Source: Deltaproteobacteria bacterium
GTDB taxonomy: Bacteria; Myxococcota_A; JAADFL01
Length of the DNA stretch: 39,437 nt
Direction: 5' to 3'
Assembly (NCBI GenBank): GCA_013152945.1
Contig: JAADFL010000155.1
Coordinates: 1-39,437 of the forward strand
This document shows positions 1 to 39,437 of this stretch, piece by piece (the stretch's first letter is position 1; each line of letters opens with the position of its first letter). Under the pieces are notes generated by a model. That model had not been told where the DNA came from and searched no databases. It saw only the letters and a program-made list of their open reading frames with translations. A program made the translations under genes and the position numbers.

Positions 1-748
1 CCTGCTCTTCCTCTTGTGGCGGCTTCAAAATCTTCTTAAACAAATCCGCATCCTTTTCATTGGTTCGGATGATGAAATGCTTTCCGCCGAGCTTCTTCAT
101 AGCCCTCCTGCCAATTTTCACGACTTCCTGCGGACTGATTTCCAGTTCCCTTTCAAGAATCCTTTGGGCTATTTCGGAACCGATTTCCATAGCATCCATT
201 GCAACTTCCGCCCTTAGTGACTCTGCGAGTTTTCCAACCTGCGCCAATGTCGCTGCAGCTCCGGCAAGAAGCTCCCTCATCTCATTTTCCGCCTTTGCCA
301 TTCCTTCTTGCCATCCCCGTTTCTGGGCCTCCACCAGGACCGATGCCGTCAACACAGCGGTTTTTGTCTCTGCAGGTAGGTTGGTTCCATGCGGTTTGTC
401 CGGTTTGGGTTTATCACTCTCTGTCGAAACGGTCCGGCTTTCCCTGTTGCCTGCGTTAAATTTTTCTCCATTCCTGAAATTTTCGGATCCCATCTCACGA
501 GCCTGTATTGCACCGGTTTTGGACTTGCTAGACCGCCGGGTATTGTCTTGGTCTTGGTCTTCTTCTCCACTACCTGCATTTCGCCGATGTAACCGGGCAG
601 AGTCGATTTCCTCGCTATCCGGGAAATCATAAGGCACAGCCTCGTCATCAACATCCGGAAGATGCGCGCCGGCAAAGTACGCGGGATTCACACGGGCTTG
701 CCGGACCTTGTCTTTTTTTATCACATTTGTCCTAGACAAGTTCTCCAT
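1..748 (-). CDS. fliH: Flagellar export apparatus protein FliH (C-terminus cut by window edge)
   Basis: FliH is the cytoplasmic regulator of the FliI export ATPase and acts as the stator of the flagellar type III export machine. The first 249 codons are visible and the frame stays open to base 1. The N-terminal ~110 residues are hydrophilic and low in complexity, rich in Asp, Glu and Lys. From about residue 115 the protein becomes the Ala/Glu-rich helical region expected of FliH (WQEGMAKAENEMRELLAG), followed by a segment near MDAMEIGSEIAQRILERELE that matches the E/V-type peripheral-stalk fold. Identity also rests on position directly after fliG. The ATG at 748 lies inside the restored fliG 3' end (stop at 732), with GGGG just upstream, which suggests translational coupling. 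Because fliG is frameshifted here and stops early at 787, this coupling may be disturbed. Confidence 0.85.
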   Translation of the reverse strand, partial: MENLSRTNVIKKDKVRQARVNPAYFAGAHLPDVDDEAVPYDFPDSEEIDSARLHRRNAGSGEEDQDQDNTRRSSKSKTGAIQAREMGSENFRNGEKFNAGNRESRTVSTESDKPKPDKPHGTNLPAETKTAVLTASVLVEAQKRGWQEGMAKAENEMRELLAGAAATLAQVGKLAESLRAEVAMDAMEIGSEIAQRILERELEISPQEVVKIGRRAMKKLGGKHFIIRTNEKDADLFKKILKPPQEEEQ

Positions 749-869
749 CCCCCTTTCCCGTGCCCAAAACGATTTGTCCAGCCTCCTCAAGGCCCCTGGC
801 AGCCCTCAATATGCCTTGCTGGGCCTCTTGCACATCCGCAAGCCTGGTGGGCCCCATTGCCTGCCTCCA
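732..869 (-). other. fliG: Displaced C-terminal coding segment of fliG with GGCA duplication
   Basis: On the minus strand the bases at 858-865 read GGCA GGCA, where the family sequence LEAMGP needs one copy only (GAGGCAATGGGG). After the duplication, the downstream frame encodes about 41 residues that match FliG C-termini: MGPTRLADVQEAQQ, then a helix ending RGLEEAGQIVLG, and a TAG at 732-734. The segment is intact apart from the duplication, so the event is recent or a sequencing/assembly error. A two-copy tetranucleotide is too short for classical slipped-strand phase variation. Confidence 0.85.
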
Positions 870-1761
870 GATCCTCCTTGAGCATCTCTGCAGCCCTTTT
901 CGACATATTCTTGAAGATTTTTTCTTTCATCTCGTCACTGGCCGTCTTCAAAGCCAGTAACAAGGTATCCGTATCGACTTCCCGCAGCAGTGTCTGAATG
1001 CCCCTGTCATCCACAGAGGTCAGGTCGTCGAAAGTGAACTTGAGTTGTCTGATTTGCTCCGCCAGGTCAGGTTCGTCCTCCTCCAGCCTGTCGAGTATCA
1101 CCTTTTCCTCGATTTTGGGCATCTGGTTTACCACATCAGCAGTCACCTTCAGGCCGCCGACTTCCATTGGTCTCGCCCCATTACCCAAGGCTGTAATCTG
1201 CTGTATCAGGGTGTCCGCCACTTCACCCACCACCTCCATGGAAATCGGCTCCAACAATGCCATTCTCCGTACCACCTCGACTTGTGTATCCTCTTCCAAC
1301 TCCGCCAGAATCCTCGCTGCTTTTTCCGGAGTCGTATGAGCCAGTATCAAGGCAATGGTCTGGGGCTGTTCGGTTCGAATCAAGGTAGCCAGGGTCTTGT
1401 CGTCAATCTCGGATACGACTTCAAAACCGTTACACTCGCGGTCGGATGGCGAAGCTTCGTCCAGACAGCCCAACACATCGGATGCCTTTTCACCAAGGGC
1501 CTTGTCGGCCATCTTCAGAAACGTTGATCTGGCCAAGAGGGCCAGGCCGGAGGTGCCCACAAAATCGAGAAACTCCCCTTGCACCTTTTTGATAACAGAG
1601 GGTTCGACAACGCGTAGGCTTTCAACGCTCTTCGCAAGATCACGAATCTCCCGCGACGACATACGCTTCAAGACCTCGACCGCTTGTTCCTCGCCAAGCG
1701 ACAAAAGGAACAGCGCGGCGCGTTGTGGGCCGGAAAGCTTATGTGTTTCAGTATTCGCCAT
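787..1761 (-). CDS. fliG: Flagellar motor switch protein FliG, C-terminus frameshifted
   Basis: FliG is the switch-complex (C-ring) protein that binds FliF and transmits torque from the stator. The reading frame gives 324 residues. The N and middle domains look normal: LSGPQRAALFLLSLGEEQA at the start, the LIRTEQPQTIALILAH helix of the middle domain near residue 130, and the NMSKRAAEMLKEDLEA helix of the torque domain near 285-300. After residue 300 the sequence loses all FliG character (GNGAHQACGCARG...) and stops at 787. Reading on in another frame recovers a textbook FliG C-terminus (MGPTRLADVQEAQQ...) that ends at 732. The shift coincides with a tandem duplication of four bases at 858-865. 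Without it the protein would be 341 residues. The shift removes the Arg equivalent to E. coli R297 while the upstream charged residues remain. The ATG at 1761 has GGAG 9 bases upstream. Confidence 0.9.
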   Translation of the reverse strand: MANTETHKLSGPQRAALFLLSLGEEQAVEVLKRMSSREIRDLAKSVESLRVVEPSVIKKVQGEFLDFVGTSGLALLARSTFLKMADKALGEKASDVLGCLDEASPSDRECNGFEVVSEIDDKTLATLIRTEQPQTIALILAHTTPEKAARILAELEEDTQVEVVRRMALLEPISMEVVGEVADTLIQQITALGNGARPMEVGGLKVTADVVNQMPKIEEKVILDRLEEDEPDLAEQIRQLKFTFDDLTSVDDRGIQTLLREVDTDTLLLALKTASDEMKEKIFKNMSKRAAEMLKEDLEAGNGAHQACGCARGPARHIEGCQGP

Positions 1762-1779
1762 ATCTCACTACTCCGTTCC

Positions 1780-3411
1780 TTACTCGCTCAACCAGGTTCG
1801 CAACACTTCCGCGGCCTGGTCCGTATTCTGAGTGACATAATTAGACACTTCACCTTTTTGATAGCCGTACATCCCGGCGAGTTCCCGCTCCGGAATCTGT
1901 GCATTACGGCCATTTGCTTCAGCTTTTTCAATGGTATTGCCGGACTGCCCTTCGATGGACGCCTCCAATTCAGCCACGGGTTTTCCCAGGACTTCGATGG
2001 AAGGAAGATGCCTCGCCGCTCTTAAGCCGGGTAGTACCATAACAATGAAAATCACTGCAGCCAGGATCAACAATGCAGCGTATTGAAGTATCTTCCAGAA
2101 CCAGGGAGTCCTGTAAAATGACGGTTCAATCTCCCGGGCGGCAGGCTCCGCCTTGAAAGGGGCAACCATGACGTCTATTTCATCCCCCCGCGCCGCCTCG
2201 AATCCTACCATCCTTTTTACAATTTCCTTGAGCCGATCAACACCGGCTTCTTTCCCGCCCTGTCCGGCAAGCGATTTCTTATCGACCAAAACCGCCACCG
2301 TCAGCCTCTTGATATTCAATGGTGTGGATGTTGTATGTGTAATCGTCTTGTTTATTTCATAGTTCAAAACCGTACGCTCCTTGTTGCCCTTCTCCCTTGA
2401 AACAGCCATAGATGTTTTAACGGATTGAGGCTTTCCATCAGGACCGGGCACATTCCCCCTTGCACCAGCCACACCCCCGACTTGCGGCGTGGTTCCATCA
2501 TGAGACTCCGCGACCCTCTGTTCACTCCGAACTACCGCACTATCCGGATCGTATTTTTCCTGTGTCGCTTCGTTTTTCGACACTTCAATTTCAGCGGATA
2601 CACTAACCTCCACTCCGTGTTCCCCAACCAATTTCGCCAGGGCCTCCCTTACTCTCACTTCAAGTTGCCTTTCATACTTGTTTTTCAAAGCCAATGCCTT
2701 GTCTTCTATTTTTCGGCCCTCGCTACCCAATCCACCCGGTCCTGCAAGGAGCTCCCCCCTCTGGTCGACAATCGAAACCCTTTCCGGCGCAAGTCCCACT
2801 ATACTCGAGGACACGAGATGCACTATTGCATCGACCTGACTACTGGAAAGTCTCCTGCCGGGTTTAAGCGTCACCATCACGGAGGCGGTGGGTTTGATCC
2901 GATCCTTTTCAAAAAGCCTATGTCTGGGCATGGCCAGGTGTACACGGGCGGATTCCACTTCCTGAAGCGATAATATCGTTCTCGCCAATTCCCCCTGCAA
3001 TGCCCTTTGATAGTTTACCTTTTGCACAAAGGGGGTAGTGCTGATACCCTGATTGTCGAACAGTTCGAACCCGGATCCTCCACCCGAGGGAATACCTTGT
3101 GCAGCCAGTGAAATCCTTGTTTCCCCGATTTTTTCTACCGGCACCTCGATTGCGTTGTCGCCTTCGAGACGATACGGCACCTTTTCTTTTTTCAGCCATT
3201 CGAGTATGGACGCAGCATCACTTTTAGATAATCCCTTGTATAAAACGTCATACTCTGCTGTTCCTGCGGCATACACCAACACGAGTATTACCAGTGTTCC
3301 TCCAAGCAAACCGGTGAGAATTACCAGTTTCGTCCGTAAGGGCAGTTTGATGAAAGCTTCCTTTTGTTGTTTCGCGGCCTTCCCAATCGTCTCAAGCAGG
3401 GATTGTTCCAA
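1780..3411 (-). CDS. fliF: Flagellar MS-ring protein FliF
   Basis: FliF builds the MS ring in the inner membrane, the base on which rod, export gate and C ring assemble. The 543-residue length matches the family. A transmembrane helix lies at about residues 28-50 (LVILTGLLGGTLVILVLVYA), followed by the YscJ/FliF ring-building motif region (DVLYKGLSKSDAASILEWL, then GIPSGGGSGFELFD near 105-120). A second transmembrane helix is at about 437-460. The C-terminal tail (YVTQNTDQAAEVLRTWLSE) is the FliG-binding motif and is well conserved, so the FliF side of the FliF-FliG interface is intact. The start is TTG at 3411 with AGAGGAG placed about 7-9 bases upstream. It lies in the flgBC-fliEFGH operon. 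Confidence 0.96.
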   Translation of the reverse strand: MEQSLLETIGKAAKQQKEAFIKLPLRTKLVILTGLLGGTLVILVLVYAAGTAEYDVLYKGLSKSDAASILEWLKKEKVPYRLEGDNAIEVPVEKIGETRISLAAQGIPSGGGSGFELFDNQGISTTPFVQKVNYQRALQGELARTILSLQEVESARVHLAMPRHRLFEKDRIKPTASVMVTLKPGRRLSSSQVDAIVHLVSSSIVGLAPERVSIVDQRGELLAGPGGLGSEGRKIEDKALALKNKYERQLEVRVREALAKLVGEHGVEVSVSAEIEVSKNEATQEKYDPDSAVVRSEQRVAESHDGTTPQVGGVAGARGNVPGPDGKPQSVKTSMAVSREKGNKERTVLNYEINKTITHTTSTPLNIKRLTVAVLVDKKSLAGQGGKEAGVDRLKEIVKRMVGFEAARGDEIDVMVAPFKAEPAAREIEPSFYRTPWFWKILQYAALLILAAVIFIVMVLPGLRAARHLPSIEVLGKPVAELEASIEGQSGNTIEKAEANGRNAQIPERELAGMYGYQKGEVSNYVTQNTDQAAEVLRTWLSE

Positions 3412-3434
3412 TCTACACTCCTCTCAAAAGCTTT

Positions 3435-3731
3435 CTAGATGGGCATGCGCATTATTTCCTGGTAAGCCTCCAGGACCCTGTTCCTTACCCTGGCCATGAA
3501 TCTGAAAGAGATATCTGCCTTTTCAAGAGCAATCATGGTCTCATGTATAGGTGCGTTTTCATCGACCGCCAGTACCGATGTTTTTTTCTCTGCATCGAGT
3601 TGCAGCCTGTTTACATCCTCCACCGCACTCTTGATCTTTTCCAGGAATCCATTCCGGTCGTTTTCGACCAGGGAGAGCGAAGTATTTTTTTCAACAGGAG
3701 GTAACGGCATGTGGTGTGGAAGGACTTTCAT
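3435..3731 (-). CDS. fliE: Flagellar hook-basal body complex protein FliE
   Basis: FliE is the adaptor between the MS ring and the proximal rod and one of the first substrates of the export apparatus. The protein has 98 residues, close to the family length of about 100. The conserved C-terminal half is clear: a helix with IHETMIALEKADISFRFM, then RVRNRVLEAYQEIMRMPI at the very end, the FliE signature. The N-terminal 30 residues are variable. A GGAG lies 9 bases before the ATG at 3731. It is packed between flgC (6-base gap) and fliF. Confidence 0.95.
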   Translation of the reverse strand: MKVLPHHMPLPPVEKNTSLSLVENDRNGFLEKIKSAVEDVNRLQLDAEKKTSVLAVDENAPIHETMIALEKADISFRFMARVRNRVLEAYQEIMRMPI

Positions 3732-3737
3732 CGCGGA

Positions 3738-4163
3738 TCACTCCTTTCCAATCCTAAGCGCATGCAGGGCCATGTTTTTCAGTGCTCCCAATACAGACGT
3801 ATTGGCTTCAAAAGACCGCGATGACGTGAGCATGTCGGCCATTTCCTCAACAACATTGACATTGGGCATGGCCACGTACCCGTTTTGGTCCGCATCCGGA
3901 TGCCCGGGATCATAGACCATCCTTGGTTGCGATTTATCTATTACTATCTCGGCCTTTGACGGCCCGGACAACTCCTGGCTCAAAGTCCGGCTGAAATCGG
4001 TGGCAGGAGCGGACAGAAGCACATCCCGCCTTCTGTACGGCCCGCCCTCCGGTGTTCTGGTTACCCTGGCATTCGCGATATTGCTGGCCACAACGTTCAA
4101 CCTGGTTCTCTCGGCCGATAATCCGGCTCCTGTAATGGACATTATTCCGAATAGATTCATCAT
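3738..4163 (-). CDS. flgC: Proximal rod protein FlgC
   Basis: FlgC is a proximal rod subunit exported by the flagellar type III system. It has 141 residues, the normal length. The N-terminal rod motif (SAERTRLNVVASNIANARV) and the C-terminal helix (NVNVVEEMADMLTSSRSFEANTSVLGALKNM) form the coiled-coil D0 domain shared by axial proteins. YRRRDVLLSA after the N-terminal motif is typical of FlgC. The ATG at 4163 overlaps the flgB stop by four bases (ATGA) and AAGGAGG precedes it. No signal peptide is present, as expected for an export-gate substrate. Confidence 0.96.
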   Translation of the reverse strand: MMNLFGIMSITGAGLSAERTRLNVVASNIANARVTRTPEGGPYRRRDVLLSAPATDFSRTLSQELSGPSKAEIVIDKSQPRMVYDPGHPDADQNGYVAMPNVNVVEEMADMLTSSRSFEANTSVLGALKNMALHALRIGKE

Positions 4164-4561
4164 CTTCCTCCTTCGGTCACTGCAAGCCGCAACAGTCTCA
4201 ATCGACGGCTCGCCGCCTCTGACACGGCACGATATCTCAATGCATTTTCATCTGCTTTCACCAATTCCCGCTCGAGATCCACATTGTTGCCGTCGACACC
4301 GGGCGTCTGCCCGGACTCGACTATATCGGGGCCTGACTGTTCATTGTCGATCATGTGTAGCGGATTGGTCCTGATTGGTTCCAATTCCATCGTGGCCATG
4401 GCCTTTTTCAATTCACTGCCGAAGGTAATGTCTTTGGCCTTGTACCCGGGTGTGTCTGCATTGGAAATATTGGCTGCCAATACAGCCTGCCGTTGAATCA
4501 TTCGATCCAGGCTTTTTACAATCAGGCTGTCGATATTGCCGAACAAAGTTTCCAGGGCCAT
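4160..4561 (-). CDS. flgB: Proximal rod protein FlgB
   Basis: FlgB is a proximal rod subunit and first gene of the operon. From the ATG at 4561 it encodes 133 residues. The axial-protein motif appears as RQAVLAANISNADTPGYKAKD near residues 22-45, and the C-terminal helix ends with YRAVSEAASRRLRLLRLAV. An in-frame ATG 24 bases upstream (4585) is possible but would lie before the transcription start predicted from the sigma-54 promoter at 4588-4603. The 4561 start has a strong GGAGGAAAGAAG immediately before it, so I prefer it. It heads flgBC-fliEFGH. Confidence 0.95.
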   Translation of the reverse strand: MALETLFGNIDSLIVKSLDRMIQRQAVLAANISNADTPGYKAKDITFGSELKKAMATMELEPIRTNPLHMIDNEQSGPDIVESGQTPGVDGNNVDLERELVKADENALRYRAVSEAASRRLRLLRLAVTEGGR

Positions 4562-4587
4562 CTTCTTTCCTCCGACATGTGGCATTC

Positions 4588-4603
4588 AGCAAAGCCCGTA
4601 CCA
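4588..4603 (-). promoter_or_regulatory. Sigma-54 promoter of flgBC-fliEFGH
   Basis: On the minus strand the bases read TGGTACGGGCTTTGCT. The sigma-54 consensus is TGGCACG-N4-TTGCT, so there is one mismatch and the GG-to-GC spacing is exact. The expected transcription start is near 4577, giving a leader of about 16 bases to the flgB ATG at 4561. Sigma-54 control implies an activator of the FlrC/FleR type, which is not encoded in this window. Confidence 0.85.
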
Positions 4604-4811
4604 AAACGGTCAATCCCCTTTTGATCCAAGTCCCTAATTCTGAATCGCGCTCAGGTTACATATACAGGCGTGCATGATGATTGCCGGGAAACCGACAACT
4701 AACCATCATTCTTCGTCATCCCATTGACGAATTTCTTTTCATGCGTGCGTCATGTACGCAATCACGTTTGTTCAAAATTTCTTATCAGCTCTTAACTGCA
4801 TACTTTTCCAA

Positions 4812-4827
4812 TGGCACGATCATTGCT
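4812..4827 (+). promoter_or_regulatory. Sigma-54 promoter of the flhF-flgFGAHI-flgJ operon
   Basis: The sequence TGGCACGATCATTGCT matches the -24/-12 consensus at every conserved base with correct spacing. The expected start of transcription is near 4838, 23 bases before the flhF ATG at 4861. It diverges from the flgB sigma-54 promoter about 210 bases away. The space between could hold shared activator sites, though I could not identify a clear palindrome there. Confidence 0.9.
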
Positions 4828-4860
4828 CCGGACCACGGATGGAGCAACGGAGTAAATGAG

Positions 4861-5973
4861 ATGGTTATCAAGCGCTACCTGGTAAACGACCTATCGGAAG
4901 GTGTTCAGAGAATCAAGCAAGACTTGGGGCCTAAAGCCCTTGTTCTGTCTGCCAGGAAAACCACAAGACCTAACGGCCGCTTCGGCTTGTTGAAACGGCC
5001 CGCCATTGAAGTAACCGCGATGCAACCTGAAAATACCGAACCATCATCGGACCAGAAGCTTTCAAATACTATCCTCCAGAACAAGAAAGCGATAAGATCG
5101 GCCCTGGAGAAGGTCCGATATCTTGAAAACATGGCGTCCGGCCTGTTCGATCTCGCCAAGGCGGCCCAACTGGGAATAAATCCGGAACTCCTGAAATTCA
5201 GGAATCGCCTTGAGAAACAGGACTTGGATCCGAAACTACTGTCTGACTTGCTTGGTCATGTAATTTCAGCGAAGAATTCAAATATTTCATCCTCGCCCGA
5301 GTCCCTGGCCAGATCATTCATAGCCAACCGGTTGGAAAAAAAAGACAGCCTCATTGAAAAAGGCATCATTTTCTTCGTAGGAACCAGGGGCTCCGGTAAA
5401 ACCGGGCTCATTACCAAATTAGCCGCGAAAAGAGTTATCACCGGCATTGGGCCTACCGCCCTCGTTTCTGCAGACATAACGAGCAGGCATGCCGCCCTCC
5501 ACGTCAAGAGGCTCGGCTCATTACTGCAAATCCCCACGTCGGTAGTACTCGAGGCCGGCACCCTGTCCAATGCATTGGAAACCGTTCGAAGGCCCGGCGC
5601 ACTGATACTGGTGGACCTTCCGGGCGCAGATCCAGGTGAAGTAATAGCCACATTGAGCAAATTGTTCTCCCAACAAAGTCCTGACAGCATTCACCTGGTA
5701 CTGGATGCAAGTCAATCCACCAGCGATATGCTAATTGCGACACAGGCTTACCAGGCGGTCAATCCCGATCGCGTGGATTTCACCAAGTTGGATCTTACCT
5801 CGGCCTTCGGTGGTGTTTGGAGCGTTCTCCTATCAACCGGCTTGAATGCAGGCTTCCTCTCGGCCGGCCCGACCATGCCGGAAGATCTCGTTGAAACCAC
5901 ACCGCAAAACCTGGCCGCATTACCCTTCGAATCCGCTGAAGGGGACGATGACAGCCAAAGGGAGACGGCATGA
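4861..5973 (+). CDS. flhF: Flagellar SRP-type GTPase FlhF with degenerate G2 and G3 motifs
   Basis: FlhF is the SRP-family GTPase that sets the position (usually polar) and number of flagella. The start at 4861 follows GGAG and lies downstream of the sigma-54 promoter; the longer frame from 4681 would start before the promoter. The protein has 370 residues. The N-terminal B domain starts MVIKRYLVNDLSEGVQRI with DLGPKALVLSAR, as in FlhF. The G domain has a P-loop GTRGSGKT at 174-181 followed by ITKLAAK, and the G4 motif TKLD at 308-311 with a normal FlhF C-terminal tail (AFGGVWSVLLSTG). Two motifs are degraded: the expected DTYR of G2 reads DITS, and DTAGR of G3 reads DLPGA. GTP binding looks possible while hydrolysis or dimer activation is doubtful. 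It heads an operon and overlaps the next gene by four bases. Confidence 0.9.
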   Translation: MVIKRYLVNDLSEGVQRIKQDLGPKALVLSARKTTRPNGRFGLLKRPAIEVTAMQPENTEPSSDQKLSNTILQNKKAIRSALEKVRYLENMASGLFDLAKAAQLGINPELLKFRNRLEKQDLDPKLLSDLLGHVISAKNSNISSSPESLARSFIANRLEKKDSLIEKGIIFFVGTRGSGKTGLITKLAAKRVITGIGPTALVSADITSRHAALHVKRLGSLLQIPTSVVLEAGTLSNALETVRRPGALILVDLPGADPGEVIATLSKLFSQQSPDSIHLVLDASQSTSDMLIATQAYQAVNPDRVDFTKLDLTSAFGGVWSVLLSTGLNAGFLSAGPTMPEDLVETTPQNLAALPFESAEGDDDSQRETA

Positions 5974-6374
5974 GTATGCTGGAAGTCTTGTTGCTTGTGG
6001 TAATGACTGCCTCCACGTCACTAACCATATTCATGGCATCGAAGCAGGCAAGGCTCAGAAGAAATGGGATGTACCTCAATGATATCGAAGTACGGCTTCA
6101 AGATCTCATCAAGGTGGTGGAACAGCGCCAGGCAACAATGCTCAAAACTATTGCAAAAGCTGAACGTGCAATCGCTCTCCAAAAGGCCATGAAGCTTGGA
6201 GACCAGGAGAACCAGGTCACCAGGTTCAGGGATGCGGAACGCCTGATTACAGGTGGAATACCAATCGGAGAAGTAGCGGAGAGGCTCGCCCTTCCAAGGG
6301 CAGAGCTGGAACTCCTTATGAAGGTGAGGGGACAGGGCAATGGAATATCCAATGACATGGGGGTACGGCACTGA
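5970..6374 (+). CDS. Small membrane-anchored protein, DUF2802-like, between flhF and flgF
   Basis: This 134-residue protein has one N-terminal transmembrane helix at about residues 4-23 (LEVLLLVVMTASTSLTIFMA), then a charged helical stretch (30-85) likely to form a coiled coil. A C-terminal block (DAERLITGGIPIGEVAERLALPRAELELL, quoted in two parts: DAERLITGGIPIGEVAERL and ALPRAELELLMKV) looks like a degenerate helix-turn-helix. This layout fits the DUF2802-type proteins often found beside flhF/fliA genes, which are of unknown function, and is analogous to Bacillus SwrB. It overlaps flhF by ATGA and flgF by TGATG, so it is translated as part of the operon. A role in controlling basal body assembly is inference. 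Confidence 0.7.
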   Translation: MSMLEVLLLVVMTASTSLTIFMASKQARLRRNGMYLNDIEVRLQDLIKVVEQRQATMLKTIAKAERAIALQKAMKLGDQENQVTRFRDAERLITGGIPIGEVAERLALPRAELELLMKVRGQGNGISNDMGVRH

Positions 6375-7072
6375 TGGGTGATGGAATATATGCGGCACTG
6401 GCAGGGGCCAAGGTATGCGCCGACAAGATAGAAAGTATCGCTAACAATCTCGCAAATACGCAGACAAACGGTTTCAAGGCGGAACGAACTTCCTTTTCCG
6501 AGGTCCTGCGCGCCGGCATGGATCAGTCTTATGTCGCAATGAATGGAGCCACGGCTGATTTTTCCACAGGCGCAATGAAACACACCGGCAATCCGCTCGA
6601 CCTGGCGATCAACGGCCATGGTTTCTTCGTGGTTGAGGGCAGATACGGCCGCGGATACACCCGGGCCGGGAACTTTACACTCAACTCTCAGGGCATTCTG
6701 TGCACGCAGGACGGCGATCCCGTCATGGGAACATCAGGCCTGATTTCCATAGGCCGGGGCGAAGTCAAAGTAGGCGGCGACGGTTCCCTGACAGTAAACG
6801 GGAAAAATGCAGGCAGAATCAAGATTGTAATGCCGGTTCGACCCGAGCTACTGGTAAGGCGGGGGAAAAATCTCTTTTCCCTGCCAGCCGGCGCCGAAGT
6901 GATCGAGGCCACCGGCAAGCTCAGCCAGGGATACCTCGAAACAAGCAACGTAAAACCGGTCATGGAGGTCACCAGCCTGATTTCGATGCAAAGAACTTTT
7001 GAGCTCCTTGTCAAAACCATGCGGCAGTTCAAGGAAATGGACTCGCAGTTATCGAGACAACTAAGAACATGA
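6374..7072 (+). CDS. flgF: Rod protein FlgF
   Basis: FlgF is a proximal rod component. The 232 residues contain the axial N-terminal motif (KIESIANNLANTQTNGFKAE), the middle signature TGNPLDLAINGHGFFVVEG near 72-90 with YTRAGNFTLNSQG, and the C-terminal helix (VTSLISMQRTFELLVKTM). It is distinguished from FlgG by its shorter length and order directly before flgG. The ATG overlaps the stop of the upstream gene by one base (TGATG). Confidence 0.92.
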   Translation: MGDGIYAALAGAKVCADKIESIANNLANTQTNGFKAERTSFSEVLRAGMDQSYVAMNGATADFSTGAMKHTGNPLDLAINGHGFFVVEGRYGRGYTRAGNFTLNSQGILCTQDGDPVMGTSGLISIGRGEVKVGGDGSLTVNGKNAGRIKIVMPVRPELLVRRGKNLFSLPAGAEVIEATGKLSQGYLETSNVKPVMEVTSLISMQRTFELLVKTMRQFKEMDSQLSRQLRT

Positions 7073-7102
7073 GACCCTGATAAGGTAAAGGAGGAATTCG
7101 CC

Positions 7103-7888
7103 ATGTTTTCATCTCTACTCACGGCATCCACAGGTCTGCAAGCTCAACAATTATCCATAGACGTCATTGCCAACAACCTGGCCAACGTAAATACCGTAGG
7201 TTTTAAACGGTCCCGTGCGGATTTCGAAGATCTTCTATACCACACGTACAGGGCTCCCGGCACCAAGTCGGCCAGGGGGGTTGAAATTCCCACCGGACTA
7301 CAGGTCGGAAGAGGCACGAGACCGGTCGCCACGTCCCGGGAATTCAGCACGGGGGAACTTCGTAACACGGGCAATCCTCTTGACCTGGCGATAGAGGGGA
7401 AAGGTTTTTTTCAGGTCAGGCTTCCATCCGGTGAACTGGCCTATACAAGGGCGGGCGCATTTAAAACCGACGCGCTGGGGCAGTTAACCACACCGGACGG
7501 TAATCCCGTGGAGCCGGCAATCTCTATTCCGCCCGATGCCGTCAACGTGACGATTGGAAAGGACGGCAGCGTAACGGCTGCCATAGCCGGCCAGCCGGAC
7601 GCTGTTGATCTCGGTCAAATTCAGCTTGCATATTTTGTCAACCCTGCAGGCCTGCTTTCGAAAGGAAGGAATCTCTATACCGAGACCAATGCCAGCGGAC
7701 CGCCCAGTATATCCTCTCCGGGAGAAAACGGCGTAGGCACCCTTGCCCAGGGTTTCCTTGAATCATCGAACGTCAAGATAATGGAGGAGATGGTAGACAT
7801 GATCGTCAGCCAAAGAGCCTATGAAATCAATGCCAAGGTAGTGCAGACCGTAGATCAGATGCTTCACTACCTGTCCAGCCTGAGGTGA
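7103..7888 (+). CDS. flgG: Distal rod protein FlgG
   Basis: FlgG forms the distal rod. The protein is 261 residues, the normal size. It begins MFSSLLTASTGLQAQQLSID with NNLANVNTVGFKRSRADFEDL, carries the FlgG-typical region RPVATSREFSTGELRNTGN, then LAIEGKGFFQV and YTRAGAFKTDALGQ, and closes with SNVKIMEEMVDMIVSQRAYE and an axial helix. A strong AAGGAGGAATTCGCC precedes the ATG. The residues between about 20 and 65 correspond to the FlgG-specific stretch that makes the distal rod rigid compared with the hook. Confidence 0.97.
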   Translation: MFSSLLTASTGLQAQQLSIDVIANNLANVNTVGFKRSRADFEDLLYHTYRAPGTKSARGVEIPTGLQVGRGTRPVATSREFSTGELRNTGNPLDLAIEGKGFFQVRLPSGELAYTRAGAFKTDALGQLTTPDGNPVEPAISIPPDAVNVTIGKDGSVTAAIAGQPDAVDLGQIQLAYFVNPAGLLSKGRNLYTETNASGPPSISSPGENGVGTLAQGFLESSNVKIMEEMVDMIVSQRAYEINAKVVQTVDQMLHYLSSLR

Positions 7889-7892
7889 TACC

Positions 7893-8615
7893 ATGAAATT
7901 TCATTTATTTCATACTTGTACTATATCGGCTGTTTTCATGATGATGACGATTCCATGCCAGGCAGGTTCCCACGGCAGGTTCACCTCGAAAAGGTTGCGA
8001 AATGCCGTATTGGAGGCCTTGTGGCGGACTTCGCCCTATCCAAAGGAATGGGTAAAACTCGAGTATATAAAAGGAGGCCCCGATCACGAGATTTCAGAGA
8101 GAACCAAACTCGACATACAATTCAGTGCTTCGAGCCGATTTCTCGGCCCGGTCCCTGCCAAGGTGTATGAATCCATGGACGGTGAACAAGAGAGGAGCTA
8201 TTGGGTTACCGCGTTCATAAGGGTAACGATTCCCGTAGTCGTCACCACCAGGGACATGGCAAGGGGTTCTGTCATTTCTCCCGAAGATGTTTGCGTTGCA
8301 AAAAGAGATCTGGCTGATCTCTCCGCATCTTACATTCAGGCGGACAAGCTGTCCCAGGTCTACGGCATGAAACTCAAGGTGCCGTTTGCGGCGGGCCGTC
8401 CGCTGTACAGCAAGGTTTTAAAGCAACCCGCTGTTGTTCACAAAGGGGATCCTGTAGAAATACTTGCACGTGGAAACGGTATTCTCATTACGGCACCCGG
8501 TATCGCCAGGGCCGATGCAGGTGTAGGAGAGATGGTTCCGGTTTTAAACAAACGTTCCAGACTCCAATGTATCTGCAAGGTTTTGGACGAGCGGCAGGTG
8601 GAGGTGCGATTTTGA
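7893..8615 (+). CDS. flgA: P-ring assembly chaperone FlgA
   Basis: FlgA is a periplasmic chaperone needed for FlgI assembly into the P ring. The 240-residue product starts with a signal peptide (MKFHLFHTCTISAVFMMMTI, cleavage near CQA-GSH). The C-terminal half from about residue 115 is the SAF/FlgA domain: VVVTTRDMARGSVISPEDV, then GMKLKVPFAAGRPLYSKVL and KGDPVEILARGNGILIT. The ATG is 4 bases after the flgG stop with GAGGTGATACC before it. It directly precedes flgH and flgI, its functional partners. Confidence 0.93.
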   Translation: MKFHLFHTCTISAVFMMMTIPCQAGSHGRFTSKRLRNAVLEALWRTSPYPKEWVKLEYIKGGPDHEISERTKLDIQFSASSRFLGPVPAKVYESMDGEQERSYWVTAFIRVTIPVVVTTRDMARGSVISPEDVCVAKRDLADLSASYIQADKLSQVYGMKLKVPFAAGRPLYSKVLKQPAVVHKGDPVEILARGNGILITAPGIARADAGVGEMVPVLNKRSRLQCICKVLDERQVEVRF

Positions 8616-9331
8616 TCCGCCGTAAGATGCCTGTACACGTTTCATTGCTTTTATCCCTGGCATTGAGTGTTCCCCTGAATGGATGCGTCGGCCATATCAT
8701 GCCGTATTCACCAAAGGAGAGGCCTCTCCCAAAGGGACCCTGGGACAGATATAGTTCGAGCAATGAGCAGGAGCCGTCCCTCTGGCTTCCGGCCGGCACG
8801 GGCAACTACCTTTTTACCGACAGAAGAGCTTTTGTTGAAGGTGATATCCTGACCATAAGGATTGTAGAAGAAGCCAAAGCATTGAGAAGCACCGGCACTG
8901 AATTGGAAAAAAAGTCGGACATTTCCGCTGGCGCCAGTGCTTTTTTCGGCTTTCTCAAGGCATTGCAACAAGCCAACCCCAACTATGATCAATCCAAAAT
9001 GATAGGTTTGGGCATGGACAACAGCTTCAAGGGTAAGGGCCAAACCGTGAGAAACGACAAGCTCGAGGCCACGGTCACAGCAGTGGTTAGAAAGATTCTG
9101 CCGAACGGCAACCTGTTCGTAGAAGGGCAAAAGGCCATACTGGTCAACGAAGAAGAGCAGCATCTGTATGTAAGTGGCTTGGTAAGGCCTGAAGATGTAC
9201 AAAGAGATAACACGGTATTATCATCACGACTGGCAGATGTACAGGTCGAGTTTACGGGCCGCGGCCTGTTGACCGACCGGACCAAGCCCGGTTGGTTCAC
9301 CAGGCTCTTGGACTGGATTTGGCCTTTTTGA
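8612..9331 (+). CDS. flgH: L-ring lipoprotein FlgH
   Basis: FlgH is the outer-membrane lipoprotein of the L ring. I choose the TTG at 8612, which overlaps the flgA stop (TTGA) and follows GGAGG by 7-8 bases. It gives an N-terminus with a positive charge (IRRK) ahead of a hydrophobic stretch and the lipobox LNGC at about residues 22-25. An ATG at 8627 would lose the basic residues; an upstream ATG at 8567 would bury the signal inside the chain. The mature part shows DRRAFVEGDILTIRIVEEAK and the C-terminal NLFVEGQKAILVNEEEQHLY, SGLVRPEDV and VEFTGRGLL signatures. Its 239 residues match family length. Confidence 0.94.
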   Translation: MIRRKMPVHVSLLLSLALSVPLNGCVGHIMPYSPKERPLPKGPWDRYSSSNEQEPSLWLPAGTGNYLFTDRRAFVEGDILTIRIVEEAKALRSTGTELEKKSDISAGASAFFGFLKALQQANPNYDQSKMIGLGMDNSFKGKGQTVRNDKLEATVTAVVRKILPNGNLFVEGQKAILVNEEEQHLYVSGLVRPEDVQRDNTVLSSRLADVQVEFTGRGLLTDRTKPGWFTRLLDWIWPF

Positions 9332-9348
9332 AAAACGGAGATGTTGAA

Positions 9349-10482
9349 TTGAATTTATTATCGACCCCAATATCTATCAAAAAATCAATATTGCCGTTAT
9401 CACTGTTATCTTTCGTCATGGTATGCGGATCCGTGGATGCGGCAAGGATCAAGGATATTGCCGACCTCTCTATTGCCAGGTCCAATGAATTGGTCGGATA
9501 TGGCTTGGTAGCCGGCCTCCAGAGGACAGGGGATGACCAAAAGGTCCTATTCACCCTCCAATCGCTCGCATCAATGTTGTCCCGGTTCGGAGTCAATATT
9601 TCTGAAAGGCAATTGCAGGTAAGAAACGTTGCGGCAGTCATGGTAACGGCCGAGCTGCCCCCCTTCGCTCACAAAGGAGCCAGGTTCGATGTACAGGTAT
9701 CATCCATCGGAAATGCGAAAAGCCTGGAAGGCGGTCTGTTGCTTCTGACACCCTTGCGAGGACCAAACGGCAAGATATATGCGATTGCTCAAGGTCCTTT
9801 GTCGGTCGGCGGTTATTCCGCATCGGGAAACAGCGGGAGCAGGGCATCAAAAAACCATACTGCTGTAGGCAGAGTGCCCTCCGGCGCGGTAGTGGAGGTC
9901 GAAACAGGGACATCACTCAAGAATGCCGCCACCTTGGATTGGCTGCTAGAGTACCCGGATTTCACTACCGCGGTCAGAATGGCCAATGCAATCAACAGGA
10001 AACAGGGCAAGAATATTGCCAAGGCAATAGATTCAGGTACGGTTAGGATAGCAGTGCCGGAGGCTTCCCGGGACAAACTGCCGGAGCTTGTCGTGCAAAT
10101 AGAGCAGATTGAAATCGAGCCTGACTCTACGGCCAAGGTAGTGGTAAACGAACGAACAGGCACGGTTATAGTAGGTGAACACGTTCGGTTGCATGCCGTG
10201 GCAATAGCACATGGAGCACTCCATGTAAGTATCCAGGAATCATACAATGTTTCCCAGCCAGCCATGTCCTTCAAGGGACCGGGAGCCACTGTCGTCACTC
10301 CGGAGAGCAAGGTCGGAGTAGGCGAGGAAAAAGGCGGCCTCAATTTTGTTCCCAAATCCGTTACCATCAGCGACCTGGTAAGAGGGTTGAACGCTATAGG
10401 CGCCTCCCCGCGCGACCTTATCGGAATACTACAGGGATTGAAGGCTGCCGGCGCATTGGAAGCCGAACTGGAGATAATGTAA
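9349..10482 (+). CDS. flgI: P-ring protein FlgI
   Basis: FlgI forms the periplasmic P ring around the rod. The best start is TTG at 9349, with GGAG about 8-9 bases upstream. It gives the signal peptide MNLLSTPISIKKSILPLSLL with cleavage after SVDA. A frame from 9292 would begin inside flgH. The mature protein begins ARIKDIADL and then NELVGYGLVAGLQRTGDDQK, the family N-terminus. GARFDVQVSSIGNAKSLEGG, VVNERTGTVIVG and the C-terminal ISDLVRGLNAIGASPRDLIG signatures are all present. The 377-residue length is normal. It is followed four bases later by the rod-binding/M23 gene. Confidence 0.95.
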   Translation: MNLLSTPISIKKSILPLSLLSFVMVCGSVDAARIKDIADLSIARSNELVGYGLVAGLQRTGDDQKVLFTLQSLASMLSRFGVNISERQLQVRNVAAVMVTAELPPFAHKGARFDVQVSSIGNAKSLEGGLLLLTPLRGPNGKIYAIAQGPLSVGGYSASGNSGSRASKNHTAVGRVPSGAVVEVETGTSLKNAATLDWLLEYPDFTTAVRMANAINRKQGKNIAKAIDSGTVRIAVPEASRDKLPELVVQIEQIEIEPDSTAKVVVNERTGTVIVGEHVRLHAVAIAHGALHVSIQESYNVSQPAMSFKGPGATVVTPESKVGVGEEKGGLNFVPKSVTISDLVRGLNAIGASPRDLIGILQGLKAAGALEAELEIM

Positions 10483-10486
10483 GTCA

Positions 10487-11170
10487 ATGATTACAAATTT
10501 CTCACCCGGGACCGTTCAACATCCGGCACATGGTGCCCGCACGACTCTCGGCAACCCGGGTATGGAACATGCCGCCAAGGAATTCGAGGCCCTGGTTTGG
10601 CGTCAAATGTTGAAGGTCATGATGAAAACCATACCATCAGGCGGCATGACAAAAGGACCCTACGGAAACCTTATTGAAGATGAGCTTAGCCGTGCTCTTG
10701 CGGAAAACGGCGGCTTGAAAATCGCGGATACCATAATCGATTCCCTGGACAAGCTTGACCCGGATCGTTCGTCGTTGATATTGCCGGTCACGGGAAGAAT
10801 TACCTCCAGCTTTGGCGAACGAATCGACCCATTTACAAAATTGCCTGCATTCCATCCCGGTATTGACATCGCAGCGCCTTGCGGCACTCCTGTTTCAGCT
10901 TCATCATCCGGCACGGTATCCTTTGCAGGGAATGGCAATGGATATGGAAATTTGATCATGATAACTGATAACCAGGGCAGGCATATCCTGTACGGCCACC
11001 TGGAAGAAATCGATGTCAAGGCGGGCGACAAAATAACGCAGGGCCAAATAATCGGCAGCGTGGGCAACACGGGGAGAAGCACCGGCCCCCATCTCCATTT
11101 CGAAGTTCGGGCCAAAGATGGCCCGATTGACCCATTCACAGCAGGACTCAGGAGACCGTCACATTTATGA
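10487..11170 (+). CDS. flgJ: FlgJ-type rod-binding domain fused to an M23 (LytM) peptidase
   Basis: The product should cap the growing rod and cut peptidoglycan for its passage. Residues ~27-88 match the rod-binding domain of FlgJ (AAKEFEALVWRQMLKVMM, GPYGNLIEDELSRALAENGG, IADTII). Residues ~98-220 are an M23 zinc metallopeptidase: H123 and D127 in FHPGIDIAAP and the HLH pair at 202-204 in TGPHLHFEV supply the zinc ligands; YGHL is at 169-172. In enterobacterial FlgJ the second domain is instead a glucosaminidase, so the lytic domain differs. No signal peptide is visible, which fits export through the flagellar gate as a rod protein. All catalytic residues are present, so activity is expected. 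The 227 residues make the two domains nearly contiguous. Confidence 0.9.
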   Translation: MITNFSPGTVQHPAHGARTTLGNPGMEHAAKEFEALVWRQMLKVMMKTIPSGGMTKGPYGNLIEDELSRALAENGGLKIADTIIDSLDKLDPDRSSLILPVTGRITSSFGERIDPFTKLPAFHPGIDIAAPCGTPVSASSSGTVSFAGNGNGYGNLIMITDNQGRHILYGHLEEIDVKAGDKITQGQIIGSVGNTGRSTGPHLHFEVRAKDGPIDPFTAGLRRPSHL

Positions 11171-11199
11171 CAGCATTTTTACTCCATGTTTTCATAATG

Positions 11200-11226
11200 T
11201 TATCGGCCAAGATTAAACTTTTTTCA
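11200..11226 (-). promoter_or_regulatory. Possible antisense sigma-28-like promoter
   Basis: On the minus strand a perfect GCCGATAA (11200-11207) is preceded, after 15 bases, by TGAA (11223-11226). The sigma-28 pattern is TAAA-N15-GCCGATAA, so three of four -35 bases match. Transcription would run back into the 3' end of flgJ, opposite to the flgM promoter 10 bases away. It may be fortuitous. Confidence 0.3.
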
Positions 11227-11235
11227 ATGCCGGGC

Positions 11236-11262
11236 TAAAGATTTTTTAAGTAAGGACGATGT
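11236..11262 (+). promoter_or_regulatory. Sigma-28 promoter of flgM-flgN-flgK
   Basis: TAAAGATT (11236-11243) and GACGATGT (11255-11262) are separated by exactly 11 bases. The sigma-28 (FliA) consensus is TAAAGTTT-N11-GCCGATAA. The flgM start is 40 bases downstream of the -10 element, with CGGAGGTG before the ATG. Autogenous control of flgM by sigma-28 is the usual arrangement. Confidence 0.75.
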
Positions 11263-11301
11263 TCATAGATGTAGGGGGCCATTGTCGCCCGGAGGTGTGA
11301 G

Positions 11302-11610
11302 ATGAAAGTCGTACATGAAATAGGATTCAATCCCCCGAAAGACGTGCAAGACCATGGTGAGCATCTTGATATGAATATCAATGACAACTCACCTACCGAT
11401 GTCTCAAGAGCAGCGATAGTCGACTTGAAGGGAGCAGAACGAGTGGATGCCCTTGTAAAGCAGACAATGGAAATGCGGGGGAGTAAAAAACAACGAGTCG
11501 ATAAAATCAAGATGGAAATCCAAGCAGGAAAATATAGGCCCAATCCTGAAGCCGCGGCTCGTGGAATAATAGAAGAAGCTCTCTTCTTCGATTCGTTGTT
11601 GAACCAGTAA
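11302..11610 (+). CDS. flgM: Anti-sigma-28 factor FlgM
   Basis: FlgM binds sigma-28 and is secreted when the hook is finished, which releases late-gene expression. The protein has 102 residues, close to family size. The N-terminal half is polar and looks disordered. The C-terminal half carries the sigma-binding pattern: RVDKIKMEIQAGKYRPNPEA followed by ARGIIEEALF, which corresponds to the conserved 'R++ I+ I.+G.Y.vd...iA..ll' of FlgM. Preceded by a sigma-28 promoter and followed by flgN and flgK, the standard neighbours. The stop overlaps the next start (TAATG). Confidence 0.88.
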   Translation: MKVVHEIGFNPPKDVQDHGEHLDMNINDNSPTDVSRAAIVDLKGAERVDALVKQTMEMRGSKKQRVDKIKMEIQAGKYRPNPEAAARGIIEEALFFDSLLNQ

Positions 11611-11879
11611 TGTCATACAACTCACCAAAGAACTCTTTTTTCGAACTGGTTGAAGAGCTGAAAAGCGGCTTGATTTCTTTCGACCTAAATAAAATCAACA
11701 GCAATATCAGCCTAATTGAAGAAGAACTGGCATTCATGACAGTGCATGCCACGCAAATCAAACCGGACTTGGATGTCCTTAAACGCAACCTCGGGCCGAC
11801 ATTGGCCCTCGCATTACGCGGAGCAATGCTTGCTGAAAACGATGTTCAACAGGTTTTGGGTTCCTGTAGGAGAGCATAA
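11610..11879 (+). CDS. flgN: Short FlgN-like export chaperone
   Basis: FlgN chaperones the hook-filament junction proteins FlgK and FlgL. This 89-residue protein is shorter than typical FlgN (about 140) and sequence resemblance is weak. It is an all-helical, charged protein (FFELVEELKSGLISF, then NISLIEEELAFMTVHATQIK). The call rests mainly on its place between flgM and flgK, with both junctions overlapping by one base (TAATG at each end). No signal peptide or membrane segment is seen. Confidence 0.65.
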   Translation: MSYNSPKNSFFELVEELKSGLISFDLNKINSNISLIEEELAFMTVHATQIKPDLDVLKRNLGPTLALALRGAMLAENDVQQVLGSCRRA

Positions 11880-13270
11880 TGGCGGGTTTATTCGGCTTAC
11901 TGGATGTAGGAAGGAGCGCCCTCCTGGCCGAGCAATTAGGCACAATGGTCACAAGCCACAACATAGCAAATGTCAACACCGACGGATACACCAGGCGCAA
12001 CTTGGTTCTTTCACCGGGCGATCCCGTGGAGATAAGGGGAAAGCTTATCGGCTCCGGTGTCAAGGAAGAATCCATCAGGTCGCAGAGGAGCAAATTGATC
12101 GAGCAAGAACTGCTCAAGAACCGCGCGGACCTGGGCAAGGACTCGGCAAGGACATCAATGCTTCCGTACCTGGAATCCGCAATTGCACCGCAAGAGGGTG
12201 GGGGAATCGAAGACGGCCTCAGCAATTTCTTTGCTGCGTGGCAGGATTTGTCCGCCCAGCCGCAAAGCACGGCGGCCCGGGGACAAGTGCTCACATCAGG
12301 CAAGGTTCTCGCCTCCAGGATCAGTAATGTTTTCAATGAATTGGCAGACCAACGAAGGGCCATTTCCAAAGACGTGGAAAGCCTTGCCGGAGAAATCAAC
12401 GACCTCACCGCCCAGATAGCGAGGCTCAACCCGGAGGTTGAAAAGGCGAAGCTTTCAACTGGTGATCCGGGTGATATCAGGGACCAGCGGGACAGGCTTT
12501 TGAATGACCTGGCCGGTAAAATAGAAATCAAGACATTCGAAGATGATAACGGGGTGGTCGAAGTATATACGGCCGGAGGCAGGGCCCTGGTCACACAAAA
12601 CCATTCGGCTGTCATGACAGTAACGCCCTCTGCTTCCGATCCGTACGGAGCCACGATTGAACTGGCCATGGACAACGGTAAAAAACACGATATCACCGAC
12701 TCGCTTGGTGGAGGGGAGATGGCCGGCCTGATGAGTGCGTCGACGGACATATCGGTTTACATGGACCGCCTCGACGACTTTGCTTTCCAGTTGACCAACC
12801 GCGTCAACACCATACACAGTGCAGGATACGGACTCGATGGAACAGGCGGCAGAAACTTCTTCAGGGCACCTCCAGATCCCCTGAATCCGGGTGGTGCAGC
12901 CTCTGCCATGTCCATATCACCCGACGTGGACGGACAAACAGATAACGTTGCTGCTGCTACAGATCCCTCTTCCCTTCCCGGCGACAACAGGAATGCGCTC
13001 GCAATGGGGGCATTGAACGACATCGAGACCGGAGAATTCTCACAGATAGTCGGTGACATCGGGCTGACAATATCAGATGCCGAAAGTGACGAGACCTTTC
13101 ACCAGGGGACCTTCGACCAAACCAAGGCTTTCAGGGATTCCATATCAGGGGTTTCCCTGGAAGAAGAAATGGTCAACATGATCAAATACCAGCAGGCGTT
13201 CGCCGCTGCTGCAAAGGTCATCCAAACCGCAGACGAACTGTTCGACAGCCTCCTGTCCATGAAACGTTGA
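11879..13270 (+). CDS. flgK: Hook-filament junction protein FlgK (HAP1)
   Basis: FlgK is the first junction protein between hook and filament. The N-terminus has the axial motif (MVTSHNIANVNTDGYTRRNL) and the C-terminus the matching helix (VSLEEEMVNMIKYQQAFAAA, AKVIQTADELFDSLLSM). At 463 residues it is a little shorter than the enterobacterial protein (about 547), the difference being in the variable surface domains. It is third in the sigma-28 operon flgM-flgN-flgK. The start overlaps the flgN stop. Confidence 0.95.
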   Translation: MAGLFGLLDVGRSALLAEQLGTMVTSHNIANVNTDGYTRRNLVLSPGDPVEIRGKLIGSGVKEESIRSQRSKLIEQELLKNRADLGKDSARTSMLPYLESAIAPQEGGGIEDGLSNFFAAWQDLSAQPQSTAARGQVLTSGKVLASRISNVFNELADQRRAISKDVESLAGEINDLTAQIARLNPEVEKAKLSTGDPGDIRDQRDRLLNDLAGKIEIKTFEDDNGVVEVYTAGGRALVTQNHSAVMTVTPSASDPYGATIELAMDNGKKHDITDSLGGGEMAGLMSASTDISVYMDRLDDFAFQLTNRVNTIHSAGYGLDGTGGRNFFRAPPDPLNPGGAASAMSISPDVDGQTDNVAAATDPSSLPGDNRNALAMGALNDIETGEFSQIVGDIGLTISDAESDETFHQGTFDQTKAFRDSISGVSLEEEMVNMIKYQQAFAAAAKVIQTADELFDSLLSMKR

Positions 13271-13442
13271 ATACCTGATTAGTATTACGGGCAACCCTTC
13301 CATGCCGTCACTGTGTAAGATGCCAAGTATTCCTGCATCCTTCATCGCCGTGCACGACCCGGATTCTTCCGTCATGTTCAACTCATTGATATCGTGGGTA
13401 TATTTTGATGTGAAAAAAACCAACCTGGGAAGGGAACAGGAC

Positions 13443-13874
13443 TCAACCTCTCAATGTCCGGCGATAGGCCCTGGCCCCTTTATTATTCCTTTGGAAGCAA
13501 TCGAGTTTGTTACCTAATTCACTCTTCAACGAAAACAAGCTCCTGGAAACTCGTTCATCGAGCCCTACGCAAAGATTGATCAATCCGGCTATTTCGAGCA
13601 GCTTTGAACCTGCTTCGACACGTTCTTCTTTCTTCAATTTTGGCCCGGCCCGTAGAACTGCATCCGCTGCCATGAAGTCTGCAATGGCCCCTGCCCTGGC
13701 CTGTACCAGCTTTTCAAGCAATTCCACGTTCATAGCCCGCTCGGCGCCTTGCTCCTGCGTACGCTGTATTTCAAGGTCCAAGGCCTTTGTGGCACCCAAA
13801 AATGCTTCGCAAGCCTTCAGCTTTCTTTCAATACCATCCATGGGAGACATGGTTTTCTTTCGTTCCATGTTCAT
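13443..13874 (-). CDS. FliT-position flagellar chaperone candidate
   Basis: This 143-residue cytoplasmic, helical protein has no strong family signature visible by eye. It starts MNMERKKTMSPMDGIERKL and continues with long amphipathic helices (LEIQRTQEQGAERAMNVELL, then LVQARAGAIADFMAADAVL). The ATG overlaps the fliS stop by four bases (ATGA), so it is translated with fliS. In many bacteria the gene after fliS is fliT, the FliD chaperone, and the size and helical content would fit. The FliT label is by position only. It ends facing flgK; the 172 bases between (13271-13442) show no gene or clear terminator. Confidence 0.6.
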   Translation of the reverse strand: MNMERKKTMSPMDGIERKLKACEAFLGATKALDLEIQRTQEQGAERAMNVELLEKLVQARAGAIADFMAADAVLRAGPKLKKEERVEAGSKLLEIAGLINLCVGLDERVSRSLFSLKSELGNKLDCFQRNNKGARAYRRTLRG

Positions 13875-14302
13875 AGAGCTGCTCCTCCGGCGTTTTGTTC
13901 CATTATTTCCGGTTTCACACCATTAAAATTCACTGCTCTTCCCTCTGCCAGGGATTGCCATGCTTCACGCAGTTCATCGAGAACCTTCAGAGGGGCATGG
14001 TATAGTTCCACGTCGTTTTTGACCGAAGCCTCGAGAAGCATTTTCAATATGTATAAATAGAGTGATTTCAAATTTGCAGTTATCTGGTCCCCTTCATCAC
14101 GCAATGCAGTTAAAAGTTCACCGACCAGCGCGGAAGCCCGGTTGATTTCCTTGTCTCGAAGTTCGAACTTCCGTTCGGCCTGGGCTTGTTGCGCTGTCTT
14201 GATTGCCGTTATCGCGCCATCGTAACATAGCAAGATCAAGCGCAACGGGCTGGCTGTTAGAACACTGGTCTCTTTGTACTGCCTGAAAGCTTTGCTCTTC
14301 AT
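13871..14302 (-). CDS. fliS: Flagellin chaperone FliS
   Basis: FliS binds the C-terminus of newly made flagellin, keeps it unpolymerised and delivers it to the export gate. The 143 residues include the family N-terminus (AFRQYKETSVLTASPLRLIL, then LCYDGAITAIKTA) and the helix bundle with SALVGELLTALRDEGDQI and LKSLYLYILKMLLEASVKND. A strong GGAGG lies 8 bases before the ATG at 14302. It is located after fliD, the usual order. Confidence 0.95.
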   Translation of the reverse strand: MKSKAFRQYKETSVLTASPLRLILLCYDGAITAIKTAQQAQAERKFELRDKEINRASALVGELLTALRDEGDQITANLKSLYLYILKMLLEASVKNDVELYHAPLKVLDELREAWQSLAEGRAVNFNGVKPEIMEQNAGGAAL

Positions 14303-14357
14303 TTCACCAACCTCCGTTAACCGTTTTTGCCACTCTTTGCCGGCTGTTCACTCTATG

Positions 14358-17300
14358 TCAGGCCAACTTTGCAAGCTGCGAAGAAAGCCAGGAACTCTGT
14401 GAGTTGAAAGAGCTTATCAACTGTTCCAACCTCACGTATTTCTCGATCATCATGTCACGTTTATAGGACAGCCTCTCTTCCATCTGTGATATTTGATCTT
14501 CCAGGTCCTTGATATGGTTTTCCAGGGAATCCTGCCTGTTCGAAACGTACCCGTCGAACTGGTCGAGCATTGTGTATAAGTCCCTGTTAAGCATCTCGGC
14601 GGCTCCGAATGTAACCGTCAACGTCCCTACATCACCCAAGGACGAGCCGTCGTACGAAAAGCCCAATCCATCCAGATCGGAACCGTCCGAGTCGATGACA
14701 ACGCTGGTGCCGGTGCCGATGAAACTCTCCCCCCCTATGGTGCCTTCCAAATCCTTGCCCGAATATGACTGGTTCGTGATTCCAAGATTTGTGTCGGGCT
14801 GGGTGGTCGAAACCGAAAAACCCTCGGCCGAACCATAATTGTTTGAGCGAAGAGTCAGTCCGCCCGATGTCCCTTCCAGGGCTTCCAAATCGAGCTTGTA
14901 CCGCCCATCGGTATTCAGACTCGAGTTATCGAAGGTTCCGAGATCCAGGTTTGCTATCTGCGACGTGTCGAGTGAAACTTCGAGTTGGCTGTCGCCTACC
15001 CGGTTTTCCCTGACTTCAATTCGACCCTGACTGTCTACCGTAGCAGTTACATCACCAAAGGCGCTCTCTATTTCGTCCAGCAAGTCACGGACAGTATCTC
15101 CCTGCGCTACCACGTATGTGGCGGATACGGCGTTTCCGGACCGGTCATAGCCGCTGATGGCTATTTGATCTCCGACCTCGGCGACCACGCCGCCGTCGAT
15201 GTCATTCCAGGCGGTATCGGCCGTTATCGCTGTTCCTCCCGATGTATTGGCCGTCGTCCCGACTTTTTCTTCAGTTCTCTCGGCGGACAACTCGGTGTTT
15301 ACTGCCGCTACAATATTGGCGAGCTTCATTCCCGCCGACAACTCTATGACGGCGCTTCTCCCGCTTCCACTGTCTGTAATGGTTAACTGGTCGGCCAACG
15401 CGAGCCCCGAGGTCAAGTCCACCGTGCCCTGTGCAGAAGCCTTATCGGCCGCCTGGGTCACGTTCAAGTCGTATGTTCCAGGTTGGGTGTCCCTGGTGCT
15501 GGAGAGGAACTGTATCCTTCCATTGGTTACGGAACCTTTTGCAGCAAACAGAGCAGTCACCTCGTCGAAGTGGGATTCCAGACTGTCCTGCAGGTCATTT
15601 TCATCCACCTCGAGCTGTCCTTCCTTGTTGAAATGCACACCTACCTGTGCCAGGATGGAATAGTCCTGTTCCAAGCCCTGGCCCGGATTGACTACACACT
15701 CCACCATTTGATTCTTGACCGAGGTTATCGTTCCGTCGGAAAAAAGAGGTCCGCCGATCTTTTTATTCTCCTGGTCATAGCTTGTTTGCTGGTTGATGAA
15801 ATTCATCACTCCGTTGTACGCTCCCACGAAATCTTTTATCTTGTCGACAAGCCCCGCGATGTCCCGCTGGACAGACAATACGAGATCCGTTCCCGAACCG
15901 GGAGCACTTTGAAGGTTCATGGTTACACCGGTTATTGCATCATCCACTGTATTGCTGCTTCTCGTTACAGTAGTGCCGTCCACCTTCACAACCGCGTCTT
16001 GACCGCTTACCACCTCTCTTTCCCTTCCAACCGCCGTTATTTGCACATCTCCGAAATCCAGCACGCCGCCGCCCTCGTTGTTGGCGGTCAATTGCAGGGA
16101 AAGCCTGCTGTCACCAGGTGTTTGATCGGTCACTGAAATCTTGCCGTCCTGCACCACGGCACTGACCTGTCCGCCATATGCCGTCTCAATCTGGTCCAGC
16201 AAATCCTGTACAGTGGACCCGGCCTGTATCGAAAACGATGACGATACCTCGCCTCCGTCCCTTCCGGTTCCGGTTATGGTGATTGTATCCGAGCCCTCGG
16301 TGACTCCTGCGGACGCACCATTGACCCAAAGATCCTTGAACAGCGTGGATGATGTCATCAGGGTGGATGCGTCCTGGTCGGTCATCTGGTTCGAAGTCGT
16401 AAGCTCCTGGGCAACGGAACTTCTGCCTGCTGTAAGTACCCCGAGGCTTTCCAGCACGTGTGCGGAATCAGAGAAACTCGTCGTGCCTGAAATGTCGAGC
16501 CTGTACCTGTACGTATCTTGGTCCAGCTCGCTTTCAACCGATGCGCTCACACCCGTGAGTGCGTCGATGCTGGATGCAATATCGGTCAGGGACTGGGAAC
16601 TCAAATCTATCGAAACCTGCTGTCCCGCAATAGTCACATTCGTCGCCCCTGGTGGAGAATCCGCTCCCATGAGGGAACCGACAGGGGTCGAGGCGTCGTT
16701 GAACCAATCCGACGTGGCGCCGTCACTCGTCGGGTGTTGTACTGATACGGAAGTTTCCACCAGCCCGAGGTCCCTCGTAACCTGTCCCGAACCCAAATCA
16801 GCCAGCATGATGCCACTGCTTCCGGAATCTTCGGATGTCAGGACGAGCCGATAATCATCTTGAGCGGCGGCAAGTATTGTGGCTGTAACTCCGGTCGGAT
16901 TCGAGCCGCTGTTTGCTGCATTGATCTTGTCTCTCAATGAAAGCAGCGTGTCCTCGGCATCCACGGATACAGCCTTGGTGTTGATCAGAAATTCACCTGA
17001 AATTCCAAGTCCTTGGTCTTTTTCTTCAAAGCTGGAAGATTGGAGCTTTTCTGCGGCCGCCAACTGGAGGACCTGGATGGTATGTGTTCCTACCGATGCA
17101 TCGGTTCCCACCGCGGCATCGAGCACATCGGCCGCATCCGTGCTTCCGGAAGCTGATATTGAAGATGTGAACAGGTTGAATGAACTCTCCTCGGCCAATG
17201 ACGATGACTTGGAGCGCAGGGTTTCGAGCAGACCTGCCAGGCTTTGCCACGCATCCAGCTTTGCCCCTTCCGCGTCCTTCCTGTTCGTCACCAAGTCGAT

Positions 17301-17390
17301 ACGCCGGTGATCCACTGCAATGAGCTTGTCTATCATGCTCTGCCAATCGAATCCTGATACGAGCCCTGCTATTTGCTGTGTTCCGGCCAT
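14358..17390 (-). CDS. fliD: Filament cap protein FliD (HAP2), enlarged by insertions
   Basis: FliD caps the filament and helps insert flagellin. At 1010 residues it is about twice the usual length (450-550). The FliD N-terminal domain covers about 8-110 (GLVSGFDWQSMIDKLIAVD). The C-terminal domain begins near 465 with AVVKVDGTTVTRSSNTVDD and DLVLSVQRDIAGLVDKIKDF, reaches VTALFAAKGS at about 611-620, and is then interrupted by roughly 310 residues before the terminal coiled coil (LNRDLYTMLDQFDGYV and on to 1010). Two related modules occur: residues ~366-435 and ~740-806 share the pattern I.I.G.(D/R).G..VS....V..G.TV.DLLD.IE.A.G.V.A.V...G.I.V..(N/Q).(V/P)GDS.L. These were probably added as surface-exposed domains. 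Confidence 0.95.
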   Translation of the reverse strand: MAGTQQIAGLVSGFDWQSMIDKLIAVDHRRIDLVTNRKDAEGAKLDAWQSLAGLLETLRSKSSSLAEESSFNLFTSSISASGSTDAADVLDAAVGTDASVGTHTIQVLQLAAAEKLQSSSFEEKDQGLGISGEFLINTKAVSVDAEDTLLSLRDKINAANSGSNPTGVTATILAAAQDDYRLVLTSEDSGSSGIMLADLGSGQVTRDLGLVETSVSVQHPTSDGATSDWFNDASTPVGSLMGADSPPGATNVTIAGQQVSIDLSSQSLTDIASSIDALTGVSASVESELDQDTYRYRLDISGTTSFSDSAHVLESLGVLTAGRSSVAQELTTSNQMTDQDASTLMTSSTLFKDLWVNGASAGVTEGSDTITITGTGRDGGEVSSSFSIQAGSTVQDLLDQIETAYGGQVSAVVQDGKISVTDQTPGDSRLSLQLTANNEGGGVLDFGDVQITAVGREREVVSGQDAVVKVDGTTVTRSSNTVDDAITGVTMNLQSAPGSGTDLVLSVQRDIAGLVDKIKDFVGAYNGVMNFINQQTSYDQENKKIGGPLFSDGTITSVKNQMVECVVNPGQGLEQDYSILAQVGVHFNKEGQLEVDENDLQDSLESHFDEVTALFAAKGSVTNGRIQFLSSTRDTQPGTYDLNVTQAADKASAQGTVDLTSGLALADQLTITDSGSGRSAVIELSAGMKLANIVAAVNTELSAERTEEKVGTTANTSGGTAITADTAWNDIDGGVVAEVGDQIAISGYDRSGNAVSATYVVAQGDTVRDLLDEIESAFGDVTATVDSQGRIEVRENRVGDSQLEVSLDTSQIANLDLGTFDNSSLNTDGRYKLDLEALEGTSGGLTLRSNNYGSAEGFSVSTTQPDTNLGITNQSYSGKDLEGTIGGESFIGTGTSVVIDSDGSDLDGLGFSYDGSSLGDVGTLTVTFGAAEMLNRDLYTMLDQFDGYVSNRQDSLENHIKDLEDQISQMEERLSYKRDMMIEKYVRLEQLISSFNSQSSWLSSQLAKLA

Positions 17391-17406
17391 TTTCCAACGC
17401 CTTTTT

Positions 17407-17805
17407 TTATACCTTGGTATCCAGGAATGCCCCGATTGCCTTCCTGATTCTCGCTACCAGGTTGATCATCTCTTCGGGCGGTATCTCTTTCAATACTTTC
17501 GACGTAAACGCCTCTACGATCTTTACCTGGTACCTTCCCGCATCCTTCCTGTAATTAATCGTCAAGCGCGAATTAATGGATTTGAGCAAATCAGACACGG
17601 TCTGCGCTACCACCGGCAGGTTCGAGACATCGCTCTCACCGGTAGAGTCCTCGCCGGTTTTTTCGCCCTTTGCAACAACTGCTTCTTTTCCAAGCAGAAC
17701 GCTGTTGACCCTTTTGGCCTTATCCAATCCGGCGGCCACCGGTGGCGGCTCTGCCTGAACCTGTGGCTCCGGCTTTGGAAGGGAGCCATTCAAATTAACA
17801 TCCAT
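17407..17805 (-). CDS. flaG: FlaG family protein
   Basis: FlaG proteins affect filament length and are found next to flagellin or fliD genes. The 132-residue product has an unstructured N-terminal half rich in Pro and Lys and a conserved C-terminal domain: LLKSINSRLTINYRKDAGRY, then QVKIVEAFTSKVLKEIPPEE, which matches the FlaG pattern of a short beta segment followed by VIRQIPPEE. It lies between fliC and fliD, 16 bases before fliD, and is probably read from the fliC promoter. Confidence 0.88.
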   Translation of the reverse strand: MDVNLNGSLPKPEPQVQAEPPPVAAGLDKAKRVNSVLLGKEAVVAKGEKTGEDSTGESDVSNLPVVAQTVSDLLKSINSRLTINYRKDAGRYQVKIVEAFTSKVLKEIPPEEMINLVARIRKAIGAFLDTKV

Positions 17806-17830
17806 ATCCCCTCCGTTGCATGGCGGTTAC

Positions 17831-17851
17831 GGCGGGGGACAGCCCCCCGCC
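17831..17851 (-). terminator. GC-rich hairpin between fliC and flaG
   Basis: GGCGGGGG (17831-17838) pairs with CCCCCGCC (17844-17851) across a 5-base loop, giving an 8-bp all-GC stem 36 bases after the fliC stop. No T tract follows on the transcribed strand, so it is not a complete intrinsic terminator. It may limit read-through to flaG-fliD-fliS or protect the 3' end of fliC mRNA. Confidence 0.5.
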
Positions 17852-17887
17852 GCCCGCTACTTTGAACTCAATCTTTCCGCGCTACAT

Positions 17888-19003
17888 CTATCCAAGCAAT
17901 TTGAGTATTCCCTGCTGTGACACATTTGCCTGAGCCAACATTGCGGTTCCGGACTGGAGCAGAATCTGGTTCTTGGTGAAATTGGACATCTCGGCCGCCA
18001 TATCCGCATCACGCACCACGGATTCACTTGCTGTGAAGTTCTCGATGGTCGTGGACAAGTTTGCCGCAGCGTACATGAGCCTGTTTTGATTCGCGCCGAT
18101 GGATGCCCTTCTGTTGGCCAGGGTGCTCACCGCAGTATCGATGGTATCCAGGAATGATCTGGCGTCAGACTGGTTCAGGAGTTGATCTTTGCTGAGACTC
18201 AAACCGGATGAATCAACAGCATCTATACTGAAGGACAGCCTGTCATTTGTTCCTGAACTCGTGCCGATTTGGAAATCCGCCTCGGTATCGCTGCTGTCGG
18301 CCTCGATCTTGGTCGAGCTCTGCGCTTCATAGATATTGGAATTCAAGGTCAATCTCAAACCAAAGGCATCGAAATCGACCTGAGATGTCTCGCCGGTGCC
18401 GGGCTTGGTGATTCCGGAAACCACTTGCGAGTTTCCACCATCCGTGATGGTGATTTTTACTTTGGTAGCAGAAACAGTAGCAACGGCAATCGTCACATCC
18501 TGTGTAGAAGAGTTCCAACCTGTGACCGATACGAGTCCGCTGACCACGCCCTCTGATCCTCCGGAGAGCACGAGGCCGAAAGATCCGTCGAGAAGGTTGG
18601 TCCCATCATACTCGGTCGAATCCGCAATCCTGTCGATTTCGTCGATTAGTTCATTCGCCTCGGAATTGATTTTCGTCCTTTCCGAGGAACTGACGTTCGA
18701 TGATGCGGCCTGTGTTGCAAGCTCCTTGAGCCTGACCATCATGGCGCTGATCTGGTCCATTCCTCCTTCAGCCACCTGAAGTATGGAATTCGCCTGACTG
18801 GCATTTTGTGAGCCGACCTTGTAAGAGGCGATATCCGCCCGCAACGTCGAACTGATTGCCAATCCCGCCGCGTCATCCGCAGCCCTGTTGATCCTGTAAC
18901 CCGATGAGAGCCTTTCCAGTGATTTGGCAAGTGCGCTCTGGGTATTGGCCAGGTGTCTCTGTGCATTGAGTGAAAGTGGATTGTTTTGAATTCTCCATGC
19001 CAT
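17888..19003 (-). CDS. fliC: Flagellin FliC
   Basis: Flagellin is the filament subunit. From ATG 19003 it has 371 residues. This start is preceded by AAGGAGGATCGG and gives the normal N-terminus MAWRIQNNPLSLNAQRHL; starting at 19072 would add 23 unrelated residues. The D0/D1 N-terminal region has LERLSSGYRINRAADDAAGL and ends near 145. Residues ~145-270 form a small variable domain rich in Ser, Thr and Gly, a likely site of glycosylation. The C-terminal region has IENFTASESVVRDADMAAEM and SQQGILKLLG. Control comes from a sigma-28 promoter 156 bases upstream and a CsrA-type hairpin in the leader. Only one flagellin gene is visible in the window. Confidence 0.97.
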   Translation of the reverse strand: MAWRIQNNPLSLNAQRHLANTQSALAKSLERLSSGYRINRAADDAAGLAISSTLRADIASYKVGSQNASQANSILQVAEGGMDQISAMMVRLKELATQAASSNVSSSERTKINSEANELIDEIDRIADSTEYDGTNLLDGSFGLVLSGGSEGVVSGLVSVTGWNSSTQDVTIAVATVSATKVKITITDGGNSQVVSGITKPGTGETSQVDFDAFGLRLTLNSNIYEAQSSTKIEADSSDTEADFQIGTSSGTNDRLSFSIDAVDSSGLSLSKDQLLNQSDARSFLDTIDTAVSTLANRRASIGANQNRLMYAAANLSTTIENFTASESVVRDADMAAEMSNFTKNQILLQSGTAMLAQANVSQQGILKLLG

Positions 19004-19028
19004 TTTTCCGATCCTCCTTGTCATTCGG

Positions 19029-19050
19029 CCCCTTGGTTCCTTCCAAGGGG
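19029..19050 (-). promoter_or_regulatory. CsrA-binding hairpin candidate in the fliC leader
   Basis: In the fliC mRNA, CCCCTTGG and CCAAGGGG form a perfect 8-bp stem around the six-base loop AAGGAA. The preferred CsrA site is a hairpin with loop ANGGAN, so the match is exact. A second ANGGAN (AAGGAG) lies in the Shine-Dalgarno sequence at about 19014-19019. The two sites are about 20 bases apart, the geometry seen in other CsrA-repressed flagellin leaders. The fliC ATG is 26 bases downstream of the hairpin. Confidence 0.75.
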
Positions 19051-19103
19051 GTTGGCTTCCCTGCCTGGTCAAGCGACCTTTGTGGCCGGACTGATTTCCC
19101 TGT

Positions 19104-19114
19104 TCACCTCCTTT
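19104..19114 (-). promoter_or_regulatory. Extended Shine-Dalgarno-like element without a start codon in the fliC leader
   Basis: The leader RNA contains AAAGGAGGTGA, a full match to the anti-SD sequence, about 100 bases upstream of the fliC start. No ATG, GTG or TTG lies at a usable distance downstream, so it does not start a leader peptide. It could be a ribosome standby site or a third GGA site for CsrA. Confidence 0.4.
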
Positions 19115-19158
19115 CTTTCAGCCCAATCCCGCGGATCACTTTTCACTCTCGCTTGAAT

Positions 19159-19186
19159 ATCTCGGCCACGATGACCATAAACTTTA
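19159..19186 (-). promoter_or_regulatory. Sigma-28 promoter of fliC
   Basis: On the minus strand a perfect TAAAGTTT (-35, 19179-19186) is followed after 12 bases by GCCGAGAT (-10, 19159-19166). The consensus spacing is 11; one extra base is tolerated in known sites. The transcript would carry a leader of about 150 bases, unusually long, which contains the CsrA-type hairpin. Confidence 0.8.
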
Positions 19187-19356
19187 GGAGAATCTACTAA
19201 CAAAATCGTTGCAGCTTTTTATTTTCAGTATTAGGCAAAGCAACCCGAACAGCCTAAAAGACCGGCAATGAAGAAGACCCAAAAGGTCACATCGAGGAGG
19301 AGCAATAATGCAGATGTTTCGAGGGCCGGTTAAATTCGTTCACGTTTCTTTTCCGG
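19187..19356. other. Intergenic segment between fliC promoter and glycosyltransferase
   Basis: This stretch has no clear gene on the coding strand of its neighbours. On the plus strand, TTAGGC and GCCTAA (near 19231-19257) form a 6-bp stem with a 15-base loop. A plus-strand frame of 34 codons opens at the ATG at 19308, with GAGGAGGAG about 6 bases upstream, but it runs antisense over the end of the glycosyltransferase gene. I do not see a convincing terminator for the glycosyltransferase transcript. Confidence 0.35.
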
Positions 19357-21018
19357 CTACAACCAGGTATTATTCCCTTTACCCAGTCCAGCGATATCGA
19401 CACCGGGATGCGTAACATGCCGGATTCCATCATCCTTGGCCAGGCCCCCTTCCAGCAGCCGGATTGCAGTACTAATGCAATAAGAATCCGCGGGACTTAG
19501 GTCCAGTCCAAGTTTCAGGGCCTGCCTTGCAGCAACGCTCCTTTTCATGTCCCAGAGTTTGCATGCCGCCTCACTGCAGAGGCGGGCCACTTCCTGCCTG
19601 GTTCCGATCTCTCCCTGATAATCAATGCCGGTCCTTGTGAAAACGCGACCAAGCGAATCCAAGAAAGAATCCACGTCATTTTCACGTAAAAAACGCCTTG
19701 CTGCGAGCAAATCGCCTGTAATTTCTTCGTGAGCGGAAATCGAAAGCGCCTCGCAAGCCGCATCAAGCAAACCGGAGGAAGCACTGTCTATGAGTGGAGC
19801 GGTAATTCGGGCAAGCATTCCTGATGCCTTCGTGTACCCCGGGTCCTCTGCCACGGCCCTTGAAAGGTAAGCCAGGGCTTCCTCTTTCCTACCTGTTTCA
19901 TTCATGTATTCACCGATTCCAAACAAGCCTTCCGCCTTGTTCGAGGCTGCCCTAACCACCTGCTCGAATGTTTCACGGGCCTTTGTACGCATCCCTTTTT
20001 CCAGCATCGATATTCCCATCTGGAGAAGTACTTTCCACTCATGGCGCTGGGTATTCAAGACCTGCAGTCCCGCATGATGAGGTTTGCCTTCAAACCGCTT
20101 CAATATTTCGATAAATTTCCGGCCATGCTTGATTACCAGGTCCCATTTTCCTTGAATCGTGTATACGCTGCATAGGACTGCATGTGAATCCATGTGGTCC
20201 TCGTTCTTTGAAAGAGCTTCCAGGCAAAGACTTTCCGCCTCGTGCAACCGGCCTTTGAGAAAATTACACAACGACGCGATATGATAACTCCAGAATAACA
20301 ACTGTGGGCCGATGGTGCGCTTCCTTGCCAGTTCGATGGCCCTTTGCGCTTCCTCCAAAGCATCATCGTATTTCTTGATATTCAGGTGAGATGCAGCCAG
20401 GTAATGATGTGGAATCGGATTGTTTGGATCCTCGGCCACCATTTTTTCGAGAAGTTCCGTGGTTCGCTCATACTTGGCCTGCTTTTTCTCCTGCTCGAGG
20501 TCGTAACCATAATGGTGTATCTTCAGGTCCACCGCCTCGGTGCTGTCATAGCCGACCAGGTTGTTGTGCACAATACCCTCGAACCTTATTACATTGTTGT
20601 TCCTGAACATGCGTATGAGGTTGGCGCTGCCCATGTTCTGTCCATCCCTGGTCCAGTTGACAAGGTGAATCATGAACGAATCAGTATCAGGCAAAGCATT
20701 TCGAATAACTTGTTTCAACCTCGGTCCCGATCCGGAATCGAGCCTCTCGTCGGCATCTATGTAAACAATCCATTCCCCGCCTGCGTATCCCAGAGATTGG
20801 TTTCTGTGCAGGCTGAAGTTCTTTTGCCAAGGGTGAATGTAAATCTTGGCGCCGAAGCTCTTTGCAATCTCAACGGTATTGTCGGTGGACCCGGTATCGA
20901 CGACGATTATTTCGTCAACATACGGGGCTATGCTCTCGAGGGCGCCCGGAAGCATATCTTCCTCGTCCTTGACGATCATGCATAATGAAAGCAGGCATGG
21001 AAATTCAGTTGCACTCAA
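19357..21018 (-). CDS. GT2 glycosyltransferase with TPR region, probable flagellin glycosyltransferase
   Basis: The 553-residue protein joins a family 2 glycosyltransferase domain to a long helical repeat region. GT2 features are LCMIVKDEEDMLPGALESI near residues 12-30, VDEIIVVDTGSTDNTVEIA near 34-52 (nucleotide-sugar binding) and the DAD metal-binding motif at 88-90 in WIVYIDADERLD. From about 195 to 420 there are TPR-like helices (PHHYLAASHLNIKKYDDALE; GIGEYMNETGRKEEALAYLS). It would transfer a sugar from a nucleotide donor to a protein or glycan. Its ATG overlaps the fliW stop by four bases and it is followed by fliC, so flagellin is the likely acceptor (inference). The C-terminal 130 residues have no assigned domain. 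Confidence 0.85.
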   Translation of the reverse strand: MSATEFPCLLSLCMIVKDEEDMLPGALESIAPYVDEIIVVDTGSTDNTVEIAKSFGAKIYIHPWQKNFSLHRNQSLGYAGGEWIVYIDADERLDSGSGPRLKQVIRNALPDTDSFMIHLVNWTRDGQNMGSANLIRMFRNNNVIRFEGIVHNNLVGYDSTEAVDLKIHHYGYDLEQEKKQAKYERTTELLEKMVAEDPNNPIPHHYLAASHLNIKKYDDALEEAQRAIELARKRTIGPQLLFWSYHIASLCNFLKGRLHEAESLCLEALSKNEDHMDSHAVLCSVYTIQGKWDLVIKHGRKFIEILKRFEGKPHHAGLQVLNTQRHEWKVLLQMGISMLEKGMRTKARETFEQVVRAASNKAEGLFGIGEYMNETGRKEEALAYLSRAVAEDPGYTKASGMLARITAPLIDSASSGLLDAACEALSISAHEEITGDLLAARRFLRENDVDSFLDSLGRVFTRTGIDYQGEIGTRQEVARLCSEAACKLWDMKRSVAARQALKLGLDLSPADSYCISTAIRLLEGGLAKDDGIRHVTHPGVDIAGLGKGNNTWL

Positions 21019-21509
21019 GTTCGACCTCCCCTTGCTTTTATTTCACTGAATATCGGTTCTTTTGTATTGTAAGCGTCATCCTGGAGCACAAGTTGAGCCG
21101 CCCTCCGCGTACGGGTATTAATCAGCAACGGGGCTCTAAGGTTGGTTGTCGATTCTTTCCACGGATTTCGCAAGGTCACGGTTGTCAGAACCAACGCGTC
21201 TTTCGGACTATCGAGTTCCAGGTCCACGCCTTCCAACTCTTTACGGTCTATCACATAGCCCAACACACTCGTGGGGTCCAGGAGAAGGAAAGCAACACCC
21301 GGGTCCTGTAACGACTGAAGCCAGAAAAGCGGGGCCTGCGTATCTTCCTTGAACAGGGCGAATTCGGTTAAACCGGGAAAGCCAAGCAGAGGTCTGGCCA
21401 TTTGAAGTTGTGAATCACCCGGTAGCCGGAGCTTTCCGAAGCGCCGGCTCTCCACGGTGATTGTTTCTTTTGGTTGTTCCGTTTGTTTTTTTAAGGTATT
21501 GATTTTCAT
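21015..21509 (-). CDS. fliW: Flagellar assembly factor FliW
   Basis: FliW binds flagellin and, when flagellin has been exported, binds CsrA and lifts its repression of flagellin translation. The product has 164 residues, with about 20 extra residues at the N-terminus relative to short FliW proteins. Family features are RPLLGFPGLTEFALFKED, PLFWLQSLQDPGVAFLLLDP (the conserved F.WLQS.(E/D)...AF.(V/L).(D/N)P segment), LTTVTLRNPWKESTTNLRAP and LLINTRTRRAAQLVL. The RBS is GAGGAAGTC. It sits between flgL and the glycosyltransferase, with csrA two genes upstream, so both partners are encoded in one transcription unit. Confidence 0.95.
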   Translation of the reverse strand: MKINTLKKQTEQPKETITVESRRFGKLRLPGDSQLQMARPLLGFPGLTEFALFKEDTQAPLFWLQSLQDPGVAFLLLDPTSVLGYVIDRKELEGVDLELDSPKDALVLTTVTLRNPWKESTTNLRAPLLINTRTRRAAQLVLQDDAYNTKEPIFSEIKARGGRT

Positions 21510-21537
21510 GACTTCCTCGCTATTTGATTCCCTGCCT

Positions 21538-22410
21538 TCATCCCAGGAGGTTTACGATGGATACTCCCAACGTCCTTTCGGTTATCTTCATGGCCGCTTC
21601 CAGTGCCTTGAGATCGTTCATGTAACCTGTAGCAGCTTCTGCAAAGTCGGCATCTTCCAGAGAAGAAATATGTCCGGCCAGTTCCACCTTCCTGCTCTCC
21701 AGATCTTTGTCTACCTGGTCCAGTGTGCTTGCCCTGGCTCCGAATCTCCCGTGAACTTGTAAAACGTGGTTCAAGGCATTGTCTATGTCGTCCAGGGCAT
21801 TGCGAACAGCTTCCCGGTCGGCTCCTTCAAGAGCAGTTTTCAATGATTCGAGTGCATCGAAAACATGACCGTCAACAAATACCTTTTGCCCGCTCTCGTT
21901 TATTGCAGTCCTGGTCCCGGGGCCCACGTCCAACTCAATCGACCCATCGTCTCCCGTATAGTTGCCGGACTGGTCGAAAGGTGCAGCATCCAACTTGTAA
22001 CCGCTGAATATATACTCATTGCCCAGCTTGGAATCGCTTATTGTAATCATTTGTTTCTTTAGCTGCTCCGCTTCCTTGCCTTTTATGGAAAGCTCGGATG
22101 CGTTCAGGCCGCTGTTCAAACCGGAAACAGCCAACTCCTTGGCTTTCGAGAGAATATCGACCGCCTGTGACAGGCTGGAATCAGTCTGGTCGGCGAATGC
22201 CCTGGCCCTTTCAAGGTTGCGGCTGTATTGGTCCAACTTGTCCTTTGTTGCATGGAGTATTACCAATCGTTCCGCTGCAACCGGATCATCAGACGGCTTT
22301 GCAACCTTCTTTAGCGTTGTTGCGAGATCCTGGCTCTTCTTGAGCCTTTCCATAGCCTTCTTGATGTCTTGTAAAGTATCATTCACCAACATGCCCGAGG
22401 TAACCCGCAT
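21538..22410 (-). CDS. flgL: Hook-filament junction protein FlgL (HAP3)
   Basis: FlgL is the second junction protein, related to flagellin. The ATG at 22410 is 5 bases after GGAGG and gives MRVTSGMLVNDTLQDIKKAM, the usual N-terminus; an in-frame ATG at 22422 adds four residues and lacks an RBS. The 290-residue length is normal. VAKPSDDPVAAERLVILHA matches the flagellin-type loop and the C-terminal helix ends MKITERTLGVSIVNLLG. LGNEYIFSGYKLDAAPFD is the FlgL hallmark. It lies apart from flgK, which is under the flgM promoter. Confidence 0.95.
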   Translation of the reverse strand: MRVTSGMLVNDTLQDIKKAMERLKKSQDLATTLKKVAKPSDDPVAAERLVILHATKDKLDQYSRNLERARAFADQTDSSLSQAVDILSKAKELAVSGLNSGLNASELSIKGKEAEQLKKQMITISDSKLGNEYIFSGYKLDAAPFDQSGNYTGDDGSIELDVGPGTRTAINESGQKVFVDGHVFDALESLKTALEGADREAVRNALDDIDNALNHVLQVHGRFGARASTLDQVDKDLESRKVELAGHISSLEDADFAEAATGYMNDLKALEAAMKITERTLGVSIVNLLG

Positions 22411-22589
22411 TTCAGCCTCCATAGCGGTTTTTCATCCGGTCCAGTAAGTAGAATCGTCCTTTGATGACATGTCTTGAGGAAAAAATGACCGGTCTGTCAG
22501 TTCAGACGAAATACGGATATCTTGAACCCGCAATCCTGGTGAGCAAGATTTTCTTCAACCTTCTTTCCGCCCCTGGCCGGAACCGGGAT

Positions 22590-22895
22590 TCAAGACGATT
22601 GTTTCACGTCCGGCGCCTTTGAGGACGAATTGTTCCCGGATTGCTTCTTTTCCGCGGCCCTGCGAATTTCCATAGCCAATTCGTCTACCGGCAGCTTGTC
22701 TTGCGTTCGCGCCACAGTAAGTGCTTCCAGGTTTTCACTCTTAACTTTCTCTAACAACTCGCCCCGCAGAATTTGCACGTTCCTCGGCGCCTCGACTCCT
22801 AATTTCACCGTATTTCCCCGGACCGAGATGATGGTTACACTGATGTCATCTCCCAAATTCAAACTCTCCCTGACCTTCCTGGTCACAACAAGCAT
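22590..22895 (-). CDS. csrA: Translational regulator CsrA with C-terminal extension
   Basis: CsrA is an RNA-binding dimer that blocks translation at GGA motifs near ribosome-binding sites. The core is textbook: MLVVTRKVRESLNLGDDISV, then VRGNTVKLGVEAPRNVQILR, where the RNA-binding beta-1 and beta-5 residues are retained. Enterobacterial CsrA has 61 residues; this protein has 101, with about 35 extra residues of mixed charge ending KAPDVKQSS. FliW-binding CsrA proteins carry a longer C-terminus, so the extension may be the FliW contact, though this one is longer than usual. Start ATG follows GGAGGCCCGAC. Confidence 0.95.
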   Translation of the reverse strand: MLVVTRKVRESLNLGDDISVTIISVRGNTVKLGVEAPRNVQILRGELLEKVKSENLEALTVARTQDKLPVDELAMEIRRAAEKKQSGNNSSSKAPDVKQSS

Positions 22896-22915
22896 GTCGG
22901 GCCTCCTGCCGTAAC

Positions 22916-22935
22916 GGTGTCATTTACTTGACACC
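22916..22935. promoter_or_regulatory. Palindrome in the csrA leader
   Basis: A perfect 7-bp inverted repeat, GGTGTCA and TGACACC, flanks a 6-base spacer (AGTAAA on the csrA strand). It ends 20 bases upstream of the csrA ATG and lies downstream of the predicted -10. It may be an mRNA hairpin or a repressor operator. Confidence 0.5.
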
Positions 22936-22953
22936 CGGATTTAGAGATTTGAC

Positions 22954-22982
22954 GCTGTATTATTCTCTCCCTGCAATGTCAA
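22954..22982 (-). promoter_or_regulatory. Sigma-70-type promoter of csrA
   Basis: On the minus strand a perfect TTGACA (22977-22982) is followed, after 17 bases, by TACAGC (22954-22959). The -10 element is a weak match. An AT-rich alternative (TAATAC) overlaps it with shorter spacing. This is the only strong -35 hexamer ahead of csrA-flgL-fliW; no sigma-54 or sigma-28 site is visible there. Confidence 0.5.
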
Positions 22983-23090
22983 TCGGTCCTTTTTTCCGGC
23001 ATTGCACCTTTTTCAAGTTCCAGGCTCACAATCCCAGACCCGGCGCCCATGTTCAAGGATACAAACTTCATGCCTAAGTTATGACGAGGC

Positions 23091-23106
23091 TGGCCCGCAA
23101 CTTGCA
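23091..23106 (+). promoter_or_regulatory. Sigma-54 promoter of the PilZ gene
   Basis: TGGCCCGCAACTTGCA matches the -24/-12 consensus with one mismatch (C for A) and exact spacing. Predicted transcription start is near 23117, 37 bases before the ATG at 23154. This ties the PilZ protein to the flagellar sigma-54 regulon. Confidence 0.8.
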
Positions 23107-23153
23107 GGATCTCCGTTTTTGTCGATCTTGGCTGTTGGGTTCCGGAGGTAACC

Positions 23154-24020
23154 ATGGCGGCAGCTCGTTTGTTATTCGAAGGAGCCGAGGTGTACATCTC
23201 GGAATTGGAAACAGCGGAATGTCCTGCATCCGCTGCGCGAATCGAGACCATGGAAGGGCCCAAGGCAACAGTCGTATTGCTAACACCCTGGCAAGGCACG
23301 GAGCTGTCCCCGGGCCAACTGGTGCTTGTCGGCTTGGCAGCGGAAAGCTCATTCCTCCAAACAAAGGCTAAAATCAAAGAATTCCACCCGCCTGCAAGAA
23401 TAAGGCTCAAGTTGCTGGGTCCCCTGAAACCCACGGACAGACGGGAATTCCTTCGAGTATCAGACTATATCAGCCTTGGTTACAGCATGCTTTCGCCTCA
23501 AGATTACCCGATCGCCAGGTTGAAAGTATTAAAACGAAAACGCATGCTCATCAGGAGGGACATAGGGTCCGCTACCAGGGAATTCATACCCAACATGCCG
23601 GAGGAAATAGATTACCTGGCAAAAAAGATGGATGCCATCGATGCCAAGCTCGATTATATCCTGTCCCTATTGAACACAACAAAAGCAGATGCAAGTTATG
23701 CCAAGGGCGGCAAGAGGCTGCGCTGGGTCAACTTGAGTGGTTCCGGCTTGAGATTCAGCGGCGATTTGAAGGTAAAAAAAGGAACACTGGTCGAGGTGGA
23801 AATAGATCTTCCCCTGGAACCGCCTGTAGAAGTCAAGGTCATATGCCGGGTACTGGGTGTCAATGAAGACAAGACCGGCAAGTTGGGAGAGGATAAGTAC
23901 CTCATCTCGGCCAGGTTCGAAGTGGTACATGAACGGGAGAGAGATGATATCATCAAGTACACATTCAAGAGACAACGCGAACTATTGCGCGAACAGAGGA
24001 GACACAACAGGCCGGATTGA
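23154..24020 (+). CDS. PilZ-domain c-di-GMP receptor with helical insertion
   Basis: This 288-residue protein likely binds cyclic di-GMP and links it to motility. An N-terminal YcgR-like region (~1-90) precedes the PilZ signature. The arginine motif DRREFLRV is at 95-102, and the second motif NLSGSGLRFSG is at 193-203. In ordinary PilZ domains the two motifs lie about 25-35 residues apart; here they are separated by about 90, including a strongly amphipathic helix (DYLAKKMDAIDAKLDYILSL). Such an insertion is known in coiled-coil PilZ proteins that form tetramers. A flagellar-brake function is inference from the sigma-54 promoter and location. GGAGG precedes the ATG by 6 bases. Confidence 0.85.
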   Translation: MAAARLLFEGAEVYISELETAECPASAARIETMEGPKATVVLLTPWQGTELSPGQLVLVGLAAESSFLQTKAKIKEFHPPARIRLKLLGPLKPTDRREFLRVSDYISLGYSMLSPQDYPIARLKVLKRKRMLIRRDIGSATREFIPNMPEEIDYLAKKMDAIDAKLDYILSLLNTTKADASYAKGGKRLRWVNLSGSGLRFSGDLKVKKGTLVEVEIDLPLEPPVEVKVICRVLGVNEDKTGKLGEDKYLISARFEVVHERERDDIIKYTFKRQRELLREQRRHNRPD

Positions 24021-24537
24021 AAGAAGATCAATTCTTGCAGTGTCGGCATTTCTCCTCGCGGTGACCGTACCCTGTTCCACAATGGCCCAACAGTTCGACC
24101 TTTCGGTCGAGGTGGCATTCGGATCGGGCATCGAAGCTCAAACAACACAAGGATATGGTTCTACATCCAGACTTCCCACGTTCACCAGGTTGAACATAGG
24201 TTACCAGTGGGAAAACGACTCATGGGTTGAACTCGGCTTCGGCATGGCTGTGTCGCTTGAAAACAGGTCCAGCCTGCTCCTTGTTCCCAAGGTGAGGCTC
24301 AACCGAAACTTGTTCAAAGATTTTTTACTCTATGGAAGCCTCGGAGCAGCAGCCGATGCCCTGCCCGATGCGAGATTCGGCGGGGAAATCGAGCTCGGTT
24401 CAAGATATCAACTAATGGACAACCTTGGGGCCTTCTTCGCCCTTGGGTTGGACATCTTCGCGGCAGGCCCGGGAGTGGGGCATCACGGCCTAGACCTCGT
24501 CCTTTCCGCTTCCCTGGGTTTACGCACGAGCTTCTGA
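23944..24537 (+). CDS. Probable outer-membrane beta-barrel protein
   Basis: The C-terminal ~155 residues show alternating hydrophobic strands typical of small outer-membrane barrels (FDLSVEVAFGSGIEAQ, LLLVPKVRLNRNLFKDFLLY, IELGSRYQLMDNLGAFF) and a terminal Phe in GLRTSF. A signal peptide precedes them: RIERRSILAVSAFLLAVTV, with cleavage near STMA-QQ. The start is uncertain. The ATG at 23944 follows GGGAGAG but overlaps the PilZ gene and adds a 25-residue lead before the signal. An ATT at 24016, next to the PilZ stop, would give a tighter signal. The protein family is not recognised beyond barrel-like character. It may be a surface or flagellar-sheath partner of the PilZ gene, by position only. 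Confidence 0.6.
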   Translation: MISSSTHSRDNANYCANRGDTTGRIERRSILAVSAFLLAVTVPCSTMAQQFDLSVEVAFGSGIEAQTTQGYGSTSRLPTFTRLNIGYQWENDSWVELGFGMAVSLENRSSLLLVPKVRLNRNLFKDFLLYGSLGAAADALPDARFGGEIELGSRYQLMDNLGAFFALGLDIFAAGPGVGHHGLDLVLSASLGLRTSF

Positions 24538-24608
24538 CCTACCACCATTTCCCGGTTTCCCAAATGATTTGCTTCTCCATAGGCCGTGATTTGCGTCCAT
24601 GGTTTTGG

Positions 24609-24632
24609 GTGAACCATTACAAGCCGGCTCAC
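24609..24632 (-). terminator. Weak hairpin after the giant modification gene
   Basis: On the minus strand GTGAGCC and GGTTCAC pair (one G-U pair) around a 10-base loop, 34 bases after the stop of the 24666-29333 gene. No T tract follows. It may act as a Rho-assisted or processing site, with low certainty. Confidence 0.25.
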
Positions 24633-24665
24633 GGTAACTCGACAGAAAAAACACCGGGAGCGTAA

Positions 24666-27600
24666 TCACAAGTTAAAGACTTTCCTTTGGATTTCCGGGC
24701 ATGCAGGCATATCCATGGGGTTTTCCATGTCGAAAAGTTCGGCCGCGAGCCTCACCATTTCAGGATCGAATAATTTTCTGAAGAATTCGTATCCCGCATA
24801 GTACTTCCAACGATTTAGAACGTCCATCTTGCTTGTATCACGGACGTTAACACCATCGAAACTACTGCCTCCGCCATGCAATGATATCTTGTTAAAGCCT
24901 GCGTCGCTAAATTGCAGGCCCACTTTCAATGCAAGCTCACGGCGGTAATCTCTTTCCTTGAACCATCGGTTGTAAACAACGATAATTAACTTGTTCGGAT
25001 CGAATACACCGGAGCCCAAGGCCTCTTTTGCATAAGCCTTCCAAAGCCTGACTTTCTCCTCGACAGGATAGAATTTACGGAGCTGTTCGTAATTGTTCGC
25101 GCTTCTACGGCTTCCCTTGATATCACTTGCAAACTGGTTGTAAGGATCCCTTACGACCAACACAAGGCGCCCTGCCTTCAGGAAATCGTCCATGATCCTT
25201 TTCAACCGTGAATCGATTGTACCCCAAATGTCCAGGTCTTCCATGGAATAAATTTTGGCGCTTGTTTGAGCATTCGCACCATTATGATAATTGATTGGGT
25301 ACATTTGTTTTCTATTGGGCGCCAACTCGCCGCCTTCGCCGAATAAACAGTCATTCATATGTACAATGGGTTTTTCGTATTGCCCGCATATCCAGTTCAA
25401 TATTGCATGGTGTCCACTTCTCTTCATTCCCAAGACCATGAATGCGTCCTGATTCGAAATTGATGATGTTCCGACGGCTTGCGGTTCGGTCAATTTTGTG
25501 GAACCGGCATTGATTGAGATCGAATCAATTTTCTTATGCCCATCTTTTTCATGCTCATCCCGTGTTTCGAAATCCAGGGCGAGGTCCCTGACAATGGAAT
25601 GCAGCCTGGCTTCGAACGTATGATATGTATGTGCCTTTCTGTACCCGGCCAAGGCGATTTCCTCTCTTTCATGAGCATGGTCCAGGTAATAAGCAATTTC
25701 ATCTTCAATGGTTTCTTCGTTGAAATAAACCAGGTGTTTCCTATGTTCGAACAACCTTGACTCTTCGGGAATCTCGTTGGTCAACAAAAAGCTGCCGCAA
25801 CCCAGGGCCTCGAATACCCGTTGCTGTATCCCGGTTCTTCCCAGCCCCAAGTTCAACACAATCCTGGATTGGTTGTACAACTTCACCATGTCGTCCATGA
25901 AGGCCCTGGTCACGACGAGGTCGAACCTTTGCGACAACCTGTCCAGCAATTCCCTGCGGTTTTGGTAAACATTACCCACAAAGCATACGTCGTGCTTCTT
26001 TTCCAGGAACATTTTCCTGTGAACCGCAGGACTCATGGCCAGGGGAAGAAAAGACACGTTCCTTGCGCCCAGTTCCCTGAATCTATCCAGTGCCCTGTCA
26101 TCGAATGAATACACCTTGTCGAACGACCAACCATTGAATTTTACCTGGGGAGCGGCGTGAGGGGCGGTAAAAACATCATCCTGGTACCATAGAACGGTTC
26201 TGCCCTTTTGCCTGCTGATAAGCGCCGGATCTATGCCATCTCCCTTGATGACCAGGACCAGATGAGCCTCCTGCCGAAACAGATCCGGCAACTCTGCTCT
26301 CTCAAGTCTGAAATCCGTGTCCAGAACACGCGCCCCCATCTTCTCCAGGGCCCTGAACACCTCGTTGCCCATGCCCCAGGGATGATTCGACCTCCTGGCG
26401 CTTACCAAGTGAACAGTGAAGGGCTCCTTTTTGTTTCCATCCGTTAAAAGGAGAGCACCGTCATCTCCTTGTTCAAGCGACATACCGGAGTAGTCTTTGC
26501 AAGCAAGGGTTAGTCTACTTCCCGTGCTCACGGCAATCGAGACACGGCCGTGTTTAATCCCATCGGCCCCTGGTTTCAATAAAGCGGCTTTGCCAGAAGG
26601 CGATAACTTTTCATCCTCAAGGCTATTATTCACTATTTGACGCAATTTCTGTTCGAACTTCTCTCTGTTCCACCTATTTTCAGCATCCCATGTCGCTTGC
26701 CTGCTCAAGGACAACCACATACCCGTGTTCGATACTAATTCTTTCATCGCCAGGGCCAGATCATGTACACCGGCTTCAGCACCCTTGACATGGATTCCTC
26801 TATATTCACGCCATTCCTTTACAGGGCAGAGGAGCCCGTTCTCATGATCCCGGACGAATTCGTTCATGGGTGGAGCATCCACTGTTATTATCGGCAATCC
26901 GGCTGCAAGCGACTCCAAAAAAGTGAGGCCCAGACCTTCCCACTTGGATGGAAGCACTGCAACATGGCAAGACTTGTACAAGTCGGCAAGCGCACGTCTC
27001 CCGATGGTCCCCCTGGTTATCCTGATATTTCCATGCTCCTCGACTCCACTGCCCTGCTGGCTGTGGACAATCAGCTCCGCCCGGCCGATACCCGCCCTTT
27101 TGAAAGCCTCGATGACCCGGGACGTGGCCCTCCTGGCATGTAATCCTCCAAGACCTGCCGGATGGAAAAACCTCATTCGTCCGTTTTCCAAACTATTATT
27201 CCGTTGCTCCAAGCCGGCCTCGTCTGCAAGAAAATCCTCTTCCATGACCGCCCAAGGCAGGTATACGGCATTATGCACGCCTATTTCTTTGAATCTTTCA
27301 AAGCTTGCACGTGTCGGGCAAAGAACCCTGTTGAATGCCCGGCTCACGACTGCAGCCATCCTTGGATCGAACAACTCCCAAACATAGTATCCTATGGCCT
27401 TTGCTCCTGCATCTCTGGCAGCCCAAACCAGGCCCAGATCATATTCTTCGTTGAACATGACCACATCCAACTCTTTCGCCCTTACCCACTGCCTCATCCT
27501 GTAGGAAGGTATCTTGTATTCGGGCCAGATTTCCAGGTTCGGGACCGCCCATTCTCCGGTAGTACAAAAGAGTTTTTCTCCGGCTTTGCCGCCATTTCTC

Positions 27601-29333
27601 GCTAATACAAAAGTGTCGAAGGTACCGGATAATGCCGCACGTAAATGCCTGGTGACATAAGCCTGGCCCCTTGGGTACCAAAGTGAGACGAATCCCACCC
27701 TGGAGCGGGTCGTTACAGGCTTTGCATACCCAGCCCCTTTTAACCCCGGTTTTCCAGGTTCACCCAGGAAATTCAGGACACGCAGGTTTGCCTGAACAAC
27801 ATCCTCTTGTTTCCCTGACTTCACCGTACCCACGGCCCCACACCACCCGGTCAACGTACCTTGGTACAACTTCTTGGCTCGTTTTGACGGATAACCGAAG
27901 AACAGGTATTCGTAAAACCTTTCATCAGGTTCATTTATTACGCTTTCCAATGCTTTATATTTTGCAGCCCTGGAAGCAATCTTGCTGTCCAGGAGCAACA
28001 AGTTGGGTTTCACATCCTTCAGACCTGTCTCAAGTCCCTTGACCAGTTTTCCTATTTGGGACCGGGGAAACTCATCCAATACGAGCAACATCCTCCTTTG
28101 GCCCAATCTCGCTCTCTCGGGCAGGAGTTGTTCTATCTTTTGTCTCGCCTCCGGCCCGTAAGAAGATTCATCGGTCAACAAACAAAGCTTATACCAGTGC
28201 AAAGCCGCATCCAGGTTATGGGCCGACGATTCGGCATCTCCCAGGTTCATCATCGTTTCGCCATTTTTAGGCTCAAGAGAATCAGCCTTTAGCAGGTGCT
28301 TTCTGGCAGTATTCGAATCTCCTTTCATGAAAGCCAACACGCCGAGATTGTTGTAAACCTCGGCTGTTGCATTTCCTTTTTTCAACAAGTCCGTTAACAA
28401 CACCCCGGCCCTGTCGTACCGGCCGACCGAAAGAAGCCCTTCAGCCTTTATGAGCACTTTACGTACATTGAGAACAGCTTCAACTGCATCAGCATCAACA
28501 ATTTTTGCCTTGGAAAATACCGCTACCTGCCAGTTGTCGCCTTGAAACACCTCGCAAAGGTCCATTCCCATTCGGTCGAGATCCTTCAACCAGGAATCCT
28601 TGTATTTCTCATTTTCCGCAATATGAGATATCACGGTGGGATTGAACCACATCCCTGACGTAACCAATAACCCGCCGGGTCTAAGTGATAGGATCATGCC
28701 GGCGAGTGCGCCCATCGGATCTTCCATGTGTTCCAGCACGTCCTGGGCTGAAATGATATCCAGGTTTTCGAGTCCATCCATGCTGTTTACAAACCTGAGG
28801 TCGAAACCGAGTTTATCCGCCCTGAACCGGGCGAAATCCTGGGTCCTTCCTTTCACATCCAGCGACACGACCTTGCAGCACGAGGCAAAGTACAATCCAA
28901 CTTCACCCAATCCTGCGCCATAATCCAGAAATAAAGGCCTTTTTTTACCACCTTTTGAAAGTGCGGCTACATGTCTCCCCAGAATCTTCGCCAGATATTC
29001 CAGCCGCCACATGCTTCCCGATACATCCGATGCCGCCAAGTCGAAAATGTAGTTCCCGGTTTCCTCATAAAATCCTTTGATATTCTGCATTCCTCTTTTG
29101 GATTTTCTTTCGAACCACTCTTCTTGAAAGAGCCTGCCGGCATTGCTCAATACATATTCAATTTTCTCCTTTGACAATCCGGCGAATTCGGCCAAGTGAC
29201 ACTTCCGGCTGTCAATAATCCGACGGATCAGTGTCTCGTCCGGCTTGTATCGCCAAAAAGATTCGATGACTTCTTCGTTGTTTCCCTTGACTTTCGACAT
29301 CGGGGCTGCCTTCAACTCCTGTTTAATCGTCAT
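24666..29333 (-). CDS. Giant modification enzyme: methyltransferase-TPR-GT4-CgeB-like GT-sulfotransferase
   Basis: One continuous frame encodes 1555 residues from ATG 29333, which has GGAGG 8 bases upstream and follows a sigma-54 promoter. Domain order: (1) SAM-dependent methyltransferase, ~110-275, with motif I FLDYGAGLGEVG at 135-146 and DVLEHMEDP near 198-206; (2) TPR-like helices ~325-405 (AEVYNNLGVLAFMKGDSNTA); (3) a GT4/GT-B glycosyltransferase ~545-905, with the donor-binding PSKWEGLGLTFLESLAAG near 795-812; (4) a CgeB-like GT-B module ~970-1250, with DVCFVGNVYQNRRELLDRLS and RVFEALGCGSFLLTNE; (5) a sulfotransferase-like domain ~1295-1555, with P-loop GMKRSGHHAILNWI (~1302) and LVVRDPYNQFAS (~1392) resembling the two PAPS-binding motifs. 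All five look intact. It sits among flagellar genes, so it probably builds and decorates a flagellin or surface glycan. The substrates cannot be read from the sequence. Confidence 0.85.
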   Translation of the reverse strand: MTIKQELKAAPMSKVKGNNEEVIESFWRYKPDETLIRRIIDSRKCHLAEFAGLSKEKIEYVLSNAGRLFQEEWFERKSKRGMQNIKGFYEETGNYIFDLAASDVSGSMWRLEYLAKILGRHVAALSKGGKKRPLFLDYGAGLGEVGLYFASCCKVVSLDVKGRTQDFARFRADKLGFDLRFVNSMDGLENLDIISAQDVLEHMEDPMGALAGMILSLRPGGLLVTSGMWFNPTVISHIAENEKYKDSWLKDLDRMGMDLCEVFQGDNWQVAVFSKAKIVDADAVEAVLNVRKVLIKAEGLLSVGRYDRAGVLLTDLLKKGNATAEVYNNLGVLAFMKGDSNTARKHLLKADSLEPKNGETMMNLGDAESSAHNLDAALHWYKLCLLTDESSYGPEARQKIEQLLPERARLGQRRMLLVLDEFPRSQIGKLVKGLETGLKDVKPNLLLLDSKIASRAAKYKALESVINEPDERFYEYLFFGYPSKRAKKLYQGTLTGWCGAVGTVKSGKQEDVVQANLRVLNFLGEPGKPGLKGAGYAKPVTTRSRVGFVSLWYPRGQAYVTRHLRAALSGTFDTFVLARNGGKAGEKLFCTTGEWAVPNLEIWPEYKIPSYRMRQWVRAKELDVVMFNEEYDLGLVWAARDAGAKAIGYYVWELFDPRMAAVVSRAFNRVLCPTRASFERFKEIGVHNAVYLPWAVMEEDFLADEAGLEQRNNSLENGRMRFFHPAGLGGLHARRATSRVIEAFKRAGIGRAELIVHSQQGSGVEEHGNIRITRGTIGRRALADLYKSCHVAVLPSKWEGLGLTFLESLAAGLPIITVDAPPMNEFVRDHENGLLCPVKEWREYRGIHVKGAEAGVHDLALAMKELVSNTGMWLSLSRQATWDAENRWNREKFEQKLRQIVNNSLEDEKLSPSGKAALLKPGADGIKHGRVSIAVSTGSRLTLACKDYSGMSLEQGDDGALLLTDGNKKEPFTVHLVSARRSNHPWGMGNEVFRALEKMGARVLDTDFRLERAELPDLFRQEAHLVLVIKGDGIDPALISRQKGRTVLWYQDDVFTAPHAAPQVKFNGWSFDKVYSFDDRALDRFRELGARNVSFLPLAMSPAVHRKMFLEKKHDVCFVGNVYQNRRELLDRLSQRFDLVVTRAFMDDMVKLYNQSRIVLNLGLGRTGIQQRVFEALGCGSFLLTNEIPEESRLFEHRKHLVYFNEETIEDEIAYYLDHAHEREEIALAGYRKAHTYHTFEARLHSIVRDLALDFETRDEHEKDGHKKIDSISINAGSTKLTEPQAVGTSSISNQDAFMVLGMKRSGHHAILNWICGQYEKPIVHMNDCLFGEGGELAPNRKQMYPINYHNGANAQTSAKIYSMEDLDIWGTIDSRLKRIMDDFLKAGRLVLVVRDPYNQFASDIKGSRRSANNYEQLRKFYPVEEKVRLWKAYAKEALGSGVFDPNKLIIVVYNRWFKERDYRRELALKVGLQFSDAGFNKISLHGGGSSFDGVNVRDTSKMDVLNRWKYYAGYEFFRKLFDPEMVRLAAELFDMENPMDMPACPEIQRKVFNL

Positions 29334-29378
29334 TTCCTGGACCTCCGTTGAAAATTCAACAAAAACGACGAAGATATC

Positions 29379-29394
29379 TGCAAAGTCCGCGCCA
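29379..29394 (-). promoter_or_regulatory. Sigma-54 promoter of the giant modification enzyme
   Basis: On the minus strand TGGCGCGGACTTTGCA matches the consensus TGGCACG-N4-TTGCA with one mismatch and exact spacing. The transcription start would be near 29368, 35 bases before the ATG at 29333. It supports the chosen start and places the gene in the flagellar sigma-54 regulon. Confidence 0.8.
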
Positions 29395-29436
29395 TAGACC
29401 GGACATGACGATTGCAAAACCAAAAAACTTTTCGGC

Positions 29437-29463
29437 TAAAGTTCTGTGGAGAAAAACCGAATT
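29437..29463 (+). promoter_or_regulatory. Sigma-28 promoter upstream of the small charged protein
   Basis: TAAAGTTC (29437-29444) and ACCGAATT (29456-29463) are separated by exactly 11 bases. The -35 matches 7 of 8 consensus positions and the -10 keeps the CCGA core. Start codon at 29506 is 42 bases downstream. It diverges from the sigma-54 promoter at 29379-29394. Confidence 0.6.
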
Positions 29464-29505
29464 AACCAGATAGGCGTAGTATTACGCAAAAGGAGGCAGG
29501 TTTAC

Positions 29506-29811
29506 ATGGATCTGTCTGATCCTTGTACAAAAATCAGGACACCTCCGAATATCACCAACCTGAAGCCCAAACAGGCCGATAAGACGCCGAGAGTTCAAGA
29601 TCCTCCGCCAGACCACAAGCGTAAAAAAAAGGGGAAAAGGGGTATTCCCATGGCGGATGACAAGGTAACCATTTCTGCAGAAGTAGCGAACGAGGTCAAA
29701 GGTGAAGCACGGGAAGATGCGGTACCGCTACAGGACAAGGTTTACGACAAGAAGGGGAACATTAAAAAAGAGTCGGAAAGTGAAGGTGAAAAAGTAGACG
29801 AATTTGTCTAA
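29506..29811 (+). CDS. Small charged protein of unknown function in the sigma-28 unit
   Basis: This 101-residue protein starts at ATG 29506, with AAAGGAGG 9 bases upstream. I do not recognise a family. Its N-terminal half is Pro- and Lys-rich (VQDPPPDHKRKKKGKRGIP) and probably disordered. The middle has DDKVTISAEV, which resembles a short motif (D.V.IS) seen in small flagellar proteins such as FlgM and FlaG-like products. The end is acidic (SESEGEKVDEFV), following VYDKKGNIKKE. No signal peptide or membrane helix is seen. It is the first gene after a sigma-28 promoter and precedes the HD-GYP and FlhG-like genes. A second anti-sigma or export-related role is possible but unproven. Confidence 0.65.
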   Translation: MDLSDPCTKIRTPPNITNLKPKQADKTPRVQDPPPDHKRKKKGKRGIPMADDKVTISAEVANEVKGEAREDAVPLQDKVYDKKGNIKKESESEGEKVDEFV

Positions 29812-29823
29812 GGAGCTGGTACT

Positions 29824-30879
29824 TTGCCGAAAACAGCCTACAAACCATCCCTTGACTCAACTGCACGGGATTTTGCACTCGACAAGACTTCCATCAGCAG
29901 GTTCGTACCGATAGCCCCCGAAAGCATAGCCGACGGGGAAGCACGTAATTTTTCCCTTTACCTGTACGGAGATGGACGCTTCGTACTTTACAGGCGAAGC
30001 GAGCTGCCTCTTGCAATCGAAGACTTGACCCGGCTGAAAGAAAATGGAGTCGACACCTTGTGGATCCTATCCACTGACCACAAAAAATATTTGCGTCACC
30101 TTCAATCCAACCTTGAAAAAATCCTGACAGATTATAGGGTTCCGATACAAGATCGTTCCAAGCTGTTGTACGAGGTTTCCAGGGATGTAATGGAGGACCT
30201 CTTCAAGGATCCGGACGATCCCGTAAACCTGACCAGAGTCGAAAGCCTTGCAAAAGACCAGATGCATTTCCTGGAAAAAGAGCCCCTTGCCTTCAGGAGC
30301 TTGCTCGGACTCACGTGCCATCACTACTATACTTTCACCCACAGTGTTCATGTATCAATAATTTCATCCGCCCTGGCTTTAAGACAAACCATCATTGATA
30401 AAGAGAACCGGGAAAAGCTCGCCCTGGCCGGCCTGCTCCATGACCTTGGAAAGACGCTCATTTCCACGGACATTCTCGACAAACCCGGGAAACTCGACCA
30501 AAAAGAATGGATCGAGATCAAAAATCATCCAACCAACGGCAGGCAACTTGCGAAGCAGGGTGGTGTCATAGACCGCGATATTTTGGGGGCGATAGAACAA
30601 CATCACGAAAAATACATGGGAGGAGGCTATCCGAATGGAATCGGCGGAAACGAAATAAACATTCTCGCAAGATACCTGACGGTTGCCGATGTGTTCGATG
30701 CAATGACCACCAAGCGTGCGTATGACAGGCGGTATTCCGCATATGCAGCACTCGACAAGATGGTCCGGCAAATGAAGAATCTCTTTGATCCCGAAATATT
30801 GAAAGTACTAATCTCCTTGCTTGGAGAGCCGGTAATGGAAGGCATAGGCCGAAAGGTCGAATCAGGGGGCACACTATGA
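29824..30879 (+). CDS. HD-GYP domain c-di-GMP phosphodiesterase
   Basis: HD-GYP enzymes hydrolyse cyclic di-GMP and act through metal-dependent catalysis. The 351 residues divide into an N-terminal region (~1-155) of unclear fold and an HD-GYP domain (~165-335): THSVHVSIISSALALRQ, the HD pair at 206-207 (LLHDLGK), QHHEKYMGGGYPNGIGG at 259-275, and VADVFDAMTTKRAYDRRYS. Metal ligands and GYP are all present. The usual WDG before GYP reads YMG, a small departure. The start is TTG at 29824, with AAGGAG about 9 bases upstream. The stop overlaps the next start (ATGA), so expression is coupled to the FlhG-like ATPase. Confidence 0.92.
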   Translation: MPKTAYKPSLDSTARDFALDKTSISRFVPIAPESIADGEARNFSLYLYGDGRFVLYRRSELPLAIEDLTRLKENGVDTLWILSTDHKKYLRHLQSNLEKILTDYRVPIQDRSKLLYEVSRDVMEDLFKDPDDPVNLTRVESLAKDQMHFLEKEPLAFRSLLGLTCHHYYTFTHSVHVSIISSALALRQTIIDKENREKLALAGLLHDLGKTLISTDILDKPGKLDQKEWIEIKNHPTNGRQLAKQGGVIDRDILGAIEQHHEKYMGGGYPNGIGGNEINILARYLTVADVFDAMTTKRAYDRRYSAYAALDKMVRQMKNLFDPEILKVLISLLGEPVMEGIGRKVESGGTL

Positions 30880-32090
30880 GCAAGGCCGAAGAAACCGGTC
30901 GAAAACATGTAAAAAGACCGAAGTTGTGGATAGTTGCCGGAGGCAAGGGAGGAAGCGGCAAGAGCGTGGTATCCACCGGTTTGGCGTGTGCGCTTTCCTC
31001 AATGGATAAAAGCGTGATCCTTGTGGACGCTGACCTTGGCGGAGCGAATCTGCACACCTTCCTGGACCTGCCCAGGTCCGGCTTGACACTGGAAGATTTC
31101 CTGTCAAAGAGTGACATGAATATCACCAAAATAATCAAGCCGGGGCCGATAAAGGGCTTGAAAGTGATACTGGGCGCGGACGGTATGGGCAATGGGCGGG
31201 ATTTTTCCAGCCATACTGCGGAGAAACTTCTTGCAACCCTGCATAGGTTCGATGCAGACCACGTGCTATGCGACCTCGGAGCAGGCAGTTCTCCCTTTCA
31301 GCTTACTCTTTTCAACAATGCCGACCTGCCGGTTTTGGTAATCAACCCGGAGCCCACTTCCGTGGAAAACGCATATACATTCCTGAAACTATCGGTGCTC
31401 GAAAGAATCAGGTCGCATTTCGGTCTGGAGGATATTGCACAGATGTTGCGTGAGACACAGGCGCCCAAGCAAAATCTCGTACATAGCCTTACGTCCAAAT
31501 ACCATGAGGATGGGAAAAATGCGGATGGGACAATCAGTGGAAATCCAATAGGCATAGTAGTAAACCGTGTGTCAAAAGAAGCCTCTTTGAAACTGGCCTG
31601 GGGATTTGCATCGGTCGCAACCGAGCACCTGGGCATCCCGACCGGCTATGCAGGATTTGTCGAAGAGGACCCGTCCATTGCGCTCCTCGCATCGAGAAAA
31701 TTCGTGTTCTCAAGCAGGAAAGGCGCAACGATCGCCTTGGAATGCATCAGACAAATAGCCAAGAGGGGCAGCGGTGGTGAATTCAAGCCGGTCCCAACCA
31801 GGACTCCCAAAACAGGACTTGATGAAAAATTACCATTGTTCAACGACGAAATAACTGTTGATGACAAAATATTGCACATACAAACCGAAGATCTCGGACC
31901 GAGGGAAAGGGCGGTTCTGTCTCTCGTGTACTCGAGGGGCAGGATAGTCTTCAAGAAACGCCTGGGTTACGAGGAACTTGCTGCAAAAGCCATGGGTAGA
32001 GCCGGCCAACAAGAAAGGGTCGAATGGTTTCACAAGGCCATGGTGGCCGGTGTTCTACGCAACAGAATCGACGGAGGAGAAGCGGCATAG
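30876..32090 (+). CDS. flhG: FlhG/MinD-like P-loop ATPase with C-terminal extension
   Basis: FlhG (FleN/YlxH) proteins are MinD-type ATPases that limit flagellar number and stimulate FlhF. The deviant Walker A motif is GGKGGSGKS at 22-30, followed by VDADLGGANLH at 50-60 and LCDLGAG at 131-137, with a MinD-type core to about 300. Length is 404, about 100 residues more than typical FlhG; the added region (~300-404) has no recognised domain. The FlhF-activating DQAxxLR motif expected near the N-terminus is not present in MSKAEETGRKHVKRPKLWIV. The role as FlhG is therefore inferred from the ATPase family and context. An alternative is a general ParA/MinD-type partitioning or c-di-GMP-linked regulator. 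Overlaps the HD-GYP gene by ATGA. Confidence 0.7.
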   Translation: MSKAEETGRKHVKRPKLWIVAGGKGGSGKSVVSTGLACALSSMDKSVILVDADLGGANLHTFLDLPRSGLTLEDFLSKSDMNITKIIKPGPIKGLKVILGADGMGNGRDFSSHTAEKLLATLHRFDADHVLCDLGAGSSPFQLTLFNNADLPVLVINPEPTSVENAYTFLKLSVLERIRSHFGLEDIAQMLRETQAPKQNLVHSLTSKYHEDGKNADGTISGNPIGIVVNRVSKEASLKLAWGFASVATEHLGIPTGYAGFVEEDPSIALLASRKFVFSSRKGATIALECIRQIAKRGSGGEFKPVPTRTPKTGLDEKLPLFNDEITVDDKILHIQTEDLGPRERAVLSLVYSRGRIVFKKRLGYEELAAKAMGRAGQQERVEWFHKAMVAGVLRNRIDGGEAA

Positions 32091-32116
32091 AACACGCTGG
32101 GAGGCATTAAAAAACA

Positions 32117-32938
32117 ATGGAATCATTTGATGTTGGATGGGTAATGATGGCGGGCACCTCGGCTTTCCTTTGTGATCGCCTTGCCTCTCTTCTTTCAGAT
32201 TCGGGAATCCCGTTGCAGTTGGAAGATCGAATCGTAACAAACAACGGGAGTCCCAAGCCTTGCCTTGTGATTGCCGACGCCTCGGCGTTGGCCGCGGCCC
32301 ACCCTTCAGATATCGAGTCGTTCAATGCTCCCATTCTGGGAGTGGCGGACAATAACAAAGACGCTGCAGGTACATTTCCGGTAAAACCACATCTATGGCT
32401 CGATCCAGGTCATTGCGACGAAGATATATTGTTCCAGTTGAGCGGAATTCTTTTCGAAAGAAACAGGAAAAGACGCCATCCAAGGGCATTGGTCAGGTTT
32501 GCCGTAGATTACACCATCAGTGGGCTTTGTCGTACATCGCTTTGCACCAACCTCAGCCTGGGTGGTCTATTCATACTTTCCTTGATCCCCCCTGAACCGG
32601 AGACCAATGTACAAGTCGAACTCTATACCGATATCAAAAATGCTTCCTTGTCCTTTAATTGCACGGTCTTGTACTCATTGGTTCCCGATGCCTCATCATC
32701 ATGGATAGGTCCGAGGGGAAATGGTCCCAAAGTGGCTAAGCCGGGATTTGCAGCCATATTCAATGATCTCGGCCCCAAGGCGAGCTTTGAGATCAAGAAA
32801 ATCATCGAAAGCCGCATAGAGATGTTCAGGGCCGGAGGTCTTGAATACAAGATTGCCAAGATTCCAGCCGTAAACAAGGCTCCTGATACTATAACGCGGG
32901 ACAACGCCCTAGATGACCAAATGAATATCGGTGAGTGA
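32117..32938 (+). CDS. PilZ-domain protein with N-terminal receiver-like region
   Basis: The 273-residue protein has a PilZ domain at about 115-240: arginine motif RKRRHPRALVRFAVDY near 117-132 and TNLSLGGLFILSLIPP near 144-159, both complete. The N-terminal ~110 residues show alternating alpha-beta character (PCLVIADASALAAAHPSDIE, APILGVADNN), resembling a degenerate receiver domain without a clear phospho-acceptor. It should bind cyclic di-GMP. It is the last gene of the HD-GYP/FlhG-like unit, 26 bases after the ATPase gene. GGGAGG lies 12 bases before the ATG, somewhat far. Confidence 0.85.
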   Translation: MESFDVGWVMMAGTSAFLCDRLASLLSDSGIPLQLEDRIVTNNGSPKPCLVIADASALAAAHPSDIESFNAPILGVADNNKDAAGTFPVKPHLWLDPGHCDEDILFQLSGILFERNRKRRHPRALVRFAVDYTISGLCRTSLCTNLSLGGLFILSLIPPEPETNVQVELYTDIKNASLSFNCTVLYSLVPDASSSWIGPRGNGPKVAKPGFAAIFNDLGPKASFEIKKIIESRIEMFRAGGLEYKIAKIPAVNKAPDTITRDNALDDQMNIGE

Positions 32939-33016
32939 GCCAAGGGCAAACACACTCTTGGAAAGCAGGCTCCAAACATGTAAAAATCCCGGTTGGCGCT
33001 TACGATGCCATGCTCC

Positions 33017-33036
33017 GCCGGGCACATTACCCCGGC
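33017..33036. terminator. Hairpin between convergent PilZ and kinase genes
   Basis: GCCGGG and CCCGGC form a perfect 6-bp stem with an 8-base loop, with CTCC and GGAG further out able to pair. It lies between two converging genes, so it may end transcripts from both sides. No long T tract follows, so confidence is low. Confidence 0.35.
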
Positions 33037-33082
33037 AAAGGTCTTTGGAGCAATTGTTGATAGTCCTCGAAGGCATTACCAA

Positions 33083-34459
33083 TCAGCCCTTGGATAACTC
33101 TGCCTTCACAACCCTGCCGATACGAACCAGGGAATAGGGCTTTTTTACAAACTGACCTGCTCCAATCTTCAATGCCTCTTTGACGCGATCCGTCTCGGCG
33201 AATCCACTGGTAATAACGGCCTTCTGGCCCGGCCGTATTGTCAAAATCCTGCGATATGTCTCCAGTCCGTCGATCCCCGGTGGCATGATCATATCCAGGA
33301 CGACCAAATCAAATTCATTGTCCTTGAAAAGTTCTATCGCCTTTTCTCCACTGGGGGCGGATGATGCTTCATAACCAAGCCTGCTCAATATGTTGGTCAG
33401 GATGTTACGCTGGCTTTCCACGTCATCAACAACCAGGATTTTCTCACCCTTGCCTTCCAGGTCCGTTATTCGGGTCTCGTTTTCGGGAACCTCTATTTCA
33501 AAGGCTTCCCTGGTAGCAGAAAAATATATATCGAAGGTGGAGCCGACCTCCGGGACACTGTTCACCTCGATGATACCGTCATGCTCCTTGATAGTCTGGT
33601 AAACGAGTGTCATTCCCAACCCCGTCCCTCTCCTCTTCATGATCTTCTTGGTGAAAAACGGCTCGAAAATCCTGCTTTGATCCTCTTTCTTGATGCCCAC
33701 ACCATTGTCTCGAACCGTTAGTACCACGTATTCTCCCGATGACAACTTCAAATCAGCTTGTGCAATTCCATCCTCGACATAAATATTCTTGGTGGCTATT
33801 TCAACGACTCCACCCTCCTTGCACGCATCCATTGCATTACTGGTAAGGTTCAACAATACCTTGCTAAGAGCATAACCATCACCTTTGATATTGAGCAGAT
33901 CAGACATGAGTGATGTCTTTACATTGACCCCGGCATGAATCTTTTTGAGTTCCAGCATGGTCGGTGATGCCAGGAATTCCTCAACCAGGTGATTCAAGCT
34001 CAAAGGTTTCTTCTCTTCCATTCCGCCCCTGGTTATCGTCAGCAGGTCATTGATCATAGCAGCCATCTGCCTGGAGGCATCCAAGGCTCCTTCGACGTAT
34101 TCCATGTTTTCGTCGTCTTTGGCCATACTAATGTGAAGCAGCTCCAGATATCCTACGATTCCGGCCAGAATATTGTTTCCATCATGTGCCACTCCACCTG
34201 CCAATAAACCAAGAGCCTCCATCTTTTCGGCCCTGGCCATTTTTTTCTGTAGTGCCTTGAATTCCCGTGTTCTTTCGATTACCTTGCGTTCCATATTGGA
34301 ATATAGATCATAGTAATTCTGAATCGATTGTTCACTCTCTTCCTTGGTCAGCCTAAGTTCATTTTCCAAGTGCCGGATCCTGGTTTCAAGTACCCGGATC
34401 TTCTCTTCGAAAGTTTTCCCGGCTTCTCCTGCTTTTTCTTTTTTACCTGTCTTGTTCAT
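33083..34459 (-). CDS. Cytosolic hybrid histidine kinase with receiver domain
   Basis: The kinase phosphorylates its own His and a C-terminal receiver. From ATG 34459, whose ATGA overlaps the stop of the HDOD gene, it has 458 residues. A long coiled coil (~10-80) leads to the H-box LAGGVAHDGNNILAGIVGY with His 92; the usual Phe of HDFNN is Gly here. N-box NLTSNAMDA is near 204-212, DNGVGI near 251-256, and the GTGLGM lid near 278. The receiver (~340-455) has DD at 345-346, D389 in VVLDMIMPPG and Lys in FVKKPYS. No membrane helix or PAS domain is present, so input probably comes through the coiled coil or a partner protein. A longer frame from 34561 would overlap the HDOD gene by 100 bases and is unlikely. 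Confidence 0.88.
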   Translation of the reverse strand: MNKTGKKEKAGEAGKTFEEKIRVLETRIRHLENELRLTKEESEQSIQNYYDLYSNMERKVIERTREFKALQKKMARAEKMEALGLLAGGVAHDGNNILAGIVGYLELLHISMAKDDENMEYVEGALDASRQMAAMINDLLTITRGGMEEKKPLSLNHLVEEFLASPTMLELKKIHAGVNVKTSLMSDLLNIKGDGYALSKVLLNLTSNAMDACKEGGVVEIATKNIYVEDGIAQADLKLSSGEYVVLTVRDNGVGIKKEDQSRIFEPFFTKKIMKRRGTGLGMTLVYQTIKEHDGIIEVNSVPEVGSTFDIYFSATREAFEIEVPENETRITDLEGKGEKILVVDDVESQRNILTNILSRLGYEASSAPSGEKAIELFKDNEFDLVVLDMIMPPGIDGLETYRRILTIRPGQKAVITSGFAETDRVKEALKIGAGQFVKKPYSLVRIGRVVKAELSKG

Positions 34460-35424
34460 ACCTTGAAAAGTCCCCTGCCTTCCATTCTGGCAAACTCCAG
34501 CCTCATATCTTTCAATATCAACTGCAACGCAACAGGGCTCAACTTCAGCCTTCTCAGGCAATACCTGTACAATTCCTCTTCCTGGTATCGTGCATCGCCG
34601 AAGCCGAACTCCCCTCCCCTACATAGGTACTCACATACGAATAACGTAGATGCCAGCTTCGAAAACTCGCTGGCCCCAAGCTTGTCGGGTTTGTGATGAT
34701 ACGTAATACTCATCGACAATTCATCGGGAAAATCCCATTTTTCAGAAATAACACCACCAACCTCGGCATGCTCGAATCCCAGGACCTTTTTCTCGACCCA
34801 AATAAGGTTTTTTCTTTCCTTCTTTGATACCTGCAACACCTCTCTAAATTTATACGGCATCAACTGGTCCTCAACTATCAATCCGATATCATGCAATAAT
34901 CCGGCTGCATAGGCATTCTCTCCTCTCTCTCCGAACTCCCTCCTGAAAATCATCTTGCCGAGCAGGGCCACGGCTACACTGTGCTTCCAGAGTGAAGCCC
35001 TCGAATAACCTTCCACTTCGTGTCCTTGCTCGAAAATCTCACAGACCTTTTGACTTAGAACTATCTCTTTCAATGCATCAAAACCAATCCAAATCACGGC
35101 CTGATCTATTTCACTGATAGTCTTCCTCGATCCAAAATATGCGGAGTTCGCCACTTTGAGAACTTTTGCGGTCAAGGGTGGATCAATTGCGATTATTTCC
35201 TTCAACGCCCTCACGTTGGCGGCTGGATTGTCGATGATATCGAGGATCCCTGCAACAACACCACGAATTGAAGAAATCTGCGACTGGCTCACCAGGTCCA
35301 TGAGGGAAAGAAGAGCCGGATTCCGCTGCTCCTCGCCATTGCTCTCACCTTTCACCTCGGATGTTCCGCTCACAACGCCCCCTTCTTGGGTAAGGTCCCT
35401 TGACATGTCGGATAAACAGAACAC
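34456..35424 (-). CDS. HDOD domain signalling protein
   Basis: HDOD proteins are non-catalytic or unproven relatives of HD hydrolases, often coupled to two-component and c-di-GMP signalling. The 322-residue product contains a domain from about 45 to 250: IIAIDPPLTAKVLKVANSAY, FGSRKTISEIDQAVIWIGFD, then AGLLHDIGLIVEDQL and FEHAEVGGVISEKWDFPDEL with ITYHHKP. The start is probably GTG at 35424; the SD is weak. It lies 16 bases after the GGDEF gene and overlaps the kinase by four bases, so the three appear to be one transcription unit. Confidence 0.88.
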   Translation of the reverse strand: MFCLSDMSRDLTQEGGVVSGTSEVKGESNGEEQRNPALLSLMDLVSQSQISSIRGVVAGILDIIDNPAANVRALKEIIAIDPPLTAKVLKVANSAYFGSRKTISEIDQAVIWIGFDALKEIVLSQKVCEIFEQGHEVEGYSRASLWKHSVAVALLGKMIFRREFGERGENAYAAGLLHDIGLIVEDQLMPYKFREVLQVSKKERKNLIWVEKKVLGFEHAEVGGVISEKWDFPDELSMSITYHHKPDKLGASEFSKLASTLFVCEYLCRGGEFGFGDARYQEEELYRYCLRRLKLSPVALQLILKDMRLEFARMEGRGLFKV

Positions 35425-35440
35425 GTTACAGAGCCTAATG

Positions 35441-36514
35441 TCAACCTAAAGGCCGAACCGTGTTCTTTCCGGCCGCCTTTGCTTCGTACAACATTTGGTC
35501 AGCCCTCCGTACAAGGTTTTCGGCACTCTCCCCTTTTTGGGCGACCGCCCACCCCACCGATATGGTAACCTTCAATGTCATGTCTTCCAGTAAAACCTGC
35601 AGCTTCTCTATAGCCCTGCGCGCCCTTTCCCCCAAAATAAATGCAGTGGATTCATCCACATCTCTGCACACTACAGCAAATTCCTCACCTCCGTATCTGG
35701 CAACTATGTCGTCTTTTCGCAGGAAACTGCGTTCTACCGTACGGGATATCGATTTCAGTACCGTATCGCCGAACTGATGTCCGTATATGTCGTTTACTTG
35801 CTTGAAGTCATCAATATCCATCATGAACAGGGCGGTCTTGGCTCCGGTAATTTCGAAATTCTTTATTGCTCCTTCAAGCTGAGCATCCAGGCTGCGGCGA
35901 TTCAACAAGGTGGTTAATGGATCCCTCTCTGCCTCGTCTTTTACAATTTGCAGTTCTTCCTGCATCTTGGCCAACTTGTGAGACAATTCCATCAAATCGG
36001 CTTGTTCTCTTGCTCGCTCGCGTTCAATGATCTCCTTTATTTTCGCCGCTGTCCGACCGGCAAAATTTTTGACTTCCTGAAGGTCGCCGGTCTCCACCGC
36101 ACTCATTACGTCGTCGAGCATTGCCAATATTTCCCGGCCGTCCTTGTCTTTTTCCGCCAGGGATCTCTCCAGGTTCTTTACCAATTCCTCAATAAGAACC
36201 CTGCCTGCGTTCTTCTGGGCCAAATATTCGGAAGACTCAATACGTCGCTGATTCCTCACAGTGTGTCTGATTTCACGATAACATTCTCTCCTGGCTCTGC
36301 CATGGGATATATCAAGAGGTCCCAGTAAAACTTCCCTTGACAATTCTTCGCACTTTTTCTGGAAGACTTCGCGACTCAAGGCCCTTGTCGGAAGGCTGAA
36401 CATGGACAATATCTCCAGGATCGATGCTATTGTATCCCTGGCTTCATGCAGATCCGTCCGCTCACTGCCAAACAAACCGCTGACCTGCCTTTTCCTCATC
36501 CCATCCAACCACAT
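35441..36514 (-). CDS. Diguanylate cyclase (GGDEF) with I-site
   Basis: This enzyme makes cyclic di-GMP from two GTP. The 357-residue protein has an N-terminal helical, coiled-coil region (~20-200) with no recognised sensor domain. The GGDEF domain covers about 195-357: DPLTTLLNRRSLDAQLEGAI, MMDIDDFKQVNDIYGHQFGD, and the active site ARYGGEEFAVV. An RKDD motif sits five residues before GGEEF, which matches the product-inhibition I-site. All catalytic residues are present, so activity is expected. It is soluble (no membrane helix seen), 61 bases after pilT. Confidence 0.92.
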   Translation of the reverse strand: MWLDGMRKRQVSGLFGSERTDLHEARDTIASILEILSMFSLPTRALSREVFQKKCEELSREVLLGPLDISHGRARRECYREIRHTVRNQRRIESSEYLAQKNAGRVLIEELVKNLERSLAEKDKDGREILAMLDDVMSAVETGDLQEVKNFAGRTAAKIKEIIERERAREQADLMELSHKLAKMQEELQIVKDEAERDPLTTLLNRRSLDAQLEGAIKNFEITGAKTALFMMDIDDFKQVNDIYGHQFGDTVLKSISRTVERSFLRKDDIVARYGGEEFAVVCRDVDESTAFILGERARRAIEKLQVLLEDMTLKVTISVGWAVAQKGESAENLVRRADQMLYEAKAAGKNTVRPLG

Positions 36515-36575
36515 CGCCTAAACACCATTTTTGTCCGGCTGACCACGAAAGGTCACCACCTCGATCATAAATGCC

Positions 36576-37655
36576 CTACATGACCTGAAGGCTTCTCATG
36601 AAATCGTTCGGACTGTGGGCTGCAGCACGCGCAATATCCAGCTCGACCAGGTTCGATTCGTATAATTTACGCAAATCCTGGTCCAACGTGTGCATACCCT
36701 CTGAATTACCCCTGGCTATCTTTTCCAGCAATGACCTCTTTCCCTCGGACTTTCTTATATACTCCTGTATTCCGCCGGCCCTCAGCATGACTTCTGTTGC
36801 AAGGACCCTCTGTTTCAACCCTTTCATGGGTAATAATCTCTGGCTCAAGACAACCTGTAAGGAACTCGCCAGCCTCGTTCTGGCCGCCTGTTGCTCCAGT
36901 TGTGGAAAAAGGCTGATAATGTGCTCAATAGTTGAAGTCACATCCACGGTATGGATGGTGGAAAATATCAGGTGCCCTTTCTCTGCGGCCAAGAGCGCTA
37001 CTCTGACTGTATTCAGATCACGTATCTCGCCGATAAATACTATGTCCGGGTCTTCCCGCAGCGCGGCCCAAAGCCCACTATCGAAACTGGACACATCATT
37101 GCCCACCTCCCTCTGACTCAACAGGCTCTTTCCCGGCTTAATTATAAATTCAACCGGATCTTCGATGGTTACGATATGCCTGTTCTGGGTATCGGCGATA
37201 AATTGCAAGACCGACGCAATTGTCGTGGACTTGCCCTGCCCGGTAGCGCCTGTCACAAGAACCAACCCCCTTTCCAGGTCGGCGATCTTCTTTACCGCAG
37301 GTGGTAAACGCAAAGAGGCAAAATCCGGAATATCCAGTGGAATGATCCGCATTACCAATGCCGGTTCGCCAAAAGATTTGAACCTGTGAACCCTGAACCG
37401 CGAAGCTCCCTGCCATTCCACGGAAAAATCTATCTGGTCTTCTTGTTTCGCTTCTTCCCTCAAGAGCGGGGGCGTAATGCGTTCCGCTATCTCATGCATT
37501 TCTTCACGGGTGAATGGATTGAGATCCACTGGTGTCAAATCGCCTGTCATGCGTATCATTGGTGGATGACCTACCCGGAAGTGGACATCCGATGCCTTGA
37601 GCCTAACTGCCTCTGCAAGGACCTTTCCTACTCTCTGAACGGTTTCTGAAGCCAA
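36576..37655 (-). CDS. PilT-type retraction ATPase
   Basis: PilT-family hexamers drive type IV pilus retraction. The 359-residue protein has the N-terminal domain (KASDVHFRVGHPPMIRM) and a complete ATPase: Walker A GATGQGKS at 136-143, the Asp box VTIEDPVEF at 162-170, Walker B DPDIVFIGEIRD near 202-213, and the His box GHLIFSTIHTVDV near 227-239. The start is TTG at 37655, with GGAGG 7 bases upstream. No other pilus genes are in the window, so whether it is PilT or PilU, or serves a pilus coded elsewhere, is not settled. It heads the unit containing the GGDEF, HDOD and kinase genes. Confidence 0.88.
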   Translation of the reverse strand: MASETVQRVGKVLAEAVRLKASDVHFRVGHPPMIRMTGDLTPVDLNPFTREEMHEIAERITPPLLREEAKQEDQIDFSVEWQGASRFRVHRFKSFGEPALVMRIIPLDIPDFASLRLPPAVKKIADLERGLVLVTGATGQGKSTTIASVLQFIADTQNRHIVTIEDPVEFIIKPGKSLLSQREVGNDVSSFDSGLWAALREDPDIVFIGEIRDLNTVRVALLAAEKGHLIFSTIHTVDVTSTIEHIISLFPQLEQQAARTRLASSLQVVLSQRLLPMKGLKQRVLATEVMLRAGGIQEYIRKSEGKRSLLEKIARGNSEGMHTLDQDLRKLYESNLVELDIARAAAHSPNDFMRSLQVM

Positions 37656-37697
37656 ACTCGTACCTCCATACAGACCGTGTTTCCTCCCAAATAGTAA

Positions 37698-37724
37698 TTT
37701 CGGTTAGAAAAACTAAATATTAAG
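37698..37724 (-). promoter_or_regulatory. Weak sigma-28-like promoter of pilT
   Basis: On the minus strand TTAATATT (37717-37724) and ACCGAAAT (37698-37705) are separated by exactly 11 bases. The -35 matches 5 of 8 consensus positions and the -10 keeps CCGA. The pilT start is 43 bases downstream of the -10 element. Confidence 0.3.
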
Positions 37725-37828
37725 GCATGGATCCATATTTATTTCATGTGTATTCAGCCGATGACAAAAGCACGTATTCTGTCCGTCCATGGGTCCTTGT
37801 TTTTCAAATATATAATATATGCATGCTC

Positions 37829-37857
37829 TTGCTTGATTGGCCCACAATCATTAACAT
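37829..37857 (+). promoter_or_regulatory. Possible sigma-70 promoter of the potassium channel
   Basis: TTGCTT (37829-37834) and TAACAT (37852-37857) are separated by 17 bases; each is a moderate match. The surrounding DNA is AT-rich (37800-37822). The channel start is 150 bases downstream, leaving a long leader. Confidence 0.3.
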
Positions 37858-37925
37858 AGGTTGCCTGGAAAAGCCGGAGGCGCGACAAGAAAGTAATACT
37901 TGCAGGTATTCCGAGGAGGAGTAAG

Positions 37926-37985
37926 TTGAACAGGACGCTTAAAGAGCCGGCAGGATGCGGAAAATACCATCGGCAGCGGCTCTGA
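37926..37985 (+). CDS. Possible 19-residue leader peptide upstream of the channel
   Basis: A TTG at 37926 is placed 4 bases after GAGGAGGAG and opens 19 codons (MNRTLKEPAGCGKYHRQRL) ending in TGA 21 bases before the channel start. The stem at 37944-37982 falls entirely inside this short frame, so translation would open it. The reading frame is too short to prove by sequence alone. Confidence 0.3.
   Translation: MNRTLKEPAGCGKYHRQRL
37944..37982 (+). promoter_or_regulatory. Stem-loop in the channel leader
   Basis: GAGCCG (37944-37949) pairs with CGGCTC (37977-37982), with a smaller inner stem GATG/CATC. A few bases upstream, AATAC and GTATT (about 37901-37916) can also pair. The channel RBS (GGGAGGG) lies 9 bases after the main stem. 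Together with the short frame it could form an attenuator-like control, but no known riboswitch motif is recognised. Confidence 0.4.
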
Positions 37986-38006
37986 CTCCAGGGAGGGTAT
38001 GCATTC

Positions 38007-39032
38007 TTGGCCACACGAAGACTGTCTATTGCCACTGTGAGCTTGATCATTGTAACTTTGGCGGGCTCATTTGGTTATTATCTCATCAGTGACGGCCGCT
38101 GGGATTTCATTGATTGCCTGTACATGACACTTATCACTATTTCCACTGTGGGGTACCGGGAAGCCGTTGACATACAGTCTGTCCCCTCCGCCAAGATCTA
38201 TACCATGGTCCTGATAGTGGCGGGAATGGCCGCCTGGTTGTTCTTCCTCACGTCATTGACCGCATTCCTGGTCGAAGGTGAGATACTACAGGTGTTCCGG
38301 AGGAAACGAATGACTAATAAATTGAATCGGATAAAGAATCACATGGTTGTTTGCGGAGCAGGACAAACAGGATACCACTCGATCGTGGAACTGGTACAAA
38401 TGGGTGAAAAAGTTGTTGCAATCGACAAAGACCAAGCACGCCTGGAACGACTCGACGATATCGATGTGTTCACGATTCTGGGGGACGCGACTGATGAAAA
38501 ATTGCTGATACAGGCAGGTGTAAAAAAAGCCCGCGGCCTGATTGCAACCTTGTCCGATGATGCGGCGAACCTGTTCGTAACCATTTCGGCCCGGGAGCTG
38601 AATCCCAATATCAGGATTATCGCCCGGGCGGTCGATCCCAATACCATGGAAAAATTGGAAAAGGTGGGTGCAAACAGCGCTGTTTCACCCAACAGGATAG
38701 GCGGACTCCGCATGGCGTCCGAACTTTTACGGCCTACCGTCATAACATTCCTGGATCACATGGTCAGGACTCCGGGCTCTTCCTTGAGAATGGAAGAAGT
38801 GCCTATTACAGACGATTCACCTTTTAAAAATCATTCGCTCAAGGACTCGAACATTAGAGAACTTGCCAACCTGCTGGTGGTTGCAGTGAAGGATCCCGCA
38901 TCGGATCGTTTCGTGTACAATCCGGGCCCTGACTATGTGCTCAGGGTCGGCGAGGTGCTGGTTGTCCTCGGCAGGGTGGAAGACGCCAAAAAGCTCAAGA
39001 AACTCTCCGGACAGGAAACCCGAGATTCCTAG
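38007..39032 (+). CDS. Potassium channel with RCK (TrkA-N/TrkA-C) domains
   Basis: The 341-residue protein is a two-helix potassium channel fused to a regulator of conductance. Membrane helices lie at about 7-27 and 66-90. The pore helix leads to the filter TVGYREA at 47-53, where the usual GYG is GYR; this substitution occurs in some bacterial channels of this type. RCK-N starts near 112 (MVVCGAGQTGYHSIVELVQM) with a Rossmann GxGxxG and acidic DKD near 138-141. RCK-C is from about 255 to 335. The start is TTG at 38007, with GGAGG about 12 bases upstream. It stands alone, oriented away from the pilT unit. A long leader precedes it. Confidence 0.88.
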   Translation: MATRRLSIATVSLIIVTLAGSFGYYLISDGRWDFIDCLYMTLITISTVGYREAVDIQSVPSAKIYTMVLIVAGMAAWLFFLTSLTAFLVEGEILQVFRRKRMTNKLNRIKNHMVVCGAGQTGYHSIVELVQMGEKVVAIDKDQARLERLDDIDVFTILGDATDEKLLIQAGVKKARGLIATLSDDAANLFVTISARELNPNIRIIARAVDPNTMEKLEKVGANSAVSPNRIGGLRMASELLRPTVITFLDHMVRTPGSSLRMEEVPITDDSPFKNHSLKDSNIRELANLLVVAVKDPASDRFVYNPGPDYVLRVGEVLVVLGRVEDAKKLKKLSGQETRDS

Positions 39033-39131
39033 AAAAGCAGATCTATTTAATACCGGAACAGTTCTTAAGAATAATGTCCGTTTCCAGCTTCGCCTTCAAC
39101 GCACTTGACTTTGTTCCGCTTCCTCAAAACA

Positions 39132-39163
39132 GGCAGGGTACGCCTTGGTCGGCGTGCCTTGCC
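39132..39163 (+). terminator. Long hairpin after the channel gene
   Basis: GGCAGGGTACGCC (39132-39144) pairs with GGCGTGCCTTGCC (39151-39163) around a 6-base loop: 13 pairs, two of them G-U when read on the plus strand. The plus-strand RNA therefore folds fully while the minus-strand RNA would have two mismatches. It lies 100 bases after the channel stop. No T tract follows directly, so it is a probable but unusual terminator. The rest of 39033-39385 holds no gene that I can see. Confidence 0.5.
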
Positions 39164-39347
39164 AAGCGCTCCCCTTGCTTTCCGTTTTTCGCAATTACTA
39201 TCTGAAACTATTCGAGCGAGTCCATGTACTGCTGATTCCATTTAATAAACCGGGCCTAAATGTCTTGGTGGATTGTGACAAATCGCATATTCTCTATAAA
39301 TAGAATAGGTCTGATTACTAAAATAACTGGAAAACCGGGAAGCATAA

Positions 39348-39376
39348 AAGGGCACGGCACTGCATGCACGGCCCTT
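39348..39376 (-). terminator. Candidate terminator of the partial zinc-finger gene
   Basis: On the minus strand AAGGGC (39371-39376) and GCCCTT (39348-39353) form a 6-bp stem with a 17-base loop, followed by TTTTAT (extending the U run). It lies 10 bases after the stop of the 39386-39437 gene, the expected place for an intrinsic terminator. Confidence 0.45.
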
Positions 39377-39385
39377 GATGCAAGT

Positions 39386-39437
39386 CTATCCGAAACGTTT
39401 TTCGAGACGTTCCTGCTCTTCCTTGCAACGGACGCAC
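39386..39437 (-). CDS. 3' end of a probable DksA/TraR-type zinc-finger protein
   Basis: Only the last 16 codons fall inside the window: CVRCKEEQERLEKRFG followed by TAG. The CxxC followed by a charged helix at the very C-terminus resembles the second half of the DksA/TraR zinc finger (C-x2-C-K...E at the end). The rest of the gene lies outside the window, so the assignment is a guess from a short tail. Confidence 0.45.
   Translation of the reverse strand, partial: CVRCKEEQERLEKRFG

Follow-up and report, generated by a model that had tools for sequence, protein, structure and literature searches.

Sulfated glycans are known from the flagella of archaea (archaella). For bacterial flagellins, literature searches for a sulfotransferase yielded none and returned only archaeal N-glycan cases and a taurine-bearing glycan from C. 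difficile. In that glycan the sulfur is present as taurine sulfonate and not as a sulfate ester (PMC5207245). It is the C. difficile system which also provides a bacterial precedent for a fused flagellin-modifying enzyme: the flagellin glycosyltransferase GT2 (CDR20291_0242), whose gene adjoins fliC, combines a glycosyltransferase with a methyltransferase domain and acts on the flagellin O-glycan (PMC5207246). A single chain with the domains GT-GT-MT, protein A064R of chlorovirus PBCV-1, extends and caps a protein glycan (reported in PMC7826918).

The window analysed here, a stretch of 39,437 nucleotides from a deltaproteobacterium, codes for a protein, P0001, which resembles both precedents. 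As in CDR20291_0242, a glycosyltransferase and a methyltransferase are fused, but the C. difficile protein is from the GT2 family and has two domains. With A064R, P0001 shares two glycosyltransferase domains and a methyltransferase on one chain, while the viral protein has 638 aa, serves a viral capsid N-glycan and has no TPR segment, no sulfotransferase and no relation to a flagellum. A sequence-only reading of this DNA had described an uninterrupted frame of 1555 residues without giving its strand. This frame was found on the minus strand, where it runs from ATG to stop with 0 internal stop codons (Table 1). The longest possible ORF extends up to a TTG at 29423, and the ATG at 29333, which is preceded by a Shine-Dalgarno sequence, was chosen as start. 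The sigma-54 promoter that had been proposed is present as an exact pattern match, the 3′ end of which is 45 bases before the ATG. Sites were accepted if TGGC(N)YG-N4-TTGCW occurs ahead of a gene. The strict pattern, TGGCNYGNNNNTTGCW, has 3 occurrences in the window compared to 0.07 expected. The site of P0001 is a match to the consensus and thus a putative promoter.

Table 1 Features of the window around P0001. Residue numbers refer to P0001.
Feature	Position	Strand	Evidence or remark
P0001, five-module protein	24666-29333 (stop codon included)	-	single open frame
Shine-Dalgarno sequence GGAGGT	29341-29346	-	sequence; 7 bases before P0001 ATG
sigma-54 -24/-12 promoter-like site TGGCGCG-GACT-TTGCA	29379-29394	-	exact pattern match
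exact sigma-54-like site	23091-23106	+	ahead of PilZ gene (23154-24020, +)
exact sigma-54-like site	4812-4827	+	within called FlhF frame, close to FlhF start
SAM methyltransferase module, residues 1-285	28479-29333	-	Pfam above cut-off, residues 113-248
TPR module (likely), residues 286-400	28134-28478	-	sub-cut-off Pfam; designed TPR protein match
linker, residues 401-535	27729-28133	-	no Pfam match; model uninformative there
GT4-type GT-B glycosyltransferase module, residues 536-905	26619-27728	-	Pfam; Brocadia homologue
CgeB-like glycosyltransferase module, residues 966-1260	25554-26438	-	Pfam; G402 fusion
sulfotransferase-fold module, residues 1293-1555	24669-25457	-	model, PDB matches, family alignments
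TPR-GT2 glycosyltransferase	19357-21018	-	Pfam; same strand as P0001, 3.6 kb downstream
flagellin, probable glycan acceptor	17888-19072	-	Flagellin_N/C (Pfam)
FlaG	17407-17805	-	
FliD filament cap	14358-17390	-	Pfam
FliS flagellin chaperone	13871-14302	-	
FliW	21015-21509	-	
FlgL-like hook-filament junction protein	21538-22422	-	Flagellin_N/C; 28% identity to Brocadia FlgL
CsrA	22590-22895	-	

Profile searches for the five proposed domains recovered three of them, with matches above the cut-offs of the respective Pfam models. Methyltransf_31/23/11 match within the N-terminal module, Glyco_trans_1_4/Glycos_transf_1 at residues 770-843, and, for the CgeB-like module, DUF3880 together with Glyco_trans_1_2 at residues 1072-1247. 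Motif I of the class I SAM methyltransferases (LDYGAGLGEVG, residues 136-146) and the EX7E motif of the GT4-type GT-B module (EGLGLTFLE, 799-807) are intact, so that the SAM methyltransferase and the two different GT-B glycosyltransferases of the sequence-only reading are confirmed. The C-terminus has no Pfam match, and the TPR-like helices reach only sub-cut-off values with Pfam TPR models (E 1e-4), while residues 304-389 match designed TPR proteins with E 1e-26 (phmmer). A TPR module is thus likely. A structure model of residues 297-1290, for which the Brocadia homologue was the only relative, was discarded due to a pLDDT of 35.9; the TPR segment of this otherwise poor model is helical with a pLDDT of 65-80. 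The motifs of P0001 are intact and its frame is free of stops, in keeping with the earlier statement that it is not a decayed fusion.

The sequence-only reading knew of no described protein with this order of modules. Indeed, neither the order of the five modules nor the fusion of a sulfotransferase has been seen outside the window. However, the TPR-GT4-CgeB core is not unique to P0001. A search of the genome collection yielded one relative, from Candidatus Brocadia sp. AMX1, which is 51% identical over P0001 residues 297-1254 (51-52% for the GT4 module). This TPR-GT4-CgeB-GT2-TPR-GT2 protein of 1814 aa (L032:9497-14941) is unannotated in the data used and is encoded within a flagellar island, with flagellin/FliD on one side and FlgL/FlgK on the other. 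It shares the core with P0001 but has neither the N-terminal methyltransferase nor a fused sulfotransferase, and it carries extra GT2 and TPR modules. A separate Sulfotransfer_3 gene (168800-170125) occurs in the same island. The contig codes for flagellin, FlaG, FliS, FliD, several TPR-GT2 proteins, sugar-nucleotide enzymes and further giant glycosyltransferases, followed, after the Sulfotransfer_3 gene, by FliW, FlgL, FlgK and FlgI (except for flagellin and the sulfotransferase, gene names are from reading the translations). The region G377:C69:108001-188000 (L032), with giant glycosyltransferase proteins of 1190, 1814 and ~2492 aa, is apparently a large island for flagellin glycosylation in anammox bacteria. 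Literature searches retrieved no paper on such an island in these organisms.

Among 98 relatives of the AMX1 genome, 29 match the core at E<=1e-12. Fusions of GT4 and CgeB occur in G383, G386, G389, G402 and G405, and the two are neighbours in most of the other genomes for which flanks were fetched. Wherever the flanks extend that far, TPR-GT2 genes are found 0.5-12 kb from the core (contigs G379, G382 and G389 end too early, and G405 has a piece of a TPR-GT2 gene at its edge only). In 8 Brocadiales-type genomes a flagellin gene was found at 4-13 kb from the core, and Brocadia AMX1 has one at a distance of ~16 kb. TPR-GT2 genes and the adjoining flagellin gene share the strand of the core, with G395 as the exception. 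The order core/TPR-GT2/flagellin/FliD/FliS is common to the window and most of the Brocadiales-type genomes, with FlgL, FliW and CsrA being interposed behind the core in the window. The core is thus linked to flagellin across distant genomes, as expected for a flagellin glycosylation locus. When the core gene (GT4 or GT4-CgeB) was scanned from 400 bases upstream up to its base 60 with a relaxed sigma-54 pattern, a site was found in 5 of 10 Brocadiales-type genomes (L058, L092, L100, L101, L103), while the fetched regions of 20-80 kb around the core contain one to five such sites each. These are consensus matches, but their recurrence ahead of the core is not easily explained by chance.

One of the Brocadia relatives, G402, has a permuted version of the protein. 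Its chain of 2076 aa is organized as TPR-GT4-MT-CgeB-GT2-TPR-GT2 (L085/L086, G402:C89:50251-56481) and shares four of the five P0001 modules, namely TPR, GT4 (42%), MT (40%) and CgeB (62%), and it also has neighbouring TPR-GT2 genes. The methyltransferase is a true counterpart of the N-terminal domain of P0001, with ~40-45% identity over 260 residues, but it is positioned between GT4 and CgeB. A sulfotransferase is missing and there is an extra GT2-TPR-GT2 tail. Methyltransferase, GT4 and CgeB have thus been fused in two different orders, which shows that the modules are shuffled.

Between the glycosyltransferase core of P0001 and the fused proteins of Brocadiales type, identity is 42-62%, and in 377 genomes from the phylum of the window the core is almost missing. 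The flagellar proteins of the window are only 28-44% identical to their Brocadia counterparts, and for FlgI the identity to other genomes of the phylum reaches 51%. A partial 16S sequence from the host genome (L062/L063, G000:C176) resembles Bacteroidota by eye, with uninformative probe checks, and its contig may have been misbinned. In a tree of CgeB domains, the window groups inside the fusions of the Brocadiales, but support is only moderate (81/86); in the GT4 tree it has an over-long branch. These data are most simply explained by a transfer of the core, and horizontal transfer from a Brocadiales-like source is considered likely. P0001 may have originated when a methyltransferase and a sulfotransferase were added to a pre-existing TPR-GT4-CgeB protein of an anammox-type flagellar island.

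In the window, P0001 is surrounded by genes for FliF, FlhF, FlgF/G/A/H/I, FlgK, FliS, FliD, FlaG, flagellin, TPR-GT2, FliW, FlgL and CsrA, which confirms the location in a flagellar cluster with a TPR-GT2 gene that had been noticed before. This TPR-GT2 protein is the counterpart of the TPR-GT2 proteins encoded next to flagellin in Brocadia (31% identity over 407 aa). The MptE-like, Maf-type domain PF01973 was not found in the whole genome, and hence not in P0001, with archaeal controls being positive. Next to P0001 (29824-37655), a second-messenger cluster is found beside the flagellar genes, with genes for HD-domain, PilZ, GGDEF and HDOD proteins, a ParA/MinD-type ATPase and a histidine kinase-response regulator.

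The last 263 residues of P0001 have 0 matches to Pfam at E<=10. They match none of the sulfotransferase families PF00685, PF13469 and PF17784 and are therefore not filed under these. One relative of the domain matches Sulfotransfer_3 with E 1e-4, which is under the cut-off. A sulfotransferase-like domain had nevertheless been proposed from motifs at residues 1302-1314 and 1395-1403, and this proposal was strengthened by structure prediction. An AlphaFold model with viral relatives in the alignment has a pLDDT of 75.7 and a pTM of 0.80. Foldseek returned sulfotransferases as top matches, and the best 50 PDB entries obtained with VIA-align are all sulfotransferases (Z 10.9-13.8, ~183-225 residues). 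The leading entries are the sulfotransferase domains of olefin synthase and of the curacin pathway, together with tyrosylprotein sulfotransferases. With 4gbm and 4gox (polyketide/olefin synthases) and with 3ap2 and 5wri (tyrosylprotein sulfotransferases), Z is 12.9-13.8 at ~11-15% identity, and the substrates differ; like the domain of P0001, 4gbm and 4gox derive from multi-domain enzymes. From these fold matches, together with the one sub-cut-off relative, we assign the domain to a divergent family with sulfotransferase fold. A PDB sequence search with the family had matched only NKG2-D and designed bundles, which were judged to be chance matches.

Members of this family occur in 3 other genomes among the 377 searched from the same phylum and on plasmids of Gemmatirosa, Jannaschia, Paracoccus and Tritonibacter, where they adjoin genes for glycosyltransferases and annotated sulfotransferases. 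With the family alignment, 11 matching loci were found on viral contigs (L043-L053), while no relative was found in phage records and no usable match in PHROGs. A relative of the whole of P0001 was not found on viral contigs. A search of the 98 Brocadia relatives, run without a positive control, detected no member of the family. One viral contig of 527 kb (IMGVR_UViG_3300005613_000001; L046:3932-6193, L049) codes for two proteins of the family, and in one of these (754 aa) the domain shares the chain with TPR repeats and a weak GT9-like domain. The family signature consists of G-x-x-R-S/A-G-N/H-H, a Glu after the next strand, R-D/N-x-x-N-x-x-A-S and, usually, GGGSSF. In P0001 it is represented by GMKRSGHHA (P-loop, 1302-1310), RDPYNQFAS (1395-1403) and GGGSSF (1487-1492), while the viral members of the family, which is invisible to Pfam, show RSG[NH]HA ... 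RDxxNxxAS ... GSSF. The domain residues G10, R13, G15, H17, R103 and S111 are invariant in both family alignments, and the RSG-type P-loop, R103 and S111 are common to bacterial, plasmid and viral relatives. In known sulfotransferases, the K/R-S-G loop binds the 5′-phosphosulfate, while an Arg and a Ser, eight residues apart, form the 3′-phosphate motif. R103 and S111 have the same spacing. These motifs suggest that the domain uses PAPS. The host genome can make PAPS, as it codes for an APS kinase (G000:C167, E 4e-61).

The sulfotransferase fold might be used to transfer another group or merely to bind a nucleotide, so that P0001 would not sulfate at all. Besides the missing Pfam match, this would fit the only NCBIfam hint for the domain, NF058596 (O-methyl phosphoramidate transferase CJJ1420 family), which is far under the cut-off with 15 bits versus 600 (E 0.009). 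Also, the P-loop Lys of SULTs is replaced by Arg, and the SG is followed by His and not by Thr-Thr. However, an Arg at this position is also found in tyrosylprotein sulfotransferases and in Sulfotransfer_3 proteins, among them the one from Brocadia (GMFRSGTT). As the R..S spacing is kept in all aligned relatives, the top fold matches are all PAPS enzymes and an APS kinase is present, we consider the absence of sulfation rather improbable. Sulfation by P0001 remains a putative activity, suggested by fold and motifs.

A similar weight is given to the view that P0001 modifies FliD, FlgK, FlgL or a cell-surface glycan, its gene being placed in the flagellar cluster for co-regulation only. The many sugar-nucleotide genes, the 2492-aa ORF and the Sulfotransfer_3 gene of the Brocadia island exceed what a small flagellin glycan needs, and the plasmid relatives of the sulfotransferase domain are in polysaccharide-type gene sets. 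What makes this unlikely is that the core is consistently close to the genes for TPR-GT2, flagellin, FliD and FliS, whose order is mostly retained, and that several genomes have sigma-54-like sites ahead of the core. It is this linkage that backs flagellin, the acceptor favoured by the sequence-only reading, as the likeliest target. A fusion of separate genes by an assembly or annotation error is very improbable and was rejected. The junctions between methyltransferase and TPR and between CgeB and sulfotransferase have no second example in the same order. But the frame is free of stops over 4.7 kb, a Shine-Dalgarno sequence and a promoter-like site are ahead of the first module, several other genomes have a fused core, to which the methyltransferase is joined in G402, and GC and GC3 are similar across the modules and to the neighbouring flagellar genes.

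We thus regard P0001, as a rather likely reading, as a cytoplasmic multi-enzyme on one chain, with a sigma-54-type promoter, that extends and finishes the glycan in a flagellin glycosylation island. As the core is also encoded beside flagellin genes in anammox bacteria, P0001 probably makes and caps a sugar coat on the flagellum that is methylated and perhaps also sulfated. It would be expressed together with the flagellar genes, and its TPR segment may dock either flagellin or the glycan-starting TPR-GT2 protein. Of the two glycosyltransferase domains, GT4 and CgeB-like, each would add one sugar, with donors and order being conjectural, the methyltransferase would O-methylate a sugar, and the C-terminal domain may sulfate a sugar with PAPS. 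Extension and capping would thus occur on one chain, prior to flagellin export. The five modules in one chain agree with the assembly line that had been suggested. However, to say that it builds the glycan from the start is too strong, because two glycosyltransferases and two capping domains fit extension and finishing; the adjoining TPR-GT2 protein, in the absence of a Maf-type protein, is the better candidate for attachment of the first sugar. More tentatively, and with some doubt, we propose that flagellin receives two sugars as well as a methyl ether and a sulfate ester from a single chain, which would give a sulfated bacterial filament made by a family of shuffled modules that is shared by the anammox islands and this distant genome.

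In summary, P0001 belongs, as an elaborate member, to a recurring module of flagellar islands and is not an isolated curiosity, and its core draws attention to an island for flagellin glycosylation in anammox bacteria. If confirmed, it would represent a sulfated flagellum in bacteria and a divergent sulfotransferase family, missed by Pfam, which is present also in viral contigs. Separate genes, fusions of two glycosyltransferases, and chains with seven and five modules would then form a natural series of glycosyltransferase fusions, which would allow tests of the order in which the steps of flagellar glycan synthesis occur.
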